From assembly GCA_029256085.1 (NCBI GenBank), contig JAQSYP010000001.1, positions 62,001 through 126,000 on the forward strand: a stretch of 64,000 bases of DNA. The letters are read 5' to 3'. The position numbers and the translations under genes were made by a program. The notes under the pieces were generated by a model. That model saw only the letters and a program-made list of their open reading frames with translations, had not been told where the DNA came from and ran no database searches. This document shows positions 1 to 64,000 of this stretch, in pieces. The stretch comes from Caryophanales bacterium. Its GTDB lineage: Bacteria > Bacillota > Bacilli > CAJFEE01. Each line of letters begins with the position of its first letter. Position 1 is the stretch's first letter.

Positions 1-1262
1 CTATAAGTTGTATATGCAGAACCTACAAAACCAAGTGCTATAATTGCAAATTGTAATAATTGTACAGTTGATGTTGTTCCAAATGCTATATTACTTCTAT
101 CCATTTCTATTCCGATAAGAGAGAAGAAGTTCAGATAAATTGCTTTACCTTCCGTAATTAGATGGAAGAAGTTATGAGCTAAATGCCCAGCTAAGTCTAA
201 TGGTATTATTGCATAACCGAATTTTGTAAAATTGTTTATTACATCTTGTTTTGTACCCTTAAATGCAGCTAATTTTGCAGTACCAAGAAGTAAAATGATA
301 GGTATAATCATCGAAATAATGAATGCTACCGTAAAGTTAACGTTGTAGCTGTCAGTCATTGTAAATTTAGAAATGTATGCTAAAATGTCTTTCCAGACAG
401 TTAACATCGTAATGTTTTGTACAAATACGATACCCATGATTACTGCTGCTAATGATGCATGTTCTAACTTAGGCTTCTTTAAGAACCAAAGCTCTTTCGT
501 AGGTACTCTAGGTGTAATTACGATAGAATCATTAGGACAAGATTTCACACAGTTTGCACATAAGTTACAATCTGCACTGCTATCCATCGTTCTTACGTAA
601 ACGAACATTGGACAACCTTCAACTTTATCATTACCTTTGAAACAAGATTGACTCTTACACGTTCTACAAATTTCTGGAGTTCCTCTAAGTGATAATGCAC
701 CTGACCTAGAATAGTTTCCTGCTAGTCCACCTAAGAAACATAGTGTTTTACAGAATGCTCTTCTTTCATAGAAAACTGAAGTAGCTACAACCATTGTTAC
801 TAATATTAATAATAGATAACCAGACCCACGAGGTGATTCAATAATCCCAAAAATATGGTCAGACCAAGTTATTAGAATAAAGAATAAGTCAATTAACCAA
901 ATGCCGTATTTTTTAAGGAACTTAGGTAATGGTCTTTCACTACCAACTAGCTTTCGGACTATATCACTAAGCTTACCGAAAGGACATATTGCACACCAGA
1001 ATCTTCCTAAAAACAGGAATATAACTGGTATCATTGGCCACCAAAGTACCCACGTAGTAGAAGTACCGAAATTGCGACTAGGATTCATAGTTCCAGCTAC
1101 TAATTCGAATACAATTACTGAGAAAATTGCAAAGGCGATCCACTGAAAGATTCCAGGGTACCATCTACTTTTTAGAAATGCCTTAACAGGTCTATAATTT
1201 AGTAGGTTAAAAGGCTCTTTCGTTTCTACTTCTTCATTTTGCTTAGTTGCTAAGTTACTCAT
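1..1262 (-). CDS. NapH/NosR-like membrane 4Fe-4S protein (3' end beyond window)
   Basis: I translated this frame on the minus strand from the ATG at 1262-1260; it stays open to the left edge (about 420 codons), so the C-terminus is missing. The protein has several hydrophobic segments and polyferredoxin-type cysteine motifs: FWCAICPFG, FCKTLCFLGG, CRTCKSQSC followed by GCPMF, and CNLCANCVKSCPN. This is the pattern of the NapH/NosR/CcoG group, membrane proteins that pass electrons from the quinone pool to periplasmic or extracytoplasmic reductases. A late membrane segment carries three histidines (GHLAHNFFH), possible haem or metal ligands. I see no FMN-binding domain at the N-terminus, so it is closer to NapH/NosH than to full NosR. 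The start overlaps the stop of the upstream His-rich membrane protein gene by 8 bases, implying co-translation. The exact electron acceptor is not shown by the window. Confidence 0.85.
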   Translation of the reverse strand, partial: MSNLATKQNEEVETKEPFNLLNYRPVKAFLKSRWYPGIFQWIAFAIFSVIVFELVAGTMNPSRNFGTSTTWVLWWPMIPVIFLFLGRFWCAICPFGKLSDIVRKLVGSERPLPKFLKKYGIWLIDLFFILITWSDHIFGIIESPRGSGYLLLILVTMVVATSVFYERRAFCKTLCFLGGLAGNYSRSGALSLRGTPEICRTCKSQSCFKGNDKVEGCPMFVYVRTMDSSADCNLCANCVKSCPNDSIVITPRVPTKELWFLKKPKLEHASLAAVIMGIVFVQNITMLTVWKDILAYISKFTMTDSYNVNFTVAFIISMIIPIILLLGTAKLAAFKGTKQDVINNFTKFGYAIIPLDLAGHLAHNFFHLITEGKAIYLNFFSLIGIEMDRSNIAFGTTSTVQLLQFAIIALGFVGSAYTTY

Positions 1263-2277
1263 TGTTAAGCCCCTTTCTACGATTCTTTAACTTAAGGAAT
1301 AAACCGATTAGTACAAATCCACCATTTAGTGCACCAAACGCACTTAATACTTTAATGTTTGGTGGCTCTTCCTTAACCGGTCCACCATGACCGTGCCCCC
1401 CAGCTTCTTCTTCATTTGCCGAGTCGTCATGTCCACCTTCAGAATCGCCATGACTATCTTCGGAATCACTATGGCCGTCTTCTTCTTTAGTAGAAGAATC
1501 ATCATGACCTGAATCTGAATCACCATGACTATCTTCAGAGTCGCTATGGCCGTCTTCTTCTTTAGTAGAAGAATCATCATGACCTGAATCTGAATCATCA
1601 TGACTTTCTTCAGAGTCGCTATGGCCGTCTTCTTCTTTAGTAGAAGAATCATCATGACCTGAATCTGAATCACTGTGCCCATCTTCAGAGTCGCTATGAC
1701 TATCTTCTTCTTTAGTAGAAGAATCATCATGACCTGAGTCTGAATCACCATGACTGTCTCCAGAATCACTATGCCCATGTCCTGAAGCTGATGCAGAATT
1801 GTTATTACTTCCTACATACCAATCAAGACCAAGTGTTAAAGGAGATAAAAATAAAACTAGAATAAGTGATATGTTAAAAGCTTGTTTTTTTGGTACTACA
1901 ATTCCATTTTTAAGTATATAGCTAACAAATGATAAAACGATTCCAGTTGGTATTAAGAAAACAGCGTATCGGCCTAAATCACTAAAGTGCTGTATCCCAC
2001 CACCGATCATCCCAACTCCGAGAGATAATATGAATGAGTATACTAATAGTTTCAAGATTTGAGTTACCCCCATTTTTTTCTTTTCAATATAAATCTCATT
2101 TAAAAATGCTGCTGTAATAAAGATAGCTGAACCAATTGCTAAAATGATAGAATATCGCAATGGTTCAATCGGCATATGAACAATCCCGCCTGAAATAAGA
2201 CCTACGCCTAAAAAATACATTAAGTAGTTGATGTAAGGAAACCATATCTGTTTCCACGATGCAGATGATGTATCCAC
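1255..2277 (-). CDS. Polytopic membrane protein with His/Asp-rich tandem repeat
   Basis: This 340-residue protein starts at GTG 2277 behind a strong AGGAGGAAGG SD. The first ~155 residues hold about five membrane segments. Segments 1-2 and 3-4 look like a duplicated unit, each carrying GVGLISGGIVH or GVGMIGGGIQH. Residues ~160-305 are a hydrophilic domain of about 25-residue repeats built around GHDDSSTKEEDGHSDSE, rich in His, Asp, Glu and Ser, flanked by GHGHS and GGHGHGG. A final membrane segment (~312-332) and basic tail follow. The acidic/His domain should bind divalent metal or copper outside the membrane; that is inference from composition. The next gene encodes a NapH-like iron-sulfur protein and overlaps by 8 bases. 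A NosB-like role (membrane component of clade II N2O-reductase operons) is one possibility, but I cannot recognise the family firmly. Confidence 0.75.
   Translation of the reverse strand: MDTSSASWKQIWFPYINYLMYFLGVGLISGGIVHMPIEPLRYSIILAIGSAIFITAAFLNEIYIEKKKMGVTQILKLLVYSFILSLGVGMIGGGIQHFSDLGRYAVFLIPTGIVLSFVSYILKNGIVVPKKQAFNISLILVLFLSPLTLGLDWYVGSNNNSASASGHGHSDSGDSHGDSDSGHDDSSTKEEDSHSDSEDGHSDSDSGHDDSSTKEEDGHSDSEESHDDSDSGHDDSSTKEEDGHSDSEDSHGDSDSGHDDSSTKEEDGHSDSEDSHGDSEGGHDDSANEEEAGGHGHGGPVKEEPPNIKVLSAFGALNGGFVLIGLFLKLKNRRKGLNNE
1461..1760 (-). repeat. 75-bp in-frame tandem repeat
   Basis: About four copies of a 75-base unit lie inside the His/Asp-rich gene. The segment TCTTCTTTAGTAGAAGAATC recurs every 75 bases. 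The period is a multiple of three, so each copy adds 25 residues without shifting frame. Copies differ mostly by single bases, so recent expansion and length variation are likely. Confidence 0.9.
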
Positions 2278-2492
2278 GGTCCTTCCTCCTAGTAAATTTA
2301 GATTCTAGGCTAATAATAGTTTTTAAATATGTAAAAAGTTTGATGGAATTTAGTTTGTATGAAAAATTTGATAGAATTGTTACAGATTTAAAATAATGAA
2401 AAAAGATGGTTAAATATGATAATCTTCATCATAATTACATCACAATTATCTAATAACCTAGGAATATGAAGTATTAAAAAGGAGAGAGATAA

Positions 2493-3368
2493 ATGCCAAT
2501 ACAAATTATTACAACAGTGATCGTTCTAGCATTCACGATCTATATAGCATATCTAACTTATGAGAATAAACGCAAAATAACGTGTATGACTGGTATGATG
2601 ATTGCTATGACTAACTCAATGATGTCGAGTACAGTATTAGGATTACAGTTAGGATATTACTTTTTACCTGACCTAGCTGTTCCGACAATGCTTGCAATAA
2701 TAGTTGGTATGGCTGCTGGATATTTCACAGGTAAACCTGTTTCACTAATGTCTGGATTAGACGGATTAATGGCAGGTATTATGGGTGGTATGATGGGTGC
2801 GATGGTAGGAGTAATGATCCAACCAGCACAAAAAAACATGTTTACCTTATTTATGCTCGTTATTTATCTAGTAACAATGCTGCTTCTAGTAAAAATGATG
2901 AAAGAAGAAGTTTTGGATGACGCACCAGCAAAAAAGCAAGCACCCCAAAAACAACAAGCTAGTAAAAATCAAATATTTACCTTTATTACTGTAGGTGTTG
3001 GAATTATTGCAATCGTAAGTATGTTTATGGCAGGGAATATGATGTTTGGTGGAAATTCATCAGCGAATGATCAAATTGAGCAACAAGTAGAACTTGTAAA
3101 TGGCGAACAAATCGCAACAGTTCAAGTTAATGGTTATGGATATGGTCCAGGAACAATTGAGGTACAGTCGGGTGTACCGACAAAGTTGAAGTTTGTTGTT
3201 GATGCAACTGCAGGATGTGCTAGACAAGTAGTTTCAGATGATTTAGGATTTTCAGAAATTCTTATGAATAATGAAGAAAAATTAGTTGACATCGGTACTT
3301 TACAACCAGGTACTTACCAATATCGCTGTGGTATGGGAATGTACTGGGGAACAATTGTAGTTAAATAA
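2493..3368 (+). CDS. Met-rich membrane protein with C-terminal cupredoxin domain
   Basis: The 291-residue product has about four membrane segments in its first ~135 residues. Two are extremely methionine-rich (MTGMMIAMTNSMMSS and MAGIMGGMMGAMVGVM). A Gln/Lys/Ala linker and another membrane anchor (~163-187) follow, then an extracytoplasmic cupredoxin-like domain (~205-291). This domain has a single Cys in TAGCARQV and a terminal CGMGMYW motif, the Cys/Met ligand set seen in plastocyanin-like proteins associated with copper ATPases (Cupredoxin_1/EfeO-type), with no obvious histidine ligand. I infer Cu(I) capture or relay across the membrane through Met and Cys thioethers and thiols. It starts at ATG 2493 behind AAGGAGAGAG and leads the lipoprotein–copA gene run. 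Its cupredoxin domain is clearly paralogous to the small protein at 8816-9223. Confidence 0.8.
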   Translation: MPIQIITTVIVLAFTIYIAYLTYENKRKITCMTGMMIAMTNSMMSSTVLGLQLGYYFLPDLAVPTMLAIIVGMAAGYFTGKPVSLMSGLDGLMAGIMGGMMGAMVGVMIQPAQKNMFTLFMLVIYLVTMLLLVKMMKEEVLDDAPAKKQAPQKQQASKNQIFTFITVGVGIIAIVSMFMAGNMMFGGNSSANDQIEQQVELVNGEQIATVQVNGYGYGPGTIEVQSGVPTKLKFVVDATAGCARQVVSDDLGFSEILMNNEEKLVDIGTLQPGTYQYRCGMGMYWGTIVVK

Positions 3369-3385
3369 AAACGGGGGTAAAACTT

Positions 3386-4081
3386 ATGAGAAACTTTAAT
3401 AAACTAGGAATCACTTTAATGACTTTCGCATTATCAGCAACTTTAATTGCTTGTAACAACGATACAAAATCTTCTGAAGATAAAGGTAATAATGTTGAAA
3501 GTGCTACAACTGACTTTAAAAATATAGTTAATAAATATCCAAAGAAGATTGGTTTTCATAAAGAGTTAAATCATTGGGGTATTGAGCTTGATAAAGGTGA
3601 GAAATTCGAATGGACGAAAGATATGTCTTCAAACGCAGCTGATTTCGCTATAGTGACAAAAGCAGAACCGTTCATTAGTGCAGGACTTGATGTAAATAAG
3701 CTTGGTAATGGTTGGTTATTTAAAAAGGCTGAAGAAGATACGCCTGATTTATTGATACGACCATATGATGTTAGTGATAGAAATAAGTTTTCAAGTGGAT
3801 CGTCTGATGCAATGAGGGTTATTTTGAAATTTAAACCAGAAGTACTTACAAAGGATGATACCCACAATATAGTAACTCTTGGTGAAGGTTTTGAGGTGCG
3901 TTGGGCTGAAGAAATTGGAAAGACTAATGCAGACTTTATGTTTAGACTTAATTCAACTGAATTAGTAGAGGCAGGTTTAGATTTAGACAAGCTAGAAGGT
4001 ACTGATTGGAAGGTAATAAGTGAGCAAGTTAATGGCGAAACTATTAAAGTATTAGATAGAATGTATATGTTAGAAAAGTAA
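3386..4081 (+). CDS. Lipoprotein with internally duplicated domain
   Basis: The 231-residue protein starts with a signal peptide ending in the lipobox LIAC (Cys about residue 23), so it should be lipid-anchored outside the membrane. The mature part contains two similar halves. The first has GEKFEWTKDMSSNAADFAI followed by AGLDVNKLGNGWLF; the second has GEGFEVRWAEEIGKTNADF followed by AGLDLDKLEGTDWKV. I do not recognise the family. It lies 17 bases after the Met-rich cupredoxin protein and 36 before copA, with a good SD (GGGGGT), so it is probably part of the copper operon. It contains few Cys, His or Met, so a structural or sensing role is as likely as direct metal binding. Confidence 0.75.
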   Translation: MRNFNKLGITLMTFALSATLIACNNDTKSSEDKGNNVESATTDFKNIVNKYPKKIGFHKELNHWGIELDKGEKFEWTKDMSSNAADFAIVTKAEPFISAGLDVNKLGNGWLFKKAEEDTPDLLIRPYDVSDRNKFSSGSSDAMRVILKFKPEVLTKDDTHNIVTLGEGFEVRWAEEIGKTNADFMFRLNSTELVEAGLDLDKLEGTDWKVISEQVNGETIKVLDRMYMLEK

Positions 4082-4117
4082 AAATTCATCTAACATTCTC
4101 AAGAGGGAGGTAATAGA

Positions 4118-6565
4118 GTGGAAACTAGAGAGTTTTTAGTTACCGGAATGACCTGTGCTGCATGCTCCCGAGCTGTAGAAAGGACAACAAAAAAATTAGA
4201 CGGTGTAATTGAAACTAATGTAAATTTAGCTACCGAAAAGCTTAACATATCGTTTGATCAAGAAAAGCTATCAGCTGAAGATATTAAAAATGCGGTAATT
4301 AAGGCTGGTTATGGTATTAAGGAAGCAGAGTTAGACAAAAAATCATATAAGATAGAAGGAATGACTTGTACAGCGTGTGCAAAAGCAGTTGAACGTGCTG
4401 TTAAAAAAGTAGATGGTGTAGAAGAGGCTAATGTTAACTTTGCTACAGAAACTTTAGCTATTTCATACGACAAATCTAAAGTAAGAAATTCTGATATTAA
4501 GGCTACTATTGAAAAAGCCGGATATAAGGCAATAGATGAAATTAATTCTACTGATGACCACCAAGCTGCTAAGGATCAAGAAATAAAGAGAATGTGGAAT
4601 CAATTTGTTATTTCAGCAATTTTCACAGTACCACTTCTAGTAATAGCGATGGGTCATATGATTGGCTATGATTTACCAACGTTTATTGATCCAATGGATA
4701 ACCCTATGACTTTTGGTCTTGTACAATTAGTTTTAATAATTCCGGTAGTAATTGCAGGTAGAAGATTCTATACTGTAGGATTTAGAACATTGTTTAAAGG
4801 TAGTCCTAATATGGATTCATTAATTGCTATAGGTACTGCAGCAGCTGTTCTTTATGGACTATTCGCTTTATATCAAATATCAATTGGAAATATAGATTAT
4901 GCATTTGAGCTGTATTTCGAATCAGCAGGTGTAATAATTACACTAATTTCACTTGGTAAATACTTAGAGAATGTTACTAAAGGTAAAACGTCAGAGGCAA
5001 TTAAAAAGCTAATGGGATTAGCACCGAAAACTGCTACAGTTGAGCGTGATGGAGTAGAAACAGTTATACAAATTGAAGATGTAATTGTCGGTGATATTAT
5101 AATTGTTAAGCCAGGTGAAAAAATACCAGTTGATGGCGAAGTTGTCGACGGGATAACAGCAATCGATGAATCTATGCTAACTGGAGAAAGTATACCAGTT
5201 GAAAAAAATGTGGGTAGTAAAGTAATAGGAGCTAGTATAAATAAAAATGGATCAATTAAATTCAAAGCTACTAAAGTAGGAAAAGATACTGCGTTAGCCC
5301 AAATTATTAAGTTAGTTGAAGATGCACAAGGTTCAAAAGCTCCAATAGCGAAAATGGCAGACATTATTTCTAGTTACTTTGTTCCAATCGTTATTAGTAT
5401 TGCAACTCTATCAGCATTATTCTGGTATTTCTATGATGGTTCATTTATTTTAGCATTAACTGTTTTCGTTTCTGTGCTTGTTATTGCTTGCCCATGTGCT
5501 TTAGGTCTTGCAACACCTACCTCAATTATGGTGGGCACTGGAAAAGGTGCAGAAAATGGTGTGTTAATTAAGAGTGGGGTTGCTTTAGAAACTACTCATA
5601 GAATACAAACAATTGTTTTTGATAAAACAGGTACAATTACTGAAGGTAAGCCTGTTGTAACTGATATATTAGTATTCGAAGGTTTAACTGAAGATGTACT
5701 AATGAAAGTTGCAGGATCAGCAGAGAAAAAGTCAGAGCATCCTCTAGGTGAAGCAATTGTAAGACGTGCTGAAGAAGATGGCATTGAATTTGTAAATGTT
5801 GACTCGTTCAAGGCAATACCAGGTCATGGCATTGAAGCGACTGTTGATGGTAACACCTATCTATTAGGAAATAAAAAACTAATGATAGAAAGTAATATAG
5901 CTTTAGAAAAGTATGAAGATAGCTCTCATAGACTTGCAGAAGAAGGAAAAACACCGATGTATGTTGCTACTGAAGGTAAATTAGTTGGTATTATCGCAGT
6001 GGCTGATCCTATTAAAGAAACTAGTCTTAGAGCTATTAAAAAGCTTCATGAAATGGGAATTGAAGTTGCAATGCTAACTGGTGATAACCAACGTACAGCT
6101 AATGCAATTGCAAAGCAAGTTGGTATTGATGTAGTTTTAGCAGAAGTTCTGCCACAAGATAAGGCAAACGAAGTTAAAAAATTACAGGATAAAGGTAGAA
6201 AAGTAGCAATGGTTGGAGATGGAATCAATGATGCTCCTGCATTAGCACAAGCTGATATTGGAATTGCAATTGGTTCGGGTACCGATGTTGCAATTGAGTC
6301 TGCAGACATTGTTTTAATGAGAAGTGACTTGATGGATGTGCCAACGGCGATTAAACTAAGTAAGAGTACCATTACAAATATTAAACAAAATTTATTCTGG
6401 GCATTTATTTACAACACGCTAGGAATTCCACTAGCAATGGGTGTATTATACTTCTTTGGTGGACCTCTATTAAACCCAATTTTTGCAGCTTTTGCAATGA
6501 GTTTAAGTTCAGTGTCAGTTTTATTAAATGCATTGAGATTAAAACAATTCAAACCGGTAAAATAA
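4118..6565 (+). CDS. copA: Copper-translocating P1B-type ATPase
   Basis: The 815-residue protein starts at GTG 4118 behind GGGAGGT. Two N-terminal heavy-metal domains carry GMTCAACS and GMTCTACA. The core shows the transmembrane CPC motif (C458-P-C460 in [12 protein letters not shown]), the actuator TGES, the phosphorylated D502 in DKTGT, the SEHP nucleotide-binding motif and GDGIND. Together these are diagnostic of Cu(I)-exporting P1B-1 ATPases. Length and domain order match Bacillus CopA. The usual CsoR and CopZ genes are not adjacent; instead, the ATPase sits with two cupredoxins, a lipoprotein and a two-component system. That suggests it supplies copper to extracytoplasmic proteins rather than serving only detoxification (inference). 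Confidence 0.95.
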
Positions 6566-6603
6566 ATAAAACATCTACATTTGGTGTGTTTATTTTCACA
6601 TTC

Positions 6604-6677
6604 GGCGCTCGCTTTCCGCGGGGGAACCGCGAGCCTGTAGTCTCGCCGGGTTCCCTCTCCCGCAGGAGTCGAGCGCC
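6604..6677. repeat. GC-rich interspersed palindromic element E1
   Basis: This GC-rich stretch is bounded by an 8-bp inverted repeat (GGCGCTCG / CGAGCGCC) and contains the family core GCTCGCTTTCCGCGGG. Nested complementary stretches (GGGAACCGCGAG with CTCGCCGGGTTCCC) give a long hairpin. It sits between copA and the response regulator and may double as a transcriptional barrier. Confidence 0.8.
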
Positions 6678-6741
6678 TTTGCTTCAATTAAAATTCTTTT
6701 AAATGGCATAGGCCAAGTTTATTTTATATAAGGAGTCTATT

Positions 6742-7431
6742 ATGAGTAATTATAAAGTGCTAATAGTCGATGATGAAATGCAAATGCGTAACCTTATAGG
6801 TTTTTATTTAAAACAACAAAGTTTTGATGTAGTTGAGGCAACTGATGGAGTTGAAGCTATGAAAATTTTTCCGACTTCCAACTTTGATTTAGTCATATTA
6901 GATGTTATGATGCCGAATATGGACGGTTGGGAAGTTTGCCGAAAAATACGTGACATATCAAATGTTCCAATAATTATGCTGACAGCTAGAACTGATTTAT
7001 CAGATAAAGTTCATGGTTTTCAACAAGGTGCCGATGATTATTTAACTAAGCCATTCGAAATTGAAGAGTTATTGGTAAGGGTTAATGCCCTACTAAGAAG
7101 ATCAAAAAAAGAAGATAATAATGAGAAAGATAAAGCAATTTCAGTTAACGGCATGATAATAAATCCTATCTCTAGAAAACTATATATCAATAACGAGGAT
7201 ATAAATGTTACTAGAAAAGAATTTGATTTGTTGTATCTTTTAGTTTCAAATAGAAATAGAGTTTATGATAGAGAATTTTTGTTGCAAAATATTTGGGGCG
7301 ATGAGTTTTTTGGCGATGACCGCACGGTTGATCAACATGTGAAAAATATTAGAGAAAAGTTCAGGAAAAATGGTGCCTCTTTTAATCCAATTGAAACGGT
7401 ATGGGGTCTAGGTTATAAGTTTAAGGAGTAA
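6742..7431 (+). CDS. OmpR/PhoB-family response regulator
   Basis: This 229-residue protein has a receiver domain (residues ~5-115) with acidic pocket D10-D11, phosphoacceptor D54 in VILDVMMP and the conserved Lys in TKPF. A winged-helix DNA-binding domain (~135-228) ends in RTVDQHVKNIREKF and ETVWGLGYKF. The start ATG has SD AAGGAG. It precedes the sensor kinase by 3 bases and is followed by a cupredoxin and a rhodanese gene. By context it should respond to copper or redox stress at the membrane; the target genes are probably its own cluster, but I could not identify a repeated binding site. Confidence 0.9.
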   Translation: MSNYKVLIVDDEMQMRNLIGFYLKQQSFDVVEATDGVEAMKIFPTSNFDLVILDVMMPNMDGWEVCRKIRDISNVPIIMLTARTDLSDKVHGFQQGADDYLTKPFEIEELLVRVNALLRRSKKEDNNEKDKAISVNGMIINPISRKLYINNEDINVTRKEFDLLYLLVSNRNRVYDREFLLQNIWGDEFFGDDRTVDQHVKNIREKFRKNGASFNPIETVWGLGYKFKE

Positions 7432-7434
7432 ACT

Positions 7435-8811
7435 ATGAAGAAATTTTCTACAAGCTTAGCTGTTACTATAATGATAGCAATGTTAACTATTATTATTCCT
7501 TTTGCAATTCTTGTTGATAGAATGTATGTAGATTATTATTACAAACAAACTTATAGTGAAATAGATAAGCATACAGAACTTCTTAGTGACATTATTAAGG
7601 CTAATAACGGAAAAATGCTCCCTATGTTTTTTGAACATGAACAGCACCATGGAATTGTAATTTTTAACAACAAGAAAGAGATTGTGTATACATTTAATAA
7701 AACTAAGGAATATACAGACAATTTAACAGATAAATATTGGGACAAGTTAGATAAAGGAACTAGTATTAAATGGATGGATAGCAGTAATGATAATCACCAT
7801 AATGAATTTAACGTAGTTCATCCAATTATTAAAGATGGCAATAACTATGGGTATATTATGATGGTTACTAACTCTCATCATATTGAACAGTCTTTAAATA
7901 GTTTAAGAATTGCTTTTATATTTATTGCACTTTTCGCTATTACAGCAGCAATTGTTAGTACATTATTTATAGTTAGAAAGTTTATGCGACCAATTACAAA
8001 TATCGAGTTAGCAACAAAAGAAATAGCTCAAGGTGACTTATCTACTCGTATTGAAGAATCCATGTATGAGGAACTAACAGTGCTTTCTAGCTCAATAAAT
8101 CATCTTGCATCCAACCTTGAAAAAATTGAAGCTACTCGTAAAGAGTTTTTTGCAAATATTTCACACGAACTTAGGACACCTTTAACGTACATTGAAGGGT
8201 ACGTAAAAATGGTTATTGAGTTACCCGAGGATAAAATTGAGCAAAAAAAAGAGGCGGTAAAAGTTATAAAAGCTGAATTAGCTAGGCTTAGAAATCTCGT
8301 TAATGACTTGTTCGATCTTGCAAAAATTGAAGAAGATAAATTATCGTTTACCTATGAATGGGTTGATATTAATGACATTTTAAACACATTAGTTGAAACT
8401 ATTAAACCAAGGTCATCAGAGAAAAATATTTCACTAATACTTGAAGAAGGAGAGTTACCGTTATTATCTCTAGACGGCAGTAGAGTGCAGCAAATTTTCT
8501 TCAATCTAATAGACAATGCATTAAGATATACAGAGCATGGAAGCATAATTATTAAAACGTATCAAAAAGGAAATGCTGCTATTGTTACTGTAAGCGACAC
8601 TGGCATCGGTATCCCTGAGGATGAAATGCAATTAATTTTTGATCGTTTTCATCGAGTAGAAAAGTCAAGGTCAAGAAATCTTGGAGGTACTGGCCTAGGA
8701 TTATCTATTGTTAAACGACTCGTAGAGCTTCAAAGAGGTAAAATTATAGTTGAAAGCAAACTTGGAATCGGAACTGAATTTACTATAATTTTTCCAATAG
8801 GGGAGAAGTAG
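7435..8811 (+). CDS. Sensor histidine kinase with His-rich extracytoplasmic loop
   Basis: The 458-residue kinase has membrane segments at ~7-26 and ~160-182 flanking an extracytoplasmic sensor region. A HAMP linker (~183-235) follows, then a dimerisation domain with the phosphorylated His244 in ISHELRTPLTYIEGY and a HATPase domain with N-box, DTGIGIP and GGTGLGLSIVKRL. The sensor region holds clustered histidines (FFEHEQHHG, SNDNHHNEFNVVH, NSHHIEQ), suitable for binding Cu or another soft metal; this is inference. It is co-transcribed with the response regulator upstream, and a cupredoxin gene starts 4 bases after its stop. Confidence 0.9.
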   Translation: MKKFSTSLAVTIMIAMLTIIIPFAILVDRMYVDYYYKQTYSEIDKHTELLSDIIKANNGKMLPMFFEHEQHHGIVIFNNKKEIVYTFNKTKEYTDNLTDKYWDKLDKGTSIKWMDSSNDNHHNEFNVVHPIIKDGNNYGYIMMVTNSHHIEQSLNSLRIAFIFIALFAITAAIVSTLFIVRKFMRPITNIELATKEIAQGDLSTRIEESMYEELTVLSSSINHLASNLEKIEATRKEFFANISHELRTPLTYIEGYVKMVIELPEDKIEQKKEAVKVIKAELARLRNLVNDLFDLAKIEEDKLSFTYEWVDINDILNTLVETIKPRSSEKNISLILEEGELPLLSLDGSRVQQIFFNLIDNALRYTEHGSIIIKTYQKGNAAIVTVSDTGIGIPEDEMQLIFDRFHRVEKSRSRNLGGTGLGLSIVKRLVELQRGKIIVESKLGIGTEFTIIFPIGEK

Positions 8812-8815
8812 TCAT

Positions 8816-9223
8816 ATGAAAAAGAAGTTTGATAACTTGATATTAATAACTTATTTATTGATAATCATCGTAATTGTCTATGGAGGAGCAACGTTTGGGA
8901 CAAAGTACTATAGAGAATTAATGAATCAACCTGGTGTTGTCATTAAAGATGGTGTTCAGATTGCTACAATTATTGTAAATGAAGTAGGGTACGAACCTCA
9001 AACTTTGGAACTTAAATCAAATATTCCGACAAAAATTAATTTTTATGCCGATGAGACTGCAACTTGTTCAAGACAAGTTACTTCTAAACAATTAGATTTT
9101 TTTAAGACTTTATATGTTAATAAATCCGAAGTAATTGATGTTGGCAAGTTAACTCCAGGAACTTATAAGTATCAATGTGGCATGGGAATGCATACTGGTG
9201 AATTAAAAGTAATTACTGAATAA
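8816..9223 (+). CDS. Membrane-anchored cupredoxin-like protein
   Basis: This 135-residue protein has one N-terminal membrane anchor (~9-28) and an extracytoplasmic cupredoxin fold (~48-135). The signature matches the C-terminal domain of the protein at 2493-3368: QIATIIVNEVGY, a Cys in TATCSRQV and a terminal CGMGMHTG. Here a histidine follows the Met pair, whereas the longer paralogue has Tyr-Trp. Predicted ligands are two Cys, Met and possibly His. It directly follows the kinase gene, so it may be an accessory copper binder for the sensor or a chaperone. The family is of the Cupredoxin_1/EfeO type by sequence pattern. Confidence 0.8.
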   Translation: MKKKFDNLILITYLLIIIVIVYGGATFGTKYYRELMNQPGVVIKDGVQIATIIVNEVGYEPQTLELKSNIPTKINFYADETATCSRQVTSKQLDFFKTLYVNKSEVIDVGKLTPGTYKYQCGMGMHTGELKVITE

Positions 9224-9234
9224 GGTGATATTGT

Positions 9235-9543
9235 ATGATTAAATCAATCACAACTGATGAACTTCAAACACAACTCGAAAATGAAACAGAACTTAAATGT
9301 ATTGATGTCAGAGAAGATAATGAAGTTCTTGAGACTGGCATTATTCCACAGGCCGAGCATATAAAAATGGGAATAATTCCTTTTTACTTAGATAAACTTG
9401 ATAAAAACGCTAAGTATGTAATCATCTGTAGATCAGGTAAAAGAAGTTTAAAAATATGTGAGATAATGGATAGACAAGGTTTTGAAGTTTTAAATCTCAC
9501 TGGTGGGATGTTAGACTGGAAGGGTCCGTTGAAAAAATATTAA
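9235..9543 (+). CDS. Single-domain rhodanese-like protein
   Basis: The 102-residue protein is one rhodanese domain: CIDVREDNEV near the start, the active-site loop VIICRSGKRS with the catalytic Cys, and the terminal LTGGMLDWKG. No signal peptide is present, so it acts in the cytoplasm. It is the last gene of the regulator–kinase–cupredoxin run, 11 bases after the cupredoxin, and is followed by a terminator. Sulfane-sulfur transfer could link to thiol or copper stress, but the substrate is unknown. Confidence 0.88.
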   Translation: MIKSITTDELQTQLENETELKCIDVREDNEVLETGIIPQAEHIKMGIIPFYLDKLDKNAKYVIICRSGKRSLKICEIMDRQGFEVLNLTGGMLDWKGPLKKY

Positions 9544-9567
9544 CATCGCTGATTGCGGTGTTTTTTT
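9542..9567 (+). terminator. Terminator after rhodanese gene
   Basis: The stem AACATCGC / GCGGTGTT (one G-T pair) with a 5-base loop is followed by a T run. It begins at the rhodanese stop codon. Confidence 0.75.
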
Positions 9568-9572
9568 AATTT

Positions 9573-9688
9573 GGATTAAAAAACTTTGGAAACGGATTAA
9601 AAAACTTTGGAAACGGATTAAAAAACTTTGGAAACGGATTAAAAAATTTATGAAACGGATTAAAAAGATTATGAAATGGATTAAATAT
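9573..9688. repeat. 21-bp tandem array (five full units plus a partial)
   Basis: Units begin GGATTAAAAA at 9573, 9594, 9615, 9636, 9657 and 9678. The first three are identical; the last ones diverge. It occupies the 345-base gap between the rhodanese and subtilisin genes. One frame reads as a cationic heptad (IKKLWKR) but lacks a recognised start codon. There are no unique spacers, so it is not a CRISPR. Confidence 0.9.
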
Positions 9689-9888
9689 CAAAATAAGTAA
9701 ATATATGTAATTTAGACCTTTTATAAAGTATACTAAGGGTAATGTAGGTATATTGAACCGTTTTTTATGTCTTTAATATGAAATCCATTTACATTAATAA
9801 TATTTAGCCGAAATAAATAGTAATATAGCTAATTAATACATTTTTTTACATATAATTTTATTCAAAATAACTTAAAGGATTGATTATT

Positions 9889-12800
9889 ATGAGACTCATG
9901 TCTGGCAGAGCAAAAAATAGTTTGACAAAGCTATCAATTTTATTTGTATTACTGTATTCAGTATTACCATCTTCAATAGTAGCATCACAGACTACTAGTT
10001 CACTAGATAAGAAGCAACTTTCTAATGATCAAATTGCAAATTATCTTGAAAAAAATAAATCTACTGATGTTATAGTGAAGTACAAGGTAGATTCGGAAAC
10101 TGAGAAGCTAAAGAAAAACTTTACAATTTCAGATAATAAACAAGCTAAGAAGTTGAAAGTTAAAAAGGTAAAGCTTTCAAAATCTAAGAAGTTAAGAGAT
10201 CAGTTAGCAATTTTATCAAATGATAGTAATATAGAATTTATTGAACCGGATTACACTTTAAAAGCCGATTATGTCCCAAATGATGCATCTTACAATTTGC
10301 AGTGGGGACTAACAGCTATGAATGCTACGAGTGCATGGGATGTTACAACTGGAATTGCATCTGTACCTATTGCCATTTTAGATACTGGTGTATTAGCCAC
10401 TCATCAAGACTTGGCACCGAATATGCTTCCTGGATATAATACTATCGCTGAATCGACTAACACAGCTGATATTCATGGACATGGGACTCATGTTGCTGGA
10501 ATAGCTGCAGCATCGATAAATAATGGATACGGTATTGCTGGATTAGCAGGTTCTTCTAAAATCATACCTGTAAAGGTGTTAGGTGATACTGGTAGCGGTT
10601 CTACATTAGATATTGCTGAGGGTGTTATCTGGGCAGCCGATAACGGAGCTAAGGTTATAAACATGAGCTTAGGTAGCTCATCTGACTCATTAACATTACA
10701 AAATGCTATTAACTATGCATTTAATAAAGGCGTAGTTGTAGTAGCAGCGGCTGGAAACGATAATACAAGTGCCCTACATTATCCTGCAGCTAATGAAAAT
10801 GTAATTGCTGTATCGTCAATTGATCAAAACAAAAATAAATCTAGTTTTTCAAATTATGGTAGTCATATAGACGTTGCTGCCCCTGGTAGCGCTATTTATA
10901 GTACAGTACGAACAAGCACAACTTCATATGGTTATATGCAAGGTACATCTATGGCATCACCGTATGTTGCCGGTTTGGCTGCACTATTATTAAGTAACAA
11001 TCCAAGCCTAACTCCTAGTCAGGTAGAAGACCAAATGGAAAAATCTGCAACGGATTTAGGTACTGTTGGTTTTGATAACTATTTCGGACACGGTCTTATA
11101 AACGCGCAAGCAGCACTAAATGCAGAGCTTGATACAACTAGTCCAGTTCTTGGAGTTTCTTCAGTTGTTCCTAGTGTACTGAACACAGCTCTAATTAAAA
11201 GTGTAAAAATCACGTATTCGATCTCTGAATCTAGTTTTGTAAAAACAAGAATATTAGATTCAAATGGTAATCAAATAAAAGTAATTGACAATAACATTGG
11301 AAAAAAAGCTGGTATTAACTATGCTATCTGGGATTGTAAGAATACTGCAGGATATTTAGTTGGAGAAGGAGTCTATACGGCTGAAATTGTTGTAAAAGAT
11401 GGTGCTGGTAATTTATCAAATACAGTAACTCAAACAATAAAAGTTGATAAAACTGCTGCAGTTATATCATCACTAGCTGTATCTCAGGCTACTTTCAAGC
11501 CTACTGAGCTAAATAACCAAACTATTACTTTTACAACAAATGAAAATAGTTATGTGACGGTTGGGATTTATAACGCAAAAAATGCGCTTGTAAATCAAAT
11601 TGAATTAAATTTTCTTAGGTCTGCTGGATCTCAGTCATTATCGTGGGATGGGAAAGATAGATACGGAAATATCGTTCCAGATGGTAATTATTCTGTAAAA
11701 ATAGATGCTAAAGATTTAGCTAATAACAAATCTATACAACAACTAAAGACATTCAGTGTTAGTAGGCTAAATAGTTATATTAGTATTTTCAAAGATGGTC
11801 CAGATCCATTTAAGGCAACTGGTTCTAGTTTTAACACTATTTATTATACTTTACTACAACCTGCTACAGTTGAGTTGTCAGTATTAGACTTAAACGGTAA
11901 TTTAATAAAAACAATAGTAAATGCACCTAGTACAACTGGATCAAAGTATGCAAGATGGGATGGGAAAAACAGTTCAGGACTTCTTGTCGACGAAGGTACT
12001 TATATTTATAGTTTAAAGCTTTATGGTGCAAATGCCACCTTGATTAGTGATATTAGGGGAGCTGTAAATGTAGATAAGGTAGCTCCACAAGTAACGAATG
12101 AAAGTGTATCGCCGGGAACTGTAACCAGTAACACAGATATTTCAATAGATTATACTCTTTCAGAAAAAGCAAAAGTAACAGTTTTGATTTATAATACATC
12201 AAATGTATTAATAAAGACTTTAACGTCCAATTTAATCCAACAAGCAGGTAGTAACTCACTAAAGTGGGATGGAAAGAATAGTAGAGGTTTATTTGCACCA
12301 GATGAAACATATAAAGTTAAAATTAGAGCAACTGATTTTGTTGGCTTTGTAACTTTAAAGGATTTAGGTACAGTTGTCTTGGAAAAGGATTCTCCTGGTA
12401 TAACAACAGTTACAATGGCTCCAAATCCGTTTAAGGTAACCGGTACAACACTGAGTGCATTAAGGTATACATTAATAGAAAAAACAAATGTTACTATTAA
12501 AATTTTAGATTCAAATAACACAGTTGTTAGAACTTTAGTTGACAATATTTTACAACTGGGAATAAAAACTGTTACATGGAATGGTAAAGATGATAATGGA
12601 TTATTAGTTCCAGACGGTGTTTATACTTATAAAATTGATGGTGTTGACCTTGCAGGTAAAACAGCATCTTATACAGGTACAATAAAAACTGATAAAACTA
12701 TGCCAGTTCTTAGTTCAACAAACGTTTCACCAAGCACACTGACAACTAATACAAATATAACAATAGGATATAACCTTTCTGAAAATGCGAAAGTTACATT

Positions 12801-13638
12801 AAGAGTTTATAATAGCACAAAGGCTCTAGTTAAAACATTATTAGTAAATGCCCCACAGACTAGTGGTACAAACACAGTTACATGGGATGGGAAAATTTCA
12901 ACAACAGTATATGCACCAGATAATACTTATACTGTAAAAGCAACAGTTGTCGATCCAGTTGGATTTACTCTAAATCAGGATATAGGGACTTTTGTAATAG
13001 AGAAGCTAAGCCCAAGTGCAACAAAAATTACTATGTTACCTAATCCGATGAAGATTACTACTGCTGGCTCAAGTACACTAAGGTATATTCTGAGTGAGAA
13101 GGCAAATGTAACAGTTCAAATTCTAAACTCAAGTAATGTAGTTGTTAGAACACTAGTAAATAACACACTTCAATATGGCTCAGTATCAGTTCCTTGGAAT
13201 GGGAAAAAAGATGATGGAAATCTTGTTGAGGATGGTGTTTATACGGCTAAAATTGATATTGTTGATTTAGCAGGTAAAACAGCTAGCTATTCTACACAAT
13301 TAGTAACTGATAAAACTGCACCAGTAATTAGTAGTTTATTAGTTAATCCAAATCCATTTGTCCTAAATGCACTTGGAGATAAGGCTGCTATCAATTTTTC
13401 ACTATCAGAAAATGCAAAAGTGACGGTTCAGGTTTATACAAGTACTAATTCGTTAGTAAGAACACTTACTTCAAGCTTAGCAATGAATGCGGGTAGCAAT
13501 CAAGTTTACTGGTATGGTACGAATAGCCGCAACTATGTAATGAATTCAGGTACCTACAAAGTAAAGGTCACTGTGGTTGATAAGGTAGGTTTTACAGCAA
13601 TAAGTTATTATACATTTACATTTACTAGAAATATATAA
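9889..13638 (+). CDS. Secreted S8 subtilisin-like protease with FlgD-Ig-like repeats
   Basis: I chose ATG 9889 because AAAGGA lies 9 bases upstream; the product is 1,249 residues. A signal peptide (basic start, hydrophobic core to about residue 33) is followed by an inhibitor-type propeptide (~35-120). The catalytic domain (~130-410) shows Asp165 in AILDTGV, His198 in HGTHVAG and Ser354 in GTSMASP. The remaining ~830 residues contain eight FlgD-Ig-like modules, each with a core like WDGKDRYGNIVPDGNY and often D.AG strands between. There is no LPXTG or SLH anchor at the C-terminus, so the enzyme should be released or held by the repeats. It is monocistronic: long upstream gap and strong terminator downstream. 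Likely role: extracellular protein breakdown or surface processing. Confidence 0.93.
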   Translation: MRLMSGRAKNSLTKLSILFVLLYSVLPSSIVASQTTSSLDKKQLSNDQIANYLEKNKSTDVIVKYKVDSETEKLKKNFTISDNKQAKKLKVKKVKLSKSKKLRDQLAILSNDSNIEFIEPDYTLKADYVPNDASYNLQWGLTAMNATSAWDVTTGIASVPIAILDTGVLATHQDLAPNMLPGYNTIAESTNTADIHGHGTHVAGIAAASINNGYGIAGLAGSSKIIPVKVLGDTGSGSTLDIAEGVIWAADNGAKVINMSLGSSSDSLTLQNAINYAFNKGVVVVAAAGNDNTSALHYPAANENVIAVSSIDQNKNKSSFSNYGSHIDVAAPGSAIYSTVRTSTTSYGYMQGTSMASPYVAGLAALLLSNNPSLTPSQVEDQMEKSATDLGTVGFDNYFGHGLINAQAALNAELDTTSPVLGVSSVVPSVLNTALIKSVKITYSISESSFVKTRILDSNGNQIKVIDNNIGKKAGINYAIWDCKNTAGYLVGEGVYTAEIVVKDGAGNLSNTVTQTIKVDKTAAVISSLAVSQATFKPTELNNQTITFTTNENSYVTVGIYNAKNALVNQIELNFLRSAGSQSLSWDGKDRYGNIVPDGNYSVKIDAKDLANNKSIQQLKTFSVSRLNSYISIFKDGPDPFKATGSSFNTIYYTLLQPATVELSVLDLNGNLIKTIVNAPSTTGSKYARWDGKNSSGLLVDEGTYIYSLKLYGANATLISDIRGAVNVDKVAPQVTNESVSPGTVTSNTDISIDYTLSEKAKVTVLIYNTSNVLIKTLTSNLIQQAGSNSLKWDGKNSRGLFAPDETYKVKIRATDFVGFVTLKDLGTVVLEKDSPGITTVTMAPNPFKVTGTTLSALRYTLIEKTNVTIKILDSNNTVVRTLVDNILQLGIKTVTWNGKDDNGLLVPDGVYTYKIDGVDLAGKTASYTGTIKTDKTMPVLSSTNVSPSTLTTNTNITIGYNLSENAKVTLRVYNSTKALVKTLLVNAPQTSGTNTVTWDGKISTTVYAPDNTYTVKATVVDPVGFTLNQDIGTFVIEKLSPSATKITMLPNPMKITTAGSSTLRYILSEKANVTVQILNSSNVVVRTLVNNTLQYGSVSVPWNGKKDDGNLVEDGVYTAKIDIVDLAGKTASYSTQLVTDKTAPVISSLLVNPNPFVLNALGDKAAINFSLSENAKVTVQVYTSTNSLVRTLTSSLAMNAGSNQVYWYGTNSRNYVMNSGTYKVKVTVVDKVGFTAISYYTFTFTRNI

Positions 13639-13640
13639 AA

Positions 13641-13677
13641 ATGAGGATGTAGGTTAGCCCTACATCCTCATTTTTTT
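13641..13677 (+). terminator. Terminator after subtilisin gene
   Basis: A perfect 13-bp stem (ATGAGGATGTAGG / CCTACATCCTCAT) with a 5-base loop is followed by T7. The A-rich upstream flank makes it usable by the converging oxidoreductase transcript as well. Confidence 0.92.
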
Positions 13678-13748
13678 ATCTCAAACTAAATTGTTTTACC
13701 AAATTTTCACAATTAAAATTTTGTTACATTTTGAAACAAAAAACACCA

Positions 13749-15017
13749 CTAAAAGGGTATTTTTGTGTATTTACCTGCACTAGAGCCTGCTACTTTTCCA
13801 GTTATAATTGCAGCTGTTATATTAAATCCACCTGTATAAGCATGGATATCTATGACCTCACCGCAGAAATATAAACCACTTACAATTTTTGAAGACATTT
13901 CCTTTGGATTTATTTCTTTTGTGGAAACACCACCACCGGTTACAAATGCTTTATCAAAACCTAACGTATCCGTGACGGTAAAAGTAAAGCCTTTTATTAG
14001 ATTAGTAATATTAACTATTGTATCTTTTTTAACATTCATAAGTTGTGCTTGTAAATCAATTCCTAAATTATTCAGGAAAAATTCTGCTAGCCTTTCAGGA
14101 ATAAATAGTTTTAAAACATTTTTAAAGCTTTTCCTAGGTTCTTCTTTATGTAATCGAAGCAATTCTGATAAAAATTCATCTTTAGTCATCTTTGGCAAAC
14201 AATCTAGTTCTAATGTAACGTGTCCAACTTTAAATTTTTCTTTTACCTGTCTTATAAATTGGCTACACCTTAAAGCAGCTGGACCTGAAATACCAAAGTG
14301 CGTAAAAATTAAATCGTGACTGTGGGTAACTATCTTTTTCCCTTTTGGGTTAACAACGCTTAGTTCGATACTTTGTAAAGATAAACCCTGAAGTGTCCGA
14401 TCAATAATAAATTTTTCCTGAGAAACTAATGGTGATTCTGTAGGATAAAGTGGAGTTACTGTATGCCCAACTTCTTTTGCCCACTTATATCCATCTCCAG
14501 TTGATCCTGTTGTTGGTATGGATTTACCACCAACAGCAATTACAACAGCCTTTGAATATATTTTTTCTCCAGACGTTAATTGAACGCCTTTAATAATATT
14601 GTCTTTTACTATTAGGGAATCTACGGAAGAATTACATGAGATAACTACTTTATTTTTTTTAAGATTTTTAATAAACGCATTTATAATAGTAGAAGACTGA
14701 TCATCTTCAGGAAACATTCTCCCATTATCTTCTTCTTTTAAGTTAACGCCACTTTTTTTGAAGAAGCTAATAATATCTTTATTGTCAAAAATAGAGAAGG
14801 CTGAGTATAAAAATTTTCCGTTTCCAGGAATATTTTTAATAATTTCTTCAACTGAAAGGTTAGAAGTGACATTACACCGTCCGCCACCAGTAATCGAAAG
14901 CTTTCTACCAAGAGCGTTTCCCTTTTCAAATAATATTGTTGTTGCACCTTCTTTAGCAGCATTAACAGCAGCCATCATTCCTGCCGGTCCACCACCAATA
15001 ACAATTACATCATACAT
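13749..15017 (-). CDS. ytfP: BaiN/HI0933-family FAD-dependent oxidoreductase
   Basis: The 422-residue protein begins MYDVIVIGGGPAGM, an FAD dinucleotide-binding fold, followed by the family block GRKLSITGGGRCNVTS and a second glycine-rich motif IAVGGKSIPTTGSTGDGY. It ends with GLYFCGEVIDIHAYTGGFN, typical of the HI0933/YhiN/BaiN flavoprotein family (YtfP in B. subtilis). The substrate is not known for most members; some reduce bile-acid or other conjugated rings. The start ATG has SD GAGGT. It is transcribed toward the subtilisin gene and divergently from the MurJ-like gene, matching Bacillus order. Confidence 0.92.
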   Translation of the reverse strand: MYDVIVIGGGPAGMMAAVNAAKEGATTILFEKGNALGRKLSITGGGRCNVTSNLSVEEIIKNIPGNGKFLYSAFSIFDNKDIISFFKKSGVNLKEEDNGRMFPEDDQSSTIINAFIKNLKKNKVVISCNSSVDSLIVKDNIIKGVQLTSGEKIYSKAVVIAVGGKSIPTTGSTGDGYKWAKEVGHTVTPLYPTESPLVSQEKFIIDRTLQGLSLQSIELSVVNPKGKKIVTHSHDLIFTHFGISGPAALRCSQFIRQVKEKFKVGHVTLELDCLPKMTKDEFLSELLRLHKEEPRKSFKNVLKLFIPERLAEFFLNNLGIDLQAQLMNVKKDTIVNITNLIKGFTFTVTDTLGFDKAFVTGGGVSTKEINPKEMSSKIVSGLYFCGEVIDIHAYTGGFNITAAIITGKVAGSSAGKYTKIPF

Positions 15018-15178
15018 ATAATAACCTCACAAATCGCTGTTTTTGTTTTCATTTATAATTTAAATGTGTAAAATATGGTTATGCTTTTAAAAAGACAAAA
15101 TTTGACAATTATACCTATTCAATAATAATACCCAATATTATTATGTGCAATAAGGGGAATTTAGAGGGAGTTTAATAG

Positions 15179-16804
15179 ATGGCAGATTCAAAATTTATTA
15201 GGGGGACGTTAATTGTAACGCTCGGCACTTTTTTTATTAAGTTCCTCGGAATGATCTATGTTATTCCTTTATATAGTCTTATTGGTGAAAAGGGTGGAGC
15301 TTTATATACATACGGATATAGTCAATATTTAATATTCTTAAGTATTTCAACAATGGGTATACCACTTGCTGTTTCCAAGTTTGTTTCTAAATATAATTCC
15401 TTAGGAGATTATTATACAAGCAGGCGACTGTTCAAATCTGCATTTACATTAATGCTCGCGACGGGAGTAGGCTTCTTTTTAATACTATATAGTTTGGCGC
15501 CATTTATAGCCAAAGTATCATTAGGTAGCGAAGAACTTAGCAACTCTGTAGAGGATGTTACTTACGTAATAAGAATGGTTAGTTTTGCATTAATTCTTGT
15601 ACCAGTAATGAGTATTATTAGAGGTTTTTTTCAAGGTCATCAATCGATGGGACCAACGACAGTTTCACAAATCGTTGAGCAGATTGTGAGAATTGCTTTT
15701 TTATTAGGCGCTGCATTCTATGTTCTCAAAATTCAAGACAGTACAATAACTAGAGCTGTTGGCTATGCAACGTTCGCGGCATTTGTCGGAGCTTTAGGAG
15801 GTCTAGTAGTATTAATATATTATTGGTTTAAAAGAAAGAAACATTTAGATGATTTATTAAAAACGAGCACTAATACTATTAAGCTTCCTTACTTAAAACT
15901 ATATAAAGAATTATTAGTTTATGCGATTCCGTTCGTTTTCGTTGGGATTGCAATGCCAATATACCAATATATTGACGTCACAACATTTAACAGGACAATG
16001 ATTGAAATTGGACAAGGCAGTGAAGCAGAAAAACAACTTGGTATAATAAATATGTACGCACAAAAATTAGTCATGATCCCAGTATCACTTGCTACAGCTA
16101 TGGGGTTAACTTTAGTTCCAGCAATTACAAAATCTTATACTGAAAATGACTTTGACTCTCTAAAGTCTCAAATTACTAAGACTTTTGAGATTATCTTATT
16201 TTTAACAATACCAGCAGTAGTTGGGTTAAGTATATTGGCTGACCCAGCATATTCAGTATTCTATTCATATAGTAAAACAGGAAGTATGTTACTTGCCTGG
16301 TATGCACCTGCAGCTCTAGGTTTTGCACTATTTTCTGTAACGATATCAATTTTACAAGGTATGAACTTACAGAAGTTTACGATGATAAGTTTAGGGTTAG
16401 GAATTCTAACTAAATTAGTATTGAATATCCCACTTATAATGTTATTAGAAGGTAGGGGTTCTATTATTGCGACTGCCTTGGGGTTTGGGATTTCGGTAGC
16501 ATACAACCTTTTAATAATTAAAAAGCGTGTTAAATATTCATATCGTGCTGTCTTTAGAAGATTTGCTCAAACATCCATCTTTACATTGATAATGGGTATG
16601 TCTGTTATATTTGTTAATTCGTTTGTGAATAACTATTTCAGCACAGAGGTTAGTAAAGGACAGGGCTTCGTTTTATTGACAATAGGAGTATTGGTGGGCG
16701 TATTAGTTTATGGTTATTTAAGTTTAGGATCTGGTCTTGCTGGACATGTTCTCGGAAATCGATTTAATTTCTTAAAAAAGAAACTGCCCGCAAAAAATAG
16801 TTAA
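15179..16804 (+). CDS. murJ: MurJ-type lipid II flippase / polysaccharide exporter (YtgP)
   Basis: The 541-residue protein has about 14 membrane segments and the MATE/MOP-superfamily N-terminus (IRGTLIVTLGTFFIKFLGMIYVIPLY). Length and position next to ytfP and an RsuA-type gene match B. subtilis YtgP, shown to act as MurJ, which flips lipid II across the membrane for peptidoglycan synthesis. Basic loops (KRKKHL, KKRVKYSYR) mark cytoplasmic sides. The start ATG has SD GAGGGAG. Its last codons overlap a hairpin that ends the converging small gene. Spore-wall SpoVB paralogues look similar, but context favours YtgP/MurJ. Confidence 0.9.
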   Translation: MADSKFIRGTLIVTLGTFFIKFLGMIYVIPLYSLIGEKGGALYTYGYSQYLIFLSISTMGIPLAVSKFVSKYNSLGDYYTSRRLFKSAFTLMLATGVGFFLILYSLAPFIAKVSLGSEELSNSVEDVTYVIRMVSFALILVPVMSIIRGFFQGHQSMGPTTVSQIVEQIVRIAFLLGAAFYVLKIQDSTITRAVGYATFAAFVGALGGLVVLIYYWFKRKKHLDDLLKTSTNTIKLPYLKLYKELLVYAIPFVFVGIAMPIYQYIDVTTFNRTMIEIGQGSEAEKQLGIINMYAQKLVMIPVSLATAMGLTLVPAITKSYTENDFDSLKSQITKTFEIILFLTIPAVVGLSILADPAYSVFYSYSKTGSMLLAWYAPAALGFALFSVTISILQGMNLQKFTMISLGLGILTKLVLNIPLIMLLEGRGSIIATALGFGISVAYNLLIIKKRVKYSYRAVFRRFAQTSIFTLIMGMSVIFVNSFVNNYFSTEVSKGQGFVLLTIGVLVGVLVYGYLSLGSGLAGHVLGNRFNFLKKKLPAKNS

Positions 16805-16812
16805 TGCGGGCA
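16785..16812 (-). terminator. Terminator of the small Tyr/Gly gene, overlapping the murJ 3' end
   Basis: The inverted repeat TGCCCGC / GCGGGCA is followed, read on the minus strand, by a T-rich tract. The murJ stop codon lies in the loop, so the two convergent genes share it. Confidence 0.6.
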
Positions 16813-16819
16813 TGATATT

Positions 16820-17077
16820 TTAGAAGTCGTATTCTTGTGAATAACCGTAACCGAGTTGACGTTCAACTCTTTGTAATCTACGGTTTAATCTATTTATTCT
16901 ATCTGTGTGTTGTTCCAGCACTCTTTCAATACGGTTAAGTCGTTGTTGTATTCCTTGTTGGCCATACTGATAACCACCACCGTAGCCACCACCACCTAAA
17001 CCTGGAATAGGAATAGTGATAGTTTGTCTTGGATCGTAATATTGAACTTGATTATTTTCGTCATAATAATAATACAT
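16820..17077 (-). CDS. Small Tyr/Gly-rich coiled-coil protein
   Basis: The 85-residue protein has a tyrosine-rich head (MYYYYDENNQVQYYDP), a glycine/tyrosine stretch (GLGGGGYGGGYQYGQQG) and a C-terminal heptad region with regular Leu/Ile, Arg and Glu (RLNRIERVLEQHTDRINRLN) predicted to form a coiled coil. The start ATG has an excellent SD (AAGGAGGG), so it is a real gene. The family is not recognised. Tyr/Gly-rich composition with an oligomerising tail resembles small spore-coat proteins, so a coat role is plausible but unproven. It stands alone on the minus strand between murJ and the pseudouridine synthase. Confidence 0.75.
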   Translation of the reverse strand: MYYYYDENNQVQYYDPRQTITIPIPGLGGGGYGGGYQYGQQGIQQRLNRIERVLEQHTDRINRLNRRLQRVERQLGYGYSQEYDF

Positions 17078-17187
17078 AAGTTTTCCCTCCTTAAACTAGT
17101 ACATTTTATGGGGGGACAAATATCATGTGTGCTAGTCAAAAGCCCTTTTTAGCGAATTAGTTTTCTTTATAAAATGGAGGTAAAGTA

Positions 17188-17892
17188 TTGAGAATAGATA
17201 AATTTATTTCAAACACTGGATTTGGTAGTAGAAAAGAAGTTAAAAGCTTATTAAAAGCTGGTGCTGTAAAAATTAATGATATAACTGTAAAATCACCACA
17301 AACACATGTTGATATTGAAAAAGATGTCGTTACACTATACGGAGAAGAAATTATCTATCGTGAATATATATATTTAATGATGAATAAACCTCCTGGAGTT
17401 ATATCTGCAACGGAAGATAAGTATGACGAGACTGTTATTGACTTACTTGATGAAGAGTTTCAACATTTCGAGCCATTTCCGGTTGGCCGTCTTGATAAGG
17501 ATACAGAAGGATTACTATTATTAACAAATGATGGACAATTAGCACATAAATTATTATCGCCTAAGAAAAAAGTTCCTAAAAAGTATTTTGTAAGAATTAA
17601 TACGTTAATGACAAACGAAATGGTTACAGAAGTTCAAAGGGGAATTGAGTTAGATGATGGGTATTTAACTATGCCTGGTGATTTAGAAATACTTGAATCT
17701 GGTAATGAAGGTTTTATTACAATAATGGAAGGCAAGTTCCATCAAATAAAGAGAATGTTTATAGCCCTTGGTTCAAAAGTAACATATCTAAAAAGAGTTG
17801 AAATGGCTGGTATGAAATTGGATGAAAATCTAGAGCTTGGAGAATATCGTGAATTAACTGAGGATGAACTAGAATATATTAGAACAACGTAA
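17188..17892 (+). CDS. 16S rRNA pseudouridine synthase, RsuA/RluB family
   Basis: The 234-residue protein has an N-terminal S4 RNA-binding domain (MRIDKFISNTGFGSRKEVK) and a catalytic domain with GRLDKDTEGLLLLTNDG, containing the catalytic Asp. A KKYFV strand and the C-terminal EGKFHQIKRMF motif complete the RsuA/RluB pattern. The start is TTG behind GGAGG. By family it isomerises a specific uridine in rRNA; RsuA acts at position 516 of 16S rRNA, though the exact site is not readable here. It is followed by its own terminator. B. subtilis has an RsuA-type gene (ytzG) at this position. Confidence 0.92.
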   Translation: MRIDKFISNTGFGSRKEVKSLLKAGAVKINDITVKSPQTHVDIEKDVVTLYGEEIIYREYIYLMMNKPPGVISATEDKYDETVIDLLDEEFQHFEPFPVGRLDKDTEGLLLLTNDGQLAHKLLSPKKKVPKKYFVRINTLMTNEMVTEVQRGIELDDGYLTMPGDLEILESGNEGFITIMEGKFHQIKRMFIALGSKVTYLKRVEMAGMKLDENLELGEYRELTEDELEYIRTT

Positions 17893-17922
17893 AAAAGCAC
17901 AGTAAAAACAACTGTGCTTTTT
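17893..17922 (+). terminator. Terminator after RsuA-type gene
   Basis: The stem AAAAGCACAGT / ACTGTGCTTTT with a 7-base loop starts right after the stop codon. Confidence 0.85.
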
Positions 17923-17961
17923 ATACAAAAATAATATTTAATTATGTAATATAAATGTAAG

Positions 17962-18177
17962 TTAAACTATTTTTTTTGATGATGCACGCCACTTACCACG
18001 GCTTGGGCTAATAACTAGCTCGTGTTCTGACAAAATACTTAAATCTCTTTGAATTGTTCTAGGTGTGCTTCCAAATTCTTCAACAATTTCATTAGTTGTA
18101 ACAGTACCTCGTTCTTGGATGTACATATAAATAGACTTTATTCTAGTTAGCATACGAGTAGTTGAATTTTTAATCAT
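17962..18177 (-). CDS. ytzE: Small DeoR-type helix-turn-helix regulator (YtzE-like)
   Basis: The 71-residue protein consists only of a DeoR-family winged helix: TRIKSIYMYIQERGTVTTNEIVEEFGSTPRTIQRDLSIL, i.e. scaffold helix, turn and recognition helix. There is no sugar-phosphate-binding domain, so it is much shorter than classic DeoR proteins. Length and location between the RsuA-type gene and PepV match B. subtilis YtzE. The SD (GGGGGAG) is good. Targets are unknown; it may regulate the divergent pepV gene 142 bases away. Confidence 0.85.
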   Translation of the reverse strand: MIKNSTTRMLTRIKSIYMYIQERGTVTTNEIVEEFGSTPRTIQRDLSILSEHELVISPSRGKWRASSKKIV

Positions 18178-18319
18178 AAAACCACTCCCCCTAATTGAGG
18201 TTATTACTAAAAATTAAATATGCGTCTTAAAGATATTTTACTATAAAAATATGATTATAAGATAATTAAAATGTTAAAATTTTTAAAAAATTTAAATAGA
18301 ATTTTAAGGAGACTTTAAT

Positions 18320-19699
18320 ATGGTGAATTGGGCTAATGAAGTTGCCAAAAGAAAAGAATTTATAATTAATGATTTAGTTAAGTTCATTCAAATTCCTAGT
18401 GTGTTAAACGAAGACACTTCAACTGAGAACCAACCTTTTGGGAAGGCCATAGATGATTCGCTAAATTTCATGCTCGATTTAGCGGAAAGAGATGGGTTTA
18501 CTAGTAGGAATATTGATGGATATGCAGCTCATATCGAGTATGGAGAGGGTAGCGATTTGGTTGGTGTTCTTTGCCATGTAGATGTAGTTCCAGAAGGTGA
18601 CGATTGGACTGTTAGTGCTTTCGGAGGCGATATAATCGATGGTAAAATTTATGGTCGAGGCACTCAAGATGATAAGGGGCCAACAATAGCGGCATATTAT
18701 GCTATGCAAATAATTAAGGATTTAAATTTAAAACTTTCAAAGAGAGTAAGAATTATCTTAGGTACTGATGAAGAAAGTCAGTGGCGATGTGTTGACAAAT
18801 ACTTTGAAGTTGAGGAGAAACCTAGTATTGGTTTTGCACCTGATGCTGAGTTTCCAATGATAAATGCTGAAAAGGGGATAACTGATTTTTACTTTTTGAA
18901 GGAGCAAAAAGAGGCACAAATAATTAGTTTCGAATCAGGGAATAGATTAAACATGGTTCCAGACACAGCGGTAGCTCAAATTGAATGTGAATTTGATACC
19001 ATTGAAGAAATCGCTGATGATTTTGCTAACTACTTAGAAGAAAATAACCTAGAAGGATACTATAGCGTTAATGAAAATATTCTTAGCTTTAACCTAAAAG
19101 GTATTTCTGCACATGGGTCAATGCCTGAAGTAGGAGTAAATGCAGCTTTATATTTATGTGCATTTTTAAGTAAGCATTATAAGTCTGAGATCATTGAGTT
19201 TTTAGGTGATATTTGCTTAAATGATTATACTGGGAAAAAACTTGGTCTTGAAATGAGCGATTCTGAATCGGGTAACTTAACAGTTAATATTGGTAAAGTA
19301 ACTTATAACTCTAAAAATGGATGGAATATTGGATTTAATGTTAGATATCCAGTAACGAAAAAATATGAAGAAGTTAAAATGAGAATTGAAAAAGCTGTTG
19401 ATACTATTGGATTTATATTATCTGGCCAAACCAACTCTAACCCACATTTTTTACCAAGCGATAGTGAACTTGTAAAAATATTATCTAAGGTATACGAAGA
19501 ACAAACTGGTGAAAAAGCTACACTTCTATCAACGGGTGGAGGAACTTATGCAAGAGCTTTAGGAAATGCTGTTGCTTATGGAGCGTTATTTCCAGGAGAT
19601 GATGAACTATACCACCAAAAAGATGAGTATATCAAAATAGATAGTTTACTTAAAGCGACTGCCATTTATGCACAGTCCATTTATGAATTGGCTAAATAA
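18320..19699 (+). CDS. pepV: M20-family dipeptidase PepV
   Basis: The 459-residue protein matches the PepV branch of M20 metallopeptidases: metal-binding GVLCHVDVVPEGDDW, the catalytic and bridging region GRGTQDDKGP, the DEESQWRCVDKYF motif, and the C-terminal ligand region PGDDELYHQKDEYI. By family it is a cytoplasmic di-zinc dipeptidase that hydrolyses dipeptides with unblocked N-termini during peptide use. The start ATG has SD AAGGAGA. B. subtilis YtjP sits at the same place. No downstream partner is close. Confidence 0.93.
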   Translation: MVNWANEVAKRKEFIINDLVKFIQIPSVLNEDTSTENQPFGKAIDDSLNFMLDLAERDGFTSRNIDGYAAHIEYGEGSDLVGVLCHVDVVPEGDDWTVSAFGGDIIDGKIYGRGTQDDKGPTIAAYYAMQIIKDLNLKLSKRVRIILGTDEESQWRCVDKYFEVEEKPSIGFAPDAEFPMINAEKGITDFYFLKEQKEAQIISFESGNRLNMVPDTAVAQIECEFDTIEEIADDFANYLEENNLEGYYSVNENILSFNLKGISAHGSMPEVGVNAALYLCAFLSKHYKSEIIEFLGDICLNDYTGKKLGLEMSDSESGNLTVNIGKVTYNSKNGWNIGFNVRYPVTKKYEEVKMRIEKAVDTIGFILSGQTNSNPHFLPSDSELVKILSKVYEEQTGEKATLLSTGGGTYARALGNAVAYGALFPGDDELYHQKDEYIKIDSLLKATAIYAQSIYELAK

Positions 19700-19778
19700 T
19701 AATAGGTTATTATTGAAATAATACTAAATATATTGTTAAATAATAAACATGACATAATTTCAAGAATATAGTACATAC

Positions 19779-19815
19779 GGGAGGTGAATCCCTTTATAAA
19801 AATAAAGGGGTTTTG
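19779..19815 (+). promoter_or_regulatory. Strong SD separated from start by an 11-bp hairpin
   Basis: GGGAGGTG (19779-19786) is followed immediately by the inverted repeat AATCCCTTTAT-AAAA-ATAAAGGGGTT (19787-19812), then TTG at 19813 and 19816. Folding would bring the distant SD next to the start codon. A second, weaker SD (AAAGGGG) lies in the 3' arm and would be hidden by the fold. Confidence 0.6.
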
Positions 19816-21120
19816 TTGGAAATTATAAATTTACTACTAATTGTAGTATTAATCGCTTTAACTGCTTTTTTTGTTGCATCTGAATTTGCCGTTATAAAAG
19901 TAAGAAGCACAAGAATTGACCAGTTAGTATTAGAAGGAAATAAAAATGCCATAGCGGCTAAGAAAGTAATTGAAAATTTAGATGAATATTTATCAGCGTG
20001 TCAACTAGGCATAACAATAACAGCTCTAGGTTTAGGGTGGCTAGGTGAACCAACAATTCACCATTTACTTGAACCAGTCTTTATTGAATTAAATATGGGA
20101 GAGGCTACAGCATCAATTGTAGCATTCATAATTGCATTTTCACTGATTACATTCTTGCATGTAGTAGTTGGAGAGCTTGCGCCAAAAACTCTTGCAATTC
20201 AAAAAGCAGAAAAAGTATCTTTAATGTTTTCAAGACCTCTGATACATTTTTACAGGTTAATGTATCCATTTATTTGGGCTTTAAATGGCTCAGCAAGGCT
20301 AATAACTGGATTGTTTGGCTTAAAGCCTGCAGGGGAGCATGAAGAAGCACATTCTGAAGAAGAACTAAGAATGATCTTATCTGATAGCTACGAAAGTGGA
20401 GAAATTAATCAAGCTGAATATAAGTATGTTAATAATATTTTTCAGTTTGATGATAGAATTGCGAAAGAAATAATGGTTCCTCGGACATCTATAGTAAGTA
20501 TTTCTAAAGATATAACTTTTGATGAGCTAATTGAAATAGTTACAGAAGAGAACTATACGAGATATCCTGTTGAAGATGGAAGTAAAGATCGAATCGCAGG
20601 AATGGTAAACGTTAAAGAGTTACTAATTGCAAGGTTAAAATGTTCTTGTGATAATGACATTGACTTGAATTCTTTTATTAAGCCAGTAATTCATGTTATT
20701 GAATCTATACCAATTCACCAGTTACTTTTAAGAATGCAAAATGATCGTATTCATATGGCTATCTTAGTTGATGAATATGGTGGTACTGCTGGACTCGTAA
20801 CATTTGAGGACATTTTAGAAGAAATTGTTGGTGAAATTAGAGATGAGTTTGACTTCGATGAAACATCAGAAATAGTAAAGTTGACTGATGAACATTATAT
20901 TTTTGATGGAAAAGTTTTAATAGAAGAAGTAAACGACTTACTTGGCATTGAGTTATTTAGTGAGGAAATGGATACTATCGGTGGCTTCATTTTATCTCGA
21001 AAGTTTGATGTTAAAGTAGGAGATTCAATTACTGAACAAGGATTTAATTTTATTATTATTGAAGTTGATGGAAATCAAATTGTAAGTATTGAAGTTAAGA
21101 AGGCAACGGATACTGAATAA
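19816..21120 (+). CDS. CNNM/CorC-type hemolysin-family membrane protein with CBS domains
   Basis: I prefer the second TTG (19816) as start, giving MEIINLLLIV. The ~434-residue protein has an N-terminal CNNM (DUF21) domain of about four membrane segments with ALTAFFVASEFAVIKVR, then a CBS pair (~200-340; IAKEIMVPRTSIVSI and HMAILVDEYGGTAGLVT) and a C-terminal CorC_HlyC domain with DTIGGFI. Members are linked to Mg2+ or other divalent-cation efflux and tolerance. The leader contains an unusual SD–hairpin–start arrangement. A terminator follows directly, so it is monocistronic. Which paralogue of the Bacillus family it is cannot be decided here. Confidence 0.9.
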   Translation: MEIINLLLIVVLIALTAFFVASEFAVIKVRSTRIDQLVLEGNKNAIAAKKVIENLDEYLSACQLGITITALGLGWLGEPTIHHLLEPVFIELNMGEATASIVAFIIAFSLITFLHVVVGELAPKTLAIQKAEKVSLMFSRPLIHFYRLMYPFIWALNGSARLITGLFGLKPAGEHEEAHSEEELRMILSDSYESGEINQAEYKYVNNIFQFDDRIAKEIMVPRTSIVSISKDITFDELIEIVTEENYTRYPVEDGSKDRIAGMVNVKELLIARLKCSCDNDIDLNSFIKPVIHVIESIPIHQLLLRMQNDRIHMAILVDEYGGTAGLVTFEDILEEIVGEIRDEFDFDETSEIVKLTDEHYIFDGKVLIEEVNDLLGIELFSEEMDTIGGFILSRKFDVKVGDSITEQGFNFIIIEVDGNQIVSIEVKKATDTE

Positions 21121-21122
21121 TT

Positions 21123-21157
21123 AAACCCCACTTTAGAACTAATTCTATTGTGGGGTT
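21123..21157 (+). terminator. Terminator after CNNM gene
   Basis: The stem AAACCCCA / TGGGGTTT, with further pairing of TTAGAA and TTCTA inside, is followed by a T-rich end. Confidence 0.8.
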
Positions 21158-21190
21158 TCTTCGTAGAAACAACAAGAATAGCTATAATAT

Positions 21191-21213
21191 CTTATTATTT
21201 ATATAATAATAAG
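21191..21213. promoter_or_regulatory. Perfect palindrome upstream of MFS gene
   Basis: CTTATTATT and AATAATAAG form a perfect 9-bp inverted repeat around TATAT. It lies just after a TATAAT (21183-21188) and 27 bases before the start, where a repressor operator would sit. Confidence 0.4.
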
Positions 21214-21239
21214 GTTAGATTAGGGAGGGGATACATAAA

Positions 21240-22397
21240 TTGACTCGAGAAAATAGATTATGGATATATTTTAGAAGTTTTTACGGTGCGCAATTTATTG
21301 GATTTGGTGCATTCTTAACTTTAATTTCAGTATATTTAACAAATTATTTAAAGCTTGAGCCTGTACAAGTTAGTATTATATTATCGATAAATCCGATAGT
21401 AATGATATTAGCTCAACCAATTTGGGGGATTTTAAGCGATTTAACTAGAAATCCGAAACTGATGATATTAATTACAATTGTAGGGACCTTTATTTCTCTA
21501 CTAATATATTCCCAAGTTCATTCATTTGGACAAATTGTCGTGATAGCTATTGTTTTCTCATTTTTACAGACAGCAATAAATCCTCTGGCTGATCATTTGA
21601 CAGTATCCTATACAATCGAGAATAATGATACGTTTGGATCGGTTAGACTGTGGGGATCTATTGGGTTTGCTTTTGGAAGTCTACTTATGGGGAAAATTGC
21701 AGATAATTTCGGTTTGAATTTAATTTTTTATGTATATATGTTTTTACTTATTATTTCTCTATTAATCATGACAAAAATACCTAACTATAAAGTAAATGCC
21801 AAATCAAATGAATCGTTGAAGGAAGGTATAAAAAGTCTAATTTCAAATAAGAAGTATCTTGTATTTCTCATGGCAAGTTTTTTAATATTTGGGCCAATTT
21901 ATACTAATAATTTTTATTTTGGAATTCTAATTCAAACTGTTGGGGGTACTTTATCAGCAGTAGGGGTTGCCTTTCTAATTGCTGCAGGAAGTGAAGCGCC
22001 TTTTATGCAAAAAGCTGCACTTTATATAAGAAAATACTCAATTGAAAATATGCTGATTTTTGCGGCCTTAATATCTGGAATGAGATGGACTATTTATATT
22101 TTTCTACCTAGTGTAAATTTAATTTATGCAAGTTCAATACTACAAGGTGTGTCTGTTGGAATCTTAATTCCAGCAGCTTTAACGTGGGTTGGAGATAATT
22201 GCAACAAATCAGTCCAATCTTCAGCAATTTCAATTTATTTTGCGATATCAAATGGACTTGGATCCTGGTTTTGTACTGTTCTTAGTGGAAAGATTATTGA
22301 TTTATATAATATTTCATATACTTATTTGATGTTCAGCATACTAACAGCATTAGGTATTGTAACGTTATTTTACTTAAAACAATATAAGGTGGGATAA
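21240..22397 (+). CDS. MFS transporter (MFS_1-like / LacY-related)
   Basis: The 385-residue protein has about 12 membrane segments. The first half carries QPIWGILSDLTRNPK, the MFS loop 2-3 signature, and FGSVRLWGSIGFAFGSLLMG, characteristic of the MFS_1-like group that includes LacY, NupG and PPP-family sugar or nucleoside carriers. The TTG start is supported by SD GGGAGGGG. The substrate is unknown. The thpR gene starts one base after its stop codon, so the two are co-translated. Confidence 0.88.
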   Translation: MTRENRLWIYFRSFYGAQFIGFGAFLTLISVYLTNYLKLEPVQVSIILSINPIVMILAQPIWGILSDLTRNPKLMILITIVGTFISLLIYSQVHSFGQIVVIAIVFSFLQTAINPLADHLTVSYTIENNDTFGSVRLWGSIGFAFGSLLMGKIADNFGLNLIFYVYMFLLIISLLIMTKIPNYKVNAKSNESLKEGIKSLISNKKYLVFLMASFLIFGPIYTNNFYFGILIQTVGGTLSAVGVAFLIAAGSEAPFMQKAALYIRKYSIENMLIFAALISGMRWTIYIFLPSVNLIYASSILQGVSVGILIPAALTWVGDNCNKSVQSSAISIYFAISNGLGSWFCTVLSGKIIDLYNISYTYLMFSILTALGIVTLFYLKQYKVG

Positions 22398-22398
22398 A

Positions 22399-22950
22399 AT
22401 GCATACATTTATTGGTCTAAGAATCCCGATTGAAACAGGAAAAAAATTATTTGATTTAGGCCAAAATTTAAAAGGGGAAATTAACTTAAAACAATGGACA
22501 TACTTGGAAGATCTCCATATTACCTTAAAGTTCATTGGTGAAACAAGTGAGGATACATTAAAGTTACTAATGGAAAAAATAAATGATATTAAATATGATA
22601 AAATAAATATTAGAATTACTGGAATAGACACGTTTGGTAACCCAAAAACACCTAGAGTGGTTTATTTCGGAATAGATTATAGTAATGAACTAATCGAATT
22701 ACATAAAGTTATACAATTATTATGCAAGGACCTAGGGTTAAAATTAGATCCTAAACCTTTTAAGCCACATATTACAATTGCTAAAAAGTGGGCAGGAGAC
22801 CAAGGTGAAATATTCAGTAGGGATATTATTGAGGATATAAATAGGGATTTTAGTGAAATTTTTCTTGAACTTAGTGAAATTACGTTATTCGGTATATATC
22901 CAAAAGAAAAACCTAAATATAAAACGCTTTTAGCAAATGATCTTATATAG
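22399..22950 (+). CDS. thpR: RNA 2',3'-cyclic phosphodiesterase (LigT/ThpR)
   Basis: The 183-residue protein has the two HxT motifs of the 2H phosphoesterase superfamily: HITLKFIGE near residue 42 and HITIAKKW near residue 127, plus the IRIPIETGKKL start typical of ThpR (YtlP). Members open 2',3'-cyclic phosphates, and were first found as reversible 2'-5' RNA ligases. The gene follows the MFS gene by one base and precedes the ytlQ-like gene by few bases, as in B. subtilis ytlP-ytlQ. Confidence 0.92.
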   Translation: MHTFIGLRIPIETGKKLFDLGQNLKGEINLKQWTYLEDLHITLKFIGETSEDTLKLLMEKINDIKYDKINIRITGIDTFGNPKTPRVVYFGIDYSNELIELHKVIQLLCKDLGLKLDPKPFKPHITIAKKWAGDQGEIFSRDIIEDINRDFSEIFLELSEITLFGIYPKEKPKYKTLLANDLI

Positions 22951-22968
22951 ATACTTGGGGTGAGGAAG

Positions 22969-23964
22969 TTGGCACAATTAATTAAATTACAAGATTACAT
23001 ATCTCGATATGAGTTAGATTTATATCATTATAGCTCCGAATACCCTAAGCTTAAAAAGAAATTTTGGAATGCTACATATGAAAGATGGAATGAAGACTCT
23101 GAAGAAGAACAAATTGATGATGATATTCTATTTGAGGAACCTTCAAAATTGCAAAGCTTTAAAAAAGCATTAAATGTTAAAAATTATTTTAAAAAATCAA
23201 ATCAGTTAGAAGAACATCACGAAGCTAAGGTTGAACAATCATATGATGATTCGATAACTATAATTTCAAAAAAAAGATTAAACGCTTTGAATTCTGAGGA
23301 TGATTTAAAGCAATTATTTCTTGATGAAATTCTTCCGATACAAATAAGATGGGCAAGCTCGACTGCTTTAGAGCAATCACCACTAAAAAGGAAATATCAA
23401 TACGAATCTGCACTGAAATTTTTTATACAACGATTTCCTGACAATTACTTGTGCATGTACAAACCTGTTTTTATTATTCGGAATGCGCCAATAGAATTAG
23501 ATACTATTCTTATTAGTCCAGTTGCGATACATTGTGTGAAGATCATCGAAGGTCGTGATAATAGTGTTATGGTGGCTTCAAATGAAAAATTTTGGACTGA
23601 GAAATATATGGATGAGCAAAGTAAAATTTTAAATCCACTTATTTCACTGGACCGTACATATAATATTGTTAAAGCACTTTTAAATAAAAATAATAATGAA
23701 TTTCCTATTAAGAAGTTACTGTTAACTAAGAAACAATACGTAGATTTTTCTACAATCCCTTATGACTTACAGGTAATAGACAAAAAGTCGTATAGTGATT
23801 GGTTTAATAGTATGAGAAAGCTATCATCGCCAGTTAAGCATTCCCAATTAAAAGCAGCACAAATACTACTATCTTCGTGTCATACAATTGCGAAAAACCG
23901 TGTTGAAGTAATCGGAAATAATATAGTAGATGTCGAACACGCATTTGATGATAAAGAAAACTAG
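22969..23964 (+). CDS. ytlQ: YtlQ-like protein with possible NERD-type nuclease fold
   Basis: I take TTG 22969 as start (MAQLIKLQDYISRYELDLY), the usual N-terminus of this family as I recall it; GTG 22960 is the alternative. The ~331-residue protein has an acidic, charged N-terminal half and a more ordered C-terminal half. The block PIELDTILISPVAIHCVKII, with later NPLISLDRTYNIVKALL, resembles the NERD (nuclease-related) domain. The usual Glu of the E-x-K pair is absent (HCVK), so it may be an inactive relative. Function is unknown. The stop codon TAG lies within interspersed repeat R1-A. Confidence 0.75.
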   Translation: MAQLIKLQDYISRYELDLYHYSSEYPKLKKKFWNATYERWNEDSEEEQIDDDILFEEPSKLQSFKKALNVKNYFKKSNQLEEHHEAKVEQSYDDSITIISKKRLNALNSEDDLKQLFLDEILPIQIRWASSTALEQSPLKRKYQYESALKFFIQRFPDNYLCMYKPVFIIRNAPIELDTILISPVAIHCVKIIEGRDNSVMVASNEKFWTEKYMDEQSKILNPLISLDRTYNIVKALLNKNNNEFPIKKLLLTKKQYVDFSTIPYDLQVIDKKSYSDWFNSMRKLSSPVKHSQLKAAQILLSSCHTIAKNRVEVIGNNIVDVEHAFDDKEN

Positions 23965-24064
23965 GCGATTGCCGAGCCTTAAGGGTGACAGCAGAGCCGT
24001 AGTTGCACTTATGCGTTAGGCAAGTATGAACTACCCAGGTAGTTTATATTTGCCTATTAGCTAA
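23955..24064. repeat. Interspersed hairpin repeat R1, copy A
   Basis: About 110 bases match, as the reverse complement, the copy at 32619-32727. One end is a small palindrome (GGCGATTGCCGAG); the middle is GTAGTTGCACTTATGCG; the other end is a long hairpin (GGCAAGTATGAACTA ... TAGTTTATATTTGCC). The ytlQ stop codon is inside. Confidence 0.85.
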
Positions 24065-24089
24065 CAAAAATGACTAAAATTATCGCATA

Positions 24090-24144
24090 TCCCCTTTTTA
24101 GCATACGATATTGTAAACGTACTTGCTAAAGAAGGGATTTTTTT
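24090..24144 (+). promoter_or_regulatory. Terminator-like hairpin containing the pulA SD
   Basis: Arms 24090-24103 (TCCCCTTTTTAGCA) and 24124-24137 (TGCTAAAGAAGGGA) pair over 14 positions with one mismatch and one G-T. Seven T follow and then the ATG at 24145. The SD AAGAAGGGA lies in the 3' arm. This could terminate upstream transcription, sequester the pulA SD, or act as an attenuator. Confidence 0.6.
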
Positions 24145-26259
24145 ATGAAATTCAACTTAAATGATATTCGTGCATACGTTATTTCTCCAAATGAGTTTGA
24201 GGTAATTTTCGATACATACCTCAAACCAAAAGTGATGTCACTAAAGGAAAATGGACAGATAATAACAATTGATAATATTAATACAAATTCAAATAAAAAT
24301 AACACTACCATGTTATTTAAAATAAATAACAAATTTAGAATGAATAAAGTATATAAGTTTACTGTTGATAATTTGACTGTAACAGTATCTTTCGAAAAAT
24401 ATTATAGGACAAAAATATTTGAGGATGACTACTATTATAGTGGGGATGACCTCGGCGTTATTTTTAACGACAATGAAATTATGTTGAAAGTTTGGTCACC
24501 TACAGCTGAGCAAATTGAATTAATTTTATATAGCCCTATAGACCATAGAAAGCTAATTAAAGAAATGACAAGAGGTAAGTCGGGAGTATGGTCTTGCGTT
24601 ATTAATATAAAGTATAGACAGTGGCTTTATAAATATAACGTAATTAGAGATCATCATAACAATGAAATAGTCGACCCTTATGCAAAGGCAGTAAGTGCGA
24701 ACGGTGATGAAGGAGTACTAGTTAATGTAGATCATACAAGAGTTATACAAAAGCATATTATAAGGCCGTATACTAAGGCTGAGTCAATCATTTATGAAAC
24801 ACACGTAAGGGATTTTACAATAGATGATGAAAGTGGAGTTAAGTTTAAGGGCAAATATTTAGGATTTATTGAATCATCTCCTCGAAAAAGCACTAGTCTA
24901 GATTATTTAAGAAATTTAGGGATTACACATATTGAACTTTTACCAGTTTCTGACTTTGAAGGTGTCAATGAGTTAAATCCAGACCATTACTATAATTGGG
25001 GATACAATCCAGTGAATTTTTTTGTACCTGAAGGATCTTACAGTATTTCTCCAAATAATCCATCTTCAAGACTGCTTGAGATAAAAACAATGATTGAAGC
25101 TGTTCATAAACGGGGACTAGGCGTTATTTTAGATTTTGTATTCAATCATGTTTATGATATAGCCTCAAGCCCATTAGAGATACTAGTTCCTGGTTATTTT
25201 TTTCGGAAATGGGATAACGGTGTTTTGGCAAATGGAAGTGGTTGTGGAAATGATATAGCTTCTGAAAATTCTATGGCTAGAAAGCTAATTTTAGATTGCG
25301 TGAGATACTGGATTGAAGAATTTAACATTGATGGAATTCGCCTTGATCTTATGGGGAATTTAGATATACAAACGGTCTCTGAGATGGATATTTTATGCAA
25401 ACGATTGAAGCCTGAATTTATCTTATTAGGTGAAGGTTGGAATCTAAATACAAAACTATCAAATGAAAGTAAAGCTATAATAGAAAACGCATTTCAGTTA
25501 GAGAACGTTAGTTTTTTTAATGACCAATATCGTGATAGTTTGAAAGGATCATCATTTACTCTAAGTCATAAAGGTATAGGGTTAGGTGCAGAAGTTAATG
25601 AAACGGTACTTAAGGATATTCTAATAGGTAAGCTGACAAGGAATCAAACAAACGTTTTTGTAAAGCCAAGCCAATCTGTTAATTATATAGAATGCCATGA
25701 TAATCATACGATTTGGGATAAAATGATAATTTCTAACTATTATGAAGATGAAGCGTGCAGAGTGAGAAGACAGTTACTAATGAATAGTATTTTATTAATT
25801 TCACATGGTGTTGCATTTATACACAGTGGTCAAGAATTTTGTAGAACAAAGTTTCATGATGGTAATAGCTATAAATCTGGAGATGAAATAAATAAAATTA
25901 GATGGAAGAATATTATTAAACATAATTCATATATTGAAAAGTTAAAAGATATAATTAGTTTTAGAAAAAGATCAGGAATCTATAAGATTGATGATTATGC
26001 TGAGATTGAAAGAATAATGAAAATATCGATAGTTGATGAAAAACTATTTAAAATAGAGTATAACGATACTGATTTTTATGGAGAATATGAAAATATAATT
26101 ATTTATATTAACTTTGATAAAGTAGACAAAACTATAAGTATTTCAAAAGACATTAAGTTTAAATTTATCTCTGATATTAGTAAACCAACCATTGATAATG
26201 AGCTGGTAATTGAGTACCTTTCATTAAAGATTCTAATTAAAAACAAATATTCGCCTTGA
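24145..26259 (+). CDS. pulA: Type I pullulanase
   Basis: The 704-residue protein has N-terminal carbohydrate-binding and CBM48-like regions (~110-200, MLKVWSPTAEQIELILYS) and a GH13 catalytic domain (~215-590). Family motifs are the type I pullulanase signature YNWGYNPVNFFVPEGSYS, region I DFVFNHVYD, region II GIRLDLMG (nucleophile Asp), region III LGEGWN (acid/base Glu) and region IV ECHDNHT. It hydrolyses alpha-1,6 branches in pullulan, glycogen or starch-derived oligosaccharides. There is no signal peptide, so it acts inside the cell like B. subtilis AmyX. The start region is embedded in a hairpin, so expression may be conditional. Confidence 0.95.
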   Translation: MKFNLNDIRAYVISPNEFEVIFDTYLKPKVMSLKENGQIITIDNINTNSNKNNTTMLFKINNKFRMNKVYKFTVDNLTVTVSFEKYYRTKIFEDDYYYSGDDLGVIFNDNEIMLKVWSPTAEQIELILYSPIDHRKLIKEMTRGKSGVWSCVINIKYRQWLYKYNVIRDHHNNEIVDPYAKAVSANGDEGVLVNVDHTRVIQKHIIRPYTKAESIIYETHVRDFTIDDESGVKFKGKYLGFIESSPRKSTSLDYLRNLGITHIELLPVSDFEGVNELNPDHYYNWGYNPVNFFVPEGSYSISPNNPSSRLLEIKTMIEAVHKRGLGVILDFVFNHVYDIASSPLEILVPGYFFRKWDNGVLANGSGCGNDIASENSMARKLILDCVRYWIEEFNIDGIRLDLMGNLDIQTVSEMDILCKRLKPEFILLGEGWNLNTKLSNESKAIIENAFQLENVSFFNDQYRDSLKGSSFTLSHKGIGLGAEVNETVLKDILIGKLTRNQTNVFVKPSQSVNYIECHDNHTIWDKMIISNYYEDEACRVRRQLLMNSILLISHGVAFIHSGQEFCRTKFHDGNSYKSGDEINKIRWKNIIKHNSYIEKLKDIISFRKRSGIYKIDDYAEIERIMKISIVDEKLFKIEYNDTDFYGEYENIIIYINFDKVDKTISISKDIKFKFISDISKPTIDNELVIEYLSLKILIKNKYSP

Positions 26260-26290
26260 CGATAGAAAAGATGCGAATGTAAAATAGTAC

Positions 26291-26319
26291 GAGATGGCTT
26301 AATAGCTGTCTCTTTTTTT
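26291..26319 (+). terminator. Terminator after pulA
   Basis: GAGATGGCT and AGCTGTCTC pair (with two G-T pairs) around TAAT and are followed by T7. Confidence 0.85.
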
Positions 26320-26359
26320 CTACTATAAATTTAAATTTGCATAATTGAAGGTGAACTAT

Positions 26360-27145
26360 TTGGAACAGTTGCTTGGTGATGAGTGGAAGCTCTATCCAGC
26401 TGGCGGCTCATCAGGTGAGGCGTTTTTAGCTGTAAATCATACTCAAAAATTATTTGTAAAGCGTAATTCATCACCATTCCTTGCTGTCCTATCTGCTGAA
26501 GGAATTGTGCCGAAACTACTATGGACTAAAAGATTAACCAACGGTGACGTATTAACTGCGCAACAATGGATTGAGGGAAGAAGGCTACGACCGGATGAAA
26601 TGCAGTGTCGAAATGTAGCTATGTTGCTAAAAAAAATACATGCATCTGCACCTTTATTGGCACTTTTAAAAAGAACTGACGGTAATTGTTTTAGTTACTT
26701 CAATTGTGAATTAGAACTAGAATTAGTCAAAAGTGGGCTAGAATACGTATATGAATCGTTTGAGCGATATATTTTATTCTTAGAAGAAGGCTTAGAAAAA
26801 GTGAAAAGTGCTCATCAGGTAGTTTGTCACTGTGATCTTAGCCATCATAACTTTTTATTGGATGAGTACGACGAATTGTATTTAGTTGATTGGGATCAGA
26901 CTAAAATAGCTGATCCTGCATATGATATAGCTTTTATTCTGTTAACATATGTACCATCAGATAAATGGAATGAATGGTTAGAAGTATATAATAATAGTTA
27001 TGATAGAGAACTTATCCAAAGAGTAAAGTGGTATGTTATTTTAATAGATTTAATTGTTATAAGTAATAAAAATAAGCAAGGTGCAAATCATCATGACCTC
27101 GCTTATGAATTGACAAAAATTAATAAAATATTTATCAGTATTTGA
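26360..27145 (+). CDS. ytmP: Phosphotransferase of the choline kinase/APH family (YtmP)
   Basis: The best start is TTG 26360 with SD GAAGGTGA 6 bases upstream, giving MEQLLGDEWKLYPAGGSSGE and 261 residues. The fold is the aminoglycoside phosphotransferase/choline kinase type: a glycine-rich loop (PAGGSSGEAF), a lysine strand (LFVKRN), the catalytic loop VVCHCDLSHHNFLLDE with HxDxxxxN, and the metal-binding YLVDWDQT. The substrate is unknown. It converges on ytzH and precedes trmB, as in Bacillus ytmP-ytzH-ytmQ. Confidence 0.88.
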   Translation: MEQLLGDEWKLYPAGGSSGEAFLAVNHTQKLFVKRNSSPFLAVLSAEGIVPKLLWTKRLTNGDVLTAQQWIEGRRLRPDEMQCRNVAMLLKKIHASAPLLALLKRTDGNCFSYFNCELELELVKSGLEYVYESFERYILFLEEGLEKVKSAHQVVCHCDLSHHNFLLDEYDELYLVDWDQTKIADPAYDIAFILLTYVPSDKWNEWLEVYNNSYDRELIQRVKWYVILIDLIVISNKNKQGANHHDLAYELTKINKIFISI

Positions 27146-27180
27146 TTATTTTGTAATTTCCTGGGAAATTATCGTAAAAT

Positions 27181-27459
27181 TTAGCTTAATGTAGGAAATT
27201 GATTGACCCAATTTGTTATATTGTCTTGATTTGTATTAATATGGCTGTCTAAGTCAGGTGTATATTTCCCTTGCTGACTATAATAATATACTTCTTCAAG
27301 TAATTGCTTAGTTTGACTGTCAAGTTCATCGTTACCTAGTAATGATTTAATAAGACGTTCCATTTGTTCACATTCAGACAAAGTTCCACAACAATCAGAG
27401 AGATGATTTGTTAGAATATCGTGTAAAACTTGTAATTGATCTTGATGACTTAGTGGCAT
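27181..27459 (-). CDS. ytzH: YtzH-like small protein
   Basis: I chose the internal ATG at 27459 because GGTAGGTG lies 5 bases upstream; an upstream in-frame start exists at 27546 but has weaker support. The product is then 92 residues (MPLSHQDQLQVLHDILTNHL ...), the length of B. subtilis YtzH. It is mostly helical and polar, with CCGTLSECEQMERLI in the middle. Function is unknown. It is transcribed against ytmP and divergently from trmB. Confidence 0.85.
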   Translation of the reverse strand: MPLSHQDQLQVLHDILTNHLSDCCGTLSECEQMERLIKSLLGNDELDSQTKQLLEEVYYYSQQGKYTPDLDSHINTNQDNITNWVNQFPTLS

Positions 27460-27589
27460 ATAAACACCTACCGTAGCTAATATATTTGAAAAAGACGTCT
27501 GCTTTTCCATAAAATTATAATTGCCGTTATAATAAAATTTATACAATGAACCTAAACTAGATTAATAAATAGACATTTAAGGAGTAACT

Positions 27590-28228
27590 ATGAGATTAAG
27601 AAATAAGCCTGGAGCAATGGATAGAATAAAGCAATTCCCTAACCTAGTAATAGATAAACCAGAAGCACTAAAAGGCTTGTGGAAAAAACAGTTTAATAAC
27701 TATAACCCAATAAATATTGAAATTGGAACTGGTAGAGGCGATTTTATTGTGGGTATGGCAAAGTTACATCCACAAGTAAACTTTATCGGTATTGAAAAGT
27801 ATACTAGTGTAATTATTGATGCAATGGAAAAAGTCATTGAAGAAGGCTTAACAAACATTGTTTTCTTGAATAAAGATGCAGATAAGCTTACCGAGTATTT
27901 TGAAAAGAATGAGGTAGGAAGAGTTTACCTTAATTTCTCAGACCCGTGGCCAAAATCTAGGCACCATAAAAGAAGACTAACTCACAAAAACTTCTTAGAT
28001 AAATACAAACTAATTATGCCTGATAATGGAGAAGTTCATTTTAAAACAGATAATGTGAATTTATTTGAGTTTAGCTTACAAAGCTTATCAGAAGAAAATT
28101 TTATTTTGCAAAATATCTCATTAGATTTACACAACTCAGGTATCAAGAATAATGTAATGACTGAATATGAAAGAAAGTTCTCTGAAAAAGGTCAAAAAAT
28201 AATGAGACTAGAAGCTAAATTAAAATAA
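27590..28228 (+). CDS. trmB: tRNA (guanine-N7-)-methyltransferase TrmB
   Basis: The 212-residue protein starts MRLRNKPGAMDRI. It has the SAM-binding strand IEIGTGRGDFI, the acidic IGIEKYTSV, and the TrmB signature NFSDPWPKSRHHKRRLTHKNF, followed by GEVHFKTDN and MTEYERKF. It methylates G46 of tRNA variable loops. SD AAGGAG supports the ATG. A strong terminator follows. Confidence 0.97.
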   Translation: MRLRNKPGAMDRIKQFPNLVIDKPEALKGLWKKQFNNYNPINIEIGTGRGDFIVGMAKLHPQVNFIGIEKYTSVIIDAMEKVIEEGLTNIVFLNKDADKLTEYFEKNEVGRVYLNFSDPWPKSRHHKRRLTHKNFLDKYKLIMPDNGEVHFKTDNVNLFEFSLQSLSEENFILQNISLDLHNSGIKNNVMTEYERKFSEKGQKIMRLEAKLK

Positions 28229-28256
28229 GAGAGTGCGAGTAATCGCACTCTCTTTA
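28228..28256 (+). terminator. Terminator after trmB
   Basis: A perfect 11-bp stem (AGAGAGTGCGA / TCGCACTCTCT) with loop GTAA is followed by TTTATT. Confidence 0.9.
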
Positions 28257-28320
28257 TTGTTTGACGGTGTTCTATAAAGCTTAGAAATATAATTAAAGTA
28301 ACATCACGGCCTTAAACGTC

Positions 28321-28440
28321 CAATTATTTTTCGACAAGAGCGTACGGAAAAATTTGGATTACCAAACTTGGTGTACATGTTTTCAAATAATTTTCGACAA
28401 CGCGGTGCAAAAAAAGGATTTCTTGGTGCACCTTTACATA
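28321..28440. repeat. Two imperfect ~60-bp direct repeats
   Basis: Copies start near 28325 and 28387. Shared blocks in order are TTTTCGACAA, GCG, a run of A, GGATT and TTGGTG followed by ACAT or ACCT. Divergence is high, so it looks like a decayed duplication. Confidence 0.5.
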
Positions 28441-28490
28441 AAGGTGGTGCAATATATCAAATTGACGGTGCAATTTTTTGAAAAACAAGA

Positions 28491-28522
28491 GTAGGCTGTT
28501 ATCAAATGTGATAACAGCCTAC
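28491..28522 (-). terminator. Perfect stem-loop, probable terminator of ytzB-like gene
   Basis: GTAGGCTGTTATCA and its complement pair over 14 bp around AATG. Read on the minus strand it is followed by TCTTGTTTTTC, so it suits the gene ending at 28693. Confidence 0.65.
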
Positions 28523-28616
28523 TTGATAATTTTATACTAAGGAAACATTAACATTACCTGCCACTCTCAAAAACTCCTAGTGTGAAGAAACATAATTAGA
28601 AAGCGAGGTATCATTT

Positions 28617-28687
28617 GGATTAGAAAAATCTATATGGATTAAAAAATTAAATTTCGTATTAAAAAAATTAAATTTCAGATTTAAAAC
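28617..28687. repeat. Decayed A-rich array related to the 9573 array
   Basis: Three to four diverged units of 19-22 bases, each starting GGATTA or TATTAAAAAA and containing AAATT, resemble the 21-base units at 9573-9688. Confidence 0.5.
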
Positions 28688-28692
28688 CTTGT

Positions 28693-29004
28693 TTAGCTTA
28701 CCTGATAAATTTCAACAATTGAACCTGTATCGGGATTTGCATAAAATTCAAATTTTTCTTCGCCGTAATTAGTTTCAACTGTCAATCCGCCTCTAACAAC
28801 TTCAAATGATTCTTCATTATCTGTAAACTTTTCTCGAACCATACATATCCAAGAACCTATAACCTTACCATTTAAATGAATTTGGGACTTAACTTTATTC
28901 AATAGCTTATCAGATGATAGTGCCCTATTCTGATTTTTCTCTAATAACAAGTATGTACTAGCTGCACCGATGCCAAATCCAAGTAATAAATTTCCAAGTT
29001 TCAA
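28693..29004 (-). CDS. ytzB: YtzB-like membrane-anchored PepSY-type protein
   Basis: I chose TTG 29004 (SD GAGGGTG, 6 bases) rather than the ATG at 29043; this gives 103 residues, close to B. subtilis YtzB. An N-terminal membrane anchor (KLGNLLLGFGIGAASTYLLL) is followed by a small domain ending FEFYANPDTGSIVEIYQVS, the shape of a PepSY domain: long helix, strands and a final D-x-x-T-G-x-I turn. Such domains may inhibit extracellular peptidases. It is divergent from the M42 peptidase gene. Confidence 0.8.
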   Translation of the reverse strand: MKLGNLLLGFGIGAASTYLLLEKNQNRALSSDKLLNKVKSQIHLNGKVIGSWICMVREKFTDNEESFEVVRGGLTVETNYGEEKFEFYANPDTGSIVEIYQVS

Positions 29005-29178
29005 AGAAAACACCCTCTTTATATAAAATTGTTTAAGTTGCAATGCATGTTTAATTCTTAGTTTATGTTAATATTATTAATATTGTAGTTTCTCTTCAAT
29101 ATTATAATACATAACTAGAAATAATTTGTTTTTTTTAATAAAATTGAAATTATACCTTACATAAGGATGTGTGTATTT

Positions 29179-30249
29179 GTGAATAAGAATACTTTAGAAT
29201 TATTTAAAAAAATAACTGAGCTACCTGGAGCTCCAGGTTTTGAACACGAAGTTAGGAATTACATGAAAAGCAGGCTTGCACCTTTTTCGGATGAATTAAT
29301 TCAAGATGGAATAGGTAGTGTTTTTGGTGTTAAGTATGGAAAGAAAGATCATTTAAAAGTTATGGTTGCTGGCCACATGGATGAAGTTGGCTTTATGGTA
29401 ACTCAAATTACTGAACAAGGATTAATTCGTTTTCAACCTTTAGGAGGTTGGTGGAATCAAGTTCTACTTGCTCAAAGGGTACAAATTATAACGAATAACG
29501 GTCCAGTAGTAGGTGTTATTTCCTCAATTCCACCACACTTATTAAGTGAACAGCTACGTGCAAAGCCGATGGAAATAAAGAATATGTTAATTGACATCGG
29601 AGCAGATAATAAAGATGATGTAAAAAAGATCGGTGTTAAACCTGGTCAGCAAATTGTTCCTATTTGTGAGTTTACGGAAATGTCTAATCCTAACAAGTTG
29701 CTGGCTAAAGCTTGGGATAATCGTTACGGTTGTGGATTAGCAATTGAACTCATGGAAGAGCTAAAAGACGATAAGCTTGAGCCGACAATCTACGTTGGGG
29801 CAACAGTCCAAGAAGAAGTGGGACTTAGGGGTGCGCAAACTGCTGCTAATCTTATCAAACCAGATGTGTTTTTTGCATTAGACGCGTCACCTGCTAATGA
29901 TATGTCAGGTGAAAAAAATGAATTTGGTAAGTTAGGGCACGGGGTACTACTAAGAATTTTAGACAGAACAATGATAACAAATAGCAAAATGCGTGATTAT
30001 GTCTTAGATACTGCTGAGACACATAATATTCCATATCAATACTTTGTATCGCAAGGTGGAACCGATGCTGGTAAAGTACATTTAGCGAACGAAGGTGTGC
30101 CTTCAATTGTAATTGGCATATGTTCAAGATACATACATACATCAGCGTCTATTATACATAAAGACGACTATTTAGCTGCTAAAAGTCTATTAACACACTT
30201 AGTTAGAAACATAGATGAAGATATTATTAAGGGGTTACATAATTTTTAG
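29179..30249 (+). CDS. ytoP: M42-family glutamyl/aminopeptidase (YtoP)
   Basis: I take GTG 29179 (AAGGATGTG SD, 7-8 bases) as start; ATG 29167 is an alternative. The ~356-residue protein has the M42 motifs: [13 protein letters not shown], metal ligand [21 protein letters not shown], the catalytic [13 protein letters not shown] and DASPAND, then GGTDAGKVH and RYIHTSASI. It forms a cytoplasmic di-metal aminopeptidase, probably a dodecamer as in related enzymes. B. subtilis YtoP occupies this position. Confidence 0.93.
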
Positions 30250-30252
30250 GAC

Positions 30253-30276
30253 AGGGAAGCTAATTGCTTCCTTTTC
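30253..30276 (+). terminator. Terminator after ytoP
   Basis: GGGAAGC and GCTTCCT pair around TAATT and are followed by a short T-rich tract; the T run is weak. Confidence 0.6.
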
Positions 30277-30300
30277 CTATGAAATGAAAGAGGTATTAGT

Positions 30301-30837
30301 ATGAAGATAGGGATTGGATCATTAAATCCTACCAAAGTAAACGCTGTTAGTAGTATTTTTCCTGATAAAGAAGTTATTGCACTTGTAACGGATTCAGGTG
30401 TCTCATCTCAACCGATGTCGATTGAAGAAACGGTTAATGGTGCGTTAAATAGAGCGAAACATTGTATGAAAATTAATGATGAAATAGATTTTGCAATAGG
30501 TCTTGAGGGTGGCGTCAATAAGTATGACTTTGGTTTATTTTTAGTTAATTGGGGTGTTTTAGTAGATAGAAATGGATTAGAGATTGTTGCAGGAGGATCA
30601 CAGATTAAATTACCAGATAACTTCTATAATGAATTACACTCTGGAATAGAATTAAAAGATTTACTTCATAATTTTTGTGGAATTGAGGAAATTAATAAGA
30701 AGCAAGGTGCAATTGGTATATTTACCAATAATGAATTAACTAGAATGCAGATGTTTTCAGAAGTAGTAAAGTTATTAAAAGGACAATATAATTTTTATAA
30801 ACTAAGTGAAGGTGTACATGATGAAAAAATATATTAA
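30301..30837 (+). CDS. DUF84 inosine/xanthosine triphosphatase-like protein (YjjX type)
   Basis: The 178-residue protein begins MKIGIGSLNPTKVNAV, the DUF84/YjjX nucleotide-binding signature, followed by VSSQPMSIEETVNGALNRA and FAIGLEGGVNKY. Characterised members hydrolyse non-canonical ITP and XTP, cleaning the nucleotide pool. It starts at ATG 30301 behind AAAGAGG. Its 3' end overlaps the next lipoprotein gene by 17 bases, implying co-translation. Confidence 0.88.
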   Translation: MKIGIGSLNPTKVNAVSSIFPDKEVIALVTDSGVSSQPMSIEETVNGALNRAKHCMKINDEIDFAIGLEGGVNKYDFGLFLVNWGVLVDRNGLEIVAGGSQIKLPDNFYNELHSGIELKDLLHNFCGIEEINKKQGAIGIFTNNELTRMQMFSEVVKLLKGQYNFYKLSEGVHDEKIY

Positions 30838-31342
30838 ACTTATCGCTGTTTCAATTCTCTCGATAAGTCTATCTGGATGTTTCGAGAACGAAAAAGAGTT
30901 AAAAAAGGAAATAACGTCTTTCTCAAATGCTGCATTTGACAGAAAAGGTGAGAAACCAAATTACAAGGGAAAAGGTCATGACTTTTTTCTTCCTAAAAGT
31001 GTTGAAGTTGAGAAGGCAGAAGCTAATAATTACATTTTGAACGGTGAAGGCGGAACTTATTTATTATTCATTAATCCAAAGGAAGATAAAAACAGTAATA
31101 CACTTCATAAGATTTTAGAAGAGCAAAAAGGAAACAAGAAGGAATACATAAATTTAGTTACTAATGATACAGCGAGATACGAATACTTATATATATTAAA
31201 AGATAAAGAAGAAAACTATGAGATATACACTGGTATCGGTGGTATTAAAATATCAGGTTTAACGAGCTTAAGTAATGTTGAGGAATCAGTACACGAGATG
31301 ACTGAAATATTAATTTCAGTAAAAGAAAATAACGGAAAATAG
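30821..31342 (+). CDS. Small lipoprotein of unknown function
   Basis: I chose ATG 30821 with SD GAAGGTG 6 bases upstream; ATG 30818 is too close. The 173-residue product has a classic lipoprotein signal ([20 protein letters not shown]), so Cys20 becomes lipidated. The mature part is acidic and lysine-rich without a domain I recognise. It overlaps the DUF84 gene and is followed 10 bases later by the thioredoxin-like gene, so it belongs to this operon. Confidence 0.8.
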
Positions 31343-31352
31343 TGAGGTATAT

Positions 31353-31670
31353 ATGAAAAAGATAGTTTCATTAGAGGATTTTCAAAAAGCAAAAGAAGGG
31401 GTTAAATCGGTTTTATTATTTTCGGCAGATTGGTGTCCGGATTGTCGTTTCATAGAACCTTTTTTCCCTGAAGTTGAATCGAATTTTTCTGATTTTACGT
31501 TTTTTTATGTGGACCGTGATAAGTTTTTAGATCAATGCATTGAACTAGATGTTTACGGGATACCGAGTTTTTTAATATTTAATCATGGAAAAGAAATCGG
31601 TAGGTTTGTAAATAAAGATAGAAAAACGCGTGAACAAATTGAAGCATTTTTAAATCAGCACAATGTTTAA
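31353..31670 (+). CDS. ytpP: Thioredoxin-like protein YtpP
   Basis: The 105-residue protein is a thioredoxin fold with redox motif WCPDC (in [17 protein letters not shown]), the cis-proline strand YGIPSFLIF and no signal peptide. The CPDC active site differs from CGPC of TrxA. Location between the M42 peptidase region and DUF1444 matches B. subtilis ytpP. It should reduce cytoplasmic disulfides or mixed thiols; partners are unknown. Confidence 0.92.
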
Positions 31671-31700
31671 AAAATAAACTAACGGTAGCAGGTGAAACTA

Positions 31701-32489
31701 ATGGATGCTCAAAAACTATTAGAGCTATTAAATGAAAGACTTGAGAAAATTGGATTACTAGGAGATCTTGAAGATGAAGAATCATTGATTAAAGTTAAAA
31801 TTAGTAATAAAAACGTCTCTATAAAGGTTTCAGAAGCAATAGCTAAGTATGAGAGAGTTAATAAACAAGCTATCGATGAGTATTTCTATTACATAAATGA
31901 ATTAAAAACTTTAGAAAATGAAAATAAACAGATCAATCTTTCAAATATTTATCCAGTAGTCAAATCAGCTTCCTTTCCTACTAGTAGTAATAATGGGGTT
32001 GAGCTTATACATTCAGAACATACTTCTGAAACTAGAGTTTATTTTGTTCTTGATTTAGGGAAGAGTTATAAATTCTTAGACGTTGAAAATTTAACTTCCA
32101 ATAACCTTACAGTAAAAGAAGTTAAGGATCTAGCAATGTTAAATTTAGAGAAATTGGCCTTTCCAGTCAAGGAAGATGAGGTAGCTGGTAATAAGTATTA
32201 TTTCATTAATCCTAAAGACGGATATGATGCTAGTAGAATTCTACTGAAAAATAAACTGAATGAATTCTATTCTGTTAAAAAGGGAAATATCGTAGTTTCG
32301 ATACCTCATCAAGATGTAATGATTATTGGTGATATTGTAAACAATACTGGATATGATGTGATTGCTCAAATGGCAACAGGTTATTTCATGAAAGGGAAAT
32401 CACCTATAACTTCACTTGTGTTTGAGTATAATGGCAATGAACTAACACCTTTATTCGTATTAGCCAACAAAAAGCCAAAATTTAATTAA
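31701..32489 (+). CDS. ytpQ: DUF1444 protein YtpQ
   Basis: ATG 31701 has SD GCAGGTGA at good distance; GTG 31692 overlaps that SD. The 262-residue protein (MDAQKLLELLNERLEKIGLL ...) fits the DUF1444 family, conserved in Bacillales next to ytpP. It contains PHQDVMIIGDIVNNTGYDV and ends SLVFEYNGNELTPLFVLANKK. Function is unknown. In B. subtilis ytpR follows; here a repeat element and the sftA gene follow instead. Confidence 0.85.
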   Translation: MDAQKLLELLNERLEKIGLLGDLEDEESLIKVKISNKNVSIKVSEAIAKYERVNKQAIDEYFYYINELKTLENENKQINLSNIYPVVKSASFPTSSNNGVELIHSEHTSETRVYFVLDLGKSYKFLDVENLTSNNLTVKEVKDLAMLNLEKLAFPVKEDEVAGNKYYFINPKDGYDASRILLKNKLNEFYSVKKGNIVVSIPHQDVMIIGDIVNNTGYDVIAQMATGYFMKGKSPITSLVFEYNGNELTPLFVLANKKPKFN

Positions 32490-32500
32490 CGCCATTTCAA

Positions 32501-32541
32501 AAGTAGCTAAGGAATGTGTTATAATTCCTCAGCTGCTTTTT
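32501..32541 (+). terminator. Terminator after ytpQ
   Basis: AGTAGCTAAGGAAT pairs with ATTCCTCAGCTGCT (mismatch and wobble aside) and is followed by T5. Confidence 0.85.
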
Positions 32542-32618
32542 ATATTATGTGAATACAAAAAAATATCCCATTTTTATATGGAAAGGTTATATAATATTCA
32601 TATAGTTTGCTATTTTTT

Positions 32619-32727
32619 TAGCTAATAGGAAAGTATAAACTCTGACTAGTTCATACTTTCCTAACGCGCATAAGTGCAACTACGGTCTGCCGTCGGCTTA
32701 AAGGCTCGGCAATCGCCGAGTTTTCTT
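32619..32727. repeat. Interspersed hairpin repeat R1, copy B
   Basis: This copy is inverted relative to copy A. It has the long hairpin TAGGAAAGTATAAACT ... AGTTCATACTTTCCTA, then GCATAAGTGCAACTACGG, then CTCGGCAATCGCCGAG. It fills the ytpQ–sftA gap. Confidence 0.85.
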
Positions 32728-32778
32728 TACATTTTACGATATAAATCGATTACATAAAAATTAAAGGAAGTTTTGAAC

Positions 32779-34941
32779 ATGTTTAAATGGTTTAATAAAC
32801 TTTTATCAAATAAAGAAGATGACTTAAAAGACTTGAAAGAAATAGATATAAATAAAGAAATTCATATCCCTAAAAGTGAAGTGAAAGGTAAATTCAGATT
32901 TCCGATAGTACCTGACAACTATGATTTTGAGACTGAAAATACTAATCAACTTTCTTCTGACGAAACAGGATATAAGTCGCCCGAAATAGACAACTACGAT
33001 TTTGAGATGGAGAATAAACGTAGAAAAGAGAGAATGGAGAGAATAAAGGATACTCAAGATAAACATTCATTTAAATCCTCATCCTTTGTCTCGCCTGTTC
33101 ATGGTAACTCTTCAAAGAAAGATATATCCAACCCGACTAATAATACTTCAGCATATGAAAATGTTAAAAGGGCATCATCGAACTTGGATTTATATTCAAC
33201 TTTATACAAAAAAGTATTAGAAAATCCAAGTAAAGTTGAAAAAACTACAGAAAAAGCTTCGGAAGAGTTAGATAGTTACCATCCAGTTGTAGAAACATAT
33301 ATTCAGAATATTGTTGAGTGTGACATGGAAATCGAAAAACCAATTGAAACTGATGAAATAACTGTAATAGAAGAAGAACCTATTGTAGAGGAACAACTAC
33401 AAGAGGTAGTAATACCAACAAAAGATGATTCAGTTCAAGTAGAAAGTATTGCAAATCGCGTTCCTTTTAACGTGATTATGTTTAGAGAAGATAAAGAAAA
33501 GTTAAAAGACAGCACAGTTGTTAGTACTGGGGAATATAGCTTTCCTAAAATCGACTTTTTAAAACAAGCACCTTCAGTTGTAAACAATGACAATGAATGG
33601 ATAATTAAGCAAGCTGAAGTCTTAGACAAAGCTCTTAATGATTTCAATGTTGCTGCGAAAGTTGTTAACTACACAGCAGGTCCTTCAGTTACAAGATATG
33701 AAGTGCATCCTGAACCTGGGGTAAAGGTTAACAAAATTACAAATCTTGCAGACGATCTAAAACTTTGCTTGTCGGCTAAAGATATAAGGATTGAAGCACC
33801 AATACCAGGAAAAAATACAGTTGGAATTGAAGTTCCCAATAAGAATAGTAGACCAGTATTAATAAGAGAAATAATTCAAAGTAATAACTTTAGACAAAGC
33901 TCTTCACCTTTAACAGTAGCACTTGGCTTGGATATTGGTGGCACACCTATTGTAACTGATCTGCAAAAAATGCCACACGGTTTAATTGCAGGTTCAACAG
34001 GGTCTGGTAAGAGTGTGTGTATTAATTCTATTCTTGTAAGTATTATGTATAAGGCAAATCCTAGTGATGTAAAATTAATGCTAATTGATCCGAAAATGGT
34101 TGAACTCGCACCATATAATGATATACCACACTTGATATGTCCTGTAATTACCGATGTAAAAGCAGCAACTCAAGCCTTAAAATGGGCAGTAGAGGAAATG
34201 GAAAGACGATATGAATTATTTGCAGAAATGGGAGTAAGGGATTTATCGAGATATAATGAAATTGCTTCTCGTGATAATACAATTCCGAAACAACCTTTAA
34301 TGCTAATTATTATTGATGAACTTGCTGATCTTATGATGGTATCGCCTCAAGATGTTGAGGAAGCAATCTGTCGTATCGCACAAAAGGCGAGGGCATGTGG
34401 TATTCATTTATTGTTAGCAACTCAGAGACCATCAGTGGATGTAATCACCGGATTGATCAAGGCAAATGTTCCGACAAGAACAGCCTTTTCCGTAGCTTCA
34501 CAAATAGATTCAAGAACAATATTAGATTCAAGTGGAGCTGAGAAATTATTAGGTAAAGGTGACATGCTTTTCTTAGCGAATGGATCTTCGAAGCCTGTTA
34601 GACTTCAAGGGACTTTTGTAAGTGATGATGAAATTGAAAAAGTAGTTGAGTTTGTAAAGAATCAGCAAAAAGTTGAATATATGTTTAGTCAGGAACATTT
34701 TATTAATATTAGCAGTGTAGCAAGTGAAGATAAGGATGAATTATTTAAGGAAGCCTGTGAGTTCGTGGTCAGTCAAGGTTCAGCCTCAACTTCCATGATA
34801 CAACGCCGTTACCGTATTGGTTATAACCGTGCGGCAAGGCTAATTGATATGATGGAAGATTATGGTGTCATCTCAAGTGCGAATGGCTCAAAGCCACGAG
34901 ACGTATTAGTTTCACAAGATGACTTAGATGCGCTAAACTAA
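32779..34941 (+). CDS. sftA: SftA-type FtsK/SpoIIIE DNA translocase
   Basis: I chose ATG 32779 because SD AAAGGAAG is 8 bases away; TTG 32773 is too close. The ~720-residue protein lacks N-terminal membrane segments and has a long acidic, low-complexity N-terminal half with internal PDNYDFE / IDNYDFEMEN repeats. The motor follows (~240-640) with Walker A AGSTGSGKSVC and IIIDELADLMM. The C-terminal gamma domain has SMIQRRYRIGYNRAARLIDMM for KOPS/SRS reading. This matches soluble SftA (YtpS), which moves trapped DNA away from the closing septum; it is shorter than the B. subtilis protein. Confidence 0.94.
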   Translation: MFKWFNKLLSNKEDDLKDLKEIDINKEIHIPKSEVKGKFRFPIVPDNYDFETENTNQLSSDETGYKSPEIDNYDFEMENKRRKERMERIKDTQDKHSFKSSSFVSPVHGNSSKKDISNPTNNTSAYENVKRASSNLDLYSTLYKKVLENPSKVEKTTEKASEELDSYHPVVETYIQNIVECDMEIEKPIETDEITVIEEEPIVEEQLQEVVIPTKDDSVQVESIANRVPFNVIMFREDKEKLKDSTVVSTGEYSFPKIDFLKQAPSVVNNDNEWIIKQAEVLDKALNDFNVAAKVVNYTAGPSVTRYEVHPEPGVKVNKITNLADDLKLCLSAKDIRIEAPIPGKNTVGIEVPNKNSRPVLIREIIQSNNFRQSSSPLTVALGLDIGGTPIVTDLQKMPHGLIAGSTGSGKSVCINSILVSIMYKANPSDVKLMLIDPKMVELAPYNDIPHLICPVITDVKAATQALKWAVEEMERRYELFAEMGVRDLSRYNEIASRDNTIPKQPLMLIIIDELADLMMVSPQDVEEAICRIAQKARACGIHLLLATQRPSVDVITGLIKANVPTRTAFSVASQIDSRTILDSSGAEKLLGKGDMLFLANGSSKPVRLQGTFVSDDEIEKVVEFVKNQQKVEYMFSQEHFINISSVASEDKDELFKEACEFVVSQGSASTSMIQRRYRIGYNRAARLIDMMEDYGVISSANGSKPRDVLVSQDDLDALN

Positions 34942-34973
34942 TAAGGGGGAGTTGTCCTCCTTATTATTTTTTT
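34940..34973 (+). terminator. Terminator after sftA
   Basis: AATAAGGGGGA and TCCTCCTTATT pair with one mismatch around GTTG; a T-rich tract follows. Confidence 0.85.
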
Positions 34974-34981
34974 GGCTATAA

Positions 34982-35042
34982 TGAAAGTATAAACTCTTTA
35001 CGCATAAGTGCAACTACGGCTCTGCAATCGCCGAGTTTTCTT
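34982..35042. repeat. Interspersed hairpin repeat R1, truncated copy C
   Basis: GAAAGTATAAACT, CGCATAAGTGCAACTACGG and GCAATCGCCGAGTTTTCTT occur in the same order and orientation as copy B, but the second arm of the long hairpin and part of the CTGCCG segment are deleted. Confidence 0.8.
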
Positions 35043-35085
35043 AATATATACTATTATTTAACATGATCTAAAAGGAGAATGTTTA

Positions 35086-36195
35086 GTGAAAGAAATTGAG
35101 ATGAAGTTAAAAGGTGAAATAGACCGTCTAACTAATAAAACATTTAAATTTGATGAGAGAATAGGGGAAGGGTGGTTTTCAGCAGTTTACTTTTTAAAGA
35201 CAAAAGAAATAGTTGAAAAATACGCTCCTAATAATAAAGTTACTATGCAATTTTTTCAAAAGAATGATGCAATCTTTTGTGGTTCTGATGAAGCTATAGC
35301 ACTGATACATACGTTTGCTAAAGATACTGAATCACTTGAAATATATTCGTTAAGAGACGGGGATAAAATTAAACCTTTTGAATCAGTTTTAACGATTACA
35401 GGGCCCTATCAAAACTTTGGATTTTTAGAGGGGTTAATTGATGGGATCCTAGCAAGAAGAACATCAGTGTCAACAAATGTCTATAATGTAGTTAAAGCAG
35501 CAGCGGCATCTGGAATCCAAAAGCCAGTTATATTTATGGGTGATAGGGATGACCACTTCATGCAACAAGCTGGAGATGGATATGCTGCTTACATTGGGGG
35601 CTCTCAAGCACAAGCAACACATGCAATGAATGAATGGTGGGGTAAAAAAGGTATGGGCACAATGCCCCATGCTTTAATACAACTCTTTAATGGTGATATC
35701 GTTGCAGCAGCAAAAGCGTATTATGATGTTTTTCCTGAAGATGATTTGATTGTACTAGTTGATTATAATAACGATGTAATAACAGATGCCTTAAAAGTAG
35801 CGAGATCATTTGGCAATAAACTTAAAGGAATTAGAGTAGACACTTCAAATACGATGATTGACCAATATTTCATAAGAAATCCTGAAGTGTTAGGTACTTT
35901 TGATCCAAGAGGCGTTAACCCTTCGTTGATATTTGCGCTAAGAGAGGCATTAGATAGAGAAGGTTTTCTGCATGTGAAAATAGTAGTAAGTGGCGGATTT
36001 GATGAAAAAAGAATTACTGAATTTGAAGAAAAAGAAGTACCTGTTGATATGTATGGTGTAGGAAGTAGTCTAATTAAAATTAATATCGCTTTTACAGGTG
36101 ACAATGTACTTTTAAATGATAAACACGAGGCTAAGGTTGGAAGAAGATATAGACCAAATCCAAGGTTAGAAAGAGTAGATTTACATAAGTTGTAA
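35086..36195 (+). CDS. Nicotinate phosphoribosyltransferase
   Basis: The 369-residue protein starts at GTG 35086 behind AAAGGAG. It has NAPRTase-family blocks: GEGWFSAVYFLKT near the N-terminus, GLIDGILARRTSVSTNVYNV, HALIQLFNGD, IRVDTSNTM and the phosphate-binding VSGGFDEKRITEF / YGVGSSLIK. It converts nicotinate plus PRPP to nicotinate mononucleotide in NAD salvage. It appears monocistronic between sftA and murC. It is short relative to PncB of proteobacteria, which fits the Bacillus-type short form. Confidence 0.9.
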   Translation: MKEIEMKLKGEIDRLTNKTFKFDERIGEGWFSAVYFLKTKEIVEKYAPNNKVTMQFFQKNDAIFCGSDEAIALIHTFAKDTESLEIYSLRDGDKIKPFESVLTITGPYQNFGFLEGLIDGILARRTSVSTNVYNVVKAAAASGIQKPVIFMGDRDDHFMQQAGDGYAAYIGGSQAQATHAMNEWWGKKGMGTMPHALIQLFNGDIVAAAKAYYDVFPEDDLIVLVDYNNDVITDALKVARSFGNKLKGIRVDTSNTMIDQYFIRNPEVLGTFDPRGVNPSLIFALREALDREGFLHVKIVVSGGFDEKRITEFEEKEVPVDMYGVGSSLIKINIAFTGDNVLLNDKHEAKVGRRYRPNPRLERVDLHKL

Positions 36196-36417
36196 ATAAA
36201 GAGTAGTCATTTAGTGATAAAAAATATGATAGAGCAAAATCTAAAAAAATGATATAATATCCTTTAGTTTGTCATTCAAGTAAGTGGGGAAAATTTAATT
36301 TAAAAACTTACCAAATCTAAAATACATAAATTCATTTATTAATTTAGATAAGCGCAACTAGTTGATTAGGCACATATAATAACTTAGGTTCTTGTATTAA
36401 AATTGGAGGTTCTAGGA

Positions 36418-37710
36418 ATGACACTTTATCATTTTGTAGGGATTAAAGGAACTGGTATGAGTGCATTAGCACAAGTGCTCCATGATATGAATTTAAATGT
36501 CCAAGGCTCAGACGTTGAGAAGACTTTTTTTACTGAAGCGCCTCTTAGAGATCGGGGAATCAAAATATTACCATTCGATTCAAAAAATATAGAAACTAAT
36601 ATGGTTGTTATTGCAGGTAATGCTTTCCCAGACACACATCCAGAAATTGAGAAGGCGACAGAGTTAGGATTAACAGTCATAAGATATCATAAGTTTCTAG
36701 GTGAGCTTATGTCAAAATATACAAGCATTGCAATTACTGGTGCTCACGGGAAAACATCGACAACAGGACTATTATCACATGTGCTAACTGGTTCCGAACC
36801 AACATCATATATAATTGGTGATGGAACTGGTTGTGGAGAAGAAAATAGTAAATATTTTGTTTTTGAAGCTTGTGAATATCGTAGACACTTTTTAAGTTAT
36901 CACCCTGATTATGCAATTATGACTAACATTGATTTCGATCACCCTGATTACTTTTCAAGTATCGATGATGTTTTTAATGCTTTTCAAGAAATGGCATTAC
37001 AAGTTAAAAAGGGTATTATAGCGTGTGGTGATGATGAGAATTTACAACGAATTCAAGCTAAAGTACCAGTTGTTTTTTACGGTTTAAATGAAGATAATGA
37101 TTTTCAAGCAAAAAACGTTGTTAAATCTACAGAGGGAACTACTTTTGAAGTTTATGTTCGCCATGATTACTTTGAGAAATTTACAATTCCGACATATGGA
37201 ACACATAGTGTTTTAAATGCTTTGGCAGTAATTGCTTTATGTGATTATGAAGGTATTGACGTTGAAATAGTTAAAGAGCAATTAAAAGTTTTTGGTGGAG
37301 TAAAGAGAAGATTTGCTCAGAAAGCTTTTGGTACACAAGTATTAATTGATGACTATGCGCATCATCCAACTGAAATTAGGGTTACTATAGAAGCGACACG
37401 TCAGAAGTATCCTGATAGAGAAATAGTTGCAATTTTCCAACCACATACTTTTACTAGAACTAAGACATTCCTGCAAGATTTTGCAAATGCATTAAGTGAT
37501 GCTGATAAAGTTTATCTTTGTGATATATTCGGTTCTGCTAGGGAAAATAGTGGTAAACTAACAATTGAAGATTTAAGAGTTAAAATTGAAAATGCTGAGA
37601 TAATTTGTGAAAATAATATAGATGTCTTGAAACATCATGAAAATTCAGTGTTAATTTTTATGGGTGCTGGAGATGTCCAAAAGTTCCAAGCGGCATATGA
37701 GAATTGTTAA
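36418..37710 (+). CDS. murC: UDP-N-acetylmuramate–L-alanine ligase
   Basis: ATG 36418 sits behind GGAGGTTCTAGGA. The 430-residue protein has the Mur ligase fold: N-terminal [19 protein letters not shown]-loop [33 protein letters not shown] and the C-terminal [16 protein letters not shown]. It adds L-alanine to UDP-MurNAc in the cytoplasm, the first peptide step of peptidoglycan. The long leader contains a weak ACTTAC-type stem-loop but no recognised riboswitch. Confidence 0.97.
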
Positions 37711-37761
37711 TCCTATATAAAGACTCTATATAAATTTATGTTAACTGAATAAAATATCAAC

Positions 37762-37792
37762 AATCGGTGGGGAAAATCTCTGCCGATTTTTT
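37762..37792 (+). terminator. Terminator after murC
   Basis: AATCGG...CCGATT, with inner GG/CTC pairing, is followed by T6. Confidence 0.75.
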
Positions 37793-37960
37793 ATATGGCT
37801 CATTCAATCTTAAAATCGCAGGATTTTCTAGATGTCGATTTTCATAAGATTATTCTGTAAATATGTTATTCTATAAACAGATCTTAATCAATCAGTTGAA
37901 CAAGGAATCACTATATCTAAATTATTGATATATATCCGATTTGTAGGGAGTGATTGGTAT

Positions 37961-38371
37961 ATGAAATATCAACAAAAGGATTTCACAGAAGAACTAAGGG
38001 AAAAGATTAAAGATACTGAATTGGAGTTAAAAAAGCATGTCGAAAAATTGTTAAATGAGAATAAATCTTTTTTTGCAAAGAAGAACTTAGAACTTGATAT
38101 AGATTTCCATAAAGAGGGAGATGACCCGTTTGTACCAGGTTACAGTTCCTCAGTTGCGATAGGCATTTCTGATAAAACTGACATAAAGGGAGAGTTAATT
38201 GACTTACATATTATTAAAATATGGGAATGTGAACGCACTCTCTTAGGTATGCCAATTTTAAAAAACATACTAAGAAGCAAGATTAGCGGTGAACTACTTG
38301 ATGAATCATTTGAAGAAATTAAAGAGGAATTAAAGGAATATATTGAGGATGTATTACAAGAAGTAAATTAA
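37961..38371 (+). CDS. Conserved hypothetical small soluble protein
   Basis: I chose ATG 37961 (SD GGGAG about 10 bases upstream), giving 136 residues. The protein is charged, without signal peptide or membrane segment: a helical Lys/Glu-rich start (KDFTEELREKIKDTELELKK), a middle strand region (DDPFVPGYSSSVAIGISDKTD), IIKIWECERTL, and a helical Glu/Lys-rich end. I do not recognise the family. It is flanked by terminators on both sides, so it is its own transcription unit. Confidence 0.7.
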   Translation: MKYQQKDFTEELREKIKDTELELKKHVEKLLNENKSFFAKKNLELDIDFHKEGDDPFVPGYSSSVAIGISDKTDIKGELIDLHIIKIWECERTLLGMPILKNILRSKISGELLDESFEEIKEELKEYIEDVLQEVN

Positions 38372-38463
38372 CTTACTTCTTCAACTAAAGGTGCTTAGTT
38401 GAAAAAAGCCACTTTTCGAACAGTGAACTGTTATGGATTTTAAACCCTATAAGAGAATGAATT

Positions 38464-38497
38464 AACCATAATGGAAAAAATCCTTATGGTTTTTTTG
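38464..38497 (+). terminator. Terminator after the 37961 gene
   Basis: AACCATAA...TTATGGTT with inner TGGA/TCC pairing is followed by T7. Confidence 0.75.
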
Positions 38498-38585
38498 TGC
38501 AATTCCGAAAGTGAAATCACTACATAAATTGCAAGACCACAAATATTTATCTCAGTGTTTGAAAAGGTATTGTATTAACAAAAAA

Positions 38586-38619
38586 TAGCATACGAAATAT
38601 GTTGAGAATTCGTATGCTA
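38586..38619 (-). terminator. Probable terminator of the M29 peptidase gene
   Basis: TAGCATACGAA and TTCGTATGCTA form an 11-bp stem with a 12-base loop; on the minus strand TTTTTTGTTAATAC follows. Confidence 0.7.
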
Positions 38620-38694
38620 AAAGTATTGTTTTTTCTTGTTTCTATTTTGTGCTCCAAACGGAACTACTTACTCATTACATGAGGTTCTTTAATT

Positions 38695-39810
38695 TTACTT
38701 AAGGTTTTCTGGGTTTAGGACTTCAAGTTCAGGAAGAACGAATCTTCCGTCTTTACGAATTAGAACATCATCAAAATAGATTTCTCCACCGCCATAATCA
38801 GAACGTTGAATACATACTAAATCCCAATGAATTGAAGACTTATTACCATTCCACGCTTCGTCGTATGCTTGACCAGGAGTGAAGTGGAAGCTACCATCTA
38901 TCTTCTCATCGAAAAGGATATCTCCCATTGGATGTAATATGTATGGATTAACTCCGATTGCAAACTCACCAATAAAGCGAGCACCCTCATCTGTATCGAG
39001 AACTTTGTTTATGCGTTCTGTGTCGTTAGCTGTAGCTTCAATAATTTTTCCATCTTTAAAAGTAAACTTTACATTTTCATAAGTAAAACCATTGTAAGGT
39101 GATGGTGAGTTATATGCTAAAGTTCCATTAACAGAATCTCTAACAGGGGCAGTAAATACTTCTCCATCAGGGATATTCATTTCTCCTGCACACTTTATAG
39201 ACGGAATGTCCTTAATTGAAAAAGTAAGGTCTGTCCCAGGGCCAGTAATCCTAACTTTATCTGTACGGTCCATTAAAGCAACTAGTGAATCCATAGCCTT
39301 GTCCATTTTACCGTAATCTAAATTACAAACATCGAAGTAAAAATCTTCGAAGGCCTCAGTGCTCATTTTTGCTAATTGCGCCATTGATTCATTTGGATAA
39401 CGCAATACTACCCACTTTGTCTTTGGAACGCGAATTGCTCTATGTACTTTATCACCTACAGTTTTACCGTAAATTTTCATCTTATCTGCAGGAACATCGG
39501 CATGCTCATTAACGTTCTCGTTTGCACGTATGCCAATGTAAGCGTCCATCTTTTCCATTAATTGAGCTTCATGGTCTGCTAACGTATTAAAGCCCTCTTC
39601 AGTAGCCCCCATTAATAACGAGCGATTGATTATAGGATCTTTAACCCATACGAAAGGGTGAGCACCAACCTTATAAGTTTCATTTACAAGTTCAGAAACG
39701 AGTTCACGTTGCATACCGGTGTTTTCAATAAGCACCTTCTCACCTTGCTGCAACTTGCATGAATAGTTAATTAAATTAGTGGCTAATTGTTTAATTCTTG
39801 GATCTTTCAA
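38695..39810 (-). CDS. ampS: M29-family aminopeptidase (AmpS/PepS type)
   Basis: The 371-residue protein matches thermophilic-aminopeptidase-T-like M29 enzymes: VRITGPGTDLTFSIKD, the metal-binding NIPDGEVFTAPVRDSVNGT, GARFIGEFAIGVNPYI, and HPMGDILFDEKIDGSFHFTPG, with HWDLVCIQRSDYGGGEIYFDD at the end. It removes N-terminal residues from peptides in the cytoplasm. ATG 39810 has SD TAGGAGGGA. It is divergent from ytxG. Confidence 0.9.
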   Translation of the reverse strand: MKDPRIKQLATNLINYSCKLQQGEKVLIENTGMQRELVSELVNETYKVGAHPFVWVKDPIINRSLLMGATEEGFNTLADHEAQLMEKMDAYIGIRANENVNEHADVPADKMKIYGKTVGDKVHRAIRVPKTKWVVLRYPNESMAQLAKMSTEAFEDFYFDVCNLDYGKMDKAMDSLVALMDRTDKVRITGPGTDLTFSIKDIPSIKCAGEMNIPDGEVFTAPVRDSVNGTLAYNSPSPYNGFTYENVKFTFKDGKIIEATANDTERINKVLDTDEGARFIGEFAIGVNPYILHPMGDILFDEKIDGSFHFTPGQAYDEAWNGNKSSIHWDLVCIQRSDYGGGEIYFDDVLIRKDGRFVLPELEVLNPENLK

Positions 39811-39941
39811 AATAATTCCCTCCTAAAATTAAGGCTATTTATATTGTATATGATTCTGATAAAAATTAGTAATTTTTGGCAAAAATTATTATTTAATGTA
39901 TTATATTATCATAAATAAATTATTAGTAAGGTGGACTAAAA

Positions 39942-40382
39942 ATGGAAAATATATTATACATAAGTGTTGCTGCAATAGCTATTGCTTTTATATATCTTGT
40001 GGCTGTTACTGTCAGAACTCTAAAAGAAATGCAAAAAACATTATTTAAAGCATCTAACACTTTAGACGATTTAGAAAAGCACTTAGAGCCTGTTTTAGAA
40101 TCTTCAAAGAAATTAATTGATAACTCGAATGAAGTAGTAACAATGGTAAAAACAAAAGCTGAAAGTTTGGATGGTTTTTTCGAGGCTGTGTACGAACTAA
40201 AACACGAAGTTATGAATGTAAATAGAGTTATTAAGAACTTTACTGGAAAAGTAACAAGTAAAATTGATGAGAGTTCCAATATGTTAACTAATATTGTGCA
40301 AAATGGTAATATAGCAGTTGATTTATATAACCGTTGGAAGACTCGCAAAAAGAAAAAGGGAGAAAATCAACAAGATGCATAA
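39942..40382 (+). CDS. ytxG: DUF948 membrane-anchored protein YtxG
   Basis: The 146-residue protein has one N-terminal membrane segment (ILYISVAAIAIAFIYLVAVTV) followed by a long amphipathic helical region (LKEMQKTLFKASNTLDDLEK ...), the DUF948/YtxG pattern. It is associated with general stress in B. subtilis (sigB-dependent ytxGHJ). ATG 39942 has SD AAGGTGG. It overlaps the ytxJ start by 8 bases; the ytxH gene found between them in B. subtilis is absent. Confidence 0.87.
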   Translation: MENILYISVAAIAIAFIYLVAVTVRTLKEMQKTLFKASNTLDDLEKHLEPVLESSKKLIDNSNEVVTMVKTKAESLDGFFEAVYELKHEVMNVNRVIKNFTGKVTSKIDESSNMLTNIVQNGNIAVDLYNRWKTRKKKKGENQQDA

Positions 40383-40692
40383 AATAACAACAGAAGACGA
40401 ATTAAACAAAATTATTTTTGATCATGATAAGTTTATTTTCTTGAAGCACAGTTCAACTTGCCCGGTTAGTACGGCAGGTTATGAAGCAACTAAAGCTTTT
40501 GCAGAAGCATCAGATATCCCAGTTTTTTATCTAATTGTTCAAGAATCTAGACCTTTATCAAACTACATAGCAGAAGAATATGAAATAAAGCATGAATCTC
40601 CACAAGTATTTTATTTTGTTGAGGGAGAGGTAGTTTGGACTGCATCTCATTACGGAATTACTAAAGAAGAAATTGATAATATAGTAAAATAA
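40375..40692 (+). CDS. ytxJ: YtxJ, bacillithiol-linked monothiol protein
   Basis: I chose ATG 40375 (MHKITTEDELNKI), giving 105 residues, the length of YtxJ. The fold is thioredoxin-like with a single cysteine in LKHSSTCPVSTAGYEA, typical of YtxJ, a proposed bacilliredoxin-like protein. A cis-proline region SPQVFYF and a C-terminal helix follow. The start overlaps the end of ytxG, so translation is coupled. It probably acts on bacillithiol-protein mixed disulfides (from family annotation). Confidence 0.88.
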   Translation: MHKITTEDELNKIIFDHDKFIFLKHSSTCPVSTAGYEATKAFAEASDIPVFYLIVQESRPLSNYIAEEYEIKHESPQVFYFVEGEVVWTASHYGITKEEIDNIVK

Positions 40693-40738
40693 CTCATCAT
40701 ACGATGGGTTATTTTCAATTTAATAGGGGGGAATGACT

Positions 40739-41521
40739 TTGAATGATTTCCAACTGAAATTTCGTAAAAGAATTGGTATTTCTGATTCAGAAGAAATTAG
40801 ATTTGATAATCTAGGAAAAGTCCTAAAACAAACAGCTATGTCTATACCTTTTGAGAATTTGTGTATCCTGGAAAATAATTTATGTGAAATAACAAGTGAA
40901 GGATTAATTGAGAAAATAATAACTAGACAAGAGGGCGGAGTTTGTTACGAACTTAACTATATACTTTGTTTATTTTTACTCGAAAATGGCTTTGATGCTT
41001 ATTTAGTTCGCGGAGTAGTTTTCGACCAAGTAAATAAAAAATGGAGTGCTACAGGTAAAACTCATGTTGCAATAATTATCAAACATAAAGAGGAAGAGTA
41101 TATTGTTGACACTGGGTTTGGGGGTAATTTACCACTAATGCCGGTTCCACTTTCTGGTACAATTATTAAATCCGATAACGGTGAATTTAAAGTGGAGAAA
41201 ACTAGTGAAGGTTATATCCTGCAAATGAAACTAAGTAATAAAGATAATAAATGGGAAGTAGGATATTTATTTGATCCTAGTAAAGTCATAGAAGGTCTAG
41301 ATGAAATTTATGATATTCATAAGGTTATAATCCAACATCCTGAGTCACCTTTTAATAAGAAGCCATTAATTACTCGTCTAACAACTACTGGAAGGTTTGT
41401 TCTTACGAATACTTCATATACTGAGTGGAGTAATGGTGATGTTACTAAGAGGGATATAGATGAAATTACCTTTAAAGAAATAGTTAAGCAGTATATAGGT
41501 ACTCAAACAAAAAACTACTAG
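40739..41521 (+). CDS. Arylamine N-acetyltransferase
   Basis: I prefer TTG 40739 with GGGGGG 7 bases upstream; ATG 40733 is only one base from that SD. The ~260-residue protein has the NAT triad: Cys in RQEGGVCYELNYIL, His in GKTHVAII and Asp in VDTGFGGNLP. It transfers acetyl from acetyl-CoA to arylamines or hydrazines; the physiological substrate in Bacillus is unclear. It converges on the FtsA-like gene with almost no gap. Confidence 0.93.
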   Translation: MNDFQLKFRKRIGISDSEEIRFDNLGKVLKQTAMSIPFENLCILENNLCEITSEGLIEKIITRQEGGVCYELNYILCLFLLENGFDAYLVRGVVFDQVNKKWSATGKTHVAIIIKHKEEEYIVDTGFGGNLPLMPVPLSGTIIKSDNGEFKVEKTSEGYILQMKLSNKDNKWEVGYLFDPSKVIEGLDEIYDIHKVIIQHPESPFNKKPLITRLTTTGRFVLTNTSYTEWSNGDVTKRDIDEITFKEIVKQYIGTQTKNY

Positions 41522-41528
41522 TAGCTGA

Positions 41529-43670
41529 CTAGTAGTTTTCTTTTTCCCAATTCATTTCAAGAACATCACCATCTTTTATGATGTCATGAAACCCAGCGGG
41601 GGAACCGTTTATTTTAGTAATGAACTTAGTTTTGTGTAGTTGTTTAGGTGGCTCAATATCAACATACCTAAACACATCTTGGAAAATAAAATCTGCACTA
41701 TCTTTTTTTAGTAATTTAAGAATGTCATTGTTATAAATGACATCATTTTCTTTTAAAATTGTGCCATTTCTTTCGAAAGTTAATTTTTCATTTACTAAAA
41801 TTAAGTCGTTTCCATTAAATTTAACTTTAATCTTATTATTTAAAATCCAACTAGCAGCTTCACATAGATTGGAGAGTGTAAAATTTGATTTAGCAAAGCT
41901 GATATCATCATTTTCATAAAATCTTTCTGAAGGGGAAACTTTAACACCATTTTTTGTTATATTCATATTACTTACAGGGAAAGAATGGGCTTTATCATCT
42001 ATTTTTACTGTAATGTTTGTAAGTAAAATACTACCTAAATCTTTGATTAAATCATTAATGGTATTTATCTCTGTTGTAACTATAACATCATGGTCCTTTA
42101 CAATAGTGTCTGGACTAACCTCTACATTATTTATAAATATTTTAGTTCCGACTATTTGAGACTTTCCATTAAGGGTAATGGTTTTGGAGTGCATTGCATC
42201 CAGTAGCTCACCTACAGAAACATCAACTTGAACACCGTCAGTGCCTTTATTGATAATAATTTTATCTCCATTTTGTACAACCGTTGAAAGGGTAGCACGT
42301 TCACCATTTACTTTTATCTCTGGAGCTTGACCATGAGTTCCAGGGATAGTTATTGTTTGTCCGTTAATGGTGATAATTTTTGCAATTCCTGGTTTACCGT
42401 AGATATTTTTGATTTTTGTTCCAGCTGTTAACAGCGCATCACCAACAGTCAAACTCTTTGCATCAAATAACCTAACGTTATCACCATTTACATTTACAGA
42501 AACATATTGAATAGGGTTAATTTTTGCAGTCAAAGCTATGCCAATTGGTGTTACAAATTCAGGACCAACAGTAAAATCGCATTTTATATGTATATTTTGT
42601 ATCGCATCGATTCCTCTTACTGCAACTCGATTTTCCGGGATTTCTAGATTTTGTGATATTTTTTTGCAAAGAAGTGGGGTTAAACTACCACCACCGATTA
42701 GCATTACTGCCATTGGTGCTTTCTGATTTAATTTCAATATTTCTTCTGAAATAGCCTTTGCCAGCCTATTAATACTATATTCAATTTTATTAATTACTTC
42801 TTCAGTTGGAAACAACTGTTCAAATCCAAGAATATCATTGATTGTTACTGACTCACTAGTACTTAGCAATCTTTTAATTTTTTCAGCAATAGGAAAATCT
42901 AATAGAAATTCGTCACAAAGAGCTTCAGTTATCTCATCGCCAGCAATTGGAACCATCCCGTAACCTGTAATCGTACCTTCATTAGTTATTGCGATATCCG
43001 ATGTACCTGCGCCAATATCAACTAATGCAACATTTAGTCGTCTCATAGTCGGTGGAATAAGGACGTTGATTGCAGCTATTGGTTCGAGAGTTAAAGCATC
43101 CATAACTAAATCTGAGCGTTCTAGTGCTGACATTAAGGATTCTACGACAATATTAGGTAAAAACGTCGCTATTACTTCAACTGAGGCACTTTCGCCTTTA
43201 TGGCCATTTAAGTTTCCAATTATCTCATCATTTAAATAACAATGAACAACTGAATAACCAACACAGTAATAATAACGAGTTTGTTCGTCATTAAACTTTC
43301 TTGCCAAAGTGTTTTGTGCATCTTGAACTGCACTTAACTCTAGGTGATAAATATCTTCATCTGTTATGTTTTTATTAGGTGACAATTCAATCATTGATTT
43401 CCCACGAATTGTACGTAATGCTCTACCTGCAGCAGCTACGCTAACTTTGCTGAGTTCACCGTATTTTTGTTCTAATTTAGATTTTACATTTTTAATAACA
43501 TTCGCAACTGCTGTCACGTCGTGTATTTGTCCATCAAGCATCGCACGATCTTCATGTTCAATAGGGAAAATTTCCAAAATTTCAGTCTTTTCAAGGCCTG
43601 ACTTTGAAATTATACCAACGACAGATCTTGTCCCTATGTCTAGTGCAAATTGAAACTGTGGCTCATTCAT
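41529..43670 (-). CDS. FtsA-like actin-fold ATPase with long beta-rich C-terminal region
   Basis: The 713-residue protein begins FALDIGTRSVVGIISKSG, then VALVDIGAGTSDIAIT and VMLIGGGSLTPLL, the phosphate-1, phosphate-2 and adenosine motifs of the actin/FtsA/PilM fold. The SHS2 1C-type domain region (~80-190) is present. Unlike FtsA (~420 residues), it continues for ~330 residues of repeated short beta motifs (ITINGQTITIPG, IKVNGERATL, ITLNGKSQIVG, VKVSPSERF), reminiscent of SLBB/S4-like folds. There is no membrane segment, and no FtsA-type terminal amphipathic helix is obvious. Related proteins exist in Bacillus cereus-type genomes; their role is unclear. It could be a cytoskeletal adaptor. 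Confidence 0.8.
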   Translation of the reverse strand: MNEPQFQFALDIGTRSVVGIISKSGLEKTEILEIFPIEHEDRAMLDGQIHDVTAVANVIKNVKSKLEQKYGELSKVSVAAAGRALRTIRGKSMIELSPNKNITDEDIYHLELSAVQDAQNTLARKFNDEQTRYYYCVGYSVVHCYLNDEIIGNLNGHKGESASVEVIATFLPNIVVESLMSALERSDLVMDALTLEPIAAINVLIPPTMRRLNVALVDIGAGTSDIAITNEGTITGYGMVPIAGDEITEALCDEFLLDFPIAEKIKRLLSTSESVTINDILGFEQLFPTEEVINKIEYSINRLAKAISEEILKLNQKAPMAVMLIGGGSLTPLLCKKISQNLEIPENRVAVRGIDAIQNIHIKCDFTVGPEFVTPIGIALTAKINPIQYVSVNVNGDNVRLFDAKSLTVGDALLTAGTKIKNIYGKPGIAKIITINGQTITIPGTHGQAPEIKVNGERATLSTVVQNGDKIIINKGTDGVQVDVSVGELLDAMHSKTITLNGKSQIVGTKIFINNVEVSPDTIVKDHDVIVTTEINTINDLIKDLGSILLTNITVKIDDKAHSFPVSNMNITKNGVKVSPSERFYENDDISFAKSNFTLSNLCEAASWILNNKIKVKFNGNDLILVNEKLTFERNGTILKENDVIYNNDILKLLKKDSADFIFQDVFRYVDIEPPKQLHKTKFITKINGSPAGFHDIIKDGDVLEMNWEKENY

Positions 43671-43857
43671 AAGACCAACCCTTTATTTTTAAAATATTTT
43701 AAATTTTTAAAAAAATCACATGTGACATTTATAAATGACTATTATATAATTGTACCTAATCACTAGAAATTTACCACAAATTACAATATTTATAAAGTGG
43801 TAGTTGTATTGACGTAAATAACTAGGGCAATATTTATAATAGAAAGGAGTAACAATT

Positions 43858-44946
43858 ATGGTTAAACGTTCTTTGCAGGAATTAAGGCAACAACTCGATG
43901 AAGTGAATTTAAAGCTTCTGGATTTATTAAATGAAAGAGGCCATGTTGTACATGAAATTGGTAAGGTAAAAGAAATCCAAGGGATTAAAAAGTATGACCC
44001 AGTTAGAGAAAGAGAAATGTTAGATCTGATTGTTGCGAATAATGAGGGTCCATTTGATACAGCAACACTTCAACATATATTTAAGGAAATTTTTAAGGCT
44101 GGTCTTGAATTACAAGAAGACAAGCAGGCTGAAGGCTTATTGGTAACGAGAAAAAGAAAACCAGAAAATACTATTATCGAGATTAACGGCGAAAAAATAG
44201 GTGATGGTAGTTGTACTTTTATTATGGGTCCATGTTCGGTTGAAAGTTACGAACAAGTATCAACTGTTGCAAAAGCAATCAAACAATATGATTTAAAGAT
44301 TTTACGTGGTGGTGCTTTTAAACCTAGAACATCTCCATATGATTTCCAGGGCCTTGGAATTGAAGGTTTAAAAATCTTAAAGCAAGTTGCTCAAGAGGAA
44401 GGTATAGCTGTTATTAGTGAAATTGTAAATCCGTCAGATGTTGAATTCGCAATCGACTATCTTGATGTAATTCAAATTGGTGCTCGTAATATGCAAAATT
44501 TTGAGTTATTAAAAGAAGTTGGTATGACTAATAAACCTGTCTTATTAAAAAGAGGGTTAGCTGCAACAATTGAAGAATTTATAAATGCAGCTGAATATAT
44601 AATGTCGCGAGGAAATGGAAATATTATTCTATGTGAACGTGGTATTAGAACATATGAAAGAGCAACAAGAAACACATTAGATATATCTGCAGTGCCTATT
44701 CTTAAGAAAGAAACTCACTTACCAGTTTTTGTAGACGTAACACATTCTACAGGTAGAAGAGACTTACTATTACCTACTGCAAAAGCTGCAATAGCAATTG
44801 GGGCAGACGGTGTGATGGCTGAGGTTCATCCTGATCCTGCAGTTGCGTTATCAGATGCTGCTCAACAAATGGATATTAAACAGTTCCAGGAATTTATTAC
44901 TGAGCTTAAATCTTTTGCTAAATTGACTAGTGGCGTTAGAAATTAA
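43858..44946 (+). CDS. aroA: Bifunctional chorismate mutase / DAHP synthase
   Basis: The 362-residue protein joins an AroQ chorismate mutase (1-90; [20 protein letters not shown]) to a type I-beta DAHP synthase (~105-355) with [35 protein letters not shown] and [15 protein letters not shown]. It condenses PEP and erythrose-4-phosphate at the entry to aromatic biosynthesis; the fused mutase gives prephenate/chorismate feedback sensitivity in Bacillus. The ATG has SD AGAAAGGAG. In Bacillus it sits just before ccpA. Confidence 0.96.
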
Positions 44947-44970
44947 CCTTCATATTATGAAGGTTTTTTT
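44945..44970 (+). terminator. Terminator after aroA
   Basis: AACCTTCAT / ATGAAGGTT with loop ATT is followed by T's. Confidence 0.9.
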
Positions 44971-45062
44971 ACTTTTATCAAATTAGTATAGTAATAAAAT
45001 TGAAAATGTTATAAATTCTTTATAAGGTTAAACTATATAAAAACTATACTGGAGTGATGGAA

Positions 45063-46055
45063 GTGAGCGTAACAATTTACGATGTCGCTAGAGAAGCGAA
45101 TGTTTCGATGGCAACAGTCTCTCGAGTTGTCAATGGTAATCCGAATGTAAAACCATCCACTCGAAAAAAAGTAGTAGAAACGATTGATAGATTAGGATAT
45201 AGACCAAATGCGGTAGCAAGAGGATTGGCGTCGAAAAAGACGACTACAGTGGGAGTAGTTATTCCTGATATTTCTAATTCGTATTATGCAGAGCTAGCTA
45301 GAGGGATAGAAGACATTGCTACAATGTATAACTACAATATTATATTATCTAACTCAGATGAAAATTTAGAAAGAGAAATTAGATTAATTCAAACTATGTC
45401 TGGGAAACAAGTTGATGGAATTTTATTTATGGGTTCAACTATTACAGCAAGACATAAACATGAATTTAAATTTATAAATGTTCCTGTAGTATTAGCTGCG
45501 ACTATTGATGAAGAAGGTGAACTTCCTTCTGTTAATATAGATTATCAAGCAGCAGCTCATGATATCGTAGAACATTTAGTAAATAAGAATCATAAGAAGT
45601 TTGGTATTGTAATCGGTCCGTTAGATGAGCCGATAAATCGCAAATTAAAACTAACTGGATATAGAGAATCTCTTGCCGAATTTAATATTCAACTAGAGGA
45701 TGAGTGTGTTTTTGAAGGTGATTATTCATATGAATCAGGTGTAGAAGCATTTAATACTTTAAAAGATAAATGCCCTACAGTATTTCTTGTGGGTTCTGAT
45801 GAAATGGCTCTTGGTGTTATACATGCTGCTAGTGATTCTGGATACACAGTCCCAAATGATTTTGAAGTAATTAGCTTTGAGGATACGAAATTAGCTAAGA
45901 TGGTTAGACCACGTTTGTCTACTGTTTCTCAGCCTCTTTATGATATTGGGGCTGTAGCCATGAGACTTCTTACTAAGTTTATGAAAAAAGAGCTTGTAGA
46001 TAATCACGTTGTTACGTTACCTCATCGAATGGAGTTTAGAGAATCAACAAAATAA
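45063..46055 (+). CDS. ccpA: Catabolite control protein A
   Basis: GTG 45063 ([20 protein letters not shown]) is supported by GGAG 8 bases upstream. The 330-residue LacI-family protein has the HTH ([20 protein letters not shown]), the hinge helix [20 protein letters not shown] and a periplasmic-binding-like core ([25 protein letters not shown]-like end). With HPr-Ser46-P it binds cre sites for carbon catabolite control. The acu and acs genes beyond it are known CcpA targets in B. subtilis, though I did not find a good cre site there. Confidence 0.95.
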
Positions 46056-46067
46056 TTAATTTAAGAG

Positions 46068-46108
46068 GGCACCCAAAGAGTCTGAGCTAGACTTTTGGGG
46101 CCTTTTTT
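46068..46108 (+). terminator. Terminator after ccpA
   Basis: CCCAAAGAGTCT pairs with AGACTTTTGGG (one bulge) and GGC/GCC closes the stem; T6 follows. Confidence 0.88.
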
Positions 46109-46169
46109 AATTTTTATTAAAGGAAAGTATAAATTTTCCCTTGAAAGAAAAGTATAAAATTCTAAATAA

Positions 46170-46306
46170 TTACACTCGCAGAAACTGCTCGCTTTCCGCG
46201 GGCACGGCCTCAACTAATTTTTGAAAGTTTTTTAAAAAACTTTCAAAAATGGATTTTCGGCTCGTGCTGTTCCCGCTGGAGTCTCGCAGTTTCCATCTTC
46301 GTGTAA
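46170..46306. repeat. GC-rich interspersed palindromic element E2
   Basis: Outer arms TTACAC...CAGAAACTGC and GCAGTTTC...GTGTAA enclose the core GCTCGCTTTCCGCGGGC and a perfect 32-bp palindrome (46218-46249, arms TTTTTGAAAGTTTTTT). It is about 80% like E4 over shared parts; E4 lacks ~30 bases of the right side. Confidence 0.9.
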
Positions 46307-46331
46307 TAAATTAATAGTTCCTTTTTAAAGG

Positions 46332-46353
46332 ACTTGGCAAAGCCAAGTTTTTT
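46332..46353 (+). terminator. Terminator-like hairpin of unknown use
   Basis: ACTTGGC / GCCAAGT with loop AAA is followed by T5-6. It lies between E2 and E3 with no gene directly upstream. Confidence 0.5.
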
Positions 46354-46459
46354 GATGATGAAAAACACTGTCAAACTAGTCCTAAAAAGCTTAAATCGAT
46401 ATTACATACTAGCCGGTTATAAGTTTAGTAACTATGACTATACAGTATTATAGAGCGTA

Positions 46460-46556
46460 GGGTGGCGACTCAGGCGGGAAAAGCGGGAAAGCCGAGACCC
46501 TGGACTGAGCGTAGCGAGGGAAGCGGCTTGGCCCCGCCCGCGGAAAGCGTCCACCC
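46460..46556. repeat. GC-rich interspersed palindromic element E3
   Basis: Ends are GGGTGGCGACT and AAAGCGTCCACCC; the inside holds GGCGGG / CCCGCC, GAAAGCCGAG and CGCGGAAAGCG (family core in reverse). It lies just beyond the acuC stop and may end acuC transcription. Confidence 0.75.
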
Positions 46557-46607
46557 GAAGCATATTAAAAAGACAATAGCTCTACTCAAATTCAAAATTA
46601 TAAAAAA

Positions 46608-47771
46608 CTACTGCCGCTTCAGTTCGTTACGAATGTATTGTAAGCATTTTTGGACTGTCATTTCGTTTTTTTCTTCTATATCTTTTTTTCGTGCGATAAA
46701 ACTTACTTCTTCATCTTCATGCCACAGTGAAGGCAGTTTGTTTTTAGTCATGGGCTGCCAATCTTTAATCCAACTTTCGGGTAAATCTCTGATCGGAATA
46801 CCTTGATCAGTCATTGTCGTCCAGATATACGACCATGCTCTAGGGACAACTCGCCAAATGTCATAACCACCACCACCTAATGCAATCCATCTGCCCTTAC
46901 AGTATTTATGTGCAAGTTCATGAGCGATAAATGGTAACTCGATAAATGGTTTCATGGATGTTGAAAGGTGAGTTAAGGGGTCTAGGTGATGAGCATCAAC
47001 ACCGTTTTGTGTGATTATAATATCTGGTTGAAAAAACTCAGCTACTTCAGAAATTACTTCATTACATGTTTTAATAAAAGATTCATCTTGAGTGTAAGCA
47101 TCTAAAGGGACGTTAAAACAATATCCATATCCATTCCCCTTGCCACGTTCATTGACGGCACCTGTTCCGGGGTATAGATATCTTCCGGTTTCATGAATTG
47201 AAACTGTACATACATCAGATCTATCATAGAAATTCCACTGAACTCCATCTCCATGATGTGCGTCAGTATCAATATATAGGACTCTAAGCCCGTACTTACG
47301 TGTAATATATTCAATTGCGATAGATATATCATTATAAATGCAAAAGCCTGATGCTTTAGATCTGTGGGCGTGATGGAGACCTCCGCCAAGATTCATTGCA
47401 TGACAACCTTCGTTAGTCATTACATAATCAACTGCATCTAACGTTGCACCTACTATAACTCTTGATGCTTTATCCATATTTTTGAATGATGGAGTATCTT
47501 CAGAATTAATACCATGTAAAAGAAAATCATCGTCCGAGGCATTATTATCGCTTGCCCTCTTTATAGATTGTATGTATTCATTGGAATGGGCAAGTAATAA
47601 ATCTTCATCTGTTGCTTCTCGTGGTGTTCTTATATTTTCTTCATTGATATATTGAGATTTCTTGAGAAGGTCAAGTGTTAGTAGCACCCTAAGTTGATCA
47701 AAGGGATGGCCCTTATTAAATTTGTAAGTTAGAAATTCTGAACTATAGAAAAAGACAGAATTACTAGTCAT
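46608..47771 (-). CDS. acuC: Acetoin utilization protein AcuC (class I histone-deacetylase fold)
   Basis: ATG 47771 has SD GAGGGGAG 8 bases upstream and gives 387 residues, exactly the B. subtilis length. HDAC-fold motifs include NLGGGLHHAHRSKASGFC, YIDTDAHHGDGVQWNFYD, NGVDAHHLDPLTHLS and LGGGGYDI. AcuC deacetylates AcsA, reversing AcuA inhibition. It overlaps the acuB stop by 8 bases, the last gene of acuABC on the minus strand. Confidence 0.95.
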   Translation of the reverse strand: MTSNSVFFYSSEFLTYKFNKGHPFDQLRVLLTLDLLKKSQYINEENIRTPREATDEDLLLAHSNEYIQSIKRASDNNASDDDFLLHGINSEDTPSFKNMDKASRVIVGATLDAVDYVMTNEGCHAMNLGGGLHHAHRSKASGFCIYNDISIAIEYITRKYGLRVLYIDTDAHHGDGVQWNFYDRSDVCTVSIHETGRYLYPGTGAVNERGKGNGYGYCFNVPLDAYTQDESFIKTCNEVISEVAEFFQPDIIITQNGVDAHHLDPLTHLSTSMKPFIELPFIAHELAHKYCKGRWIALGGGGYDIWRVVPRAWSYIWTTMTDQGIPIRDLPESWIKDWQPMTKNKLPSLWHEDEEVSFIARKKDIEEKNEMTVQKCLQYIRNELKRQ

Positions 47772-48420
47772 GTTCAAATCTCCCCTCGATGAGTTCGGAC
47801 GGAGTAAGAACATTATAGGAATTACTCTTTAAGCTTGATAATATTTCAATTGGGTTCATTGTATTAATACGAATTGATAAAATCTTATAGTTAATATCAG
47901 TATCAGGATAAGTCAAGATACTTATAACTTCTGTACAATGCGAGTGAAGTAAGGAGATTATGTGTGGTAAGTCATTGAGGTTGTTTTGGACCTTGATCTC
48001 TAATTGTGTACTAGGTTTATGTGCTCCAGTTAGTTTAACTAAAGTTTGTAGTAAGTCGGTCTCGGTTATAATTCCCATAAGTTTACCTTGTTTTACAATA
48101 GGTAAACATGTTAATTTTTTCTCCAAAAATAGCTCTGCAACATCCTCAACAAAGTCCAACTGATGACCAACTTCAAATGTTTTTTGCATTATATTAGTTA
48201 TCTTAGTTTCAAAGATTTCTGTGTGATTCTTATTACAAAAAATCGATGGACAAACGTCTTTTATGTCTTTATCGGTAATAATTCCGATTAAATTATTTTC
48301 TGAATCAACAACTGGTAAATGTTTAATTTTTTTCATATCAAATAGTAATATAGCATCACTTACGGTTGAATCTAATGATAAGACTATAACATCCTTACTC
48401 ATCATCTTTTCTACTAACAT
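47764..48420 (-). CDS. acuB: AcuB, CBS- and ACT-domain protein
   Basis: ATG 48420 is supported by GGAGG 8 bases upstream; 218 residues. Two CBS domains (MMSKDVIVLSLDSTVSDAIL; KKLTCLPIVKQGKLMGIITETDLL) are followed by an ACT-like domain (HIISLLHSHCTEVISILTYP). It is the middle gene of acuABC. Its precise role in acetoin/acetyl-CoA control is not known; CBS pairs often bind adenosyl nucleotides. Confidence 0.93.
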   Translation of the reverse strand: MLVEKMMSKDVIVLSLDSTVSDAILLFDMKKIKHLPVVDSENNLIGIITDKDIKDVCPSIFCNKNHTEIFETKITNIMQKTFEVGHQLDFVEDVAELFLEKKLTCLPIVKQGKLMGIITETDLLQTLVKLTGAHKPSTQLEIKVQNNLNDLPHIISLLHSHCTEVISILTYPDTDINYKILSIRINTMNPIEILSSLKSNSYNVLTPSELIEGRFEHD

Positions 48421-48436
48421 GGTGAAATCCTCCTGT

Positions 48437-49069
48437 CTAATACATAAATCTTCCCTGAAAGCGTACCTTGTCAAATTTCTCTATACTATCACGATCAACT
48501 TTGGAGCCTATTCTGACCATTAAGCAATTAGCAGGGTGACTACAAATTTCAGGATCATCAGTAGCCATCCATGTTAGTCCAACTGAATTCATCATTTTCT
48601 CCATTGCCTTACGATATTCCCATAAATTTAATCCTGTTCCCTTTAAATCCCAATGCCAGTAATACTCCGTTGTAAAAATAATGTATTCTTCCATCACTTC
48701 ATCCATAAAAGAAACCTCTAACAGTTTCTTCCCAACTGCGCTATTTCGATAATTTGGAATAACCTCAATTGCTCCAAGTTCTATTAATCTTTCATTTTGA
48801 CCTTCATACCATCTTTCTAGTGGGTCAGGATATAAATATGTAACATAACCAACGACTAAATTATCTTTTAAGGCCACAATTATTCTACCTTCGGGCAATT
48901 GTGCAATTTCAACCAAAGCTAATTTTTGTTGTGGTGCAGGCCTGAATGATGATAGTTCTGAGTCGAAATTAAATGTTTCTAATTCATTAGAATCAACGGG
49001 GCCTTTAATTATTAAAATTTCATCATTTACCAAGTGTTCTAAACTATTGAAATTTTTGCGGTGCAACAT
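48437..49069 (-). CDS. acuA: AcuA protein acetyltransferase
   Basis: ATG 49069 with SD GGACGGTG 9 bases away gives 210 residues, matching B. subtilis AcuA; GTG 49081 is an alternative. It is a Gcn5-type acetyltransferase with LGAIEVIPNYRNSAVGKKLL (acetyl-CoA loop) and YEY-type strand IIFTTEYYWHWDLKG. AcuA acetylates acetyl-CoA synthetase on its active-site lysine and silences it. It is divergent from acsA, as in B. subtilis. Confidence 0.94.
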   Translation of the reverse strand: MLHRKNFNSLEHLVNDEILIIKGPVDSNELETFNFDSELSSFRPAPQQKLALVEIAQLPEGRIIVALKDNLVVGYVTYLYPDPLERWYEGQNERLIELGAIEVIPNYRNSAVGKKLLEVSFMDEVMEEYIIFTTEYYWHWDLKGTGLNLWEYRKAMEKMMNSVGLTWMATDDPEICSHPANCLMVRIGSKVDRDSIEKFDKVRFQGRFMY

Positions 49070-49237
49070 AGATTTTTTCACCGTCCTAATAGATATACTT
49101 TAATTAAATATTAGTCTAATTTTTAGAATATGAAAGTAATTGTCGAAAAATTTTTCCTGATTTTCTAAAATTAAATTATGAAAATTGTTGTATAACACAT
49201 ATAATAACTTTATAAAAAAGTTTAAGGAGTGAAGTAA

Positions 49238-50962
49238 ATGGCTGAACAGTTACAAGCTAGCAATGATAAACATAATTTAATAGACTATCAAAATGAATAT
49301 AGTAATTTCGATTGGAAAGAAGTTGAAAAAGAGTTCAGCTGGTATATAACAGGTAAAGTTAATATAGCATATGAAGCTATAGACCGTCATGTAAAGAATG
49401 GACTTGGAAATAAAATTGCTCTATATTATAAAGATTTACAGCGGAACGAGAACTTTACATATAATGATTTGATGTTATCTTCGAATAAAGCTGCTAACAT
49501 TTTAGCGGATAAAACAAATGTAAAAAAAGGTGATCGTGTCTTTATATTTATGCCGCGTACACCTGAATTATATTTCTGTTTTCTTGGAGCATTGAAGGTT
49601 GGAGCAATTGTAGGACCTTTATTTGAGGCATTTATGGAAGCTGCGGTGAAAGATAGATTAGAAGATAGTGAGGCTAAAGTTTTAATTACAACATCAGAAT
49701 TACTGAAGCGAGTGCCGGTCAATGATCTTAATCATCTTGAATCTATTATTATTGTTGATGGTGAAATGCCTGAAGATAACAATGGGAAAAAATATCTAGA
49801 CTTTAAAAGAGAATTTAGTGAAGCAAGTGACTCTTTCGATATAGTGTGGGTTGATAGAGAAGATGGAATGTTATTGCATTATACATCTGGATCTACTGGT
49901 AAACCAAAGGGCGTTTTGCATGTCCATAATGCTATGATCCAACACTATCAAACTACTAAATGGGTACTAGATTTAAATTATAATGATGTATTCTGGTGTA
50001 CTGCAGATCCAGGTTGGGTTACAGGGACATCTTACGGTATATTTGGTCCTTGGCTAAATAAAGCTACTAATGTTGTAATAGGTGGTAGATTTAGTCCTGA
50101 CGAGTGGTATAAGGCACTTGAAACTTTTGGTGTAACAGTATGGTATAGTGCTCCAACAGCCTTTAGAATGTTAATGAGTGCAGGAGATGAGGTTGTAAAG
50201 AAATATGACTTATCTAAACTGCGACATGTTTGTAGTGTTGGTGAACCTTTGAATCCAGAAGTTATTAGATGGGGATTAAAGACATATAATCAAAAAATTC
50301 ATGATACTTGGTGGATGACGGAAACGGGAGCACAATTAATTTGTAATTATAAATGTATGAGTATCAAACCTGGTAGCATGGGTAAACCAATACCAGGAAT
50401 TACTGCTGCTATTATTGATAATTACGGTCATGAGGTTCCACCTAATCATATGGGTAACCTTGCTATAAAAAAAGATTGGCCATCTATGATGCGCGGAATT
50501 TGGAACAATCAAGAAAAATATGATTCGTACTTCATCAATGATGAGTGGTATGTCTCAGGTGATTCTGCGTTTATGGATGAAGATGGATATTTTTGGTTCC
50601 AGGGAAGAATTGATGATGTTATAAATACTTCAGGAGAGCGTGTAGGGCCATTTGAAGTTGAAAGTAAATTAGTCGAGCATCCTGCCGTTGCAGAAGCAGG
50701 AGTTATTGGTAAGCCTGACCCAATGCGTGGTGAAATTATTAAAGCATTTATTTCACTAAGAGATGGATATTCTCCTTCTGAAGAGTTGAAGAAAGAAATA
50801 GCTAATTTTGTTAAAACTGGGTTAGCTGCTCATGCAGCTCCAAAAGAAATAGAATTTAAAGAAAAATTACCAAAAACTCGAAGTGGTAAAATAATGAGAC
50901 GCGTCCTTAAATCATGGGAGCTCAATTTACCTGCCGGTGATTTATCTACATTAGAAGACTAA
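49238..50962 (+). CDS. acsA: Acetyl-CoA synthetase AcsA
   Basis: The 574-residue AMP-forming ligase has P-loop LLHYTSGSTGKPKGVLHVH, the TWWMTETGAQ motif, GDSAFMDEDGYFWFQGRIDD and the C-terminal PKTRSGKIMRRVLK. By my count K551 in SGK is the catalytic lysine, equivalent to B. subtilis K549 that AcuA acetylates. The ATG at 49238 has SD AAGGAGTG. The gene is divergent from acuABC over a 168-base region. A terminator follows. Confidence 0.97.
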   Translation: MAEQLQASNDKHNLIDYQNEYSNFDWKEVEKEFSWYITGKVNIAYEAIDRHVKNGLGNKIALYYKDLQRNENFTYNDLMLSSNKAANILADKTNVKKGDRVFIFMPRTPELYFCFLGALKVGAIVGPLFEAFMEAAVKDRLEDSEAKVLITTSELLKRVPVNDLNHLESIIIVDGEMPEDNNGKKYLDFKREFSEASDSFDIVWVDREDGMLLHYTSGSTGKPKGVLHVHNAMIQHYQTTKWVLDLNYNDVFWCTADPGWVTGTSYGIFGPWLNKATNVVIGGRFSPDEWYKALETFGVTVWYSAPTAFRMLMSAGDEVVKKYDLSKLRHVCSVGEPLNPEVIRWGLKTYNQKIHDTWWMTETGAQLICNYKCMSIKPGSMGKPIPGITAAIIDNYGHEVPPNHMGNLAIKKDWPSMMRGIWNNQEKYDSYFINDEWYVSGDSAFMDEDGYFWFQGRIDDVINTSGERVGPFEVESKLVEHPAVAEAGVIGKPDPMRGEIIKAFISLRDGYSPSEELKKEIANFVKTGLAAHAAPKEIEFKEKLPKTRSGKIMRRVLKSWELNLPAGDLSTLED

Positions 50963-50965
50963 AGT

Positions 50966-51008
50966 AAAGAGGATGTCGGAGATAATTTCTTCAGGCATCC
51001 TCTTTTTT
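50966..51008 (+). terminator. Terminator after acsA
   Basis: AAAGAGGATG / CATCCTCTTT with an internal loop is followed by T's. Confidence 0.85.
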
Positions 51009-51096
51009 AAGTTTAGGAAAGTTAATTTAGAAGGGTGCAATAATAACTTTTCGAGCTAGTCTAAATATTTTTACAGCTAGTAGGCTAGAGCGTTGT

Positions 51097-53376
51097 TTAA
51101 TTTTTAAATGGGTATAGCTTTTCAAATATTTTAGAATTAGGAAGTATTTTCCTTGCTTGAGCTTTATTTGTGATATTATATCTTTCAAAAAATTTCGAAC
51201 TAAGTTGGACTTGATTATTCTTATTAATCAGACTATCGTCTAGTTTCTTTGGAATGTATTTTCTATTACCTATTTCTCTTAATTCTAAGTTCGACTTTGC
51301 ACAAAGTGAAGTTGATAATAGTCCTGATAGAGCACAATAATTGTAATCTATGATTTCCTTTGGCCTCTGTTCTATAAATTCTTTCGAGAAATACTTCTTG
51401 TTTTTACCTTCTAGCTCATTCACAAGTTTTGAAAACAACATCAGTGTACGTTCAGATTGTGATAAACCCTTAAAATCATCTACTAATTTATACTTAGGTG
51501 AATCATAACCCATCCAAATTCCAACAGTTATTTTAGAATTATAAGCAATGAAGAGTGAGTCAGTATTATTTTGAGTAGTTCCTGTTTTTCCTGCCCACCC
51601 GGTATATGAATTTAAAGTCTTTTTTAAAGATGATGCTGTGCCATAATTTACAACATCCTTTAACATGCTATTAACTAGGAAAGTTGTTTCCTTTGAATAT
51701 ACTTTTTTTTGTTTACTTTTATTTTTATATATTATTTTGCCAGAATCTTGAGTTATTTTATCTATTATGAATGCATCCTTAAAGTAGCCATGATTAGGAA
51801 AAATCGAATAGGCATTTGTTAGCTCTTCTAATTTAACACCTTGTTCTGCGGCTCCTAGAGAAAGTGACAAATTTTTATAATCTGAATTTGTAAAAGTAGT
51901 TATTCCAAGATTGGACAAATTTTTAGATCTAGTATTATTTGGTAAACTACTATAAATTTTTGCAGCTGGAATATTATATGAATAGGCTAGTGCTTGCCTA
52001 ATACTTGTTAGTCCATGGTAGGTATTATTAAAATTTTTTGGATGCCAATCTTGAAAGTTAGTTGGTAAATCAAGAATAACTGATCCAGGTTGAATAAGGC
52101 CGGTTTCTATTGCTGGAGCATAAACAGCTAACGGTTTCATAGTACTTCCATTTTGTCTCATAGTTTGTGTTGCATGATTTACTTGTTCAGTTGTGAAATC
52201 TCTGCCACCAATAAAACTAAGGATTTTTCCAGATGTATTTTCAATAATTATTGCTCCTACTTGAACAGGATATAATTTTTTTGACTTCGAATTGTCGTCT
52301 AAAAAATCCGGTCCATATAAATCGAACGTATTTGATACAGTTTGTGCTGTATCGTAAAGTTGCTTGTCAATTGTAGTGTATATTTTATATCCACTTGATT
52401 TTAATTGTTGATTAGCACGGGAATAGTACTTTTTATAAGTATCAATATTTGCTTTTAAATAATCAGTGGAAAAACCATCATTTTTTGCATTTTTAAATAA
52501 AATGATTTCAGTTGCACGTCTCTCGACTTCACTTAATAAATAATTTCCTTCTGTATAATGATCTTTGTCGTTTAGTTTGACTATAATGTCCACATTTTTA
52601 AATTTTTCGAGCTGTTTGTTGCTTATCTGCTTCGTATCGTACATTCTTTTTAAAACATAGTTCTTTCTGTTTATTGTGTGTGACAAATTCTCTTTTAGGT
52701 CACCATTTTTTGTGAAAGGTGTTAGTGAATTTGGACTTTGAATTATTCCAATTAAAAAAGCAGCCTCATCTACTGTTAATTTGTCTGCACTTTTTCCGAA
52801 AACTCCATTCGCTGCGGCCTCTATCCCGTATATACTTTTACCTGATGCTGACCTTCCGAAAGGTACTACGTTTAAATATAATTCGATGATTTCATTTTTA
52901 GAGAAAGTTGCATCAACCTTAATTGAATATATAAGCTCTTTAACTTTTCTGTTGTATGTAACTTCGTCAGTAAGAATTTGATTTTTAACTAGCTGTTGGG
53001 TTATTGTGCTACCTCCACTAACAACTTTTCCATTTTTAAGATTACTAATTGTAGCTCTAGTAATTGCGTTTAAATCAAAGCCAAAATGATTATAGAAATT
53101 TTGATCTTCTGTAGCAACTAAAGCATTAATAATATTTTTGGATATATTTTTTATTTCTACAGGTTTCCTGACTATTGGTGACGATACGTTACCAATAAGA
53201 CTTCCATCTGAATAATAAAAGGTAGATGGTGTTTCATAACTATTAACTTTAGTTTTAACTTCAGTAATATCTATTAGTGGTGCAGTAATATACAGGAAGA
53301 TTAAATAAATGAATGCAAAAGAATTGGCTACGAGTAAAATATGTATTATTATTTTAAATTTTTTTAGTGATTTCAT
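51097..53376 (-). CDS. Class A penicillin-binding protein (PBP1a type)
   Basis: I chose ATG 53376 because AGGAGGTG lies 7 bases upstream; GTG 53385 is part of that SD. The 759-residue protein has an N-terminal membrane anchor, a GT51 transglycosylase (ATEDQNFYNHFGFDLNAI; GGSTITQQLVKNQ) and a transpeptidase with SxxK in NGSTMKPLAVY, SYN in YSYNIPAAK and KTGTT. It polymerises and cross-links peptidoglycan outside the membrane. Cysteines near the C-terminus (YCALSGLLSTSLCAKSN) may form a disulfide. It sits convergent to acsA and divergent from tyrS. Confidence 0.94.
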   Translation of the reverse strand: MKSLKKFKIIIHILLVANSFAFIYLIFLYITAPLIDITEVKTKVNSYETPSTFYYSDGSLIGNVSSPIVRKPVEIKNISKNIINALVATEDQNFYNHFGFDLNAITRATISNLKNGKVVSGGSTITQQLVKNQILTDEVTYNRKVKELIYSIKVDATFSKNEIIELYLNVVPFGRSASGKSIYGIEAAANGVFGKSADKLTVDEAAFLIGIIQSPNSLTPFTKNGDLKENLSHTINRKNYVLKRMYDTKQISNKQLEKFKNVDIIVKLNDKDHYTEGNYLLSEVERRATEIILFKNAKNDGFSTDYLKANIDTYKKYYSRANQQLKSSGYKIYTTIDKQLYDTAQTVSNTFDLYGPDFLDDNSKSKKLYPVQVGAIIIENTSGKILSFIGGRDFTTEQVNHATQTMRQNGSTMKPLAVYAPAIETGLIQPGSVILDLPTNFQDWHPKNFNNTYHGLTSIRQALAYSYNIPAAKIYSSLPNNTRSKNLSNLGITTFTNSDYKNLSLSLGAAEQGVKLEELTNAYSIFPNHGYFKDAFIIDKITQDSGKIIYKNKSKQKKVYSKETTFLVNSMLKDVVNYGTASSLKKTLNSYTGWAGKTGTTQNNTDSLFIAYNSKITVGIWMGYDSPKYKLVDDFKGLSQSERTLMLFSKLVNELEGKNKKYFSKEFIEQRPKEIIDYNYCALSGLLSTSLCAKSNLELREIGNRKYIPKKLDDSLINKNNQVQLSSKFFERYNITNKAQARKILPNSKIFEKLYPFKN

Positions 53377-53432
53377 ATCGTTCACCTCCTGCTATTCGAC
53401 AAAATTATAACATAATAGTTTATAGTGTGCGT

Positions 53433-53461
53433 TTGACAATTTGTAATGCATATGTTATTAA
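53433..53461 (+). promoter_or_regulatory. SigmaA promoter of tyrS
   Basis: TTGACA (53433-53438), a 17-base spacer and TATTAA (53456-53461) with an extended TG (53453-53454). Transcription from here would include the whole T-box leader. Confidence 0.75.
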
Positions 53462-53472
53462 TATTTAAGAAA

Positions 53473-53700
53473 ATAATGAGCTTTGATTGGTTGAAGTAGT
53501 TGTAATCGTAATGCTTAAGAGAGCTAATGGTTGGTGGGAATTAGCGCAATAATTACAACGAATTACGTCCATGAGCATTTGTGGAATTTCCACAAACGGT
53601 TTGCACCGTTATGCAATTAAGAGGTGATTTTTTACTAGTCACAATTAGGGTGGTACCGCGACATATTCGTCCCTGCATTAGTTTGCAGGGGCGTTTTTAT
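53473..53700 (+). promoter_or_regulatory. T-box riboswitch upstream of tyrS
   Basis: The leader has the stem I signature AGAGAGCTAATGGTTGGTG, the T-box AGGGTGGTACCGCG (53647-53660) and a terminator (GTCCCTGCA / TGCAGGGGC, then T5). Candidate specifier codons are TAC at 53564-53566 (in GAATTACGTCC) or 53554-53556, both Tyr. Uncharged tRNA-Tyr should pair with the T-box and prevent termination. Confidence 0.95.
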
Positions 53701-53720
53701 TTTTATATGAGGTGAGGAAA

Positions 53721-54974
53721 ATGAACATTTTAAAGGATTTAGAATTTCGTGGTTTGTTACATCAGATGACAGATGCTGAGGGACTAGAAAAACTTTTAGA
53801 AACGGAATCTGTTAAGCTTTATTGTGGATTCGATCCAACAGGAGATAGCTTGCATATAGGTCATTTACTTCCTATTTTAATGCTAAAAAGGTTCCAATTA
53901 GCTGGTCATAAACCAATTGCGTTAGTTGGTGGTGCAACTGGAATGATTGGTGATCCTAGTGGTAAGAAGGAAGAGCGTGTTTTAAATACAGTTGAAACAG
54001 TTAAGTTCTACAGCGAAAGTATTAAAAATCAGTTAGTTCGCTTCTTAGATTTTGACGGTGAAAATGCTGCAGTTGTAGCTAATAACTACGACTGGACAGG
54101 TGAACTAAATGTTATTACTTTCTTAAGAGATATTGGAAAACATTTTGGACTAAATTATATGCTTGCAAAAGACTCAGTATCTTCACGTCTTGAAAATGGT
54201 ATATCATTTACTGAATTTACTTACATGATTTTGCAATCATATGATTTCTTTAGACTATATAAAGATCATGGATGTCGTTTGCAAATTGGTGGTTCTGATC
54301 AGTGGGGTAACATAACAGCAGGACTTGAATTCATTCGTAAAAATGAAGAGAACGCGAAAGCATTTGGACTAACAGTTCCTCTAGTTACAAAATCAGATGG
54401 AACTAAGTTTGGTAAAACTGAAGGTGGGGCAGTTTGGTTAAATGCTGATAAAACTACACCATATGAGTTCTATCAATTTTGGATAAATGTTGATGATAAA
54501 GATGTTGTTAATTATTTAAAAATATTTACATTCCTAAGTCATGAAGAAATTATTGAGTTAGAAAAGCAATTCAATGAGGATAGAGGACAGCGTTCAGCTC
54601 AAAAGGCACTAGCTTCTGAAATGACTAAGATAGTTCACGGAGATGCAGCTTTAGCTCAAGCTTTAAAGATTACTGAGGCACTTTTTAGTGGTTCGGTTGC
54701 TGAGTTAACTGCTGAAGAAATAAAGCAAGGTTTTAAAGATGTGCCATCATATGCAGCTGCTAATGAAGATATATCTTTAGTTGATTTACTAGTAAACGCA
54801 GGAATAGTTACTTCTAAGCGTCAAGCACGTGAAGATATCTCAAATGGAGCTGTTTACGTTAATGGTGTTCGTCTTCAAGATGTAAGTAAGATAATTACCA
54901 AGGAAGATCGTATTGAGGGTCAATTCACAATCATTCGCCGTGGTAAGAAAAAGTATACTTTAATAAAATATTAA
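53721..54974 (+). CDS. tyrS: Tyrosyl-tRNA synthetase
   Basis: ATG 53721 has SD GAGGTGAGG. The 417-residue class I synthetase has the HIGH motif in GDSLHIGHLLP, tyrosine pocket YCGFDPTGD, the KMSKS-equivalent KFGKTEGGAVW and a C-terminal S4 domain (GIVTSKRQAREDISNGAVYV). It charges tRNA-Tyr. Expression is under T-box control. Confidence 0.98.
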   Translation: MNILKDLEFRGLLHQMTDAEGLEKLLETESVKLYCGFDPTGDSLHIGHLLPILMLKRFQLAGHKPIALVGGATGMIGDPSGKKEERVLNTVETVKFYSESIKNQLVRFLDFDGENAAVVANNYDWTGELNVITFLRDIGKHFGLNYMLAKDSVSSRLENGISFTEFTYMILQSYDFFRLYKDHGCRLQIGGSDQWGNITAGLEFIRKNEENAKAFGLTVPLVTKSDGTKFGKTEGGAVWLNADKTTPYEFYQFWINVDDKDVVNYLKIFTFLSHEEIIELEKQFNEDRGQRSAQKALASEMTKIVHGDAALAQALKITEALFSGSVAELTAEEIKQGFKDVPSYAAANEDISLVDLLVNAGIVTSKRQAREDISNGAVYVNGVRLQDVSKIITKEDRIEGQFTIIRRGKKKYTLIKY

Positions 54975-54980
54975 ATTCTA

Positions 54981-55008
54981 ACAGTCCAATAATTTGGGCT
55001 GTTTTTTT
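54981..55008 (+). terminator. Terminator after tyrS
   Basis: CAGTCC and GGGCTG pair (one G-T) with an 8-base loop and T7. Confidence 0.8.
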
Positions 55009-55040
55009 GATATTTAAGGAAAGTATAAAATTATAAATAA

Positions 55041-55147
55041 TTACACTCGCAGAAACTGCTCGCTTTCCGCGGGCACGGCCTCAACTAATTTTTGCAAGTT
55101 TTTTTAAAAACTTGCAAAAATGGATTTTCGGCTCCTGCTTCGTGTAA
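55041..55147. repeat. GC-rich interspersed palindromic element E4
   Basis: It matches E2 from AAAGTATAAAAT through GGATTTTCGGCTC. The inner palindrome has arms TTTTTGCAAG / CTTGCAAAAA, where E2 has TTTTTGAAAG / CTTTCAAAAA, a compensatory change. About 30 bases of the E2 right arm are missing. Confidence 0.9.
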
Positions 55148-55209
55148 TAGATTAATATTCTTTTTTATTATGGAAATAATATTAATGTCTAAAAGTAGGA
55201 GGGAGATTT

Positions 55210-55344
55210 ATGTGTCATCTGAAAAAGAAATCAAATGAAAGCCTTACTAAGACAGAAAAGAGTAATAAAGATAAAATTGATAAGTTAAGGGGAAATTGGG
55301 AAAAAGAAAATAGTAAACATAATAAGAAAGAGGGAAGTAAATGA
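55210..55344 (+). CDS. Small Lys-rich protein (44 aa)
   Basis: This short frame starts at ATG 55210 behind a near-perfect SD (GTAGGAGGGAG) and encodes MCHLKKKSNESLTKTEKSNK and a further 24 residues, ending KKEGSK. The TGA overlaps the next ATG (ATGA). It is strongly charged, with no membrane segment. No family is recognised. The excellent SD and the stop-start coupling to a second small gene argue that it is translated. Confidence 0.65.
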   Translation: MCHLKKKSNESLTKTEKSNKDKIDKLRGNWEKENSKHNKKEGSK

Positions 55345-55490
55345 GTCATTATAATAGAAGTTCAAAGGAAAATCAGCCATCGGATGCTAATCATGTGAAT
55401 CCTAAAGACAAAGCAATTCAGCGTGAAAAAAGTAAGCACCAAAAAGACCCTATGAAAGATAAATATCCACGTTCAAACCAACAAATATAA
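55341..55490 (+). CDS. Small Lys/Asn/Gln-rich protein (49 aa), possible spore protein
   Basis: It starts at ATG 55341 overlapping the previous stop, with AGAGGGAAG as SD. The 49-residue sequence (MSHYNRSSKENQPSDANHVN ... DKYPRSNQQI) is very hydrophilic and unstructured in appearance, rich in Lys, Asn, Gln, Asp and Pro. The composition resembles minor small acid-soluble spore proteins, but I cannot assign a family. Two coupled tiny genes between tyrS and the AraC-type regulator are unusual for this block. Confidence 0.65.
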   Translation: MSHYNRSSKENQPSDANHVNPKDKAIQREKSKHQKDPMKDKYPRSNQQI

Positions 55491-55528
55491 ATGCTTTAAT
55501 TATTGCTAACTTAGTTTGATAAAAACAA

Positions 55529-55604
55529 GACGCTCGACTTCAGGTAATAACCATCTAAGCGGGATAACACATCGCGAAGATCGTTTTAGCGGAAAGCGAG
55601 CGTC
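55529..55604. repeat. GC-rich interspersed palindromic element E5
   Basis: 8-bp terminal inverted repeats GACGCTCG / CGAGCGTC flank a less GC-rich interior; the right end reads GCGGAAAGCGAGCG, the family core in reverse. It ends 16 bases from the AraC-type gene stop. Confidence 0.75.
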
Positions 55605-55619
55605 TAAAAGCTTAAGAGA

Positions 55620-56492
55620 CTACTTTTTTATTACCGGAATCCAAATCTCGCTACGATAATTTGGAGAAGTAGTATCCTTTGATTCATTCCACAGAATTTC
55701 AGGGCCTTCAATATTTTCATAGTTGGAAGATGGAAACCATTCGGAGTATATACGCCCCCATACATTTTGTAACGTCTCTGGAAATGGTCCAACAGCTTCA
55801 AAAACAGCCCATGTTGAAGCGTCAACTACAAGTTCTTCTAATTCCTCAGGACATTTTTTGTTAGTTGCAACACCTATATAATGGTCGAGCTCACCTTTTT
55901 CCTCAAATCGACTTTCAGAGAAGTTTGTAGATGCACTAATAATTCCAGTCGGATCTACGTTTGAAAGACTTTTTAACAATTTGATTTTTTCTTCATTTAA
56001 ACTTTGCCACATTGAAGCAATCTCAGGATTAACACCATTAAATACAATTGGAACTCTTTTCTTCAAACCAACAATTTTAAATGCCTCTTTTTCAACTATT
56101 CTATAATTCATTTCGGTTCCACCTATTATTGATATTTTGAAGGACATTTTAGGATATGCTTTAAGAGAAAATTCGCTATGTTTGGCTTCAGATGGAGTTA
56201 TACCATGTAACTTGTGAAAAGCTCTTGAAAATGAATCAGGAGAGTTATACATATACTTAAACGCAATATCTATAACCTTCACATCACCATTTTTAAATTC
56301 CAATCCAGCAAGTGTAAGTCGTCTCCTGCGAATATATTCAGAAACTGTAATTCCTGCTAGAAAAGAAAACATTCTTTTAAAGTGATATTCTGAGCAAACT
56401 GCTAATCTAGCAACGTCTTTATAATCAATTTCATTTGTAAGGTTATTTTCTATAAAAGAAATTGCGTTATTCATATTTTTAAGTAAATCCAT
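55620..56492 (-). CDS. AraC-family regulator with GyrI-like effector domain
   Basis: ATG 56492 has SD GGAGGT, giving 290 residues. The N-terminal AraC HTH pair (~8-105) includes [20 protein letters not shown] and [24 protein letters not shown]. The C-terminal half (~125-290; [20 protein letters not shown] ... [12 protein letters not shown]) is a GyrI-like small-molecule-binding domain, as in Rob/SoxS-related and BmrR-type regulators. It likely senses a xenobiotic or metabolite. It is divergent from the oxidoreductase operon. Confidence 0.9.
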
Positions 56493-56750
56493 TAAAATGA
56501 CCTCCAATATATATAAAGTATCAGACTTTAGAATTATTTACCCGACATTATGTGCCCGTTTATGTAGGATATGGTTTAAATTTCATTCTATATTAAAGTA
56601 TCTAGAAATTATAACGAATTCTAAAAAATAAATGCTTGAATTTATGAATAATATAGATTGAAAAAGCTTTATAAAAGCGTTTTTCAATAAGATTAGGTAT
56701 AATATCATTAGTATAGAATGTAAGCACTTACATATAAGGTGGTACAATTT

Positions 56751-57428
56751 ATGATGCCGAGATCAAGATTAATAATATTTACAGGTCATTTCGGATCTGG
56801 GAAAACAGAGATATCAATTAATCTAGCACTTCAACTTAGGAAATCTTTTGAGAGGGTTGCAATAAGTGATTTAGATGTTATAAATCCATACTTTCGTACA
56901 AGAGATGTAGCAGATCTTTTTAATAAAGAAGATATAAAATTAATTGCACCATCAGAAAGATTATCAAATGCTGATCTTCCAATAGTATCTTCAGATATAT
57001 ATAGATATATTAGTGACGATAGTTATAAACTAATTATTGATGCTGGTGGGGATAAAGATGGGGCTATTTCGCTTGGCCAATTTTATAATTACTGGAAGGG
57101 GCTCAATCCTGAGGTAGTATTCGTGCTAAATGCTAATAGACCGAATGTGAGCACAGTTGAAGGTGCTATAAAGTCAATTGAAAGTATAGAACAAGCTTCG
57201 AGATTAAAGGTTACTAGTTTAATAAATAATACTAATTTAGGATCTGAAACAACTTCTGATGATATAATCGACGGTTATAAAATATCTAAGGGAATATCAG
57301 AAAAGTTAAATATCCCAATAATTAATACAACAATAAATAAGGATTTAATAAATGAAACAAGGGATTGGGCAAGTATTAACGATGTTTTATATATAGAGAG
57401 ATATATGAAATCGCCTTGGGAGGCGTAA
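56751..57428 (+). CDS. ParA/MinD-like P-loop ATPase linked to oxidoreductase operon
   Basis: ATG 56751 follows AAGGTGG by 8 bases; 225 residues. The P-loop is FTGHFGSGKTEISINLALQL, followed by VAISDLDVINPYFRTRD and LIIDAGGDKDGAISL, the switch and Walker B areas of SIMIBI ATPases. It precedes the ferredoxin subunit by 13 bases and so leads the 2-oxoacid:ferredoxin oxidoreductase operon. Its role is not established; an iron-sulfur or cofactor assembly function is plausible given MinD/Mrp-type relatives. Confidence 0.85.
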   Translation: MMPRSRLIIFTGHFGSGKTEISINLALQLRKSFERVAISDLDVINPYFRTRDVADLFNKEDIKLIAPSERLSNADLPIVSSDIYRYISDDSYKLIIDAGGDKDGAISLGQFYNYWKGLNPEVVFVLNANRPNVSTVEGAIKSIESIEQASRLKVTSLINNTNLGSETTSDDIIDGYKISKGISEKLNIPIINTTINKDLINETRDWASINDVLYIERYMKSPWEA

Positions 57429-57441
57429 GGGAGAGATCAAC

Positions 57442-57678
57442 ATGGGGGAAAGAGTTGTTTTTGAAGAATTGTTGTGCAAGTCATGTAGTTTATGTATTTC
57501 TGTTTGTCCAAAAAATATCATTTACATTTCGAATCGATTAAATGAAAAAGGATACCTGGCAGCTACTGTTGAAAATCAAGATGAATGTATTAGTTGTGCA
57601 AAGTGTGCCATGATTTGTCCAGACTCTGTAATTACTGTCTTTAGACCAGAAGTTAAAAGGGAAGCGAGGAGAAGTTAA
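57442..57678 (+). CDS. 2-oxoacid:acceptor oxidoreductase, delta (ferredoxin) subunit
   Basis: The 78-residue protein has two 4Fe-4S motifs, CKSCSLCISVCPKN and CISCAKCAMICPDS, each CxxCxxCxxxCP. This is the delta subunit of four-subunit VOR/KOR-type enzymes. It accepts electrons from the TPP-bound intermediate and passes them to an external ferredoxin. ATG 57442 has SD GGAGAG. It is one base from the next gene. Confidence 0.92.
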   Translation: MGERVVFEELLCKSCSLCISVCPKNIIYISNRLNEKGYLAATVENQDECISCAKCAMICPDSVITVFRPEVKREARRS

Positions 57679-57679
57679 T

Positions 57680-58744
57680 ATGGCTAAGTTACTTATGAAG
57701 GGAAATGAGGTCATTGCTGAAGCTGCTGTTAAAGCGGGATGTCGTTATTTCTTTGGATATCCAATAACTCCACAAAATGAACTTGTTACATATATGGCTA
57801 AACGGCTGCCTGAAGTTGGTGGTGTCTTCCTGCAGGCTGAAAGTGAAATTGCTGCTATCAATATGGTTTATGGAGCTGCTGGAACTGGAGCAAGGGTTAT
57901 GACATCAACATCCAGTCCTGGATATAGTTTAAAGCAAGAAGGAATTTCCTATTTGTCAGGTGCTGAGTTGCCTGCCGTTATTTGTAATATATCTCGTGGT
58001 GGTCCAGGACTTGGAAATATCCAACCGGCACAATCTGATTATTTTCAAGCGACAAGAGGTGGGGGTCACGGTGATTACTACTTACCTGTATTTGCACCTG
58101 CAAGTTTACAGGAAGTAGCAGACTTAATGGGCGATGCGTTCGATGTCGCAGATAAATATCGTACACCAGTTCTGATTTTAGCGGATGGTGTTCTTGGGCA
58201 AATGATGGAACCTGTAGAATTCTCTGATAAAGTTGTAGAGGAACTACCGAAAAAAGACTGGGCTACAACGGGTACTAGAGGTGATGGTGGACCGAAAATT
58301 ATTACATCACTCGATTTAGATATCGGTGGGTTAGAGGCACATAATTCCCGATTAAAAGATAAATTTGAAAATATAACTAAAAATGAAATTCGATATGAGG
58401 AATATGAAATAGAAGATGCAGAGTATATTCTTGTCGCCTATGGTTCTGTTGCTAGAATCGCTATGAGTGCTATAAAACTTGCGCGTAAGGCGGGTATAAA
58501 AGTAGGGTTAATTAGGCCTATTACATTATGGCCATATCCACAAGAACCTTTTATAAAAACAAGAGATAAGGTGAAAGGTTACATGTCTGTTGAGATGAGT
58601 GCAGGCCAAATGGTTGAAGATGTTCGACTAGCTGTGAATGGACATGCGCCTGTTAGTTTTTATGGACGCAATGGTGGCGTAATACCAACTCATGAAGAAA
58701 TATATGAGAAAATTGTCCAACTCTCTGGAGGTGTAAAAGCATGA
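57680..58744 (+). CDS. 2-oxoacid:ferredoxin oxidoreductase, alpha subunit (VorB/KorA type)
   Basis: The 354-residue protein starts MAKLLMKGNEVIAEAAVKAG and has the alpha-domain signature FGYPITPQNELVTYMA, STSSPGYSLKQEGISY and NISRGGPGLGNIQPAQSDY, the VOR-like clade. It makes the pyrimidine side of the TPP site with the beta subunit. The substrate (branched-chain 2-oxoacid or 2-oxoglutarate) cannot be read from the sequence. It overlaps the beta gene by 4 bases (ATGA). Confidence 0.93.
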   Translation: MAKLLMKGNEVIAEAAVKAGCRYFFGYPITPQNELVTYMAKRLPEVGGVFLQAESEIAAINMVYGAAGTGARVMTSTSSPGYSLKQEGISYLSGAELPAVICNISRGGPGLGNIQPAQSDYFQATRGGGHGDYYLPVFAPASLQEVADLMGDAFDVADKYRTPVLILADGVLGQMMEPVEFSDKVVEELPKKDWATTGTRGDGGPKIITSLDLDIGGLEAHNSRLKDKFENITKNEIRYEEYEIEDAEYILVAYGSVARIAMSAIKLARKAGIKVGLIRPITLWPYPQEPFIKTRDKVKGYMSVEMSAGQMVEDVRLAVNGHAPVSFYGRNGGVIPTHEEIYEKIVQLSGGVKA

Positions 58745-59493
58745 CAATGAAACCTGTTTTCAAAAAGACGAAAGGTTTGACTGAAAAAGCAACGCATTAT
58801 TGTCCAGGTTGTACACATGGTATTATTCATAGAGTAGTAGCCGAGGTTCTAGAGGAAATGGATGTTTTAGAAGATACAATTGGAGTAGCGTCAGTAGGTT
58901 GTTCCGTTATGACTTATGAATATTTTAATTGTGATATGACTCAATCAGCGCATGGCCGAGCGCCTGCCGTAGCAACAGGTATTAAACGAGTGCTTCCAGA
59001 TCGTATTGTTTTTACTTATCAAGGCGATGGAGACCTTGCTGCGATAGGAATAAGTGAAGCGATTCATGCAGCAGCACGTGGTGAAAATATAACAATCATC
59101 TTTGTTAATAATGCGATATACGGAATGACAGGTGGGCAAATGGCGCCAACAACGCTAATTGGACAAAAAACTATTACATCGCCTGAGGGTCGAGAGTCTG
59201 TAAGTCAAGGGTTGCCAATGCGTGTTAGTGAAATGATAGCAACGCTTGATGGTGCAGCCTACATTGAACGCGTTTCCTCACATGATGTTCCTCATATTGC
59301 TAAGATGAAGAAGGCTATAAAAAAAGCATTTGAAATTCAGAAAAAGGGATTAGGCTTTACGATGATTGAAGTATTATCAACTTGTCCAACGAACTGGGGA
59401 ATTGATGCCATAGAATCCTTAGAATGGGTTAAAGAAAATATGATTCCTGTTTACCCTCTAAAAGTGTTTAAGAATTTAGAGGAGGTTAAATAA
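58741..59493 (+). CDS. 2-oxoacid:ferredoxin oxidoreductase, beta (TPP) subunit
   Basis: The 250-residue protein has cluster cysteines in YCPGCTHGI and VGCSV, the TPP-binding QGDGDLAAIGISE and NNAIYGMTGGQMAPTT. It binds the TPP pyrophosphate and one 4Fe-4S cluster. SD GGAGGTG supports ATG 58741. The stop overlaps the next start by one base (TAATG). Confidence 0.94.
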   Translation: MTMKPVFKKTKGLTEKATHYCPGCTHGIIHRVVAEVLEEMDVLEDTIGVASVGCSVMTYEYFNCDMTQSAHGRAPAVATGIKRVLPDRIVFTYQGDGDLAAIGISEAIHAAARGENITIIFVNNAIYGMTGGQMAPTTLIGQKTITSPEGRESVSQGLPMRVSEMIATLDGAAYIERVSSHDVPHIAKMKKAIKKAFEIQKKGLGFTMIEVLSTCPTNWGIDAIESLEWVKENMIPVYPLKVFKNLEEVK

Positions 59494-60035
59494 TGTATCA
59501 AGAAATAATTATTTCTGGATTAGGTGGCCAAGGAGTATTATCCATGGGTCAGCTGCTTGCGTACGCTAGTATACAAGAAGAAAAACACGTCTCATGGTTA
59601 CCTTCTTATGGTGCAGAACAACGTGGGGGTTCAGCGACTTGTGCAATCGTAATTAGTGATGAGCCTGTTGGATCGATGATAGTTTCAAAGCCAAATTCAG
59701 CAATCGTGTTGGATAATAATGCTTTTGATAGATTAGAATCTAAAGTTGCTAGTAACGGTTTACTTATATTAAATACATCGTTAATTAACAGAAAATCAAC
59801 ACGAACAGACATTGATGTTATTGAAATAGATGCGACAAAGCTAGCGTCTGAATTAGGAAATCAGAAAATAGCTAATATGATCTTGCTTGGTGCTTATATA
59901 CAAAAAACTAATATTCTAAAGTTTGATTCAATTACTGAGTCTCTTAAAAAAGTACTAGGCCCAAATAAGCAAAACTTATTGGAAATTAATGAAAAAGCGT
60001 TACAACTTGGTAGTGACATAGTGAAGATATATTAA
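59493..60035 (+). CDS. 2-oxoacid:ferredoxin oxidoreductase, gamma subunit
   Basis: The 180-residue protein begins MYQEIIISGLGGQGVLSMGQ, the gamma-subunit signature, followed by SWLPSYGAEQRGGSATC. It completes an alpha-beta-gamma-delta enzyme of the VOR/KOR group. SD GGAGG is 6 bases upstream. A strong terminator follows directly, which closes the five-gene operon. Confidence 0.93.
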   Translation: MYQEIIISGLGGQGVLSMGQLLAYASIQEEKHVSWLPSYGAEQRGGSATCAIVISDEPVGSMIVSKPNSAIVLDNNAFDRLESKVASNGLLILNTSLINRKSTRTDIDVIEIDATKLASELGNQKIANMILLGAYIQKTNILKFDSITESLKKVLGPNKQNLLEINEKALQLGSDIVKIY

Positions 60036-60040
60036 AAGAA

Positions 60041-60071
60041 AACCTGCTACAACAATTGTAGTAGGTTTTTT
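60041..60071 (+). terminator. Terminator of the oxidoreductase operon
   Basis: AACCTGCTACAA / TTGTAGTAGGTT with loop CAA (one G-T) is followed by T's. Confidence 0.9.
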
Positions 60072-60203
60072 ATAAGTCTATTTTAAATTTTCCAACTATT
60101 TTTTAATTTTTAATAGATTTTTTCTCACTTCTTATATAAAACTTGTTTATTTTTGTTTCTTTAAGTAGTAAAATACGCTTATAACATAGAAGGAGCGAAA
60201 AAA

Positions 60204-60482
60204 ATGAAGTTTCCCAAAAATGAAATACTAGAATCTGTTGCTGAGCGTAGGAATCATGAAAGCTATGGACTAGAATTTATTCAAGAGCTAGGTAATGATG
60301 ACGCGGGTTTCTGTGAAATGGTAGTCATCATTTTCAAATATAAAGATAAGTTTTATAGTGTAGATATCAAACGAATTAACGGAGTTAACAATTATGATAA
60401 TTGGGGAGACGAAGTTGATTGTCCAGAAGTAGTTAAAAGGGAAGTTTGCCATTATTATTGGGAAGAAGTTAAACAATCCTAA
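60204..60482 (+). CDS. Small hypothetical protein (92 aa)
   Basis: The 92-residue protein starts at ATG 60204 behind GAAGGAG. It is acidic and soluble: helical start (KFPKNEILESVAERRNHES), strand-rich centre (EMVVIIFKYKDKFYSVDIKR), and DEVDCPEVVKREVCHYYWEEV at the end. I recognise no family. It is a monocistronic unit with its own terminator, between the oxidoreductase operon and rpsD. Confidence 0.75.
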   Translation: MKFPKNEILESVAERRNHESYGLEFIQELGNDDAGFCEMVVIIFKYKDKFYSVDIKRINGVNNYDNWGDEVDCPEVVKREVCHYYWEEVKQS

Positions 60483-60492
60483 CAAAAATGCT

Positions 60493-60525
60493 AAAACCAC
60501 ATTCCGGTTTGGAATGTGGTTTTTC
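60493..60525 (+). terminator. Terminator after the 60204 gene
   Basis: A perfect 11-bp stem AACCACATTCC / GGAATGTGGTT is followed by T's. Confidence 0.92.
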
Positions 60526-60588
60526 TATTAAGTATAAATAGATAGAACTATGGCATATTTTATATCATTAAAAGATATTATATATAGA

Positions 60589-60622
60589 TAAAAAGAAACC
60601 ACCTCGTATTTGAGGTGGTTTC
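60589..60622 (-). terminator. Terminator of rpsD
   Basis: GAAACCACCTC / GAGGTGGTTTC with a 6-base loop; T4 follows on the minus strand. Confidence 0.88.
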
Positions 60623-60636
60623 GGATATTCTCGCTA

Positions 60637-61239
60637 TTAACGAGAGTAGAATTCTACGATAAGAGCTTCGTTAATTTCAGCTGGTAATTCAGAACGTTCT
60701 GGTAAACGTGTGAATGTAGCTTCTAACTTTTCGTTGTTCATTGATAAGTACTCAGGAACGTAGTTTGTAGCATCAATTGCTTCTTTAACTACTACTAATC
60801 CTAAAGACTTTTCACGAACTGCGATAACTTGTCCTGGCTTAACGCGGAATGACGGGATGTCAACGCGTGCACCATCAACAGTTACGTGACCGTGGTTTAC
60901 TAATTGACGAGCTCCACGACGAGTGCGAGCAAGCCCCATACGATAAACTAGGTTATCTAAACGTGATTCTAATAGAATCATGAAGTTTTCACCGTGCTTA
61001 CCAGGCATTTTACCTGCATCATCAAAGATACGACGGAATTGACGCTCGTTAACACCATAAGTGTGACGAAGCTTTTGCTTCTCTTGTAATTGTAAACCGT
61101 ATTCAGATAATTTCTTTCTTTGTCCAGGTCCGTGTTGACCAGGAGCGTAAGGGCGCTTAACTAGCTCCTTACCAGTTCCACTTAATGAGATGCCTAAACG
61201 GCGAGATAGTTTCCAACTTGGTCCAGTATAACGTGACAT
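60637..61239 (-). CDS. rpsD: 30S ribosomal protein S4
   Basis: ATG 61239 has SD AGGAGG and gives the standard 200-residue Bacillus S4: [19 protein letters not shown], the S4 domain [23 protein letters not shown], and the [22 protein letters not shown] end. S4 binds 16S rRNA early in 30S assembly. In Bacillus it represses its own synthesis through its mRNA leader; the ~185-base leader here fits that. The GC content is higher than its neighbours, as expected for a highly expressed gene. Confidence 0.98.
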
Positions 61240-61424
61240 AACTGAGATCCTCCTAAAAATGTTTTTATTTTGTTGTAAAATAAAAACCAATAGCACTTTA
61301 ATAACTAGCGGATTTTGTTTTCATGTATCCTCGCCCTAGCAGCAGAGAGTTACAAGATACACCTCGTGTTGAGGAACAAAATACTTTCTAATTACTGAGC
61401 TCACAGGCTGCAATATTTTACACA
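61240..61424 (-). promoter_or_regulatory. rpsD leader, likely S4 autoregulatory region
   Basis: Between the promoter and the ATG is a ~185-base leader. Its 5' half contains paired segments such as TTGTTCCTCAACACGAGG and CTCTCTGCTGCTAGGGCGAGG, consistent with a structured RNA. B. subtilis rpsD is known to be regulated by S4 through its leader; structure here is not computed. Confidence 0.55.
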
Positions 61425-61430
61425 AAGAAT

Positions 61431-61460
61431 ATTATATTATTTTTTGGTTTGAAATGTCAA
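61431..61460 (-). promoter_or_regulatory. SigmaA promoter of rpsD
   Basis: On the minus strand, TTGACA (61460-61455) and TATAAT (61436-61431) are exact consensus with an 18-base spacer. Confidence 0.88.
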
Positions 61461-61513
61461 TACGATACTCAAACAATTAGTTTAAATCATTTAAACTTTT
61501 AAAAATCATATTG

Positions 61514-61543
61514 TTACAATTATCGAGGATTTTCTTGTATAAT
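61514..61543 (+). promoter_or_regulatory. Probable dgcP promoter
   Basis: TATAAT (61538-61543) with TTACAA (61514-61519) 18 bases upstream, 32 bases before the GTG start. The -35 match is weak. Confidence 0.5.
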
Positions 61544-61574
61544 TAATATTAATAATTTAATTAGGGTGATTGAA

Positions 61575-63452
61575 GTGCAAAAGGAACAACAGTTTGTTCT
61601 TGAAGATATAAAGTCAAAGATTTTTGATGAATTATTGACTTTTGAAAAGAAGGGGCTCAATCAAAATATACTGACAAAGTTTTCCAAAATATTCTCAGAC
61701 TCGTATTTATTTGACGAGTTAATTTTATATACCTATAAAAAGGAATCTGCGGAGTTTACGAATATATTATCATTTGAACAGGCCTTATCTGAAAAGGAAG
61801 ATCTTATACCATTTAAAAAAATCATCCCACTAATAAAGGGTGCAGAGCAGTATAAGGATAAATGGAATGGATATAGCTTTTCTTTAGATTATACTATTAT
61901 TAGTGATAGCTTACATTGTGTTTTATTTAAAGATGGTGCACCGTCATTCTATTTAAAGGCAAAACTTTCAAGTTTTGTCGAGTTGAACAAATTAGACGAG
62001 TGTTTAAAAGTATTTTCTCATGCATTAATGATTTATTCCTCAAAGAGGGACTCTCATATAGAGGAACATAAGTATAAACAGTTATTTCGAGTTACATCGA
62101 AGTTCCATTCATCAATAAATACTGATGAAGTGTTGAAGGAAATTATAAATACTTTAAAAGAGGTATATCCAAATTTATCATACTATTTATTACTCTCGTA
62201 CGACTATGATGTGAGTCCGACATTACCAGTCAAAGAGTTTACTTATGAGGATAAGAGTGAAAATCAGGCTGCTAATGAAGCATATTTGACTGGGCAAATT
62301 TATTATGAAATTGTTGACAGTAAATATTATACACTTTATGCGCCGCTTTTAGGTAAACAAGGTATCTATGGCTTACTACAAGTAATTCTGCCAAAACATA
62401 TGAGTTTAACTGATAAAGAGAATGAATTCATCGAGTTACTCGCTAAAACTGCAGGTAATGCACTAGAAAATGCACAATTATACGATAGATCAAGAAAGTT
62501 AATTAGTGACCTTCAGTTAATAAATGAAACTTCGCATAGGCTTAATTCAAATCTAAGGTTAAATGAAATTATCACTTTTATGTGCCATCAGATTATATAT
62601 TCGATTGAAGCACAAGAAGTGGGCTTTGTTGTATTTAATAACGACGATCATTTTGAGGTACTCCCAGGTAGCACCGACATATTTAGTACACCGATTGGTG
62701 AATTTTATATTAGGTACTCGATGAGAAAATTAGAACTTGAAGGAGATGCGGTTCTAATCGGAGATTTAGGTTTAGAATCAGATAATTTTTCAAGATATAA
62801 ATCCCTGATAGCTGTTCCGATGAATCAGGCAAATGATATTAAGGGGATGGCAATAGTTCTACACGAGAATCCGTATGTTTTTTCTTTTGAGGCGTTTAAG
62901 CTTATACAAGCTTTAATTCATCATTCAACTCTAGCATTCACTAATGCTATGTTAAGAGAAGAACTTGAACTCTTGGTAGTTACTGATCATTTAACGAAGT
63001 TGTACTCTAGGTCTTACTTAGATGAAAAAATCCAACGATCACTTAAAAACGACTTTGGTGGAACTTTTATTATTGTCGACATCGATAATTTTAAGAAAGT
63101 TAACGATACTTATGGACATCAAGTAGGCGATGAAATCCTTATCCAAGTATCTAATATAATAAGACAAAGTATTAGAGATTGTGATATTGGTGCAAGATGG
63201 GGTGGAGAAGAATTAGCTGTTTATTTACCTCGAGCATCAACGGAAATAGGTAAAATAGTCGCAGAGCGTCTTGTTCAAAAAGTTTATGAGGAAACTAGCC
63301 CTAAAGTTTCAATTTCTTGTGGTGTTTCAAGTTGGTATCAGGACAATTCTTTAAACTATAAGCAGTTGTTTAATCAGGCGGATGAGGCACTTTATATTGC
63401 TAAAAATACTGGTAAAAATAAAGCTGTCTTTTATGATAATATCGATAAATAA
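61575..63452 (+). CDS. dgcP: Diguanylate cyclase DgcP (GAF–GGDEF)
   Basis: I prefer GTG 61575 (SD GGGTGAT); the product is ~625 residues. Two GAF-like regions (~175-300, ~320-450) precede a GGDEF domain (~460-620) with VVTDHLTKLYSRSYLDE, VDIDNFKKVNDTYGHQVGDE and the active loop WGGEELAVYLP (GGEEL, residues 543-547). It should make cyclic di-GMP in the cytoplasm. B. subtilis YtrP/DgcP next to rpsD has the same layout. No inhibitory-site RxxD is obvious just before the loop. Confidence 0.92.
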   Translation: MQKEQQFVLEDIKSKIFDELLTFEKKGLNQNILTKFSKIFSDSYLFDELILYTYKKESAEFTNILSFEQALSEKEDLIPFKKIIPLIKGAEQYKDKWNGYSFSLDYTIISDSLHCVLFKDGAPSFYLKAKLSSFVELNKLDECLKVFSHALMIYSSKRDSHIEEHKYKQLFRVTSKFHSSINTDEVLKEIINTLKEVYPNLSYYLLLSYDYDVSPTLPVKEFTYEDKSENQAANEAYLTGQIYYEIVDSKYYTLYAPLLGKQGIYGLLQVILPKHMSLTDKENEFIELLAKTAGNALENAQLYDRSRKLISDLQLINETSHRLNSNLRLNEIITFMCHQIIYSIEAQEVGFVVFNNDDHFEVLPGSTDIFSTPIGEFYIRYSMRKLELEGDAVLIGDLGLESDNFSRYKSLIAVPMNQANDIKGMAIVLHENPYVFSFEAFKLIQALIHHSTLAFTNAMLREELELLVVTDHLTKLYSRSYLDEKIQRSLKNDFGGTFIIVDIDNFKKVNDTYGHQVGDEILIQVSNIIRQSIRDCDIGARWGGEELAVYLPRASTEIGKIVAERLVQKVYEETSPKVSISCGVSSWYQDNSLNYKQLFNQADEALYIAKNTGKNKAVFYDNIDK

Positions 63453-63472
63453 GGCGTATTCCTAATTGCACA

Positions 63473-63517
63473 AAAATAGTAGTACAAACTATCAGTTGTT
63501 TGTACTACTATTTTTTA
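63473..63517 (+). terminator. Terminator after dgcP
   Basis: A perfect 16-bp stem (AAATAGTAGTACAAAC and complement) with an 8-base loop and T6; the A-rich flank makes it bidirectional, serving the converging methyltransferase gene. Confidence 0.92.
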
Positions 63518-63558
63518 TATTTTTATGATCATTGATGCTCATAATTCCAAACGAAACT

Positions 63559-64000
63559 TTATTTTGTTGCCTCGAACACAAACGTCCCAGTCTTATTATC
63601 AGGCTGTTTACCAGATAAATAGTCTGCAGTTATATTTATTTTAGAGAAACCAATTTCCTTTAGTAGAAGTCTAAACTCTTCAACACCGTACCAACGTAGG
63701 GCAAAACGTTGTAATTCTGTTTGGATAAGAGACCCATTACGCCACTTTTCATATTTTAGTAAATATACTTTGAATTGATTAAGGAAGTCGACTTCTGTGA
63801 GCTTTTTTTCCATTGTAATAGTATCACCGTTTGGTAAGGTGAATACTGAAGTCGAGCCATTTTCATTAGGTAAGAAATCATTGTCTGGCAAGGAAATATC
63901 AAGTATCAATTTACCACCAGGATTCAACTGGTTATATAAGCTAGTAATAGATTTAATAGAATCCTCGCGATTATCTATTAAAAGTATAGAACTAGCAGGG
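63559..64000 (-). CDS. Class I SAM-dependent methyltransferase (5' end beyond window)
   Basis: The frame is open to the right edge, so the N-terminal SAM-binding half is missing. The visible ~146 residues read PASSILLIDNREDSIKSI, then LYNQLNPGGKLILDISLPD, the post-motif region of a Methyltransf_25/11-type domain, and end GFSKINITADYLSG and TGTFVFEATK. An internal TTG at 63927 is not a real start because upstream sequence keeps the family pattern. Substrate unknown. Confidence 0.85.
   Translation of the reverse strand, partial: PASSILLIDNREDSIKSITSLYNQLNPGGKLILDISLPDNDFLPNENGSTSVFTLPNGDTITMEKKLTEVDFLNQFKVYLLKYEKWRNGSLIQTELQRFALRWYGVEEFRLLLKEIGFSKINITADYLSGKQPDNKTGTFVFEATK

Follow-up and report, generated by a model that had tools for sequence, protein, structure and literature searches.

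The CTR1-type copper importers of eukaryotes carry methionine pairs spaced i/i+4 and glycine-spaced helices in the membrane, with three helices per chain and a trimeric pore. In bacteria, the inward crossing of copper through the inner membrane is described as less defined than its export, and the same source ties CtaG to the formation of the oxidase copper center and perhaps to copper import (PMC13344008). CupA of Streptococcus pneumoniae, for which C74, C111, M113, and M115 are given as the Cu(I) ligands (PMC5646241), acts, according to another account, as a chaperone that captures incoming copper and passes it to CopA for export (PMC7558416). CO dehydrogenase (CODH) is reported to need Cu(I) introduced at the cytoplasmic membrane (PMC4240915, PMC3471820), and the missing factors in the maturation of its Mo/Cu site have been named a future challenge (PMC4240915).

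Here, we describe a gene from a 64,000-nucleotide stretch of DNA (the window) that joins a Met-rich membrane domain to a CupA-like cupredoxin (Table 1). An earlier note had read this arrangement as a thioether/thiol Cu(I) path built into one chain. Our analysis supports that reading in part: the methionines are conserved and the neighborhood is related to copper, but a cupredoxin devoid of histidine is by itself not new.

Table 1. Coordinates of the Met protein, its parts, and the surrounding genes in the window
Feature	Position	Strand	Evidence or detail
Whole gene: Met-rich membrane domain and CupA-like cupredoxin	2493-3368	+	ORF of 291 aa
Met domain, residues 1-142, five predicted TM helices	2493-2918	+	AlphaFold2 pLDDT 96.9, pTM 0.90 (predicted alone)
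Predicted TM helices of the Met domain, residues 2-24, 31-56, 62-80, 85-108, 111-141			
TM2, residues 31-56; M32, M35, M36, M39, M43 on one face; predicted cytoplasmic half	2583-2660	+	
TM4, residues 85-108; near-invariant M97, M100, M101, M104, M108; middle to outer half (predicted)	2745-2816	+	
Sixth helix, residues 156-185, tether of the cupredoxin	2958-3047	+	AlphaFold2 model
CupA-like cupredoxin, residues 193-291; expected Cu(I) ligands C242, C279, M281, M283	3069-3365	+	PF13473, CupA match
Lipoprotein-like gene, family unassigned, next in the operon after a gap of 17 nt	3386-4081	+	No Pfam match
CopA-type Cu P1B-ATPase, two HMA domains	4118-6565	+	TIGR01511 639 bits, above cut-off; Pfam
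OmpR-type response regulator	6742-7431	+	Profile matches
Sensor histidine kinase, His-containing extracytoplasmic segment	7435-8811	+	Profile matches
Second CupA-like cupredoxin, one TM anchor, ends CGMGMHTG	8816-9223	+	PF13473 E 2.4e-14; 4f2f E 4.4e-7
Divergent membrane protein, repetitive His/Asp/Ser-rich loop	1255-2277	-	No Pfam family
Fer4_5 4Fe-4S membrane protein, running off the window edge (L157:6890-8263)	1-1262	-	Fer4_5 domain

Results

A Met-rich chain that opens a copper-response operon

The gene is directly preceded by an AGGAG-type ribosome site and opens a compact run that continues with the lipoprotein-like gene, CopA, the regulator, the kinase, and the second cupredoxin. Its product contains 28 methionines, three cysteines (positions 31, 242, and 279), and no histidine. 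Of the methionines, 21 fall within residues 1 to 142 (binomial p 3e-10, with an assumed background of 2.7%), and 7 of the 24 residues of TM4 are methionine. TM2 and TM4 are dense in this residue, and the earlier statement on Met-dense helices holds. The protein has the most Met-dense 100 residues among all open frames in the window. The second most Met-dense open frame is a shadow frame, not a gene, which arises from the repeats of the divergent membrane protein gene. Chance is better excluded by the conservation of the methionines (see below) than by composition.

Several of the surrounding genes have features of their own. The two halves of the lipoprotein-like protein are similar to each other (EFEWTKDMSSNAADFA and EVRWAEEIGKTNADFM), and clustering of the 104 loci placed its homologues exclusively in loci of its own genome. 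The extracytoplasmic segment of the kinase contains the His clusters EHEQHHG, NDNHHN, and SHHIEQ, possibly for metal sensing, and the loop of the divergent membrane protein consists of His/Asp/Ser/Glu repeats with HSDSEDGHSDSDSGHDDSSTKEEDG-like units that possibly bind metal. The Fer4_5 protein, encoded beside the copper operon, might provide the electrons with which Cu(II) is reduced; in locus L042, a relative lies two genes upstream of the gene for the Met protein. The second cupredoxin matches the structures of both CupA and the CopA N-terminal domain, and it looks single-anchored.

The cupredoxin is of the CupA type

Residues 202 to 290 matched PF13473 (Cupredoxin_1) with an E-value of 3e-15 and 56.5 bits, as compared to a curated cut-off of 27. 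The nearest solved relatives were pneumococcal CupA (4f2e, phmmer E 1.8e-8) and the N-terminal domain of pneumococcal CopA. Foldseek gave an E-value of 4.5e-8 against the CupA type, and CupA headed the list of superpositions of the AlphaFold2 model (Z 16.0, rmsd 1.7, 95 residues). In the sequence alignment, C74, C111, M113, and M115 of CupA align with C242, C279, M281, and M283, and neither protein has a His ligand. Thus, judged by its sequence, the cupredoxin is homologous to CupA and has all four candidate Cu(I) ligand residues. The CGMGMYW ending without a His ligand, which the earlier note had pointed out, is indeed present, and the proposed Cu(I) type of such a Cys/Met domain gains support from its homology to a proven Cu(I) binder with the four ligands kept. 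The same match makes the His-less Cu(I) cupredoxin a case with precedent rather than a novelty.

The two proteins differ in their attachment to the membrane, as CupA has one anchor, whereas six helices come before the cupredoxin in the window protein. They may also differ in orientation: a cytoplasmic-side location goes with the CupA type, and positive-inside counts suggest that the domain of the window protein lies outside. The new part is the membrane domain, the cupredoxin being of an already known kind.

The Met domain is a five-helix bundle in the predicted model

The model of the whole protein had a mean pLDDT of 90.1. TM4 carries its five near-invariant methionines in the motif GxMGGMMGAMxGxM, and the methionines of TM2 and of TM4 each cluster on one face of an ideal helix wheel (mean resultant 0.83 for both). 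The number of K and R residues per loop was 2.73 for loop 1, 0.29 for loop 2, and 0.37 for loop 4, which predicts that the N terminus and the cupredoxin are outside and that TM2 and TM4 start inside. With this topology, the TM2 methionines would lie in the inner half of the membrane and those of TM4 in its middle to outer half. The two sets together could span the membrane.

Comparisons with known families gave little. Residues 1 to 142 had no Pfam match at an E-value of 0.001, and NCBIfam gave no consistent match over the Met domain. For the 69 members of alignment A1, of whose 54 Pfam families 25 were listed, scattered weak matches were all that lay outside the cupredoxin in this listing; those to TauE, Thia_YuaJ, Bax1-I, and others, each in a single member, were judged to be chance since they remained weak and varied from member to member. 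A profile search of PDB sequences returned three rows (best E 0.98), none of them convincing, and Foldseek with the Met-domain model found nothing at E<=0.001 (best E 1.9). The best VIA-align hit, NosY of NosDFYL (Z 6.8), is within the noise expected of helical bundles, and no copper channel was among the chains listed. The absence of a structural match does not prove a new fold. No published account of the domain was found in PMC titles and the opening parts of abstracts, a coverage outside of which most subscription papers fall.

Like the CTR1-type importers, the Met domain combines i/i+4 methionine pairs with glycine-spaced membrane helices; it has five helices in the monomer model, in contrast to the three of CTR. 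Homology to CTR1 was rejected, as PF04145 did not match at the locus in a search of its own genome with E-values up to 10. The profile matched a single place in this genome, on another contig, with 12.6 bits against a cut-off of 25.3.

The helix methionines are conserved

The wider homologue search had used Met motifs, so that methionine conservation in the larger set is partly built in. For this reason, we separately counted 15 homologues found by a whole-protein search without Met motifs, which constitute the fair set. M97, M101, and M104 were present in all 15, and M39, M43, M100, and M108 in 14. M35 was kept in 12, M32 in 8, and M36 in 7, while the methionines of TM5 (121, 129, 135, and 136), which serve as an internal control, were found in 2 to 4 of the 15. 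In a 69-row alignment, G91, M97, G102, M104, and M108 were invariant, and the near-invariant methionines reappeared in a 52-row alignment. The earlier note had staked its reading on the methionines being kept in orthologues, and they are kept both in the motif-independent homologues and in the larger alignments.

Distribution and repeated joining to cupredoxins

An N-terminal query matched 97 ORFs in 104 loci (L001 to L104), which were reduced to 95 by removal of identical ones; A1 was built from 68 loci of the related set with less than 90% identity. With the A2 profile, the Met domain was detected in 116 of 398 Bacilli genomes, which represent 66 of 145 genera, some of the E-values being marginal. 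In a phylum-wide draw of 398 genomes, 9 had a match and about five of these matches convince; four partial matches with E-values from 1e-5 to 8e-4 were discounted. Copies were also present in metagenome-assembled genomes (MAGs) of DPANN archaea (L044, L047, L093, and L098) and of Casimicrobiaceae (L103), and these could be binning errors. In one of the former, from an Aenigmarchaeota MAG, small Met-rich ORFs (MMGNNANSMMQMGQM) adjoin the archaeal Met-domain gene (L044:1497-2109). A further copy (L170), annotated as hypothetical, is carried by the Stenotrophomonas rhizophila plasmid CP031730.1 and was possibly transferred between phyla. Its gene order of regulator, DsbD_2, and Met protein is the same as in Lysinibacillus (L038), and its neighbors include CopC, CopD, DsbA/B, and CcdA.

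A cupredoxin is fused to the Met domain in 47 of the 95 unique homologues, a count that leaves out two stand-alone ORFs with mis-called starts (L053 and L022). The fused domains comprise 29 of the CupA type, 15 of a His type with CTIPGHKESGM-like ends, and 3 degenerate ones. The first cysteine is present in all 29 CupA-type fusions, and one of them (L030) has leucine in place of the last methionine. Apart from the two mis-started ORFs, the remaining 46 Met domains stand alone without a cupredoxin. The union of both halves in one chain, claimed earlier, is thus real, and in two split versions (L054 and L059) the cupredoxin is encoded by the next gene. That the Met domain was combined more than once with copper domains of two different kinds speaks for a part of its own in copper handling, and for the protein as a whole we consider such a role very probable.

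Copper genes in the neighborhood

Copper families were found within 6 kb of the gene in 37 of the 68 nonredundant loci and in 1 of 20 control stretches (Fisher p 6e-5), a comparison that is partly circular because the families were in part chosen for recurring near these genes. The neighbors included CopA-like ATPases (23 loci; the CopA query can also match other P1B ATPases), CsoR (10), CopC/CopD (8), multicopper oxidase (6), DUF326 (5), DUF1775 (YcnI; 4), and others, and in 30 of the 68 loci none of the tested families was nearby. Among the adjacent genes, exporters such as these ATPases are as frequent as uptake genes. Regulators that combine DeoR and NosL (YcnK-like) adjoin the gene in L042, L048, and L049, and in L038/L039 and the plasmid copy L170 they are two genes upstream of it; in a scan without L039, NosL was above its cut-off exclusively in L038, L042, and L170.

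A link to form I CO dehydrogenase in one lineage

The gene for the Met protein (metP) sits in a form I CODH cluster in both Brevibacillus thermoruber (L030) and Brevibacillus sp. SYP-B805 (L076). L030 matched TIGR02416 with 1242 bits, and both loci encode AYRCSFR, which we take to be the mark of form I CODH. Form I CODH was above its cut-off in 22 of the 398 Bacilli genomes, and the Met domain is present in 10 of the 22 as well. In three genera of Brevibacillaceae (G470, G622, and G675, of which G470 and G675 are the two Brevibacillus genomes above, so that metP has three CODH-operon cases in all), the order is M-S-L-F-G-D-E-metP, with metP after coxE. Because the three genomes are related, this arrangement may reflect one event. 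CODH was present in 4 of the 39 genomes of this family: the three with metP and a fourth with Caa3_CtaG (PF09678) after coxE. CtaG also occupies this slot in a genome of another Bacilli family (G407), the CtaG genes of the two families lying directly 3' of coxE at L175:11168-12028 and L189:3605-4393. Of the 22 CODH loci, three (L177, L181, and L192) had no coxE in the gene calls; in the other 19, the slot after coxE held metP in 3, CtaG in 2, and neither in 14, and thus the CODH link is lineage-limited. No account of the Brevibacillus CODH was found in PMC titles and abstract beginnings, among which most subscription papers are not covered.

Two membrane proteins that are unrelated to each other but both linked to copper thus occupy the slot after coxE. 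Caa3_CtaG resembles the Met protein in being a copper-linked membrane protein that takes the same position in two CODH operons, and CopC/CopD (YcnJ-type) proteins resemble it in their link to copper and in the nearness of their genes to some of its homologues. Both differ from the Met domain in size and motifs, and both were absent from the Pfam listing, which gave 25 of 54 families.

Discussion

Judging from the sequence, the Met helices probably ligate Cu(I) directly, and a Cu(I) path across the membrane through these helices is, on balance, slightly favored. The explanation that we consider best, with a little more than even confidence, is that an outer Cu(I) cupredoxin works together with a relay of thioethers through the membrane. 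At the outer face, the CupA-type cupredoxin would bind Cu(I) with two cysteines and two methionines. It would be coupled to the five-helix Met domain, in which TM2 and TM4 would form a thioether ladder across the membrane, and this ladder would let Cu(I) move between the outer and the cytoplasmic sides of the membrane. As the ancestral role, inward copper supply would be favored because the domain or its fusion is found in operons of the cytoplasmic Mo-Cu CODH and beside ycnK/ycnJ uptake-type genes; the need of CODH for Cu(I) at the cytoplasmic membrane leans the same way. Nevertheless, inward as the main direction is tentative and falls somewhat short of an even chance. In the window, where the gene belongs to an operon with CopA and a two-component copper response, the protein may act at the outer face as a Cu(I) buffer or take Cu(I) back up there.

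Several observations argue against this explanation: exporters are as frequent among the adjacent genes as uptake genes, 30 of the 68 loci have no tested copper family nearby, and the CODH link is limited to one lineage. A further one is the second paralogue in the same genome (L156:7318-8280, contig 1), which keeps the Met helices but has a degenerate cupredoxin that has lost the first cysteine and the Met ligands and ends in CSICTKSG. The overlap of this paralogue with a CopZ-like HMA gene speaks in favor of the explanation.

The protein could alternatively act as a sink on the export side, taking up Cu(I) released by CopA at the outer face and storing it or passing it on, with Met helices that bind copper without conducting it. 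The operon shared with CopA, the two-component system, and a second cupredoxin would fit such a role, as would the CopA-like ATPases near 23 of 68 homologues and the predicted outside location of the cupredoxin. A surface sink would, however, need less than near-invariant methionines deep in two helices and in opposite leaflets; moreover, Met domains without a cupredoxin are common (46 of 95), and the position in CODH operons points to a cytoplasmic client. We consider a sink unlikely. Less likely still is an assembly factor, that is, a metallochaperone that, like Caa3_CtaG or CopD, gives Cu(I) to membrane or membrane-bound cuproenzymes and is not a transporter. The equal operon slot of CtaG in two CODH loci and the recurrence of YtkA, CopC/CopD, and YcnI-type genes nearby speak for it; the window operon, however, contains copper-response genes alone and no cuproenzyme, and the Pfam listing for the 69 members (25 of 54 families) contains neither CtaG nor CopD. 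A role of the Met domain as a sensor of copper, in the membrane or at the outer face, on behalf of the adjacent histidine kinase is very improbable: kinase and regulator share its gene run and two-component genes occur in 22 of the 104 loci (cluster 1), but most copies have no such system nearby and the same listing of 25 of 54 families shows no signaling domain.

Returning to the relay, it is conceivable, though we think it rather doubtful, that the Met domain represents a widespread and so far unrecognized family of prokaryotic Cu(I) conduits in Bacilli, some Pseudomonadota, and DPANN archaea. Recurrently joined to varied extracytoplasmic cupredoxins, such conduits would import copper and, in some CO oxidizers, would supply the Mo-Cu CODH in place of CtaG. 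The domain is compact and conserved, its five helices are strongly predicted, and it has invariant residues and a Cu(I)-type partner domain, so that both questions, the inward crossing of copper and the maturation of CODH, can be tested with a few point mutants. The possible task of the protein, transport of copper across the cell membrane, is poorly understood in bacteria.
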